30,090 nucleotides of DNA, taken from a virus. Location of the stretch: positions 1-30,090 of IMG/VR virus record IMGVR_UViG_3300017593_000392; one strand, given 5' to 3'. Positions 1-30,090 of the stretch are shown here, in pieces. Positions within the stretch are counted from its first letter, which is position 1, and every line of letters begins with the position of its first letter. The notes under the pieces were generated by a model that was not told where the DNA came from, made no database searches, and was given only the letters and a program-made list of their open reading frames with translations. The position numbers and the translations under genes are program-made.

Positions 1-62
1 AGAAAGCGGGGGTCCGCAGAACTCGCTTCGCTCAAACAGCTGCGGCCCTGATCCCGCTTTCT
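1..62. repeat. long imperfect hairpin, probably host intergenic repeat
   Basis: The first and last ten bases (1-10 and 53-62) are exact reverse complements, and inside them CCGCAG (14-19) pairs with CTGCGG (40-45). The loop has the composition of hairpin repeats that I recall from Burkholderiales intergenic regions, but I cannot check this. It could be a host transcription terminator or a repeat outside the phage end. There is no open frame here that I would call a gene. Confidence 0.5.
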
Positions 63-100
63 CCTGCGCTCCTCGGCACAGCCAGAGGGGATGAGAGTCA

Positions 101-116
101 ACGCGCCATGGCGCGT
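101..116. other. 16-bp perfect palindrome
   Basis: ACGCGCCATGGCGCGT reads the same on both strands. It lies in gene-free DNA between the hairpin at 1-62 and the proposed phage end. A second pair of near-identical 16-base segments, starting GGGCCGAGCG, occurs at 165-180 and 199-214. I see no coding support in this stretch, and the role of the palindrome is unknown. Confidence 0.5.
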
Positions 117-242
117 CCTTGTGTGGTGTGCGGGAGTGCAAAGGCCCTCGGTCTTCTTCTACCTGGGCCGAGCGAAGCGAAGGCCTGTGGGGAATCTAGG
201 GCCGAGCGCAGCGATGGTGTGAGCGACCACGATACTGGAGCA

Positions 243-373
243 TGTGGGACTAGCCGGGACTGAGCGGGACTGGTCGGGAAAAACCAAGTGAAATCAGGCA
301 CTTGAAGCGGATCCGGGGGAAATTTGGGCCCCTGGACCTGGGCCACGATCAGCTCGAGGGCTGGGCCACGATC
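243..373. mobile_element. candidate left end of the prophage with phased repeats
   Basis: A block starting TGTGGGACT at 243 contains GGGAC at 246-250, 256-260 and 266-270 and GGGAA at 276-280, so the unit repeats every 10 bp, about one helical turn. Further in, the 13-mer CTGGGCCACGATC occurs exactly at 338-350 and 361-373. Mu-like elements and their DDE transposase relatives have ends starting with TG and carrying several transposase-binding sites, and this block lies just beyond the last early gene. The exact terminus is inferred. The predicted target duplication would be 238-242 (GAGCA). The right end is not in the window, so this cannot be confirmed here. Confidence 0.45.
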
Positions 374-541
374 TTGGAGCACGGCGGGCGCGGAACTGGA
401 CGACCGCCTCATGCACTGTGCCCCGGAACGGCGGCGACGGTCAAGAATGCTGGCCCGCCAGAACGGCCCAGGAGCCGCGATCGCCGCCTTGCCGATGTCC
501 TGGTGGCTTGGCCCCTCGATCGCCGCTCCTACGGCCTTGCA

Positions 542-1069
542 TCACGACGTTGCCGGCGAACCAAGTTCTGCACCATTTCCGACATCCGTGTCGGAATTGC
601 CTGAGAGCGAGGGGTCGGGGGAATTCAGACACGGTTCGGCCCCGCGGTTGGCTGTGGATAAGTGTCCGCCCTCCACAACCTGTTCAACCTCATTTTCGAC
701 GGTTTTTTGCCCGAAAAGATCGGGCTGCACGCGCCGCCGAGCTTCGGCCAGGCAGCGCCGGTGAATCTGGTGGACCCGCACGTAGCTGATGCCGTACTCC
801 GCAGCCAGGTCGTTGGCATTGCCCCGGCGCATGCGTCCGAAGATCTCCCAATCGCGCTTGGACAGCCGGAATTCGCGGTCGCTGTTGATGTAGACGTTCT
901 GGCCCTTCCAGTGCTCGGTGAGGAAGTCCGCCAGGTCGTTGCCAATGTCGATCGCCCGGTCCTCTTCGATGCCGTGCTTGTCCATCATGTGCCGGGCGAG
1001 CCGCTCGGCCATTTCCGAGAACAGCTCATGGCGGCGGATCTCGCCCGGGGTCTCGAGGCCGTCGATCAT
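542..1069 (-). CDS. mor: Mor/C-type activator of late transcription
   Basis: The 175-residue protein matches the Mor transcription activator family, in which a dimer activates the middle or late promoters of Mu-like phages. The conserved segment runs from about residue 15 to 115 and includes the GNDLADFLTEHWKGQNVYI stretch and a C-terminal helix-turn-helix at about 83-104 (GNANDLAAEYGIS). The ATG at 1069 overlaps the gemA stop as ATGA, so it is the last gene of the early operon, as expected for a timing switch. Residues 120-175 are a low-complexity tail beyond the usual family length of roughly 120-140. A small hairpin (577-596) lies in the DNA coding for this tail. Only one Mor/C paralogue is present here, so it may do the work of both Mor and C of Mu. 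Confidence 0.9.
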   Translation of the reverse strand: MIDGLETPGEIRRHELFSEMAERLARHMMDKHGIEEDRAIDIGNDLADFLTEHWKGQNVYINSDREFRLSKRDWEIFGRMRRGNANDLAAEYGISYVRVHQIHRRCLAEARRRVQPDLFGQKTVENEVEQVVEGGHLSTANRGAEPCLNSPDPSLSGNSDTDVGNGAELGSPATS

Positions 1070-1512
1070 GCCGTGGGCGCTCCCCTACGGTTCTGCTCGA
1101 CGCCCAGCGCCTGGCTGATCTTGTGAAGGTCGCGCGGGTGGCACCACTCGAAGAACTCGGGCGCCGCGTCGCCGAGCATCTGCTTAGCGATGCCATCGGC
1201 ATACTCGTCGGGCTTGCGGTCAAGGCTGATCAGCTGCGCGCGGATGCGGCGCACCAGTGGCAGCGCATCGACCGAGGGCGTTGGGCGCTTGGGCCTCGCG
1301 CTCTTCTTCGCAGCCGCGGGACGGAAGCCGATGCTGTGCAGATAGTCGAGCACTGCGCGGCGGCCGGCGAAGTCGAGATCCTTGGCGCTGCGCACACGGC
1401 CCTGGGTCCAGAGCATGGCCTCGTAATCCGCGTCGCTCATGCTGAGCTGCTTCTTGGCGATGTGGATCTTGCCGAGATCGGCATTGCGGTTGTCGCGGGC
1501 GAGCTTGCTCAT
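1066..1512 (-). CDS. gemA: GemA-like regulatory protein (Mu gp16, DUF1018)
   Basis: The 148-residue protein has the typical start of the Mu gp16/GemA family: a basic N-terminus followed by KIHIAKKQLSMSDADYEAML (residues 15-34), then a central lysine-rich linker and a C-terminal half ending in HPRDLHKISQALG. In Mu, GemA affects host gene expression and DNA supercoiling during lytic growth; the exact mechanism is unclear. It sits directly before mor with an ATGA overlap, the same neighbourhood as in other Mu-like phages. The ATG at 1512 overlaps the stop of the preceding gene (1509-1511), which fixes the start. Family assignment is firm, molecular function is not. Confidence 0.85.
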   Translation of the reverse strand: MSKLARDNRNADLGKIHIAKKQLSMSDADYEAMLWTQGRVRSAKDLDFAGRRAVLDYLHSIGFRPAAAKKSARPKRPTPSVDALPLVRRIRAQLISLDRKPDEYADGIAKQMLGDAAPEFFEWCHPRDLHKISQALGVEQNRRGAPTA

Positions 1513-1874
1513 TCGATGCCCCTCGAACTCGCCGCCGTTGGCCGCTGTGGGCCACAGATGCGCTTGCGCCAGGCATGGTCGGGACTGGGACCACGCGAGA
1601 GAACCTCGGCGGCTTTCTCCATCGGAGTTTTGGGCAGCGCAGGCACATCAGCCGGACGTTCGTCGGACTGGTTCTCGATGAAGGGAACCTCCAGTGCGCC
1701 TTTGAGGACCGCCGCCAGTTCCACTTCGACTTTGGCCGTGGCGATGATGGTCTGAGCGACTTCGTTGCGCAGCCGATGGCGCGCAATGTCCACGGGCTTG
1801 TCCGTGTCGCTGAGCTCTTGCAGCTGGGCAAAGAGCGCGTCGCGCAGGGTGGCGATGTTATTCAGTGAGCTCAT
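1509..1874 (-). CDS. conserved Mu-like early protein of unknown function
   Basis: The 121-residue protein has an N-terminal helical part (LNNIATLRDALFAQLQEL) followed by a segment with the pattern IIATAKVEVELAAVLKG (about residues 43-59). I recognise this pattern from small proteins found just upstream of gemA in many transposable phages. The C-terminal third is proline- and charge-rich and probably disordered. It overlaps the upstream gene by 17 bases and gemA by 4 bases, so translational coupling is likely. No enzymatic motif, signal peptide or membrane segment is visible. A role in early regulation or replication is only a guess from position. Confidence 0.7.
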   Translation of the reverse strand: MSSLNNIATLRDALFAQLQELSDTDKPVDIARHRLRNEVAQTIIATAKVEVELAAVLKGALEVPFIENQSDERPADVPALPKTPMEKAAEVLSRGPSPDHAWRKRICGPQRPTAASSRGIE

Positions 1875-2520
1875 GCAGCCTCCGCGTGATTTGCTTTTGC
1901 AGTGCGATGACTTCTTTCAGCTCCTTTGGATAGGCCTGGGGCGCGAGGTGAGCCAGGTCGGGGCGAGACAGATAGAACTCGAGCGGTCGGACGATTCGCA
2001 TACGTCGGAGCTCGTTTTCAACCGCGCATGTCGACCGTCCCAGTGCAAGGCCGATCTCTCTGTTTGTCATGGTGCGCGACATTTCTGCGAGTCGCGTTCG
2101 CTCGGAAGGGAGCCATCGTCCGCTGAGGGTCGGGAGCCCTCTTTCCCCTGCGCACTCGAGCGAGCAATATCTTCCGCGGCTTGGTCCCGGTCGCGCTAAA
2201 AAATCGCGCCCGCAGATAGAGCACACGCAAGGCAGCTTCCCCCGGTTCTTGAACGCGTGCTTGCTCTTTTCCCAAAGAACATTGACATGGCCCGCGACTT
2301 GAGCCTGAAACTCATCCAGATCAGTCGTTGACGCGGCTCGAAGATCATCTCGAATATTGATCGCATCGGCGACATACGTCGCAGACTCGATCGTTCGATA
2401 GGCTCGCGGTCCCGGGTGACCACAGTTCATCTTGGTGACGAACAACTGGGTTCCGTCAGGAAGTGTCATTGCCACCCGCCACGTAGCGCCGACGAGCACT
2501 ACAGCCCATTGCCCGCTCAT
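1858..2520 (-). CDS. zinc-finger plus helix-turn-helix protein, function unknown
   Basis: The 220-residue protein contains a four-cysteine zinc-binding pattern at about residues 100-123 (CSIC ... YCSLEC), of the type seen next to HNH or DNA-binding modules. A putative helix-turn-helix follows at about 150-173 (MTNREIGLALGRSTCAVENELRR). The C-terminus ends in a helical PKELKEVIALQKQITRRLHE segment common in phage DNA-binding proteins. I do not see an HNH catalytic histidine pair, so a nuclease call is not supported. The ATG at 2520 overlaps the previous stop as ATGA. A sequence-specific DNA-binding role is plausible. Confidence 0.65.
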   Translation of the reverse strand: MSGQWAVVLVGATWRVAMTLPDGTQLFVTKMNCGHPGPRAYRTIESATYVADAINIRDDLRAASTTDLDEFQAQVAGHVNVLWEKSKHAFKNRGKLPCVCSICGRDFLARPGPSRGRYCSLECAGERGLPTLSGRWLPSERTRLAEMSRTMTNREIGLALGRSTCAVENELRRMRIVRPLEFYLSRPDLAHLAPQAYPKELKEVIALQKQITRRLHELTE

Positions 2521-3380
2521 TCTCCCGGCCTCCGTTCGACAACGATGTGCTCGCCGACCGAGTCCGTTGCCAGCACCACATATCCGCGCTCGTGCAGCCA
2601 GAAAAAGGCTTCGGCGATCTGAGGATCGGCCTCGGCAAGCGTATGCACTTCACGCGCGTTGGCGTCGGTCAGGCCGAGGGTCAAGCCGTGCTCATCCTGC
2701 GCAACGCAGTTGTTCGTCAGCACGTCAAGCATGGCAGCATCGGCGATCTCAAGAGACCGAGCGAGCAAGACCAGGTCTTCGGCCGCAACAGGTGTCTCCA
2801 CCGCTTGCGCAGGTGCTGCCAGTTCGGCATTGGTGCGGTGAGCGGTTTCGAGAGTGGCGATGACGCGGCCGAAGCCGTCGGCCGTGATGTTGTTGTAGAC
2901 GCCTTCTTGCTCATAGCCCGAGACGGCCTCCAGTCGGTAGTGGAAGTGCGCGAGGCCCTCCAACGGCGGGCCATCTGCCGCAGGTGCTGCCACGGCCGGG
3001 GGCGTGAGCGCTGCGAAGAACGTCAGCGAGTTGACGAACAAGCCGACTCGGGCCGCCAGCTCCTCGCGGCCTTCGGGCTGGCTGATTCCGAGCGCCACGA
3101 GTGCGCGGGATAGTTGGTCGATATCGATGGCTCCAGCCTGCTCGGCCAAGCGCGCGCGATGCGGGTCCGCCGCCTCCTGCTGCACGGGCGCGGCATACGT
3201 CCAGGCCCAATGAAAGGCACCGGCTACATCGGGGACGATCGCGCACTTCTCACAGTCCGCGATGTACCGAGCGAACGCCCGGCGGCCGTCCTCGTTCGTG
3301 GTGGCCGAGGTGGCCAAGGGCGACGTATCGATCAGGTGCACTTCGCATGGCTGAGTGCTGATGGATTCGGGAGGCATCAT
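2517..3380 (-). CDS. early-operon protein of unknown function
   Basis: This 287-residue protein is not recognised. The frame stays open upstream to 3695, but the ATG at 3380 overlaps the stop of the preceding gene as ATGA, the rule throughout this operon, so I take it as the start. The sequence is mostly helical, alanine-rich and acidic. An N-terminal part (about 25-70) contains ARYIADCEKCAIVPDVAGAFHWAW, a middle part has a helical bundle-like composition, and the C-terminal 40 residues (AFFWLHERGYVVLATDSVGEHIVVERR) look like a small alpha/beta unit. There is no signal peptide or membrane span. Confidence 0.65.
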   Translation of the reverse strand: MMPPESISTQPCEVHLIDTSPLATSATTNEDGRRAFARYIADCEKCAIVPDVAGAFHWAWTYAAPVQQEAADPHRARLAEQAGAIDIDQLSRALVALGISQPEGREELAARVGLFVNSLTFFAALTPPAVAAPAADGPPLEGLAHFHYRLEAVSGYEQEGVYNNITADGFGRVIATLETAHRTNAELAAPAQAVETPVAAEDLVLLARSLEIADAAMLDVLTNNCVAQDEHGLTLGLTDANAREVHTLAEADPQIAEAFFWLHERGYVVLATDSVGEHIVVERRPGE

Positions 3381-3688
3381 GGCTGTACAAGGTGGGTGAA
3401 AAGGCTGCGCTGGCCGCTGGCATCCGCGGCTGCCAAGCGACACGCAGGACAAAGGTGTTTGTTCGGACCCGTTTGCGTCGCGTGAGCGGCGCACAGCGGG
3501 CGATCGCAGGTGCGACCGCCCCTGCCCGGGCCGTCGCATAGAAATGCGCTGGGTGCCAGGCACAGCAGGGGTGGCGTGAGCTGCACGTGCGGGCTCAGGC
3601 TGTGGGCGAGCTCCTCGCCGCAGGGCTTGGGCAGCTTGCGGCCCCGCATGTGGAACACGCCCAGCTTCTCGCTGCGGTAGTACGGCAT
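3377..3688 (-). CDS. small cysteine-rich protein, probably zinc-binding
   Basis: The 103-residue protein has C43, C51, C61, C66, H69, C80 and C83. The spacing CDRPLCAAH followed by CPAC resembles a two-zinc cross-brace or treble-clef module. The N-terminal 20 residues are basic and aromatic (MPYYRSEKLGVFHMRGRKLP). The start codon at 3688 shares a base with the stop of the preceding gene (TGATG), and the gene ends with ATGA overlap into the next one, so it is embedded in the coupled operon. Such small zinc proteins often mediate nucleic-acid or protein contacts in phages, but no specific function can be given. Confidence 0.65.
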   Translation of the reverse strand: MPYYRSEKLGVFHMRGRKLPKPCGEELAHSLSPHVQLTPPLLCLAPSAFLCDGPGRGGRTCDRPLCAAHATQTGPNKHLCPACRLAAADASGQRSLFTHLVQP

Positions 3689-3975
3689 CAGGCACCCACC
3701 TTGCGTTGCGCTACGCGCAGAAGCCGGTGGTACGAACCCTGGCCGGCCTGGTGACCAGCGCCATGCTCGACCTTAGCGATGCCGTCGATCGCGTCGACCA
3801 CCGCCTGCAGGTAAGCCAGATCGCTGAGGAACCCGAAGCCGGCCCGGCACGCGCGGTATCGCGCGTTGATCGTGCGCTGCGTCGGTAGCGGAACCATGCG
3901 CCAGTGGGTCGAGCACAGGAAGCGCCCGGACGGCACCGTCCCACCGCATTTGAAGGCGTCGCAAAAGCTGCTCAT
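3688..3975 (-). CDS. small zinc-ribbon-like phage protein
   Basis: The 95-residue product starts at ATG 3975, which overlaps the stop of the upstream gene (ATGA); the slightly longer frame to 3993 is less likely. The N-terminus has C5, C10, C21 and H24 in the arrangement FCDAFKCGG ... FLCSTHW, followed by MVPLPTQRTINARYRACR. I recognise this combination from small proteins spread through phages and plasmids of Gram-negative bacteria, without a known function. The rest is a helix (YLQAVVDAIDGIAKVE) and a basic tail. Zinc binding is inferred from the cysteine spacing. Confidence 0.65.
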   Translation of the reverse strand: MSSFCDAFKCGGTVPSGRFLCSTHWRMVPLPTQRTINARYRACRAGFGFLSDLAYLQAVVDAIDGIAKVEHGAGHQAGQGSYHRLLRVAQRKVGA

Positions 3976-4982
3976 AGCGGCATCTCGTTCCACTCGCGGC
4001 CGTCGAGTTGCCGACCCGCGATCTGCTTGCCGACGCGATGCAATTGCACGCAGGATGGCATGCTCGTATCCACCAACACGCGCGGCAGATCCTTGCCCTC
4101 GGGGACATAGCCACTGCCATCAACGAACGCAACGAAGCGCTCGGATTTTCCGTCCCAGCAGAGCGGGTCTCTCGGCGCCCATTCACCCCATTGCTTGAAG
4201 AAAAAAGGCACGCCGATGGCCTCGCACTGATCGCGCAGGCTGCGTGCCCACTCGGGATGCATAGGACGCGCACCAGGGCCGCTCTCCCCGCCCACGATCA
4301 CCCAGTCGATCTTCTCCAGCACGTTCGTTCCATCGCGCATGTCGCTGGTGTTGGCGAACATGCCCTCGAACGACACGGCCCCCAGCAGCGGCTCGATGCT
4401 CAGATAGCGAACGCGCGCCGGCACCTGCAGCAGCAATGCAATTCGCTCGTCCGCGCGCTTCTGGTCCTCGACACTCACACCGAGCCACACGTTGTCGAGA
4501 GGCAGGCCCGACCACACTGCGATGGGGCAACCATCGCGCTCGAGCTGGAGCCGCACGATCTGCTGACCGATCAGTGCCTCGCGCACCGGGTTCGCGAAGT
4601 AGGCGCGCATCCTCGCTGCCCGCTTCGTCAGCACCTGGAACGTGTGCTGCTTCGCGAGTGCCATGACGGCGAAGACCCGATCAATCCAATCGTCCGGCAC
4701 GGACTCGTGAAAGAGATCCCCGTGGGCACAGACGAAGATCATGCGAGCTCGCTTCCAGCCCAGCGGCTGGCGCAGCCACTCTTCATTGAAGCGGACATCG
4801 CCCGTCCACACCGGCCCCGCCTCGCTGTTGCGTGTGAGCCCTGCACGGCTGGGATGGTGCTGGAGACGAGTGCCCGCGAGCTTCATGGCATAGCAGCGCT
4901 TGCAGCCCGGGCTGGTGACACTGCAACCCGTGATCGGGTTCCAGGTGGCATCAGTCCATTCGATATTGCTGTGGTCGGCCAT
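3972..4982 (-). CDS. Gp37/Gp68 family protein (DUF5131)
   Basis: The 336-residue protein belongs to the phage Gp37/Gp68 family. The N-terminus reads IEWTDATWNPITGC, followed by a three-cysteine cluster C20, C27 and C30 (GCKRCYA). Conserved later segments include VCAHGDLFHE (about 95), FQVLTKRAARM, NVWLGVSVEDQ, YLSIEPLLG and VIVGGESGPGARPMHPEWARSLRDQC. The cluster resembles, but does not exactly match, the CxxxCxxC motif of radical-SAM enzymes, and family members are suspected iron-sulfur proteins of unknown reaction. Some relatives are encoded beside a three-Cys-motif partner protein (TcmP), but no such partner is visible here. The start at 4982 lies 3 bases after the preceding stop. Confidence 0.85.
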   Translation of the reverse strand: MADHSNIEWTDATWNPITGCSVTSPGCKRCYAMKLAGTRLQHHPSRAGLTRNSEAGPVWTGDVRFNEEWLRQPLGWKRARMIFVCAHGDLFHESVPDDWIDRVFAVMALAKQHTFQVLTKRAARMRAYFANPVREALIGQQIVRLQLERDGCPIAVWSGLPLDNVWLGVSVEDQKRADERIALLLQVPARVRYLSIEPLLGAVSFEGMFANTSDMRDGTNVLEKIDWVIVGGESGPGARPMHPEWARSLRDQCEAIGVPFFFKQWGEWAPRDPLCWDGKSERFVAFVDGSGYVPEGKDLPRVLVDTSMPSCVQLHRVGKQIAGRQLDGREWNEMPL

Positions 4983-4985
4983 GCA

Positions 4986-5339
4986 TCACCCCAGCACCAG
5001 CGGCGCGAGCCACCAGTTCCACAGCCCGAACACGCTGAACACGAAGTAGCAGCGTTCCCGGATCAAGAGCCAGCGATGCCCCTGGTGTCGATTGAAAGGG
5101 ATGCCCACCACGTTGCTTGCCAGGAACGCGGCGAAGCCCCACGCGGGATGCATGGAAGGGATCGCGAGCACCAGAGCACCTGCGACACCGAACGTCGTGG
5201 CGGAAACCTCTGCGGCCTTCATCGACCACGCCGGCCACTGCCGATTGCGCGCTTCGAACGCGCCAGAGAGCCAGAATGCCGTGCCCACCACCACAAAGGT
5301 GATGGCGAACCAAACGATGGTCGCTACCGGATCAGCCAT
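4986..5339 (-). CDS. small multi-pass membrane protein
   Basis: The 117-residue product from ATG 5339 has four likely membrane segments: about 5-25 (ATIVWFAITFVVVGTAFWLS), 44-61 (SATTFGVAGALVLAI), 66-82 (AWGFAAFLASNVVGIPF) and 95-114 (CYFVFSVFGLWNWWLAPLVL). The longer frame to 5498 would add an arginine-rich leader that is out of keeping with the operon. Its start overlaps the upstream stop by 8 bases. It acts in the inner membrane, but it lies among early genes and far from the lysis block, so a holin is not the first guess. Function unknown. Confidence 0.65.
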   Translation of the reverse strand: MADPVATIVWFAITFVVVGTAFWLSGAFEARNRQWPAWSMKAAEVSATTFGVAGALVLAIPSMHPAWGFAAFLASNVVGIPFNRHQGHRWLLIRERCYFVFSVFGLWNWWLAPLVLG

Positions 5340-5574
5340 GCTCGACCGCCTTCCAGCCCACAGGGTGAGTCCAGCGAAAGAGCACGCGCGGCAGCGCCTC
5401 GTCGGAGACCAGGCGGAAGGTGATGGCGCCTGCTCCGACCTGACCGAGCTCGTCCGCGGCATCGGTGACCCGATCCGTCTCCGCAACATCCGTGGCATCG
5501 AAGCGCACCACGTCTTTCCACGCGCCGCTGGTGTTCACCTGTAGCTTGGCCGGCTTCTTCAAATCAGCGGACAT
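5332..5574 (-). CDS. small early protein of unknown function
   Basis: An 80-residue product from ATG 5574, overlapping the preceding gene by 11 bases and the following membrane protein by 8. The sequence (MSADLKKPAKLQVNTSGAWK ... ALPRVLFRWTHPVGWKAVEHG) looks like a small beta-rich domain with an acidic middle. No cysteine cluster, membrane span or known motif is present. The upstream extension of the frame to 5763 is the shadow of the neighbouring gene. Coding is supported mainly by its place in the chain of overlapping genes and the lack of another frame here. Confidence 0.6.
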   Translation of the reverse strand: MSADLKKPAKLQVNTSGAWKDVVRFDATDVAETDRVTDAADELGQVGAGAITFRLVSDEALPRVLFRWTHPVGWKAVEHG

Positions 5575-6025
5575 GGACGCCCCCCGATTGCGATACCAAG
5601 ATGCTGCCCAGCGCCACGTCGCGCGCCTCGTAAACGCTCGTCTCCAGCGAGGGAAGATCGGCGTCCAGCCCTTGCCCGCTGCCGCTCTTGTCGTGCTTGA
5701 TGGCTTCGAACCAGTTCGCGAGAGCCGCGGCACTGCTGATGGTGTGATGCAGCGCCTTTTCACGGTCGCCCGTGATCACCGCGCGCAGGCACTTGCCGAC
5801 CAGGCGGCCGATCAGCCAGAACCAGTTCTCCGCGCTCTTCTGGCGGTTGCCAGCCTCGCCGAAGCGATAGCGCTGGTGCGCCGCTTCGTACTGCACTGCC
5901 GAGAGAAACTCTTCGGTGTGCGGGTTGTTGATCAGCGCGCGCAGGCGCTTGACCTCCGCCGTCAACGCTTCAACATCAGCGAGCGCGACGATGCGCTCCA
6001 GATCAGGATCGTAGAAGCCGGTCAT
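5564..6025 (-). CDS. conserved phage protein, helical, function unknown
   Basis: The 153-residue product starts at ATG 6025, preceded by a GAAAGG ribosome-binding site; the frame upstream to 6073 is not needed. It opens with a coiled-coil-like helix (IVALADVEALTAEVKRLRALI). The conserved part is about 35-115, with EAAHQRYRFGEAGNRQKSAENWFWLIGRL and GKCLRAVITGDREKALHHTISSAAALANW. I recognise this block from many phages and prophages, where it is unnamed. The spacing of E, H and D/K residues in an all-helical frame recalls MazG/NTP-pyrophosphohydrolase folds, but the EExxD signature is not clear, so that idea is weak. Confidence 0.7.
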   Translation of the reverse strand: MTGFYDPDLERIVALADVEALTAEVKRLRALINNPHTEEFLSAVQYEAAHQRYRFGEAGNRQKSAENWFWLIGRLVGKCLRAVITGDREKALHHTISSAAALANWFEAIKHDKSGSGQGLDADLPSLETSVYEARDVALGSILVSQSGGVHVR

Positions 6026-6072
6026 TGCATGCCTTTCAAAAGGTGTTTTCAGACAGGGGAACGGGTGATGCA

Positions 6073-6408
6073 TCAGCCGCCGTCGTCGTCGGCTTGTGCG
6101 GCCGCGACGTGCGCGATCAGGCGCGAGCCCAGCTCGAGCACTTCGCGCTGGGTCATGAAGACCTCAGCACCGCGGATGACGAAGCGCACCACGCCGCCGC
6201 GGAAGAAACTTGCATCGAGTCGCGTTGCCTCCGCCTCGATGTCGTCGGCGAACTCGATCAATGGCGCGAGCAGGAACGGGCTGGCGGGCTTGCAGCCGGT
6301 GGGTGCTGGCGCCGTGGCCGCATCAACCGTGCGATGAACGAAGTCGGCCGGCAGGTTCTCTTTGCGAGCTGTTGCGCGCGGGCGCTCTTGACGATGCGCA
6401 GTGGTCAT
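6073..6408 (-). CDS. small early protein of unknown function
   Basis: A 111-residue protein whose ATG at 6408 overlaps the stop of the upstream gene as ATGA. The first 35 residues are basic and probably flexible (MTTAHRQERPRATARKENL). The rest (PFLLAPLIEFADDIEAEATRLDASFF, then VVRFVIRGAEVFMTQREVLELGSRLIAHVAAA) looks like a compact alpha/beta domain. No family is recognised. It is followed by the only appreciable gap of this part of the operon (6026-6072), after which the next gene has its own ribosome-binding site. Confidence 0.6.
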   Translation of the reverse strand: MTTAHRQERPRATARKENLPADFVHRTVDAATAPAPTGCKPASPFLLAPLIEFADDIEAEATRLDASFFRGGVVRFVIRGAEVFMTQREVLELGSRLIAHVAAAQADDDGG

Positions 6409-6656
6409 TGCTGGCTCGCCTCGTCGACGGTGGCCGCTCGTGCCGCCGCGCCCTTGAACGTGTCGGGCTCATACTTGTTGCAGATCGCGCCAGCTGTGAC
6501 GGTGAAGCCGCCACGCGTGCATCGCCAAACGCGCGTGTCGAAGGGCGGCATGCGGTCGGCAATGTCCTCGTGGCTCAGCCTGCAGTTGCCGCAGCGTGGG
6601 CGCGCCGTGGCGGACAGGAAGCCCTGCACGAGTCGAGCGGTCTGTGCGCCGCTCAC
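6405..6656 (-). CDS. small four-cysteine protein, probably zinc-binding
   Basis: The 83-residue protein starts with GTG at 6656, overlapping the stop of the upstream gam-like gene (GTGA). It has C22, C25, C46 and C59 in the order RCGNC ... RMPPFDTRVWRC ... GAICN. That pattern is seen in small phage proteins with a single zinc site. The GTG start is set by the overlap; an internal ATG would remove the first cysteine pair and is rejected. It may be a protein-interaction module; no function is known. Confidence 0.6.
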   Translation of the reverse strand: MSGAQTARLVQGFLSATARPRCGNCRLSHEDIADRMPPFDTRVWRCTRGGFTVTAGAICNKYEPDTFKGAAARAATVDEASQQ

Positions 6657-7186
6657 GACGCCGCCTCTTCTTCAGCGCCCTTCAGGAGGGCCTTCACGAG
6701 CTTGTCCACGGCCGCCGTGGTGTCACGGATGACCGGCACGTCACCCGTGCCCTCCACCGAAACGCCCAGGCGCTTCAGCTCGACCGCCGTGAGGCCCTTC
6801 AAGGCATCCTTGACCGGCTTCTCGGTGGTCTTCACGAGCACGTCGAACTGCTGCGGGAAGTGCTTGCGAATCAGCCGCACGAGCTGCTCGTCATCGTCCC
6901 AGTCGATCTTTCCGGCGCCGAGCTGGAAGCCGACCTTCACGCCGTGGAACACGACGGTGCGCGGCTTCACGAACAGGTGCGGGAACTCCTCGAGCGTGGC
7001 CTGCAGCTCGTCGCGCTTCGCGGTGACCGTTGCGACCGCCGCGCGCAGGCCGCGCAGATGACGGCGCTTGCACGCCTCGAGTTCGTCGTTGAGCGCCTGG
7101 GCGCGCTCGACGAGGAGGTCTTTCGCGTCGCGGTACTCGCGCGATCGCGCTTCAATCAGCAGCATCGGATTGCTGGGTGCGTTCAT
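6653..7186 (-). CDS. gam: Gam-like host-nuclease inhibitor
   Basis: The 177-residue protein has the Mu Gam architecture. A long N-terminal coiled coil (about 9-68) is followed by a core with FVKPRTVVFHGVKVGFQLGAG, the KIDWDDDEQLVRLIRKH segment, EKPVKDALKGLTAVELKRLGV, and a final strand-helix (DVPVIRDTTAAVDKLVKALL). Mu Gam is a Ku-like dimer that coats double-stranded DNA ends and protects them from exonucleases such as RecBCD. The order of elements fits, although this version is divergent from Mu. A position in the early operon between the transposition genes and gemA also fits. Gam identity is likely but not proven. Confidence 0.65.
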   Translation of the reverse strand: MNAPSNPMLLIEARSREYRDAKDLLVERAQALNDELEACKRRHLRGLRAAVATVTAKRDELQATLEEFPHLFVKPRTVVFHGVKVGFQLGAGKIDWDDDEQLVRLIRKHFPQQFDVLVKTTEKPVKDALKGLTAVELKRLGVSVEGTGDVPVIRDTTAAVDKLVKALLKGAEEEAAS

Positions 7187-7209
7187 GGATGGGCTCCGGG
7201 GAGGTGAGG

Positions 7210-7551
7210 TCAGGTGGGCAGGCGCAGCTGACCGAGCAGCTCGGGCAGCGCGATGTTTTTCATGCGACTGAGCTGCATGAGGGTGGTCATGGCGCGTTCC
7301 TCGAGGAACGCGACGGTGCGTTGCAGCTCTTCGGGCGTTGCCGCCATGAAGTAGCCGTCCGTGGGGGTGCCGCAGATGTGCGAGCCCTGCTTGCGCAGTT
7401 CCTTGATGAGGAATCGCACTCGCCGCGTGTGCATGTCGGTGTTCACGAGCTGGCCCGTGATCCGGCGCACCAGCTCGTCAGCGTGCACACCGTTGGCCTG
7501 GCCGACGTGATGCTGCATCTCTGCGAGCAGTTGGGCTTCGGTGATCTGCAT
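7210..7551 (-). CDS. early protein with winged-helix-like fold, function unknown
   Basis: The 113-residue product starts at ATG 7551 (MQITEAQLLAEMQHHVG); the frame further upstream is a shadow of the neighbour. A helix-rich N-terminal part (VHADELVRRITGQLVNTDMHTRRVRFLIKEL) followed by GSHICGTPTDGYFMAATPEELQRTVAFL resembles a winged helix in which the GTPTDGYFMA turn forms the wing. I recognise the last motif from phage proteins of unknown function. The C-terminal 40 residues form an amphipathic helix. DNA binding is an inference from the fold pattern. Confidence 0.65.
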   Translation of the reverse strand: MQITEAQLLAEMQHHVGQANGVHADELVRRITGQLVNTDMHTRRVRFLIKELRKQGSHICGTPTDGYFMAATPEELQRTVAFLEERAMTTLMQLSRMKNIALPELLGQLRLPT

Positions 7552-7561
7552 CACGACGGCC

Positions 7562-7975
7562 TCAATGCAGCTTCGAGCGCGCGGCCTGGCGGATGCTGTC
7601 CATGACGGCATCCGGATCCGAGGTCGATGCCTGGATCTCACCGGCGTTGGCAGCAGCGTCCAACGCCGGCGAGTCGACGCCTGCCACGGCAGCCGATTGA
7701 GGCGCGCCCTGCGGTGCGGTCTGCGCGGCCTGATGCCGCTGGTGATGGAAGTGCCTGAGGATGCGCGTGCCTTCGTCCGTCATGACGAGCGCAGCGTTCT
7801 CCGTGAGCCCAACCAGGTTGGCGACCGTGAGATAGGCCATGAGCATCGCGTCGAGCAGCTCGCTGCGCTGTGAGATTGGAATCTCCTGCGCATTCACGGT
7901 CTCGAGGATTACGTGGCACAGCTGCAGCGAACGCGGCTGCTCGGACTGGACGGGGGCGGTCTTGACATCAGACAT
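7562..7975 (-). CDS. early protein of unknown function
   Basis: The 137-residue product from ATG 7975 has one conserved-looking helical core (about 16-75, LQLCHVILETVNAQEIPI and SELLDAMLMAYLTVANLVG, then VMTDEGTRILRHFHHQ) and a disordered alanine- and glutamine-rich C-terminal half. It overlaps the upstream membrane-protein gene by 8 bases and is followed 10 bases later by the next gene. No membrane segment or metal site is visible. Longer in-frame extension to 8194 runs through the neighbouring gene and is rejected. Confidence 0.6.
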   Translation of the reverse strand: MSDVKTAPVQSEQPRSLQLCHVILETVNAQEIPISQRSELLDAMLMAYLTVANLVGLTENAALVMTDEGTRILRHFHHQRHQAAQTAPQGAPQSAAVAGVDSPALDAAANAGEIQASTSDPDAVMDSIRQAARSKLH

Positions 7976-8246
7976 TGGCGATCTCCTGCAGGTTGAAAAA
8001 GGCGAAGGACGTGAGCTGCACCCACTCGCCGAGAACGGCCAGCACGGGACGCAGATCGAAGAACAGCACCACGAGAGCCAAGGCCATCGTGAGCAGGAAC
8101 CAGGGGCGGCGGATCTCGCCGTAGCCCGGGCTTGCCGCCCGCTGGCGGCGACGCACGGCGCGTTCGGCGCGCCGGATCTCTGCGCGGGCTTCACGCAGCC
8201 GCTGGCGGGCGCGGCCGTCTGCGGAAAGGCGGCTCATAAGGTTCAT
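7968..8246 (-). CDS. small membrane-anchored protein with basic N-terminus
   Basis: The 92-residue product starts at ATG 8246, which overlaps the upstream stop as ATGA. Residues 10-45 are a strongly basic helix (many Arg, ERAVRRRQRAASPG), then one or two membrane segments (about 50-68 PWFLLTMALALVVLFFDL, and possibly 68-88). The positive charge before the first span predicts the N-terminal domain in the cytoplasm. It could tether an early complex to the membrane, but nothing specific is recognised. Confidence 0.6.
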   Translation of the reverse strand: MNLMSRLSADGRARQRLREARAEIRRAERAVRRRQRAASPGYGEIRRPWFLLTMALALVVLFFDLRPVLAVLGEWVQLTSFAFFNLQEIANV

Positions 8247-8596
8247 GACGCGACCTTTCGGTTCGGGCACGTCTTGCAGGCCTGGAAGAGCCGCACGCGC
8301 TGCGGGTTGGTGTGCGCCAGAGGACGGACTTGGTAGTCCAGGCAGTGGCGCCGGCCCAGCTCGCCCATCACGGGACAGGTCACTGTCTCAGCCATGTACT
8401 GGCCGCGGATTCGCTCGGACATCTTGGACACGTCGCCGAGATATCGATCTCTGAGTAGCTGGTTCACCACTGCGTGAGAGACACCCAGGTCCGATGCGAC
8501 TTTGGTTTGGGACCCCAGACGCACGACAGCCGCCTTCAACACGGTCAACACATCCTTTGGAAGCGCTTTCGGCGCGCTGGATTTACTCGAGGCCAT
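8243..8596 (-). CDS. helix-turn-helix protein with cysteine-rich tail
   Basis: The 117-residue product starts at ATG 8596 behind an AGGAGG ribosome-binding site. A Xre/LacI-like helix-turn-helix is visible at about 27-50 (LGSQTKVASDLGVSHAVVNQLLRD). The C-terminal half has C74, C85, C107 and C110 (TCPVMG ... HCLDY ... ACKTCPNRK), likely a zinc site. The combination is known from Mu-like phages as a small putative regulator. It overlaps the upstream gene by 14 bases. Target sites are unknown. Confidence 0.7.
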   Translation of the reverse strand: MASSKSSAPKALPKDVLTVLKAAVVRLGSQTKVASDLGVSHAVVNQLLRDRYLGDVSKMSERIRGQYMAETVTCPVMGELGRRHCLDYQVRPLAHTNPQRVRLFQACKTCPNRKVAS

Positions 8597-9224
8597 CGCA
8601 TACCTCCTGCGCGGATTCGAGATCGATGAATGCGCCCGTGTTGCGATCGAGCACGCACCGGCGCCTGGTGATGGCAGGTGCGTGCGGGCCCGTGTTCCGC
8701 AGCAACCGGTACTGCCCTGCGGCCTGGCGCGTGGGCGCGCGCAGCTGCTGCAGATAGCCCGCCCGATACAAGGCGTCGACGTACTTGCGGGCGGTCTCTT
8801 CGGACACCACCACCGGCGGCAGAGTGGCCGCGCAAGCGATGTCCCGAAAGTCGAAGGTCTTGTGAACGCGCATCGCGCGCCACATCGCCAGGACGCCCAG
8901 CCCCAGGTTCGTAGGTTTCCCCTGGGCGTCAACACGCGGGGCCTCACCAGCGGGGCGGACCAGCCGATAGATCACCGTCGAGTGCCGTGCACCGTGCTGC
9001 CCCTGGACCGCCGAGGGCTTCACTTCCTCGAGGTAGCCCGCGCGGGCGAAGCACCGCAGGTTGTGCTGTACGGTGGGCATCTGCACCATCGGGCTGCAGG
9101 CGTCCTGCGCGTCGAATGCGGTGAAGCGCTGGCCGCGCGGCGCGCCGACCTTGAGGACGGCCGCCCACACGCGCTCTCGCGGCGTGCGCAGGCCCAGCGC
9201 GGCGTTGTCAGTGCGCTTGGGCAT
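8583..9224 (-). CDS. tandem winged-helix DNA-binding protein
   Basis: The 213-residue product from ATG 9224 is preceded by GAGGAGG at a good distance, so this start is preferred over 9257. Two winged-helix-like units are suggested. The first (about 18-90) has FTAFDAQDACSPMVQMPTVQ and the second (about 105-175) has FDFRDIACAATLPPVVVSEE followed by TARKYVDALYRAGYL. Both contain the helix-turn-helix plus YRL wing pattern (AGYLEEVKP and AGYLQQLRAP). The similarity of the two halves suggests an internal duplication. It lies just downstream of the transposition genes and may regulate or assist replication. Confidence 0.65.
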   Translation of the reverse strand: MPKRTDNAALGLRTPRERVWAAVLKVGAPRGQRFTAFDAQDACSPMVQMPTVQHNLRCFARAGYLEEVKPSAVQGQHGARHSTVIYRLVRPAGEAPRVDAQGKPTNLGLGVLAMWRAMRVHKTFDFRDIACAATLPPVVVSEETARKYVDALYRAGYLQQLRAPTRQAAGQYRLLRNTGPHAPAITRRRCVLDRNTGAFIDLESAQEVCDGLE

Positions 9225-9501
9225 GAGCTGCCTCCTCGCTGCGCTCGCGTTGGGCACGAGCCACCATCTGGGACAACTGCGCGGCGACCAGGTCTCCGAG
9301 CCGGAAAGAGCCGACGAACGTGTCAGGCGCCATCAGCAAGAACTCGCCGGTGCCGACATCGAGCGTCAGATCGAGATTCAGGGTCTGACCGAACGCCTTG
9401 CCGCGCACCTTGCAGATGTGCATCCGACCACGCATCGACACCGGAATGTCCTCGTTCGGAATCAGGTGGATCGGCAGCTTGCCGTGGAGGGTGCTGATCA
9501 C
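9208..9501 (-). CDS. small early protein of unknown function
   Basis: The 97-residue product starts with GTG at 9501, overlapping the stop of the ATPase gene (GTGA); the frame extends to 9660 only as a shadow. The sequence has a beta-rich N-terminal part (LPIHLIPNEDIPVSMRGRM, then LNLDLTLDVGTGEFLLMAPD) and a C-terminal helix with many charged residues. It sits next to the transposase ATPase and overlaps the following winged-helix gene by 17 bases. No family is recognised. Confidence 0.6.
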   Translation of the reverse strand: MISTLHGKLPIHLIPNEDIPVSMRGRMHICKVRGKAFGQTLNLDLTLDVGTGEFLLMAPDTFVGSFRLGDLVAAQLSQMVARAQRERSEEAAHAQAH

Positions 9502-10235
9502 CGATGCGCTCCCTTCACGACAGCGCCGACCATCTCCACCGACACGCTCGTCAGGCCGCGGCGCTTGCACTCTTCCCTGATGCGCTCGATCTCGCTCGTG
9601 ACGCGCCGTGCAACGCCGTTCGCCCGGGCTGCCAGCGCGGCGTGGGTGCCAGCCTCCCACGTCAGGGCGGATGCATAGTGACGCGTCAGCGCAGCGGCGT
9701 CGGACTCGTCGCAGGGCTGCGCGCTGGCCCAGACCAGGACACGATCGTGGAAGCGCTCATGGTGGCTAAGCAGCTTCTGCTGCAGCTGTTGCTCGCCGAT
9801 CAGCAGGATCGGGGTCGCGCACGAGTCATGGATCGCTCGGATGAAGTCGACCGACTTCGTCTCGGCGATGTGGTCCATCTCGTCGATCACCAGCGGCCGG
9901 TTGATCAGGCTCAGGCGCTCGCATGCGGCCTCGTACATGTCGTTGATCGACATGCTGGCTTTCGGGCGCACGTCCAGCTCCGTCAGCAGGCGCCGCGCGA
10001 GGCTCTTCGTGGTTTCGAAGGAGTGCAGCTCAAGATACACCGCATTGCCGCCGGCGGGATGCGCCAGGTACATCGCAGCCTGGCTCTTGCCCAGACCAGG
10101 CCGCCCCGACAAGACCGCGATGCGGGGCATCTGCGCGGGCGCTGCCTGGATCTGCTTCATTGCGCTCATGGCCAGACCCACGTTCGTGAGTCGAGCGACA
10201 CCGGTGCCGGATTGTTCGGGGGCCTTGTTTGTCAT
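9498..10235 (-). CDS. MuB/TniB-like AAA+ ATPase for transposition
   Basis: The 245-residue protein has a Walker A motif GRPGLGKS (residues 44-51), Walker B LVIDEMD (115-121) and a following sensor segment ATPILLIGEQQL. In Mu-like and Tn7-like elements this ATPase forms filaments on target DNA, selects the target site, activates the transposase and gives target immunity. It is encoded just after the transposase, as expected. The start ATG at 10235 has an AAGGAAG ribosome-binding site. The N-terminal 25 residues contain LTNVGLAMSAMKQI. Length fits TniB-like members and lacks the extra domain of Mu B. Confidence 0.9.
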   Translation of the reverse strand: MTNKAPEQSGTGVARLTNVGLAMSAMKQIQAAPAQMPRIAVLSGRPGLGKSQAAMYLAHPAGGNAVYLELHSFETTKSLARRLLTELDVRPKASMSINDMYEAACERLSLINRPLVIDEMDHIAETKSVDFIRAIHDSCATPILLIGEQQLQQKLLSHHERFHDRVLVWASAQPCDESDAAALTRHYASALTWEAGTHAALAARANGVARRVTSEIERIREECKRRGLTSVSVEMVGAVVKGAHR

Positions 10236-10283
10236 AGACTTCCTTCGTTTTGCTTACGTAAACGGGGCTTTGCAACCCCCTCC

Positions 10284-10317
10284 AAGGCCCTCATGCGTTC
10301 CAGCGCATGAGGGCTTT
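10284..10317. terminator. strong hairpin between transposase and ATPase genes
   Basis: Arms at 10287-10297 and 10104+ positions, namely 10304-10314, are exact 11-bp complements (GCCCTCATGCG) with a 6-base loop. Flanking bases 10284-10286 and 10315-10317 can extend the stem. A T-rich tail follows only on the plus strand, so a true intrinsic terminator would stop rightward transcripts. For the leftward early mRNA it is more likely a processing or stabilising hairpin between the transposase and ATPase messages. Confidence 0.5.
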
Positions 10318-10321
10318 TCCT

Positions 10322-12517
10322 TTAGCCCGCCACTTCGGCGAGCGGGTCTTCGCCCTGCTGCATCGAATGCCAGCCTTCCCACTCGGCGCTGCCTTCGTAG
10401 GTGTGCAGCCACTCGGCATCACGCGCGCCGAGCTGCTCGCCGGCCGTGGCACGGGCAGACAGCCGGCACCAGGCGCTGTAGCGCTGCTTCGCGCTGTCCA
10501 TGCGGATGACGGGCGCCGTCGATTCGTCGAGGGCCGCCCGGGCTTCGGCCCGCGCGTCCTGCTGCGCGCCAAGGCTCGAGGCCGCGAGCAGCGATTCAAT
10601 GGCCGGGGTGCTGGTGTTGGGGCGTACCGGCAGGCGTGATACGTTGGCGCTGGTGTCGATCGCACCATCGGCCCGCTCCGCCTGGATGGCGTCGACAGCC
10701 CGCTGCGTGAGCCCCTTGCTCGCGGCCTTGCGAAACTGCGCGATGACGGGAGCCGCGGTGGCTTTCTCGATCGCGTGCGCCTTGGCGGCAACCTCGGCGC
10801 GGTTGATGCCGAGCTTGGTGTGATCGATCGCACGGCAGATGTAGGTGCCGTCCAGGTGGAAGACATGCATTGCGCCCAGGTCGGCTTCGTCGATGCGGCA
10901 ATAGACCTGTTGGCCCATGACGTCGACCGACGCAAGTTCGGGCGCGCGATACCACGCCGCTCCGGCGCGGTCGTTGAGCGGCATCTGAATCCCTCGCTTG
11001 CCGACGATTCGCACACCATTGCCGGCAACAGGCATAAGGAACAAGTCCAGCGCGCGCTCGTCAACGCGCAGGACGCGCGTCGCGAGGCGCTGCGTCATCT
11101 CGGCGGGGCTGCACCCGAGTTCACGGTGCGGCCGAGCGTGGTACTCATCCAGCCAAGCATTGATGACGCTCTGCAGCTGCGCAGGTGTCATGCGCAGTCG
11201 AACCCCTTCGCTACCGAAGCGCTGCGCGAAACTCTTGGCCGATTCGATGGCCTTGCGGGTCGCCACGTCGTGACCCACGAAGCCTTCAAGCATCGGGAAA
11301 AGGTCGTGCAGCAGGGTGCCCAGAAAACGCTCGATGAACGGCTTCTGATCGGGACTGAAGGGGGTGCACAGCGGGTGCTCGATCAAGAGCGCCTTGAGGC
11401 CAAAGTCGAAGTCAGCGGCCGTGTAGTCCTTGCCGTTGTCGGTCTTGATGCGCTCAGGCTTGCCCCAGTCGAGCATGGCTTGGCGCACAAGCGCCTTGAC
11501 CGCGTTGCTGCTGCTTGTGCGCGCTACCAGAACCTTCGCCCGACGGGTGTGAACGTCGATGGCCGCAATCAATGCGTGCCGCCGGATCTCGCCGGTATCG
11601 CCGTCCTGCAGGTTGAAGGCGATCTCCACGCGTTGCTGTGCATCCGCAATGGTCGAGTCCAGCTGCCACTCTTCGTTCGGCGCGCTGATGTGCTCGCTGC
11701 GGCTGCCGAAGGCCGGCATGTACTTGTTCCGCCAAGCATCCGGGTTCTTGAGCTTGAGGAGTGCGACCTTGTGGTCTGCCTTGTACTCGCGCAGCCACCG
11801 CTTGAGCGTGGTGATGGATGGAGCACGGTCCTCGCCCAGGTGGTTGCTGATGACCCGGCGCACCTGTGCTGCTGTCGGATCGTGCATCTCGATCAACGCA
11901 GCGACGAACGCGCCATGCAGCTCTTCATCCTCTGCCAGCTTCGACTGGCCCTTGTCCTTGCGCGGCTTGCGCTCGAGCAGCGCCTCGACGCCGTTGACGC
12001 GCCACTGGCGATACCACTTGTCGAGGGTCTTGGCGGGGATCGCAGGGTAGGCCGCGAGCGTGCCCGGCAATGCTTCAATCTGGCCGGCGCCCCACAGTGC
12101 GCAAAACTCGCCGATGGCGGGCCACACAGCCCCGCCGCGGTGGGCGTGATAGCGCTCGAACCGTTGGAAGAGGTCCAGGCGCGGATTGGTCGCGGGGTCG
12201 AAGGCCCCCACCGACTCGAGCTTGACGCCCAGGCGAGCCATTGCATTTGCGTGGGCCTGCACCTGGGAAGCGCGAGCCATCTCTTCGCCGGCAGCGATCG
12301 CACGGGTGATCGGCTTGACGCCACCCGCGACACTCGCCGCGAGGGCCTGTTGCGTCGGGGCCGGGAGATCCGTCAGGAGGTACTCGCAGCCGCTGCGCCC
12401 ACGGCCGACGCGTGGCCGGGAGGTCCATTTCTCGGACCGCGCGCGTCGCAGGACTTGGCGATCGCTGGCGGGCATTCCGGGCAGGCCGGCAAGGTCAGGC
12501 GCCGCGAACCACATCAT
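10322..12517 (-). CDS. DDE transposase of the transposable phage (Mu A / TnsB type)
   Basis: The 731-residue protein catalyses strand transfer and replicative transposition of the phage. The N-terminus (about 1-60, WFAAPDLAGLPGMPASDRQV ... EYLLTDLPAPTQQAL) is the Mu-type DNA-binding helix-turn-helix domain. Winged-helix segments follow at about 155-250. The RNase H-fold core shows D287 (EEWQLDSTIAD), D360 (RIKTDNGKDY) and E396 (KPFIERFLG), i.e. a complete DDE triad. The C-terminal part, roughly 480-731, would contact the ATPase. It overlaps the upstream gene as ATGA at 12517. From established knowledge, BcepMu-type transposases group with Tn552/IS1604/TnsB rather than with Mu A. Confidence 0.95.
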   Translation of the reverse strand: MMWFAAPDLAGLPGMPASDRQVLRRARSEKWTSRPRVGRGRSGCEYLLTDLPAPTQQALAASVAGGVKPITRAIAAGEEMARASQVQAHANAMARLGVKLESVGAFDPATNPRLDLFQRFERYHAHRGGAVWPAIGEFCALWGAGQIEALPGTLAAYPAIPAKTLDKWYRQWRVNGVEALLERKPRKDKGQSKLAEDEELHGAFVAALIEMHDPTAAQVRRVISNHLGEDRAPSITTLKRWLREYKADHKVALLKLKNPDAWRNKYMPAFGSRSEHISAPNEEWQLDSTIADAQQRVEIAFNLQDGDTGEIRRHALIAAIDVHTRRAKVLVARTSSSNAVKALVRQAMLDWGKPERIKTDNGKDYTAADFDFGLKALLIEHPLCTPFSPDQKPFIERFLGTLLHDLFPMLEGFVGHDVATRKAIESAKSFAQRFGSEGVRLRMTPAQLQSVINAWLDEYHARPHRELGCSPAEMTQRLATRVLRVDERALDLFLMPVAGNGVRIVGKRGIQMPLNDRAGAAWYRAPELASVDVMGQQVYCRIDEADLGAMHVFHLDGTYICRAIDHTKLGINRAEVAAKAHAIEKATAAPVIAQFRKAASKGLTQRAVDAIQAERADGAIDTSANVSRLPVRPNTSTPAIESLLAASSLGAQQDARAEARAALDESTAPVIRMDSAKQRYSAWCRLSARATAGEQLGARDAEWLHTYEGSAEWEGWHSMQQGEDPLAEVAG

Positions 12518-12840
12518 GCGGCCCCTCCGGAAAGGTCACGCACTCGACGCGCGGCATGAAACGCTGCCAGGCGAAGCGATGCGGCACTAGGGTGGGAACG
12601 AAGCCCCAAGATCTGGCGGACATAGCCGACTCGGCCTGCTCGACGCGCGCTTAGGAGGTCATTGCTCAGCGCTTCTGCGGCTACGCCATACGGGACGCCA
12701 ATGTGCGCTGCGAAAGCGTCGATCGATCCATATCGACGTCTCACGTCATCCCGTGCTTGCATCGCTGACCAAGAGGCGTATCGAACCGGCTGCACCACGA
12801 AAAGAGCACCGTCGAGTCGGAGCTTCAGGCGAGGCTTCAC
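12514..12840 (-). CDS. small helix-turn-helix-like protein upstream of the transposase
   Basis: The 108-residue protein carries YASWSAMQARDDVRRRYGS followed by IDAFAAHIGVPYGVAAEALS at about 22-60. The second part fits a helix-turn-helix, with a conserved basic RRAGRVGYVRQILGLRSHPS segment after it. I recognise this block from the corresponding position in BcepMu-like prophages. It is coupled by ATGA overlap to both neighbours. A role in controlling the transposase or binding the phage ends is inferred from position only. Confidence 0.65.
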   Translation of the reverse strand: MKPRLKLRLDGALFVVQPVRYASWSAMQARDDVRRRYGSIDAFAAHIGVPYGVAAEALSNDLLSARRAGRVGYVRQILGLRSHPSAASLRLAAFHAARRVRDLSGGAA

Positions 12841-13115
12841 TTCGCACCTCCCACGAGCTTGAGGTTGGCCGCAGGCTTGGCCGGCGGCGGTGCATACAGC
12901 CGGGGCGCGACGACGCGACCCTGCTTGAGTCCGAGCGCCACTGCAATCCGGTGGGCCTGACCACGCTTTGCTTTGATGCGGCCCGACAGGACCCCACGAG
13001 CGACGTCATAGGACAGTCCATGCGCGCGCGCCCACTCCGCGAGGGAGATGCCTGCTTCGTCCATTTCTGCACGAACTTCGGCGGGCGTCTTTTGAGGCTT
13101 TGATTTCGTCGGCAC
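12837..13115 (-). CDS. BcepMu gp16-family DNA-binding protein (Ner-like)
   Basis: The 92-residue protein is the first gene of the early operon. It contains a helix-turn-helix at about 25-60 (LAEWARAHGLSYDVARGVLS then KAKRGQAHRIAVALGL), typical of the BcepMu gp16 family of small regulators found in transposable phages. By position it corresponds to Ner of Mu, which shuts down transcription from the central promoters during lytic growth. It starts with GTG at 13115, about 23 bases after the predicted transcription start. The ribosome-binding site is weak, which may limit its level. The disordered tail is proline- and alanine-rich. Confidence 0.75.
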   Translation of the reverse strand: MPTKSKPQKTPAEVRAEMDEAGISLAEWARAHGLSYDVARGVLSGRIKAKRGQAHRIAVALGLKQGRVVAPRLYAPPPAKPAANLKLVGGAK

Positions 13116-13144
13116 AATCTCGAATCAATGTGTGATTGAACCGA

Positions 13145-13173
13145 ATTATTTCGCCACTTGGCGAATTCGTCAA
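13145..13173 (-). promoter_or_regulatory. predicted early promoter
   Basis: Read leftward, TTGACG (13173-13168) is followed after exactly 17 bases by AATAAT (13150-13145). Each hexamer has one mismatch to the sigma-70 consensus. The predicted transcription start is near 13138, 23 bases before the first early gene. The whole promoter is covered by the two dyads at 13150-13181, so repressor binding would exclude RNA polymerase. No comparably good promoter for the rightward repressor gene was found here. Confidence 0.75.
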
Positions 13174-13182
13174 GTGGCGAAA
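13149..13182. promoter_or_regulatory. double operator, two tandem 16-bp dyads
   Basis: TTCGCCACTTGGCGAA (13150-13165) and TTCGTCAAGTGGCGAA (13166-13181) lie back to back, with consensus TTCGYC-N4-GGCGAA. As a whole, 13149-13160 and 13171-13182 are also exact 12-bp inverted complements. The arrangement suggests two dimers bound side by side on one face region, 16 bp apart. The likely ligand is the Xre-type repressor encoded at 13201, the gp16-like protein, or both in competition. Confidence 0.8.
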
Positions 13183-13200
13183 GCCGTGCCTGAGGAAGAA

Positions 13201-13560
13201 ATGCCTAAGAAGCCAGATTTGTCCGAAGAGGACGTGGAGCTGCGTCGAACGTTCGGGGAGCGACTGAAGGAGGCTCGCGAAGCAATGAAGAAGTCGCCCG
13301 CCGAGGTCGCGGCTATAGGCGGCATCAGCCTGGCGCACCAGTACCGAATTGAGGCCGGTGAACGGACTGCGGATGTCCTGTATCTGCAGAAGTTGATCGC
13401 CCGTTTCGGGAGCATGTTTGCTTCGCTAGTCCTCGATGTAGATCTCGGTCAAGCGAGCAAACCCCCGTCAAGAATTGGGCTAACGCAGTCGAATACAGGA
13501 GCAGGCGCTGTTTTGATTGGGCACGCCGGAGGAAGCGTGGCCGTCAAGACTAGGAGGTAG
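13201..13560 (+). CDS. Xre-family phage repressor
   Basis: The 119-residue product is taken from ATG 13201 behind GAGGAAG; an upstream in-frame ATG at 13132 would put the operator inside the gene. Residues 15-75 form a Xre-type helix-turn-helix (LRRTFGERLKEAREAMKKSP, AEVAAIGGISLAHQYRIEAG, ERTADVLYLQKLIARFG). It lies divergent from the early operon with the double operator between them, which is the expected place for the lysogeny repressor. There is no peptidase domain for SOS cleavage. The last 25 residues hold a glycine-rich motif (QSNTGAGAVLIGHAGGSV) that recurs in the next gene. Confidence 0.75.
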   Translation: MPKKPDLSEEDVELRRTFGERLKEAREAMKKSPAEVAAIGGISLAHQYRIEAGERTADVLYLQKLIARFGSMFASLVLDVDLGQASKPPSRIGLTQSNTGAGAVLIGHAGGSVAVKTRR

Positions 13561-13563
13561 GGT

Positions 13564-13935
13564 TTGCACTGGCAGGGTTTGATTGCAAAGATTGGACGCG
13601 TCTTTTCTATGCGGCAATCGAACAGCGGCGCTGGTGCGATTCAGGTTGGCGAAGTGCATGGCGATCTGACGATCGTCCAGGTGGCCGCGCAGTCCCCGGG
13701 CGAGGGACACGCTCAGCGTTTGCGCATTGAGCAAGCGCGCGTGCTTCGACTCCTCGCCCGAGTCTCGAACCGAAGATCCATCCTTGAGTTCATGCGGCGG
13801 GAATTTGGCACGAGCATGGTCAAGGACCTGACATTTCCACAGTTGTACAGAGTGAAGAAGTATGCGGAGGCGGTGGTTCGCCGTGAGGGTGACCTCGTCC
13901 GTGACACAGAGTCCAATACCAGGGAGGATGAGTGA
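13564..13935 (+). CDS. small protein with repressor-like glycine-rich motif, function unknown
   Basis: The 123-residue product probably starts with TTG at 13564, which has a perfect AGGAGG (13552-13557) 6 bases before it; the ATG at 13609 lacks this. The N-terminal part contains QSNSGAGAIQVGEVHGDLTI (residues 18-37), close to the motif in the C-terminal tail of the preceding repressor. The rest is a charged helical domain (HAQRLRIEQARVLRLLARVS, ILEFMRREFGTSMVKDL, PQLYRVKKYAEAVVRREGD). No known family. The genes are 3 bases apart, so they are surely co-translated and the shared motif may join the two proteins. Confidence 0.7.
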   Translation: MHWQGLIAKIGRVFSMRQSNSGAGAIQVGEVHGDLTIVQVAAQSPGEGHAQRLRIEQARVLRLLARVSNRRSILEFMRREFGTSMVKDLTFPQLYRVKKYAEAVVRREGDLVRDTESNTREDE

Positions 13936-14276
13936 TGAGGGCACTTGGCAAGGCGACACGGGGGGTGTTGCTCGCTATCGTTGGAATCGCGAGTCTGGCG
14001 GCATGTGACAACACCCCACCCACTCAAACAAAATCCAAGCTCATTGAGCTCGAAACCCGCCTGAAAGAGGCCGACAAGACTGGGGACGCCTCTCTCGCCC
14101 TGAAAGGGATCACCGCGGCTAACGACTTAGTTGCGGGATTGAACGACCGGCCCGATTCGCCCCGGGCCTGCGTACTAGCAGCCGTCTACCTCAGCGATGG
14201 ATATGTTCGCGTCATGCAAGGCGATCGCTGGAGCCAGCGAGACCGCTACGATGAGAACATGCGAATGTGCAAGTGA
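13935..14276 (+). CDS. lipoprotein expressed with the repressor
   Basis: The 113-residue protein has a signal peptide with basic start (MRALGKATRG), hydrophobic core and lipobox LAAC with the modified cysteine at residue 24. The residues after it are Asp and Asn, which in enterobacteria act as a Lol-avoidance signal and keep the lipoprotein in the inner membrane. The mature part is short and helical (LIELETRLKEADKTGDASLA) with two further cysteines near the end. The ATG at 13935 overlaps the preceding stop (TGATG), with AGGGAGG 7 bases before. Co-expression with the repressor suggests a lysogenic conversion or superinfection-exclusion role. Confidence 0.75.
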   Translation: MRALGKATRGVLLAIVGIASLAACDNTPPTQTKSKLIELETRLKEADKTGDASLALKGITAANDLVAGLNDRPDSPRACVLAAVYLSDGYVRVMQGDRWSQRDRYDENMRMCK

Positions 14277-14285
14277 GTGAATAGG

Positions 14286-14297
14286 TAAAGCGCTTTA
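14286..14297. promoter_or_regulatory. 12-bp palindrome, copy 1, before the lysis block
   Basis: TAAAGCGCTTTA is a perfect palindrome that recurs at 22405-22416. Flanking bases are also shared (GTAAAGCGCTTTAnTAG). Its centre is 43.5 bases before ATG 14335, and copy 2 has the same distance to ATG 22454. This suggests an activator or other regulator site for late genes, possibly for the Mor-type protein, but a binding match has not been shown. Confidence 0.55.
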
Positions 14298-14334
14298 TTA
14301 GTCGCCCTCACGCGCGCACGGCACGATGCCGTGC

Positions 14335-14799
14335 ATGGTCCTCGACGCCCAGCTCTCTCCCCACTTCCGTCTCTCCGAATTCATCGTCAGCGGTGTGGCC
14401 GAGCGCCGCGGCATCGCCAACGCACCGGACGATGACCAGCTCGAAAACCTCGTGCGCCTTGCGGACGTGCTCGAGCGCGTGCGCCGGTTGCTCGGCCAGG
14501 TCCCGCTGCTGATCAACAGCGGCTTCCGCTCCCCCGAGCTCAACGCCGCAGTCCGTGGCTCGCGCCACAGCGCACACCTCCTCGGCTGCGCGGCCGACTT
14601 CATCGCGCCATCCTTCGGCACGCCGCGCGAGATCTGCACGCGCATCGCCGACTCGGAAATTCCGTTCGATCAACTGATCTTCGAGGGCTCGTGGGTGCAC
14701 CTGGCCATTCCGATCTTGGGCGAGGAGCCGCGCCGGCAGGTGCTGACCGCGGTGTTCGAGCGCGGCTACCCGACGCGGTATGTCAGGGGGATCGTGTGA
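14335..14799 (+). CDS. M15-family peptidase, endolysin candidate
   Basis: The 154-residue product belongs to the peptidase M15 type (zinc D-Ala-D-Ala carboxypeptidase or L-Ala-D-Glu peptidase-like). The N-terminus has the family pattern SPHFRLSEFI, then LLINSGFRSPELNAAV and the metal motif SAHLLGCAAD, which supplies His and Asp. A further His lies in SWVHLAI near the C-terminus. It would cut peptide cross-links in the murein. ATG 14335 is preferred over 14326 because its distance to the palindrome equals that of the second copy. The 14326 ATG lies in the loop of a 7-bp hairpin (14316-14334). No signal peptide, so export needs a holin or similar. Confidence 0.85.
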   Translation: MVLDAQLSPHFRLSEFIVSGVAERRGIANAPDDDQLENLVRLADVLERVRRLLGQVPLLINSGFRSPELNAAVRGSRHSAHLLGCAADFIAPSFGTPREICTRIADSEIPFDQLIFEGSWVHLAIPILGEEPRRQVLTAVFERGYPTRYVRGIV

Positions 14800-14838
14800 T
14801 GCGCAGGCCCGTGCTACCTAGCGCACCATCGCCACGGC

Positions 14839-15315
14839 TCATGCGGAAGGAGTCTTTGGGTCCTCTTCACCCGTATCCGGCCTGGCGTCGGCGCCAGACT
14901 GATCGCCAGACGACTTTGGTCCGAGCTTCTGTTTCTTCACTAGCTCGGCGAGATCATCGGCAAGCTCTTCGTGAGTCGCTGTTCCTATCCAAGATTGCAA
15001 CGCTCCTTGCTGACCCTGCTTCGTCTCTAGAAAGAGCAGAGCTTGCAGACCTACCGCGGCTCGTACGTGATCGCCTGCGTCATGCAGGGCGCGAAGGACT
15101 TTGATGAACGCGTCCAAACCTTGTAGCGCGACCGCGTTTTCCTCCTCGCGATCCGATTGGGCGAACTCGGAAATCCCGAGGAGATTCAGCAGCTTGAGGG
15201 CTTCCGCCCGCTTGGGCTCCGTGTGCACCGCGAAGACCGCTCGCAATGCCAATTCGAGTCTCTTCACGTGCATCTCCAGCATCTGCAGTCGCACGTTCAC
15301 ATCAATATCAGTCAT
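14839..15315 (-). CDS. moron-like gene of opposite orientation, function unknown
   Basis: The 158-residue product is transcribed leftward inside the rightward lysis block, between the M15 peptidase and the lysozyme. ATG 15315 has AAAGGG before it. The N-terminal part is a helical region (VNVRLQMLEMHVKRLELALR), the middle (EEENAVALQGLDAFIKVLRA, LHDAGDHVRAAVGLQALLFL) is also helical, and the tail from about 130 is charged and disordered. No family, signal peptide or metal site is visible. Its own transcription unit, isolated among late genes, is the arrangement of phage morons that act in the lysogen. Confidence 0.7.
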   Translation of the reverse strand: MTDIDVNVRLQMLEMHVKRLELALRAVFAVHTEPKRAEALKLLNLLGISEFAQSDREEENAVALQGLDAFIKVLRALHDAGDHVRAAVGLQALLFLETKQGQQGALQSWIGTATHEELADDLAELVKKQKLGPKSSGDQSGADARPDTGEEDPKTPSA

Positions 15316-15404
15316 GGGTGGCCCTTTCTTGGTCGGCAATCGAAGAGGTGGAAGTCTTCATTGTCCCCGGGCATGGGCCGCCCGCCATCCTCCGGAGGTT
15401 GCAC

Positions 15405-15911
15405 ATGGATAACCTGCGCATAGCCATCGCGGTGGTGGTGCTCTCGGCAACCGGCCTCGTCTACATCGCGGGCCGCGAGGACTACCGCAGCCCCGCGTAT
15501 CGCGACATCGGCGGTGTGCCTACGTTGGGCTACGGCGCCACCGATGGCGTGAAGATGGGCGACAAGACCACGCCGCCCCGTGCACTCGCACGGCTGCGCG
15601 CAGACGCCAGCGACTTCGAGGTGGGCGTGAAGCGCTGTGTGCGCGTGCCCGTCCACCAGTACGAGTTCGATGCCTATGTCGCGCTCGCCTACAACGTCGG
15701 TATCGGCGCGTTCTGCAACAGCAGCAACGACCCCGAGACCCCTACGCTGGTTGACCTGATCAACGCGCAGCGCTACGCCGAGGCCTGCGAGCGCATGAAG
15801 GCCTTCAACAAGTACCGCAACCCCAAGACCGGCAAGCTCGAGATCGCCAAGGGCCTGCAGAACGCACGCGAGAAGGAATACCGCATGTGCATCGGGGAGA
15901 AGGTGCAATGA
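15405..15911 (+). CDS. GH24 lysozyme with N-terminal SAR-type anchor
   Basis: The 168-residue protein is a T4/P21-type lysozyme. The catalytic triad is present as E25, D34 and T40 (REDYRSPAYRDIGGVPTLGYG), with the same 9 and 6 residue spacings as in T4. The first 22 residues (NLRIAIAVVVLSATGLVYIA) are a weakly hydrophobic, alanine- and glycine-containing segment typical of signal-arrest-release endolysins such as those of P1 and P21. These wait at the inner membrane and become active when released. GGAGG at 15394 supports ATG 15405. It overlaps the Rz start as ATGA. Confidence 0.9.
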   Translation: MDNLRIAIAVVVLSATGLVYIAGREDYRSPAYRDIGGVPTLGYGATDGVKMGDKTTPPRALARLRADASDFEVGVKRCVRVPVHQYEFDAYVALAYNVGIGAFCNSSNDPETPTLVDLINAQRYAEACERMKAFNKYRNPKTGKLEIAKGLQNAREKEYRMCIGEKVQ

Positions 15912-16504
15912 CGGTGCGTGTCGTCGCCGCGATCCTGCTCACGCTCGCCGTCGTCTTCGGAGTGCTCGCCTGGAACGCTCGCCTGGTGGCCCAAGGCGAT
16001 GCGCAGGGCGACAGTCGCGTCCGCGCCGAGTGGCGGGAGGCCGATACCAAGCGCCAGGCCGCAGAGAGCGCTGCAGCTGCCCAGGCACAGGCCGAGAGTG
16101 CCGAGCGCCAGCGCCGCGCGCGCGAAGAAGACCAGCTCAAGCAACAACAGGCCGAAAGGAATGCCCGTGAACAAGCACAACGCGAAGCGGATCTGCGCAC
16201 CGCTCTGGCTCGCGCCGACTCTCGCAATCGCGGGCTGCTCGGCACTATCGCCGACCTCAACGCCCGCGCCGCTGCCGCCGCTGCTGCAATGTCCGGCGCC
16301 GGCCAGGACTCCGGCGCTGTCGCCCTCATTGGCGAAGCCTCCACAGCGAGAGAGCTACTCGGACAGTGCAGCAGCCGATACACAGCGGTGGCAGCAGACG
16401 CTGACGGACTCCGCAGCCAGGTGATCGGCCTTCAGGACTTCGTGGCCACAGTCTGCCGTGCCCCGATCGACAACCACAACGCCCAGGCGAACGAGGCCCA
16501 ATGA
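15908..16504 (+). CDS. Rz: Rz-like inner-membrane spanin subunit
   Basis: The 198-residue protein has an N-terminal membrane anchor (VVAAILLTLAVVFGVLAWN) and a long coiled coil of Q, R, A and E residues from about 30 to 105. A C-terminal part with two cysteines (GQCSS, TVCRAPI) follows. This is the i-spanin layout; with Rz1 it fuses inner and outer membranes after murein is cut. It follows the lysozyme with an ATGA overlap, and the o-spanin gene is nested in another frame. It matches the DUF2514-type spanins more than lambda Rz in sequence. Confidence 0.8.
   Translation: MTVRVVAAILLTLAVVFGVLAWNARLVAQGDAQGDSRVRAEWREADTKRQAAESAAAAQAQAESAERQRRAREEDQLKQQQAERNAREQAQREADLRTALARADSRNRGLLGTIADLNARAAAAAAAMSGAGQDSGAVALIGEASTARELLGQCSSRYTAVAADADGLRSQVIGLQDFVATVCRAPIDNHNAQANEAQ
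16161..16424 (+). CDS. Rz1: Rz1-like outer-membrane spanin lipoprotein, nested in Rz
   Basis: Read in the +1 frame relative to Rz, a short product has a basic start (NKHNAKRICAPLW), a hydrophobic stretch and the lipobox IAGC, then a proline-rich mature region (SALSPTSTPAPLPPLLQCP) typical of o-spanins. The ATG at 16161 lies directly against the AAAGGA site. The in-frame GTG at 16167 is better spaced and could be the true start. Nesting of Rz1 inside Rz is common in tailed phages. Confidence 0.75.
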   Translation: MPVNKHNAKRICAPLWLAPTLAIAGCSALSPTSTPAPLPPLLQCPAPARTPALSPSLAKPPQRESYSDSAAADTQRWQQTLTDSAAR

Positions 16505-16851
16505 CCGTAGAACTCACCGTCTCCAACGTCCTCTTCATCTTGGGTGCGTTCGTGGCCGCGCTGTGGGCGCTGGTCAAGGTCATCAGTTCGCAGCAGGAAC
16601 GCCGGCTCTCAGAGAAGTTCGCCACATTGGGCGACCAGTTGGCCGGCGTGGGCAAGGAACTGCGCGCCGAGGCCGAGGCGACCAAGAAGCTCGAGATCGC
16701 CTTTCACAAGGCCCAAGCCGAGATCGCCCGTGACTACGTGCGACGCGACGACTTCGTCCAGGCGCTGGGCACTCTCAACACCCGTATCGACAACTTTGCG
16801 CTGCGCGTCGAGCGCGCGCTGACGGGCCCTTCCTCCGGAGCCAGGCAATGA
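16501..16851 (+). CDS. membrane-anchored coiled-coil protein (Mu gp25-like position)
   Basis: The 116-residue protein has one N-terminal membrane span (about 8-27, NVLFILGAFVAALWALVKVI) and a long coiled coil that continues to about residue 70 (SSQQERRLSEKFATLGDQLA ... EATKKLEIAFHKAQAEIA). By place and layout it resembles Mu gp25 (DUF2730) proteins, of unknown function. It overlaps Rz as ATGA. A holin is not clearly recognised in this window, but a single-span protein followed by a long soluble coil is not typical of one. Confidence 0.65.
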   Translation: MTVELTVSNVLFILGAFVAALWALVKVISSQQERRLSEKFATLGDQLAGVGKELRAEAEATKKLEIAFHKAQAEIARDYVRRDDFVQALGTLNTRIDNFALRVERALTGPSSGARQ

Positions 16852-17171
16852 ATTCCTCCCCCTCCATCGACATGGCGAAGATCCGGCGCGAAGCCATGCG
16901 GTGGCATCTGCTGGCCGCCATCAATCTCAGCCGGCCGCAGGGCATCTACACCGAGCCGCTGCTGTCGATCATCCAGGCGGTCTATCCCGACGCCACGCAC
17001 CACGAGATTCGCGTGAATCTCGACTATCTCGAGGAACGCGAGATGGTCAAGATCGCCAAGGATCCGATGGACCGATGGTTCCTGGACCTCACGCGCACGG
17101 GCATCGAGTTTGTCGAGTACACGATCGAGGCGCAGCCCGGCGTGGCCCGCCCGCGCATCACGCAGGTGTGA
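16848..17171 (+). CDS. Mu gp26-like winged-helix protein
   Basis: The 107-residue protein is preceded by the ATGA overlap at 16848. Its middle (LLAAINLSRPQGIYTEPLLS, IIQAVYPDATHHEIRVNLDY, LEEREMVKI) is a winged-helix pattern with the YLEEREMVKI helix-wing edge. The Mu gene at this position, gp26, is of the same type and unknown function. Placed directly before the terminase pair, it might regulate or assist packaging. The C-terminal 25 residues are extended and proline-containing. Confidence 0.7.
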   Translation: MNSSPSIDMAKIRREAMRWHLLAAINLSRPQGIYTEPLLSIIQAVYPDATHHEIRVNLDYLEEREMVKIAKDPMDRWFLDLTRTGIEFVEYTIEAQPGVARPRITQV

Positions 17172-17174
17172 CCG

Positions 17175-17714
17175 ATGGGCAAGCGAAGCACCGTCGACAC
17201 GCTCCCCCCGGAGCTGAAGGCCTGGCTTGACGCCGAGATGCTCAAGCGCGGCTTCGGCGACTATCGCCAGCTCGCGGTCGACCTGCAGGCCAAGGGGGCC
17301 GACGTTTCCAAGAGCGCGCTGCATCGCTACGGCTCGAAGTTCGAGCTGCGCATGGCCCAGCTCAAGCGCAGCACCGAACAGGCCACCGCGCTGGTCGACT
17401 CGAACCCTGACGATGAAGGGAAGTTGAACAGCGCGGTCATCCGCCTGGCGCAGGAGAAGATCTTCTCGATCCTGGTCGAGCTGGACATCGACCCGGAGGA
17501 CATCGACGTCGCCAAGCTGTTCAAGGCCGCGGCCGAGGTCGGCAAGGCCAGCGTGCAGCAGAACAAGGCTCAGTTCGACATCCGCGAGCGCATCGCACAG
17601 CGCGCCGCCGCGGTTGCAACGTCCGTCGCACAGACGGCGAAGAAGGCAGGTCTCAGTGACGACACGATCAATACGATCCGCACCGAGATTCTGGGCATAC
17701 CCGCGGCAAAGTGA
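17175..17714 (+). CDS. Mu gp27-like small terminase subunit (DUF3486)
   Basis: The 179-residue protein matches the DUF3486/gp27 family that precedes the large terminase in Mu-like phages. The N-terminus is DNA-binding in character (KRSTVDTLPPELKAWLDAEM, then DYRQLAVDLQAKGADVSKSA followed by LHRYG, a helix-turn-helix-like unit). The middle and end are long helices suited to oligomerisation. It should recognise the packaging initiation site and recruit the large terminase. Its stop overlaps the large terminase start region as GTGA. Confidence 0.85.
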   Translation: MGKRSTVDTLPPELKAWLDAEMLKRGFGDYRQLAVDLQAKGADVSKSALHRYGSKFELRMAQLKRSTEQATALVDSNPDDEGKLNSAVIRLAQEKIFSILVELDIDPEDIDVAKLFKAAAEVGKASVQQNKAQFDIRERIAQRAAAVATSVAQTAKKAGLSDDTINTIRTEILGIPAAK

Positions 17715-17716
17715 GC

Positions 17717-19306
17717 ATGAACGCGCTTGTCACCCCTGAGATGCAGCAGTTGGCGAAAGCGGCCGACTACAACTTCGCGCTGCGCGCGCCCTCAGTGCTG
17801 TTGCCCTATCAGCAGCGGTGGATCGCGGACGAATCGCGGGTCAAGATCGACGAGAAGAGCCGCCGTGTTGGCATGAGCTGGACCGCTGCATGCGAGAGCG
17901 TCCTGATCGCCGCGGCCGCGCGTGGTCGCGACCAGTGGTACATCGGCTACACCAAGGACATGGCGATCGAGTTCATCCTCGACGCTGCGCAGTGGGCGGC
18001 TCATTTCCAGAGCGTTGCCGATGCCATCGAGGCGTCTGAGGAAGTGTGGGTCGAAGGCGACGAGAAGAAGAGCGTCTTCGTCTTCAGCATCAAGTTCGCC
18101 AGCGGGAACCGCGTAACGGCGCTGAGCTCACAGCCGCGCAACCTGCGAAGCAAGCAAGGCGATGTTGTCCTCGACGAGTTCGCCTTTCACACCGACCCGG
18201 CGGGTCTTCTCAAGGCTGCGCTCGCCCTCTTGATCTGGGGCGGTCGCCTTCGGATCTTGTCGACGCACAACGGCGATGACAACGAATTCAACGCCACGCT
18301 GAAGGACTGTCGTGCGGGGCGCAAACCGTACACCGTGCACCGTACGACGTTTGATGACGCGTTGGCCGAGGGGCTCTATCACCGCGTCTGTCTGCGCTTG
18401 GGCATTGAACATTCTGAGGAAGGGCAAGCCAAATGGGCTCAAGAGATCCGGTCCTTCTATGGTGACGACGCAGAGGAAGAGCTCGATTGCGTGCCGAAGC
18501 ACGGTAGCGGCGCATTCCTCACGCGCGAGCTGATCGAGCGATGCATGCGCGAAGGCTGGCCGGTGTTTCGTGATCAGCGCAAGCCCGAGTTCACCTTCGC
18601 TCCCGAGAAAATTCGCCAGCGCGAGATCTGGGATTGGTGCGAGGAGAACCTGAAGCCCGAGCTTGATCGTTTGCGCGAGCTGCGAGACGTGACCAGCTAT
18701 CTCGGTGGTGACTTTGCGCGCGTCAGCGACCTGACGGCATTTCTGCCGCTGATTTTGTTTCGCAACATGAAGGCGCGTGTTCCCTTCATCGTCGAGCTTC
18801 GGGGCATGCCCTTCCAGCAACAGCGGGAGATACTCTGGTACGTCATAGATCGCTTGCCGCGTTTCAGCGGCGCAGCGCTCGACTCGCGCGGTCTCGGCAT
18901 GCAGATCTCCGAGGAGACGGCGCAGAAGTACGGGCCCGCTCGCATCCTGATGATCCAGGCGACACAGCCGTGGTATCTCGAGAACTTGCCGCCGTACAAG
19001 GCCGCCTTTGAGGATCAGTCGATCGAACTTCCATTGGATGCGGACGTGATCGTCGACCACCGCATTCCTCGCGTGATAAAGGGCATTCCGCAGGTTCCCG
19101 AGCTGCGCACCGTTGACGCTGCGAAGGCAAAGCGACACGGCGACACCTTCATCGGGGGGGCTCTTGCCTGGCACGCGAGCCGAGTGCTGCTCGGCAGCAC
19201 CGTCTATGAATATGAAGGTGCGCCTCCGAAGGCCATCGGCTGGGACGGCCCGCGCCAGGACCACGACGAAGACCACGAGCTGGGCGCCCGCCGCGGCGCC
19301 TGGTGA
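17717..19306 (+). CDS. Mu gp28-like large terminase subunit
   Basis: The roughly 530-residue protein is the packaging motor. The ATPase half has a Walker A-like SRRVGMSW (residues 48-55), Walker B DVVLDEFAFH (149-158) and coupling motif LSTHNG (181-186). The nuclease half has acidic residues D332 (GGDFARVSD), D389 (ALDSRGLG) and D476 (HGDTFIGG), as in RNase H-like terminase nucleases. This enzyme cuts host-joined phage DNA headful-wise in Mu-like phages. I prefer ATG 17717; a GTG six bases upstream (17711) overlaps the preceding stop and is also possible. Confidence 0.93.
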   Translation: MNALVTPEMQQLAKAADYNFALRAPSVLLPYQQRWIADESRVKIDEKSRRVGMSWTAACESVLIAAAARGRDQWYIGYTKDMAIEFILDAAQWAAHFQSVADAIEASEEVWVEGDEKKSVFVFSIKFASGNRVTALSSQPRNLRSKQGDVVLDEFAFHTDPAGLLKAALALLIWGGRLRILSTHNGDDNEFNATLKDCRAGRKPYTVHRTTFDDALAEGLYHRVCLRLGIEHSEEGQAKWAQEIRSFYGDDAEEELDCVPKHGSGAFLTRELIERCMREGWPVFRDQRKPEFTFAPEKIRQREIWDWCEENLKPELDRLRELRDVTSYLGGDFARVSDLTAFLPLILFRNMKARVPFIVELRGMPFQQQREILWYVIDRLPRFSGAALDSRGLGMQISEETAQKYGPARILMIQATQPWYLENLPPYKAAFEDQSIELPLDADVIVDHRIPRVIKGIPQVPELRTVDAAKAKRHGDTFIGGALAWHASRVLLGSTVYEYEGAPPKAIGWDGPRQDHDEDHELGARRGAW

Positions 19307-19317
19307 GAAAGACCACC

Positions 19318-20931
19318 ATGCCCACCATCCTCGATCACCGCGGCCTGCCCATCCAGCGCGCCCAGCTCGCCGAGCCGCAGACCTCGCGCCTGGCTGCACT
19401 GCAGTCCGAGTTCGACAACCACCCCAGCCGCGGCCTCACTCCGCCCAAGCTCGCCCGCATCCTGCAGGACGCCGAGCGAGGCGATCTGATCGCCCAGCAC
19501 GAACTCTTTCAAGACATGGAAGAGAAGGATGGGCACCTCTTCAGCGTCATGCAGACGCGGCGCCAGGCGCTGGTCGGCCTGGACTTCGACATCGCACCGC
19601 CGCCGCGGCCGAGCGCCGCCGAAAAGGACATGACGGCCTACGCGAAGGAACAGCTCGAGAGCTATATCGAGAGCCTCCTGTTCGATATGACCGATGGCGT
19701 CGGCCACGGCTTTGCGGCGCTCGAGCAGAGCTGGGATTGGGTCGAAAAGCAGCAGCTGCCTGTGCAGGCCGTGCATCGCCCGCAGTCCTGGTTCCAGTTG
19801 CCGCAGACGCCCGGGCTGGACCGCAACGAACTGCGCTTGCGGGACTCGACCGCCGACGGCGCACAGCTCTGGTCCTTCGGCTGGGTACTGCACCGCCATC
19901 GCGCGCGCAGCGGCTACGTGAGCCGTTCGGGCCTGTTCCGTGTGCTCGCCTGGCCGTTCCTGTTCAAGAACTTCGCGGTACGCGACCTGGCCGACTTCCT
20001 CGAGATCTATGGCTTGCCCCTGCGCCTGGGCACTTACAACACGACGGCAACGAAGGACGACAAAGCCACGTTGCTGCGCGCGGTGGTCGGCATCGGCCAC
20101 GACGCAGCGGCCATCATCCCCGAAGGCATGAAGATCGACTTCATGAGCGCAGCTCAGGGCGACAACAAGTCCTTCGACGCCATGATCAGCCTCATGGAGC
20201 GCACGATGTCGAAGGCTACGCTCGGCGGCACGCTCACCAGCGGCGAAGGCGAGCATGGCACACAGGCCCTGGGAAACGTGCACAACGAACTGCGCCACGA
20301 CCTGCGCGATGCCGACACCAGGCAGCTCGCGGACACGCTCACCCTGCAGGTCGTGTATCCGGTGCTCGCGCTCAACAAGGGGTTGTCGGATCCGCGGCGC
20401 TGCCCGCGCGTGGTGTTCGACACCCAGGAGCCCGAAGACCTGAAGACGTACAGCGATGCGTTGCCCAAACTCGCGTCGATGGGCATGCGCATCCAAATCC
20501 CGTGGGCGCACGAACGTCTGAAGATCCCGATGGCCGCCGATGGCGAGCCGGTGTTGTCCGTCCCGCGGCCCGAGCAGACCGTGCCACCCGAGGATCGCCA
20601 GCCGCCGGAGCGCACGCCGGCGAAGCCCGCGCGGCAGGAGCTGCGCGCCCGCCTAGCCGCCGAGCTGGCCGCCACGCCCACGGCCGAGCCTGACGAGCTC
20701 GACAGCCTGGCGGCCGAGATGATGGGGGAATGGGTCGATGCGGCCGATCCCATGCGTGCGGCGATCGAGCAAGCCCTGGCCACCGCCACCTCCTTCGACG
20801 ACTTCAGCCAGGCGCTCGAGTCCGGCCTGGCGCAGATCTCGCCGGCGCAGCTGGTCGACCTGCTGGCGCGGGGCACGTTCGCGGCCCGGATCTGGGGGAT
20901 GCTCAACGCCCCGAAAAGCCCAAGTGCTTAA
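19318..20931 (+). CDS. Mu gp29-like portal protein (DUF935)
   Basis: The 537-residue protein matches the gp29/DUF935 portal family. Conserved segments are LTPPKLARILQDAERGDLIA near residue 40, HLFSVMQTRRQALVGLDFDI, GFAALEQSW and WPFLFKNFAVRDLADFLEIY followed by GLPLRLGTY. The portal forms the 12-fold ring through which DNA enters. The C-terminal 110 residues are alanine- and proline-rich and end in helices (FDDFSQALESGLAQISPAQL). ATG 19318 is preferred; GTG 19303 overlaps the previous stop and would add only five residues. It is followed by a 201-base gap. Confidence 0.93.
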   Translation: MPTILDHRGLPIQRAQLAEPQTSRLAALQSEFDNHPSRGLTPPKLARILQDAERGDLIAQHELFQDMEEKDGHLFSVMQTRRQALVGLDFDIAPPPRPSAAEKDMTAYAKEQLESYIESLLFDMTDGVGHGFAALEQSWDWVEKQQLPVQAVHRPQSWFQLPQTPGLDRNELRLRDSTADGAQLWSFGWVLHRHRARSGYVSRSGLFRVLAWPFLFKNFAVRDLADFLEIYGLPLRLGTYNTTATKDDKATLLRAVVGIGHDAAAIIPEGMKIDFMSAAQGDNKSFDAMISLMERTMSKATLGGTLTSGEGEHGTQALGNVHNELRHDLRDADTRQLADTLTLQVVYPVLALNKGLSDPRRCPRVVFDTQEPEDLKTYSDALPKLASMGMRIQIPWAHERLKIPMAADGEPVLSVPRPEQTVPPEDRQPPERTPAKPARQELRARLAAELAATPTAEPDELDSLAAEMMGEWVDAADPMRAAIEQALATATSFDDFSQALESGLAQISPAQLVDLLARGTFAARIWGMLNAPKSPSA

Positions 20932-21132
20932 AAAGTGAGCACGAAACGGGCCGCAAACCCGCATGGCTACTGGGTTTTGCCCAGCAAGGCCCTCAAACGG
21001 CCTCAGGAGCGCGCCTGTCAAAAAGTGTGTAGGGGTGCCGCAAGATGTTCGAGATCGCGGGAATTAAATGGCCTTAACAGGCCTTCCCGCACCAATCCGG
21101 GGCCGACCGAGCTACCCCAAAAGGCCTAAGAA
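20932..21132. other. 201-base non-coding gap with several hairpins
   Basis: Between portal and head morphogenesis genes, which usually abut, this stretch has CTGGG/CCCAG around TTTTG (20970-20984), nested arms CGGGAA/TTCCCG at 21058-21063 and 21084-21089 with GGCC pairs inside, and a weak inverted repeat over the portal stop (20924-20942). A 64-codon frame beginning with GTG (20936-21129) shows no recognisable features. It may be a regulatory or structured RNA region; I see no clear promoter or T-run terminator. Confidence 0.4.
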
Positions 21133-22407
21133 ATGCCCGAAATCGTCCTAAAACCGGTCCAGCCGGATGAAGCGATCGCCTATTTTCGGCAAAAAGGCTA
21201 TCGGATCGGCTTCGATCACCGTGACGTTTGGCAACAGGAGCACCAGGCTGCGTTCACGGTCGCCAAGGCCATGCAGCTGGACCTGTTGGGCGATATCCGC
21301 GGGGCGGTCGACAAGGCATTGAAGGACGGCATCACATTCGCCGACTTCCAGCGCCAGCTCGGCCCGAAGCTGCAGGCGCGCGGCTGGTGGGGCAAGCAGG
21401 AGATGACGGATCCGGCCACCGGCGAGCGCAAGGCCGTCCAGCTGGGCAGCCCGCGGCGCATGGAGGTGATCTTCGATACCAACCTCGCTACGGCCTACAG
21501 CGAGGGGCAGTGGGAACGGATCCAGCGCAACAAGAGCTTGTTTCCCTTTCTGCGCTACGTGCGCTCGGGATCCGCGCACCCGCGCCTGTCGCACCTGGCG
21601 TACGCGGACCTGGTGCTGCCGGCGGACGATCCGTTCTGGCAACGACACATGCCCGTGCGGGAGTACGGCTGCAAATGCGGCGTGATCCAGCTCACCAGAC
21701 GCATGCTCGAGCGTGAAGGCCTCAAGGTCGGCAAGGCGCCGGCCGAGGTGCTGCGCCGGGTGGTGAACCAACGCACCGGCGAGGAGATGTGGGTGCCGCC
21801 AGGTGTGGATCCCGCATTCAACTATCCGCCAGGCGGGCGCCGCGCGAACCTCGGCCGGATGATGATGGACAAGGCCAACGCCGCCAGCGCCGCAACGGCC
21901 GCGCGCGTGCTCGCTGATGGCGTCGACGAGTGGATGCCGCAGGTGCGCGCCGAGATCGGCGAGTTCGTCGGCCGCTTCGCCGCGGGCGAGCGCGCCGAGA
22001 TCGGGAACCAGCGCAGCGTCGGCGTGCTTGGCTCGGCCGCGGTGGATGCGCTGGCCGCGGCGGGCAAGCCTGTGACGCGCGCCACGTTGACGGTGCACGC
22101 CCCGCAGCTCGAGCAGCTGCTCGCCACACCAGGGGAAGGGGCCGGCGCCGCGTCGGCGCCCGGTAGAGTGGCGCTCGTCTCGTCGCTACCGGATTTGCTC
22201 ACGCGCGTCGGCGAGCGCTGGCTCGACGCCGCCGGCCGGATGATCCTGCTGTGCAGCGCCGACGAGCCCGGCATGGTGGCGCGCGTGGTGGTGGATGTCG
22301 CCAAGGCCGGGAACGCGATAACCTCGCTGGACCTGGTCCGCGCGCAGGACTTCGACCGTCGCGGCCTGCGCCCGATCGGCAACACACCTTCCCCCAGTTC
22401 TCAGTAA
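21133..22407 (+). CDS. Mu gpF-like head morphogenesis protein with extra C-terminal domain
   Basis: The 424-residue protein has the Mu F core in its first half: a helical start (LKPVQPDEAIAYFRQKGYRI), FDTNLATAYSEGQWERI, the segment RYVRSGSAHPRLSHLAYADL followed by VLPADDPFWQRHMPVREYGC, and the CKC pair at about 179-182. It helps build the prohead and may be carried in the virion. From about 300 on there is an extra domain (LPDLLTRVGERWLDAAGRMI ... VVVDVAKAGNAITSLDLVRA) whose pattern resembles the nuclease-like PBECR domains known to be fused to phage head proteins. That second call is tentative. Confidence 0.85.
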   Translation: MPEIVLKPVQPDEAIAYFRQKGYRIGFDHRDVWQQEHQAAFTVAKAMQLDLLGDIRGAVDKALKDGITFADFQRQLGPKLQARGWWGKQEMTDPATGERKAVQLGSPRRMEVIFDTNLATAYSEGQWERIQRNKSLFPFLRYVRSGSAHPRLSHLAYADLVLPADDPFWQRHMPVREYGCKCGVIQLTRRMLEREGLKVGKAPAEVLRRVVNQRTGEEMWVPPGVDPAFNYPPGGRRANLGRMMMDKANAASAATAARVLADGVDEWMPQVRAEIGEFVGRFAAGERAEIGNQRSVGVLGSAAVDALAAAGKPVTRATLTVHAPQLEQLLATPGEGAGAASAPGRVALVSSLPDLLTRVGERWLDAAGRMILLCSADEPGMVARVVVDVAKAGNAITSLDLVRAQDFDRRGLRPIGNTPSPSSQ

Positions 22408-22416
22408 AGCGCTTTA
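22405..22416. promoter_or_regulatory. 12-bp palindrome, copy 2, before the protease gene
   Basis: The same TAAAGCGCTTTA as at 14286-14297, starting three bases before the end of the head morphogenesis gene. The next coding start, ATG 22454, is 43.5 bases from its centre, the same distance as for copy 1. A TTGACA hexamer at 22427 follows, but without a good -10 partner. It is a candidate late-gene activator site. Confidence 0.55.
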
Positions 22417-22453
22417 GTAGAGCGTATTGACATGGCCCGCGAGCATCGGGGTC

Positions 22454-23515
22454 ATGAAGAAAACCGCTCTTGCGCTGCTGGCCGTTGCACTGTCCGTGCA
22501 GGCTGCGGCCGACGTGCATCTGCTGCCGGCCGGCGAGTTCGTCGGGCGTGACGGCAGGCCCGGCGAGAACCTCACCTGGAAGCTCTCCGACGAGCAGGGT
22601 CGTGCGCTGGCCGCGCGCATGAGCGAGCGGCACCAGCGTGTGAAGTTCCAGCTCGACTATGAGCACCAGTCGATGCTGGCCGAGGAGAACGGTAAGCCCG
22701 CGCCGGCCTCGGGCTGGGCCACCACGTTCGAATGGCGCGACGGCGACGGCCTCTATGCCACTGGCGTTCAGTGGACGACGAACGCCAAGCAAATGATCGA
22801 GGCGCTCGAGTACCAGTACATCAGCCCGGTCATCGCCTACGACAAGAAGACCGGCGTCGTCACCGACGTGATCAACGCCGCGCTCGTCGGCATCCCCAAT
22901 CTCGACCTCAATCCCGTCGCCCAGGAGCGCGTGGCGCGGATGAACGCGAGCTTTTCCAGTTCCCCCACCAACCCGGAGCAATCCCCCATGAGTCCTATCC
23001 TGAAGGCGATGCTCGCCGCGCTCGGCCTGGCCGAAACCGCGACCGAGCAGGAAGCCACGTCCGCGATCGCCACCCTCAAGGCCAGCGCCGAGTCGGTGTC
23101 GGGCCTGAACACGCAGATCGCGACGCTGAAAGCCCAGAACCCCGACCCCACGAAGTGGGCACCGATCGAGACCGTCAACACGCTGAACACCGAGATCGCG
23201 CAGCTGCGCGCGAGCTCGGTCGAGCGCGAGGTCGATGCACTGATCGAGCAGGCCCGCGCCGACGGCAAGGTGGTCGCGGCCGTCGAGCCCGTGTGGCGCA
23301 ACCTGGGCAAGGTCAACGTGACGCAGCTCAAGCAGCTGATCGACGCGACGCCTGCCAACCCCGCGCTGGCCGGCAAGTCGCAGACCGAAGGCAAGCCGCC
23401 CGGCGGCGGCGGCGGTGGCGGCGGGCAAGGCGCCGCCTCCGAGGAAGAGCTGGCCGTCTGCAAGAACATGGGCATGACGCTGGAGCAACTCCGCGCCGGT
23501 GCCACCGCCGCCTGA
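22454..23515 (+). CDS. Mu gpI-like prohead protease with scaffold region
   Basis: The 353-residue product from ATG 22454 shows the gpI pattern: VHLLPAGEFVGRDGRP near residue 30, FQLDYEHQSMLAEENGKPAP, GWATTFEWRDGDGLYATGVQ, YQYISPVIAYDKKTGVVTDV and ALVGIPNL. This self-cleaving protease removes the scaffold during head maturation. The second half is a coiled, acidic scaffold with a glycine run near the end. The first 20 residues (KKTALALLAVALSVQAAA) resemble a signal peptide, unusual for a capsid protein. An alternative TTG start at 22427 is less likely. Confidence 0.88.
   Translation: MKKTALALLAVALSVQAAADVHLLPAGEFVGRDGRPGENLTWKLSDEQGRALAARMSERHQRVKFQLDYEHQSMLAEENGKPAPASGWATTFEWRDGDGLYATGVQWTTNAKQMIEALEYQYISPVIAYDKKTGVVTDVINAALVGIPNLDLNPVAQERVARMNASFSSSPTNPEQSPMSPILKAMLAALGLAETATEQEATSAIATLKASAESVSGLNTQIATLKAQNPDPTKWAPIETVNTLNTEIAQLRASSVEREVDALIEQARADGKVVAAVEPVWRNLGKVNVTQLKQLIDATPANPALAGKSQTEGKPPGGGGGGGGQGAASEEELAVCKNMGMTLEQLRAGATAA
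22988..23515 (+). CDS. internal in-frame scaffold start (Mu gpZ-like)
   Basis: ATG 22988, with GGAG about ten bases before it, begins MSPILKAMLAALGLAETATE in frame with the protease gene, directly after the protease domain. In Mu and many phages the scaffold is made from such an internal start so that it outnumbers the protease. The product would have about 175 residues and would be coiled coil with a flexible glycine-rich linker (23398-23427) and a C-terminal capsid-binding helix. Confidence 0.6.
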   Translation: MSPILKAMLAALGLAETATEQEATSAIATLKASAESVSGLNTQIATLKAQNPDPTKWAPIETVNTLNTEIAQLRASSVEREVDALIEQARADGKVVAAVEPVWRNLGKVNVTQLKQLIDATPANPALAGKSQTEGKPPGGGGGGGGQGAASEEELAVCKNMGMTLEQLRAGATAA

Positions 23516-23555
23516 CCGCCAGGCGCATCACCCAGTCAACCAGGAGCATCCACCA

Positions 23556-23969
23556 ATGACTGCACTCACTGCGGAGCGCGATACCCAGCGGCGCAACGGC
23601 GAAAAGAGCGCCGCGCCGGTCGCGGCCTCGACCAAGATCCTCGGCGGCAGCATCGTCTGCATGAATGCCGCGGGCTATGCCACCAAGGGCGCCACCGCGA
23701 CCACGCTCAAGTCCTTGGGCATGGCCGAAGCCACCGTGGACAACAGCGCGGGCGCGGCCGGCGACCAGACCGTGCCCTACCGGCGCGATGGCTGGTTCCG
23801 CTTCGCCAACAGCGCCTCGGCCGATGCCATCACGCTGGCCGATGTCAACGCGAACGCCTACATCGTCGATGACCAGACCGTCGCGAAGACCGACGGCACC
23901 TCCACCCGCAGCGTCGCCGGCGTGATCCGCGATGTCGACGCGCGCGGCGTGTGGATCTCCTTCCCCTGA
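23556..23969 (+). CDS. capsid decoration or cement protein
   Basis: The 137-residue product starts at ATG 23556 behind AGGAG. It contains VAASTKILGGSIVCMNAAGY, ATTLKSLGMAEATVDNSAGA and ITLADVNANAYIVDDQTVAK, a beta-rich layout that I recognise from small head proteins next to the major capsid gene of Mu-like phages. It probably stabilises the shell between scaffold and capsid genes. The family lacks a firm experimental name here, so decoration is inferred from position and fold pattern. Confidence 0.75.
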   Translation: MTALTAERDTQRRNGEKSAAPVAASTKILGGSIVCMNAAGYATKGATATTLKSLGMAEATVDNSAGAAGDQTVPYRRDGWFRFANSASADAITLADVNANAYIVDDQTVAKTDGTSTRSVAGVIRDVDARGVWISFP

Positions 23970-23994
23970 ACGCCCCTTCGCAGGAGCTTTTCCA

Positions 23995-24885
23995 ATGATC
24001 GTCAACAGCACCAATCTCACCATCCTGAACCGGGCGTTCAACTCCGCGTTCAAGGATGGTTTCCAGACCGTCACGCCGCAATGGGAGCGTGTGGCCACGC
24101 TCGTGACCTCGACCACCAGCGAGGAGAAATACACCTGGCTGGGCAAGACCTCCAAGTTCCGCGAGTGGGTCGGCGATCGCGTGATGCAGAACCTCAAGCT
24201 GCACGACTACTCGATCCGCAACAAGCGCTTCGAGAACACCGTGACGGTCGATCGCGACGACATCGACGACGACAAGTACGGTATCTACAACATGCCGATG
24301 AAAGAACTCGGCGAGTCCGCGGCGATCCACCCGGACGAGCTGGTCTTCAAGATGCTCGCCGCGGGCGACAGCACGAAGTGCTATGACGGCCAGTTCTTCT
24401 TCGACACCGACCACCCGGTCGGCCTGGACGGTGCGGTGCAGAGCGTGAGCAACCACGGGGGCGGCGCCGGCACGGCCTGGTATCTGCTCAACGTCGGCAA
24501 GCTGCTCAAGCCGATCATCTACCAGCGGCGTCGGCCCTACGCCTTCAACCCGCTCACCTCGCCCGACGATCCGAACGTGTTCTTCAAGAACGAGTTCGTC
24601 TACGGCGTGGACGGGCGCAACAACGTCGGCTTCGGTCTCTGGCACACCGGGTTCATGAGCAAGCAGACGCTGGACGAAGCCGGCTACGGCGCCGCTCGCA
24701 CGGCCATGTTCGGCTTCAAGTTCGACAACGGCAATCCCGTGAACCAGGGCGGCAAATTCCTGCTCGTGGTGCCGCCGAGCCTGGAAGCGCAAGCGCTCAA
24801 GGTGGTCACGGCCGAGCGCCTGGCCAACGGCGCCGACAACATCTATCGCAGCACCGCCGAGGTGTTCGTCTGCCCCTGGCTCTGA
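23995..24885 (+). CDS. Mu gpT-like major capsid protein
   Basis: The 296-residue protein matches the Mu gpT major head family. The start MIVNSTNLTILNRAFNSAFK and the segments TSTTSEEKYTWLGKTSKFRE, FENTVTVDRDDIDDDKYGIY, LVFKMLAAGDSTKCYDGQFF (followed by FDTDHPVG) and FLLVVPPSLEAQALKVVTAE are typical. It forms the icosahedral shell with an HK97-type fold. The ATG at 23995 has CAGGAG before it, 26 bases after the decoration gene. It is one of the most highly expressed virion genes expected. Confidence 0.95.
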   Translation: MIVNSTNLTILNRAFNSAFKDGFQTVTPQWERVATLVTSTTSEEKYTWLGKTSKFREWVGDRVMQNLKLHDYSIRNKRFENTVTVDRDDIDDDKYGIYNMPMKELGESAAIHPDELVFKMLAAGDSTKCYDGQFFFDTDHPVGLDGAVQSVSNHGGGAGTAWYLLNVGKLLKPIIYQRRRPYAFNPLTSPDDPNVFFKNEFVYGVDGRNNVGFGLWHTGFMSKQTLDEAGYGAARTAMFGFKFDNGNPVNQGGKFLLVVPPSLEAQALKVVTAERLANGADNIYRSTAEVFVCPWL

Positions 24886-24922
24886 TCGCCTTCGATCAGC
24901 TTCTGTCGCAACTGGAGAACCA

Positions 24923-25162
24923 ATGGCCACCGCCACCCCCAAAGCGTCGGCATCGCCGGCAAAGACCGTCAAGGGCCTGCGCATCGTCGCACGCGCCGAG
25001 AACTTCCGCCGCGCCGGGCGCGCCTTCGGCCGCGAGGCCGTCGAGATCCCGCTGTCCGAGCTGTCGGACAAGCAGGTCAAGGCGCTGCGCGACGAGCGTG
25101 AGCTTCTCGTCGTCGACTGCGAGATCGAGGCGCCGGCGCAAGCCGATGAGACCGCCGAATAA
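24923..25162 (+). CDS. Mu gp35-like small protein
   Basis: The 79-residue product begins behind GGAG and has a flexible start (MATATPKASASPAK) followed by a compact part: TVKGLRIVARAENFRRAGRA, AVEIPLSELSDKQVKALRDE and RELLVVDCEIEA. This matches the N-terminal domain of the HI1506/FluMu gp35 type that follows the capsid gene in Mu-like phages; its function is not known, perhaps in head completion. It is well separated from its downstream neighbour by 175 bases. Confidence 0.75.
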   Translation: MATATPKASASPAKTVKGLRIVARAENFRRAGRAFGREAVEIPLSELSDKQVKALRDERELLVVDCEIEAPAQADETAE

Positions 25163-25337
25163 CCCACCCCGGCGGCTTTGAAGGGCGCGCTTGCCCGTCG
25201 GCGCGCCTGGAGCCCTGCGACGGGCTACACCCGCGAACCTCTTGCAGGGGTCTGGATAGCGGGGAAGTCGGCCGTCAGACCCCTGCAGCTTCTTCCATGC
25301 CTCGCGCGCGGGGCATCGAAGAACCTCCCTCAAGCCC
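25163..25337. terminator. gap with a 12-bp stem, possible attenuator
   Basis: Arms at 25243-25254 and 25276-25287 (TGCAGGGGTCTG and its exact complement) enclose a 21-base loop. A partly T-rich stretch (GCTTCTTCC) follows on the plus strand, so weak termination after the head genes is possible. No gene fits here. The gap separates the head block from the tail block. Confidence 0.45.
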
Positions 25338-25844
25338 ATGACCTACATCACCGCCACCGCATTCCTCGAGCGCTTCGGCGCCCACGAGATCGCCCAGCGC
25401 GTCGACCGCGGCACGCCGCGCCGGGTCACGGCCGAGCTGCTCATTGCCGTGGCCGCCTCGGCGGATCTGTCGGGCTACCCCCCGGAGGCTGTGGCGGCCG
25501 CGGCGGTTGCATTGATCGTCGTTCAACGCGCGCTCAACGACGCGCGCGACACGATCGACAGCAACATCTCCCCGCGCTACCCGCTGCCGATCTCGCCCGT
25601 CCCTGCCGTGCTCGAGCGCACCGCCGGCGACTTGGCGCGGTACTACCTCTACGACGATCGCGTGACCGAGCCCGTCAAGGACCGCTACGACGACGCCATG
25701 AAGTACCTCGTGGCCGTGCGTGACGGCAAGGCGCAGCTGGGCGCGGACGGTGCCACCGGCGCGCAGCCGCCCAGCTCGGCCGGTGCGGAGCTGGTCAGCG
25801 GCGGACGGGTCTGGAACCGCGGTTCGGGGAACGCGTTCGTATGA
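25338..25844 (+). CDS. Mu gp36-like protein (DUF1320)
   Basis: The 168-residue protein matches the DUF1320 family, which sits between the head and tail genes of Mu-like phages. Recognisable segments are MTYITATAFLERFGAHEIAQ, ALIVVQRALNDARDTIDSNI, SPRYPLPISPVPAVLERTAG and DLARYYLYDD. The family is thought to act in head-to-tail joining as an adaptor. The C-terminal 45 residues are glycine-rich and flexible. It overlaps the next gene as ATGA. Confidence 0.85.
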   Translation: MTYITATAFLERFGAHEIAQRVDRGTPRRVTAELLIAVAASADLSGYPPEAVAAAAVALIVVQRALNDARDTIDSNISPRYPLPISPVPAVLERTAGDLARYYLYDDRVTEPVKDRYDDAMKYLVAVRDGKAQLGADGATGAQPPSSAGAELVSGGRVWNRGSGNAFV

Positions 25845-26449
25845 GCGTCGGCGTCGCCATCACCGTTACCGGCCTGGACAAGCCGCTGGGCGCGCTGCGC
25901 CGCATGGAGCAGCTCGGCGCCTCGCCGCGGCCGATCTGGGATGCCTTCGGCCAGTACGGCGAGAGCAGCACGCGCCTACGCTTCCAGCGTCAGGCCGGCC
26001 CGGACGGCGTCAAGTGGAAGCCCAGCCAACGCGTGCGGCAGCACGGCGGCCAGACGCTGATCCTGAAGCGCCGCCTCGAGCGCAGCATCACCTACCGCGC
26101 CAACAACCGCGGCACCCAGTGGGGCAGCAACGTGGCGTATGCGCGCATTCACCAGCTCGGCGGCAAGATCGTGCGGCTCGCGCACTCGAGCACCCTGCGG
26201 TTGCGCACCACCCGCTCCGGTGCGCTACTGCGCCAGCGCGACCACGCGAACCTCTCGGTGTTCGCCCGTGCCCACCACAAGCAGGCGGTGGAGCGGCGCT
26301 ACACGGTGGGCCCCTACACGATCACCATGCCCGCGCGGGCGTACCTTGGCGTCAACGCCCGCGACGTGCGCGAGCTGCGCGCACTCGGCGGCCAGGTGGT
26401 CGCCCAGGCGGTCGGGCCCGGCTCGAGCAGTTCCGGCGGAGGCGCCTGA
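25841..26449 (+). CDS. gpG-like virion morphogenesis / tail completion protein
   Basis: The 202-residue protein matches the phage virion morphogenesis (P2 gpS / Mu gpG-type) family. It begins MSVGVAITVTGLDKPLGALR, then PIWDAFGQYGESSTRLRFQR followed by GPDGVKWKPSQRV, RLERSITYRANNRGTQWGSN, VAYARIHQLGG, and near the end MPARAYLGVNARD. It is thought to finish the tail and to join it to the head. It overlaps both neighbours by 1-4 bases, so translation is coupled. The 20-residue C-terminus is a serine- and glycine-rich tail. Confidence 0.85.
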   Translation: MSVGVAITVTGLDKPLGALRRMEQLGASPRPIWDAFGQYGESSTRLRFQRQAGPDGVKWKPSQRVRQHGGQTLILKRRLERSITYRANNRGTQWGSNVAYARIHQLGGKIVRLAHSSTLRLRTTRSGALLRQRDHANLSVFARAHHKQAVERRYTVGPYTITMPARAYLGVNARDVRELRALGGQVVAQAVGPGSSSSGGGA

Positions 26450-27060
26450 TGCTGGCCCGCCAAGAGGACGCGCTGATCGCGGCGCTCAAGACGCATCGAG
26501 ACATCAAGGACCGGGTGCGCAACGTGAGCAGCCTGCCCGAAGTGCCGAGCGACGAGCTGATCGAGAAGTACCGCCTCGAGGCACCGGCGCTGTACGTCAT
26601 CCCCGGGCGCTTCGAGATCCGCGACGGCCTGCTGTATCCGCGTTTCAGCGTCGCTGCGGTGGCGTCCAACGTGGCCGGCCAGGCGCAGGGACGCAAGGGC
26701 GACGGGATCGACCTGGGCGTCGACCAACTGATGGTGCTGGCGCTGCGCGCGATCCACGAGCACCGCATCGCCGATTGCACCTGGCTGTGCACCGGCGGCG
26801 AGATGGTCGATGACGACTTGTTCTTTTCCTCGGGCCTCACGGCGATGGAAATCGTCTTCGAGGGCTCGGGCATGGATATGCCCGTCGATTGGAGTCAGGA
26901 CGAACTGAACGACTTCCTGCACTTCCATGCCGAGATCGACATCGAGCCGCACGAGAGCCAGGCCGAGCACCAGAAGTGGCTGCAGGAGCCACCCGATTTT
27001 TCAACCACCAGGCCCGACGCGGATCTGGACGTGCAACTTCCAGGAGCCGACACCCCATGA
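26449..27060 (+). CDS. Mu gp37-like protein (DUF1834), possible tail terminator
   Basis: The 203-residue product starts at ATG 26449 sharing a base with the previous stop, with GGAGG before it; the longer frame from 25720 is a shadow. It shows the family pattern MLARQEDALIAALKTHRDIK, YVIPGRFEIRDGLLYPRFSV, DGIDLGVDQLMVLALRAIHE and VFEGSGMDMPVDW. The DUF1834 family (Mu gp37) is probably the tail terminator that caps the tail tube. The C-terminal 40 residues are acidic. It overlaps the next gene as ATGA. Confidence 0.8.
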   Translation: MLARQEDALIAALKTHRDIKDRVRNVSSLPEVPSDELIEKYRLEAPALYVIPGRFEIRDGLLYPRFSVAAVASNVAGQAQGRKGDGIDLGVDQLMVLALRAIHEHRIADCTWLCTGGEMVDDDLFFSSGLTAMEIVFEGSGMDMPVDWSQDELNDFLHFHAEIDIEPHESQAEHQKWLQEPPDFSTTRPDADLDVQLPGADTP

Positions 27061-27275
27061 AGCGGATTTTTATCAAGCCCACGCTGCTCGTCATCGACGG
27101 CGAGACCCTGGTGCGCAAGGTGCGCAAGCCCGTCGGCGGCCATCTGGCGGCCGACGGCGAGGAAGTGAACCTCGACACCTATTGGCAGCGCCGCCTGAAC
27201 GACAAGGAAGTGGAGGTCGTGCCGCAGGCCACCAGTTCGGCCAGCCCAGCCACCACCGCGCGCGTCGCCAAGTAG
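27057..27275 (+). CDS. Mu gp38-like small protein (DUF2635)
   Basis: The 72-residue product (KRIFIKPTLLVIDGETLVRK then VRKPVGGHLAADGEEVN and YWQRRLNDKEVEV) matches the DUF2635 family that precedes the sheath gene in Mu-like phages. The pattern of a small beta-barrel followed by the YWxRRLxDxEV motif is the hallmark. Function is unknown, perhaps a tail accessory protein. Start and stop overlap with the neighbours are ATGA upstream and a 30-base gap downstream. Confidence 0.85.
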   Translation: MKRIFIKPTLLVIDGETLVRKVRKPVGGHLAADGEEVNLDTYWQRRLNDKEVEVVPQATSSASPATTARVAK

Positions 27276-27305
27276 TCCACCAGTCTCAACCCCAGCGGAG
27301 CCCTC

Positions 27306-28778
27306 ATGCCCGACAACATCACGTACAACACAATCCCGATCGACATCCGCACGCCCGGCCAGTACATCGAGATCGACAACTCGAAGGCGCTGCGCGGCCT
27401 GCCCGGCATGAACCGGCGCATGCTGTTCATTGGCAACAAGCTGGCCGCCGGCACCGCCGCGGCAGGCACGCTCAAGCGCATCAACGCCGGCAGCGAAGCC
27501 GCAGGCTACTTCGGCCGCGGCTCGGTGCTGCACGAGATGCTCGTGGCCGCGCGCAACGCCAACAAGACCAGCGACATCTGGGCGATCGGGCTGGACGATC
27601 TCGGCGCGGGCGTGGCGGCAACCTTCACCGCGACCGTGACGGGCCCGGCCACGGGCAGCGGCGTGATCCCCCTGTACGTCAACGGCCAGCGCCTGCAGAT
27701 CGGGGTGGTGGTGGGCGACACGGCCGCGACGATTGCCACGGCGATCGCCGCAGCCGTCACCGCCTACGCGAGCGGCCCGCTGACCGCCGCGGCTGCCGCA
27801 GCCGTGGCAACGCTCACCGCGCGCCACAAGGGCGTGTTCGGCAACGACATCGACGTGCGCGTGGGCTACTACCCCGACGACGTGCTTCCTGCCGGCGTGG
27901 CGGTGGCGATCGCGGCCGGTGTCGTGGGCGCGGGCAATCCCGACGTCGCCACCGCACTGGCCGCGCTCACGCAGGAGAGCTTCTATACGATCGTCACGCC
28001 GTACACCGACACGGCCAACCTGGTGAAGCTCGAGACCGAGCTGGCGGGCCGCTGGGGCGGCATGGACATGCGCACCGGCCATCTCTTCGGCGCGCTGCGC
28101 GGCACCCAGTCCGCCCTTGCCACGCTCGGCTCGGCGCGCAACAGCCCGCACGACTCCTTCATCGGTGTGAAGAGCTCGCCCACGCCGATCTACGTGTGGG
28201 CGGCGGTCTGGGCTTCCGTATGCGAGTTCAGCGGCGCGATCGACCCGGCGCGGCCGTTCCAGACGCTGGTGCTGCCCGGCGTGCTGCCGCCGGCGCAGGC
28301 CGACCAGTTCGCGCGCCCTGAACGCGACTTGCTGCTGCGAGACGGCATCAGCACCTTCCTGGTCGATCAGGGCGGGAACGTGCTAATCGAGCGCGTGGTG
28401 ACCTCCTACCAGACCAACGCCTTCGGCATCGAGGACGTGAGCTATCTCGATCTCGAGACGAAGTGGACGGTGGACTACATGCGCTTCGCGTTCCGTGCGC
28501 GCATCGGCCTGCGTTACCCGCGCCACAAGCTGGCCGACGACGGCACCAACTTCGAAGAAGGCCAGCCCATCGTCACGCCTTCCATGATCCGCAGCGAGCT
28601 GATCGACGTGGGACGCCAGCTCGAGATTGCGGGGATTCTCGAAGGCTTCTCGCAGTTCAAGGAAGAACTGCTGGTCGTGCGCAGCTTGCAAGACCGCAAT
28701 CGCGTGAACAGCATCCTGCCGCCCGACGTCGTCAACCAGTTCCGCGTCTTCGCCGCTGCAGTGCAGTTCATTCTTTAA
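27306..28778 (+). CDS. Mu gpL-like tail sheath protein
   Basis: The 490-residue protein is the contractile sheath. The start (NTIPIDIRTPGQYIEIDNSK) and segments RRMLFIGNKLAAGTAAAG, VAVAIAAGVVGAGNPDVATA, LFGALRGTQSALATLGSARN and, near the C-terminus, NAFGIEDVSYLDLETKWTVD followed by MRFAFRARIGLRYPRHKLAD fit the sheath family. A contractile tail makes the phage a myovirus. The central part contains an alanine-rich insertion (about 100-160), a domain that varies between sheaths. A ribosome-binding site GCGGAG lies just before 27306. Confidence 0.93.
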   Translation: MPDNITYNTIPIDIRTPGQYIEIDNSKALRGLPGMNRRMLFIGNKLAAGTAAAGTLKRINAGSEAAGYFGRGSVLHEMLVAARNANKTSDIWAIGLDDLGAGVAATFTATVTGPATGSGVIPLYVNGQRLQIGVVVGDTAATIATAIAAAVTAYASGPLTAAAAAAVATLTARHKGVFGNDIDVRVGYYPDDVLPAGVAVAIAAGVVGAGNPDVATALAALTQESFYTIVTPYTDTANLVKLETELAGRWGGMDMRTGHLFGALRGTQSALATLGSARNSPHDSFIGVKSSPTPIYVWAAVWASVCEFSGAIDPARPFQTLVLPGVLPPAQADQFARPERDLLLRDGISTFLVDQGGNVLIERVVTSYQTNAFGIEDVSYLDLETKWTVDYMRFAFRARIGLRYPRHKLADDGTNFEEGQPIVTPSMIRSELIDVGRQLEIAGILEGFSQFKEELLVVRSLQDRNRVNSILPPDVVNQFRVFAAAVQFIL

Positions 28779-28796
28779 TCTCGGGAGCACCTACAC

Positions 28797-29147
28797 ATGC
28801 CATCCGTCACCGGACGAGTTTTCATCAGCCTGAACGGCCAGCGCATCCGCAGCCGCGCCGGTGCCACGCTCGACACGGGCGGCCTCACGCGCACCGCCGC
28901 AATGTCCGACGCCGGCGTCGACGGCTTCAGCGCCACCAACGCCGTCCCGCAGGTCGACTGCGAGATCAACCACACCGTATCGACCCGTCTCGAGGATCTG
29001 CACGCGATCGAGGACGGCGTGCTCACCTTCGAGACCGACACCGGCCGGATCTACACGATCACCGGCGCCACGTCGACCACGCCGCCGAAGCTCTCGAACG
29101 GCGTGGTCACGCTGCAGTACCAGGGCCGGGAGTGCATCGAGGGCTGA
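28797..29147 (+). CDS. Mu gpM-like tail tube protein
   Basis: The 116-residue protein matches the tail tube family of Mu (gpM). It has PSVTGRVFISLNGQRIRSRA then GATLDTGG, VDGFSATNAVPQVDCEINHT and LTFETDTGRIYTITGATST. It forms the inner tube within the sheath. GGGAG precedes the ATG at 28797, 18 bases after the sheath stop. It is followed by a terminator-like hairpin, consistent with sheath and tube being needed in large amounts. Confidence 0.9.
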   Translation: MPSVTGRVFISLNGQRIRSRAGATLDTGGLTRTAAMSDAGVDGFSATNAVPQVDCEINHTVSTRLEDLHAIEDGVLTFETDTGRIYTITGATSTTPPKLSNGVVTLQYQGRECIEG

Positions 29148-29169
29148 TGTCCCGCTGACCTGTTCGCGT

Positions 29170-29196
29170 GGGTCACCAGGTGGTGGCCCTTTTTTT
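29170..29196 (+). terminator. intrinsic terminator after the tail tube gene
   Basis: GGGTCACC (29170-29177) pairs with GGTGGCCC (29182-29189) with one G-T wobble, loop AGGT, followed immediately by seven T residues (29190-29196). It lies in the only gap between tube and chaperone genes and would reduce transcription of downstream tail genes relative to sheath and tube. Confidence 0.75.
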
Positions 29197-29236
29197 CCTG
29201 CTCTTCGATCCTTCAACACCGTTTCAAAGGCATTCA

Positions 29237-29560
29237 ATGACCGCTCTGACCGTCACCCGTTCGCTTCCCAAGAAGTGGCTCATCGCCGGCAAGGCCGCCA
29301 CCGACATCGAGATCCGCGAGGCCACGCTCGGCGACTACATCGAGGCCGAGAAGGAAGCCAACCCGACCTTCGCGCCGAACGCCTTCAATGCCGCACTGGC
29401 CGCCATCACCACGGTGCGTGCCGGTGCCTTCACCGGTCCATTCGTCGCCGGCCACTTCCATGCGATGGGCGCGGCCAATTGGAAGGTGGTGCGAGAGGCG
29501 CTGCAGGAGGCCGAAGCCCTGGGGGAAGACGCGCCCGCAGCCCCGACGGCGAACGCCTGA
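29237..29560 (+). CDS. tail assembly chaperone, upstream frame (Mu gp41-like)
   Basis: The 107-residue protein starts at ATG 29237 behind AAAGG. It contains LTVTRSLPKKWLIAGKAATD, IEIREATLGDYIEAEKEANP and ITTVRAGAFTGPFVAGHF. This matches the gpE-type chaperone found before the tape measure gene in myoviruses; it coats the tape measure while the tail assembles and is not in the virion. Near its end is a GGGGGAA slip site (29521-29527) that allows a fusion with the following frame. Confidence 0.8.
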   Translation: MTALTVTRSLPKKWLIAGKAATDIEIREATLGDYIEAEKEANPTFAPNAFNAALAAITTVRAGAFTGPFVAGHFHAMGAANWKVVREALQEAEALGEDAPAAPTANA

Positions 29561-29682
29561 GGGGCTGCATCGGGATCATCGCGAGCGTCTACGGCTGGAG
29601 CCGCTCCGAGATCCTCGCCATGCCGATGGCTGAGTTCAACGCCACGGTCGAGCTGCTCACCAAACCACCACCCAAGCCATGA
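29521..29682 (+). CDS. tail assembly chaperone, frameshift extension
   Basis: In the -1 frame after the slip site, the reading continues without a stop through RGCIGIIASVYGWSRSEILA and FNATVELLTKPPP to the TGA at 29680-29682. The segment SVYGWSRSEILAMPMAEFNA is the typical second part of such chaperones. The frame has no start codon with a good ribosome-binding site, so it is probably made only as the C-terminal part of the fused protein (29237-29682). Its stop overlaps the tape measure ATG (29679). Confidence 0.75.
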   Translation, partial: GGRRARSPDGERLRGCIGIIASVYGWSRSEILAMPMAEFNATVELLTKPPPKP

Positions 29683-30090
29683 ACAACACCAGTTTTGCAG
29701 TTGGCGTCCGCATCGACGGGACGGCGGCCGGCATGGGCAAGGCTTCCAAGGAAGCCCAGCAGCAGCTGCAGCAGGTGGGAGCCCAGGCCGCGAAGACGGC
29801 CAAGGACGTTCAGACGCAGCTGCGCGCGATCGGCGTGCAGTCGACCAAGGACGCGCAGCAGGCCCAGCGCGACTATGCGCGCATGACGGCAGCGCGTCAG
29901 GTGTTGGGCGTGCGCTCGGAGCGCGAGATCCAGCGCGAGATCTTCCGCACCCAGGCCGCCTATGCGCGCCTGGCGCGCTCGGGCACCATGAGCTTCGAAG
30001 AGCAGCGCCGCGCGGCGCGTGCGATGCGCGAGGAAGTCACGCGGCTCCACAACGAAATGGGTCGGCTCACGGGACGGCAGCAGCTGCTGC
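29679..30090 (+). CDS. tape measure protein, N-terminal part
   Basis: The frame from ATG 29679 is open to the window end (137 codons). It begins NNTSFAVGVRIDGTAAGMGK and continues as a helical coiled-coil-rich protein (QQQLQQVGAQAAKTAKDVQT, REIQREIFRTQAAYARLARS, RRAARAMREEVTRLHNEMGR). This composition, and the place right after the frameshifted chaperone, are those of tape measure proteins, which set tail length. The rest of the gene is outside the window. The ATGA overlap with the chaperone stop fixes the start. Confidence 0.88.
   Translation, partial: MNNTSFAVGVRIDGTAAGMGKASKEAQQQLQQVGAQAAKTAKDVQTQLRAIGVQSTKDAQQAQRDYARMTAARQVLGVRSEREIQREIFRTQAAYARLARSGTMSFEEQRRAARAMREEVTRLHNEMGRLTGRQQLL

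Follow-up and report, generated by a model that had tools for sequence, protein, structure and literature searches.

A motif shared by a transposable-phage repressor and the product of the next gene points to an undescribed control of prophage waking

The repressor of a Mu-like phage, represented by a virus record stretch of 30,090 nucleotides (the window), ends in a short, glycine-rich motif that recurs near the N terminus of the protein encoded by the next gene, termed its partner. The pairing of these motifs within phages is well supported by sequence comparisons, and it points to an undescribed control of prophage waking. Our searches of an open-access library found no prior description of such a repressor/partner motif pair.

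The motif pair and its genomic setting

The immunity region of the window has the Mu-like layout, in which the repressor is divergent from the ner, A, and B genes (Table 1). The repressor reading frame is open from a GTG at position 13132, and the longer ORF that begins there (13132 to 13560) matches Pfam HTH_3 (E = 7e-6). The most likely start is the ATG at 13201, which yields 119 amino acids and is preceded by GAGGAAG and, just upstream, by a palindrome. This palindrome is an inverted repeat with 17-nt arms of 94% complementarity; its core is kept 5' of the homologous repressor in locus L044, and it is the probable operator, readable as two half-sites. As predicted from its sequence, a 119-residue protein made up of an HTH domain and a tail has no space for a RecA-type cleavage domain. 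A Pfam search of the window placed the Mu-type DNA-binding domain (HTH_Tnp_Mu_1) in the transposase only and not in the repressor.

Table 1. Features of the repressor region in the window
Feature	Position	Strand	Basis or remark
MuB-type ATPase	9498-10235	-	
MuA-type transposase	10322-12517	-	phrog_310, E = 3e-100; Pfam HTH_Tnp_Mu_1, rve, Mu-transpos_C
Ner-like HTH protein, divergent from repressor	12837-13115	-	phrog_925, E = 4e-23
Probable operator, 34-bp near-perfect palindrome (TTTCGCCACTTGGCGAA/TTCGTCAAGTGGCGAAA)	13149-13182	.	Just 5' of repressor start
Repressor, HTH_3 plus short tail, no protease domain, 119 aa	13201-13560	+	
Repressor tail motif QSNTGAGAVLIGHAGGSVAVKTRR	13486-13557	+	Like partner motif, 0/5000 shuffles; tail recurs at 21 other loci
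AGGAGG ribosome-binding site of partner	13552-13557	+	Direct reading; overlaps repressor end
Partner, 123 aa, TTG start	13564-13935	+	ORF; homologues in L032, L044, L045, L051, L057, and others
Partner N-terminal amphipathic stretch HWQGLIAKIGRVFS, preceding motif	13567-13608	+	Alignment A3; relatives with W/L-rich stretch ending LxPK
Partner motif QSNSGAGAIQVGEVHGDLTIVQ, RHIM-type tetrad IQVG	13615-13680	+	
Partner C-terminal helical domain, 3 helices	13702-13926	+	AlphaFold pLDDT mostly about 90-95; phrog_5825, E = 0.0017
Small lipoprotein, lipobox LAAC	13932-14276	+	ORF overlapping partner stop

The initial annotation had noted a glycine-rich motif common to the repressor tail and the N terminus of the following protein, and this is borne out, the motif spanning about 20 residues: QSNTGAGAVLIGHAGGSV, encoded on the + strand at 13486 to 13539 in the repressor, and QSNSGAGAIQVGEVHGDL, encoded at 13615 to 13668 in the next ORF, are identical at 9 of 18 positions. 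The full-length Smith-Waterman score of repressor against partner is 60, a value reached by none of 5,000 shuffles (highest, 59; mean, 28.5), and the tail QSNTGAGAVLIGHAGGSVAVK and the partner QSNSGAGAIQVGEVHGDLTIV are similar beyond chance. The second copy contains the RHIM-type tetrad IQVG, as annotated; in the window repressor, the corresponding tetrad reads VLIG instead of VQIG. At the DNA level, 39 of 100 bases agree across the flanked stretch, mainly where the protein agrees, which rules out a recent tandem duplication as the origin of the motif.

The TTG start of the partner lies six bases past a perfect AGGAGG that overlaps the end of the repressor gene, so the two genes are probably translationally coupled. 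Both genes occupy the same reading frame in the window and in L032, L041, L043, and L044, with no more than a stop codon plus a few bases between them. Read-through of the repressor stop codon would yield a repressor-partner fusion; no natural fusion was seen. The lipoprotein gene, presumed to be the third gene of the repressor operon, is followed by the lysis genes. A small exported protein is regularly encoded 3' of the partner (in the window; in L032, at 4735 to 5244; and in L043, L048, L049, and L071). It is either a lipoprotein or of the INKCTGPDGKVxFQDAPC type and is perhaps a lysogenic-conversion or exclusion factor. Two further proteins encoded 3' of the module, a phrog_11791 protein (L005, 6607 to 7116) and the product of an L040 ORF (3088 to 3714), appear related by eye.

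Partners follow a common plan, comprising an amphipathic W/L-rich stretch (often ending in LLPK or LRPK), the motif, and a variable part. In the AlphaFold monomer of the window partner, residues 1 to 44, motif included, are disordered (pLDDT below 50) and are followed by helices at residues 47 to 66, 71 to 81, and 91 to 121. The variable part is most commonly soluble and helical (window, L032, L044, L045, L051, L057, L065 to L069, and L071), and elsewhere consists of transmembrane (TM) helices (L005, L040, L049, and L050, with TM calls for metagenomic partners made by eye from the sequence) or of a short, Cys-containing end (L041, L042, L046, and L086). Several partners are only 65 to 76 aa long and have no obvious sensor domain. 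Foldseek returned no convincing match of the partner domain in PDB or BFVD. Searches of the partner against Pfam, NCBIfam, and PADLOC for antirepressor or defense proteins gave no significant match; the phrog listed for it in Table 1 is of unknown function. Similarity between the partner domain and ORF6C is weak, with E values of 0.015 to 0.09 for the KS5-type partners described below and, in a profile comparison, a probability of 14%, and no assignment is claimed.

Recurrence of the pair and covariation of its members

Beyond the window, 21 repressor/partner pairs emerged from searches with tail patterns, partner patterns, or a motif profile, and 8 of these pairs had no part in building the profile. 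Nearly all loci for which both sides could be examined have a matching motif on the neighbor. Detection of the pattern loci needed only one member of the pair, and finding the other alongside it is thus an independent observation. The first DNA pattern, Q[ST]NxGxGx[IV]Q[IV]G, hit seven stretches in IMG/VR, of which five belong to this system (L004, a second contig of the window phage, and L005, L040, L041, and L042). All five carry the motif on both the repressor tail and the N terminus of the next gene product, the partner copy in L040 being diverged. L043 and L044 were recovered with a pattern of the tail type, and a partner-type pattern hit ten stretches, every one of them this system. Wherever the contigs of these ten extend far enough 5', the partner gene follows an HTH gene whose product has a motif tail; the exception is L050, in which a motif-bearing protein intervenes. 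Across the IMG/VR tail and partner patterns, 5/7, 4/4, and 10/10 stretches lay in the repressor/partner setting.

Two extra loci came from genomes: L032, from a Burkholderiales metagenome-assembled genome (MAG), and L057, found by partner homology. A relaxed pattern hit 22 stretches in genomes, of which only L032 is clearly this system, with most others chance-like or in noncoding frames; the pattern by itself is therefore not proof. Profile A4 (27 motif columns) was applied to 401 genomes from a single bacterial family. Outside the training genome, G094, its strong matches yielded eight new adjacent pairs (L065 to L071 and L086); it also recovered the known G094 pair, and its matches weaker than an E value of about 1e-3 were mostly unrelated long ORFs. 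A search of genome contigs with motif alignment A1 confirmed nothing, tblastn of the window partner and its relatives against phage records found no match, and diverse repressors proved too divergent when aligned for a pattern scan. Among the loci, the L043 partner is frameshifted relative to its homologues, that of L048 is very short and its start is ambiguous, and L045 and L049 are located at the ends of contigs.

Some loci depart from the common arrangement. L050 (6390 to 7990) holds a three-gene variant, comprising an HTH protein without a tail motif, a 258-aa protein containing a pair of GDGNTQIG-like repeats, and a Zn-ribbon and TM protein starting MNQRIDGDGNIQVGHFVGDLTI. The motif is doubled within one protein in the partners of L044 (6070 to 6615) and L065 (1456 to 1983) and in the repressor tail of L040 (1229 to 2029), resembling the pseudo-repeats of known amyloid signaling proteins. 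A 477-aa protein that does not look phage derived (L072; G711:C105) has TQTAGPAATQIGHVGGNVTIYQ shortly past a hydrophobic segment, and the motif may thus also exist in host proteins. In an Acidimicrobiia MAG (L031; contig CALACD010000178.1), a protein carries many GDGAVQVG/GDGxxVxGD repeats, with the same core in a different context.

The polarity proposed in the initial annotation, C-terminal in one protein and N-terminal in that of the adjacent gene, holds in the window and at the 21 other loci, and the two motifs covary in cognate pairs. Among the 22 pairs, cognate tail/partner similarity exceeds noncognate similarity (53.2 versus 40.0; z = 7.9, p < 2e-5), as it does among the 8 held-out pairs (47.9 versus 31.8; p = 6e-5), in permutation tests that, like the Mantel tests below, treat phages as exchangeable and model no phylogeny, mosaic phages having none. 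The cognate excess persists when three redundant tails are dropped (z = 7.0). In nearly all other pairs, motif similarity is far above that of shuffles, as it is in the window, and the genes next to the motif-less repressors of JBD25, Ps60, and Fc22 show no similarity to the tails of those repressors. Similarity among tails correlates with that among partner N termini (Mantel r = 0.50, p = 0.0002; 22 pairs) and not with that among the HTH bodies of the same repressors (r = 0.00, p = 0.50; 22 pairs), and the tail-partner partial correlation given the HTH body is unchanged. Because the tail and partner motifs are only about 110 to 135 bp apart, their joint exchange as one DNA segment could explain part of this covariation; linkage leaves the within-phage resemblance of the two motifs unexplained.

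An identical 17-aa stretch, GDNAIQIGSVTGKARIK, occurs in L051, L066, L067, and L068, on HTH bodies that reach just 5 to 11% of the self score in four of six comparisons. Among these four loci, 5 to 10 of the 17 codons differ and all of the differences are synonymous, indicating that the tail is under purifying selection. The same tail on divergent HTH bodies, with synonymous change only, argues that tails are selected and are exchanged together with the partner. In these comparisons, the tail is shown to go with its partner and not with its own DNA-binding domain, as a cassette would.

Comparison with amyloid motifs and known repressor controls

In a 32-row alignment of the motif, the Q and the following G of an [IV]Q[ILV]G core are invariant or nearly so. 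By its sequence, this [IV]Q[IV]G core with its near-invariant Q and G is of the RHIM/BASS3 type. RHIM and BASS3 motifs are known for beta-arch/cross-beta stacking, and in amyloid signaling pairs the receptor carries the motif N-terminally and the effector C-terminally. In bacterial BASS3 (RHIM-like) signaling, the motif is shared by neighboring NLR and Bell proteins (PMC8086366, PMC12261475), and the BASS3 peptide VDLRDAKGVQVGDGNVQINRF forms amyloid aggregates, as judged by FTIR and Congo red (PMC8086366). This peptide scores 10.1 bits against our motif profile, a value reached by 3 of 3,000 shuffles, and its post-tetrad spacing is two residues shorter than that of the phage motif. Archaeal and fungal sigma peptides did not score against the profile, no PDB chain matched it, and Pfam RHIM matched none of the scanned members at E values up to 10.

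The phage pair is like BASS3 in its short G-rich [IV]Q[IV]G motif, in the placement of that motif at one C terminus and the neighboring N terminus, and in the likeness of cognate pairs. It is unlike BASS3 in pairing a phage HTH repressor with small phage-encoded partners that have no significant Pfam domains, with no NLR or Bell domain or cell-death effector found, and its amyloid state is putative. With the RHIM tetrad type and the logic of homotypic pairing it also has common ground with RIPK1/RIPK3/TRIF/ZBP1 and the fungal PP motif, which differ in lacking a Pfam or PDB sequence match to it and in residing in other proteins of another domain of life. Since Pfam RHIM and PDB gave no match and NLR and Bell are absent, the pair is not filed as a BASS member; its mode of action is probably BASS-like. 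The amyloid-signaling reading of the initial annotation is partly supported: motif sharing, polarity, and tetrad are borne out, and the motif profile picks up the BASS3 peptide, whereas the NLR and Bell context and the Pfam RHIM match are missing. No search placed the motif in a beta-helix, which the annotation had named as an example of a fold that would refute its reading, or in another globular fold, and the motif is disordered in the AlphaFold model of the partner monomer. The AlphaFold model of the read-through fusion, whose motifs have pLDDT values near 30, is uninformative on assembly.

Other phages share this layout but differ in the sequence of the motif. The repressors of Pseudomonas phages B3 and Ps59 have tails with TGxGNRTAG, and the next gene product has an N-terminal VTGSNNxVAGRDFIEN and TM helices (from the record annotation in Ps59). 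Burkholderia phages KS5, AP3, and Carl1 have QNFxGAxxGQxVTGDV in the tail and MNQKFxGxxGQVAGGDV at the start of the next gene product, a membrane protein, and L090 has GQGNRVAGRDFNEN and GEQNRIAGRDFIEN, respectively. The B3/Ps59 and KS5/AP3/Carl1 pairs are weaker, with 0 to 24 of 1,000 shuffles reaching the pair score (L090 was unscored). As in the window, the tail motif matches the N terminus of the next protein in B3 (ORF18/ORF20) and KS5 (gp11/gp12), whose motifs, TGxxNxxAGRD and xFxGxxGQxxxGDV, differ from that of the window and whose proteins are annotated just as hypothetical or membrane proteins. These sequence pairs suggest that the arrangement extends beyond a single motif.

For the Mu c repressor, we know of no partner with a matching motif. 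The window repressor is like it in being a transposable-phage repressor with a short C-terminal tail, which in Mu is regulatory and holds a ClpX-recognition determinant (PMC10584840), and unlike it in belonging to HTH_3, whereas Mu acts via a protease. Small phage proteins inactivate repressors without cleaving them in Gifsy (PMC3121763) and without DNA damage in TF-smORF modules (PMC10432266). Those antirepressors are separately regulated, whereas the window partner is encoded directly 3' of its repressor and is probably cotranslated; we found no report of a motif that they have in common with their repressors.

Possible functions of the pairing

The best overall explanation, in which we have moderate confidence, is that a paired homotypic motif couples the repressor of a transposable phage to the protein encoded by the next, cotranslated gene. 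From the sequences, it is likely that the repressor tail and partner interact through the motif; the analogy with known pairs leaves the amyloid nature of the assembly evenly balanced. That the partner regulates the repressor, rather than the reverse or mere co-repression, is a tentative reading by the same analogy, held with slightly less than even confidence. Under this regulation by the partner, the two motifs would co-assemble by beta-arch/cross-beta stacking, as in RHIM/BASS3. Input would come through the partner and output through the repressor, because of the polarity of known pairs and the diversity of partner domains versus the constant HTH output. A state read through the variable C-terminal domain (helical, two-TM, or Cys-rich) would nucleate partner assembly, which would recruit repressor tails and take the repressor off its operator, and this sequestration would induce the prophage without RecA cleavage.

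Signaling could run in the reverse direction, with the repressor as sensor and the partner as effector, such that repressors clustered on superinfecting operators nucleate the partner and its amphipathic, TM, or Cys-rich part acts at the membrane in superinfection exclusion or abortive infection. We consider this unlikely: expression of the partner alongside the repressor in the lysogen, as deduced from gene order, the TM helices of some partners (L005, L040, L049, L050, and B3/Ps59), the amphipathic partner N terminus, and the export of the third gene product at many loci are all consistent with it, but soluble helical domains are the commonest among partners, short partners have no effector domain, PADLOC is silent on partners, and the polarity is opposite to that of receptor/effector pairs. 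It is similarly improbable that the motif is an ordinary short oligomerization element, a small beta structure building a higher-order complex for constitutive co-repression, with no switch and no amyloid. The predicted disorder of the motif (AlphaFold, at low confidence) and its RHIM/BASS3-like core argue against such an element, and the motif repeats in the L044 and L065 partners and the L040 tail are more in keeping with open-ended stacking than with a closed oligomer; in its favor, the repressor lacks the usual C-terminal dimerization domain, the 34-bp double operator suggests several dimers, and translational coupling probably supplies the partner in a fixed ratio.

A degron-like tail that the partner masks or exposes has a precedent in the Mu repressor (PMC10584840), and most tails end in basic residues, but this leaves the presence of the same motif in the partner and its covariation unexplained, making it very improbable. 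That the pair is a functionless short tandem copy or a low-complexity coincidence, as short, glycine-rich motifs near each other might be, is scarcely credible in the face of the 21 additional pairs, the shuffle tests, the synonymous-only change in the tail, and DNA that is not duplicated. It is also contradicted by the held-out pairs and by JBD25, Ps60, and Fc22, in which repressor and next gene both lack the motif.

How transposable phages with short, noncleavable repressors sense conditions for induction is poorly known, and a matched motif pair on repressor and neighbor is a concrete candidate input to the repressor. It is possible, though doubtful, that the pair forms a prion-like lysogeny switch in many transposable and some P2-like phages, in which self-templating assembly would replace RecA cleavage, partner domains would be interchangeable sensors, and motif types would serve as private channels between co-resident prophages. 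Phage B3 in strain PAO1 is a possible tractable model. If the assembly is of the amyloid type, amyloid signaling, known from immunity and cell death, would also operate in a viral gene switch.
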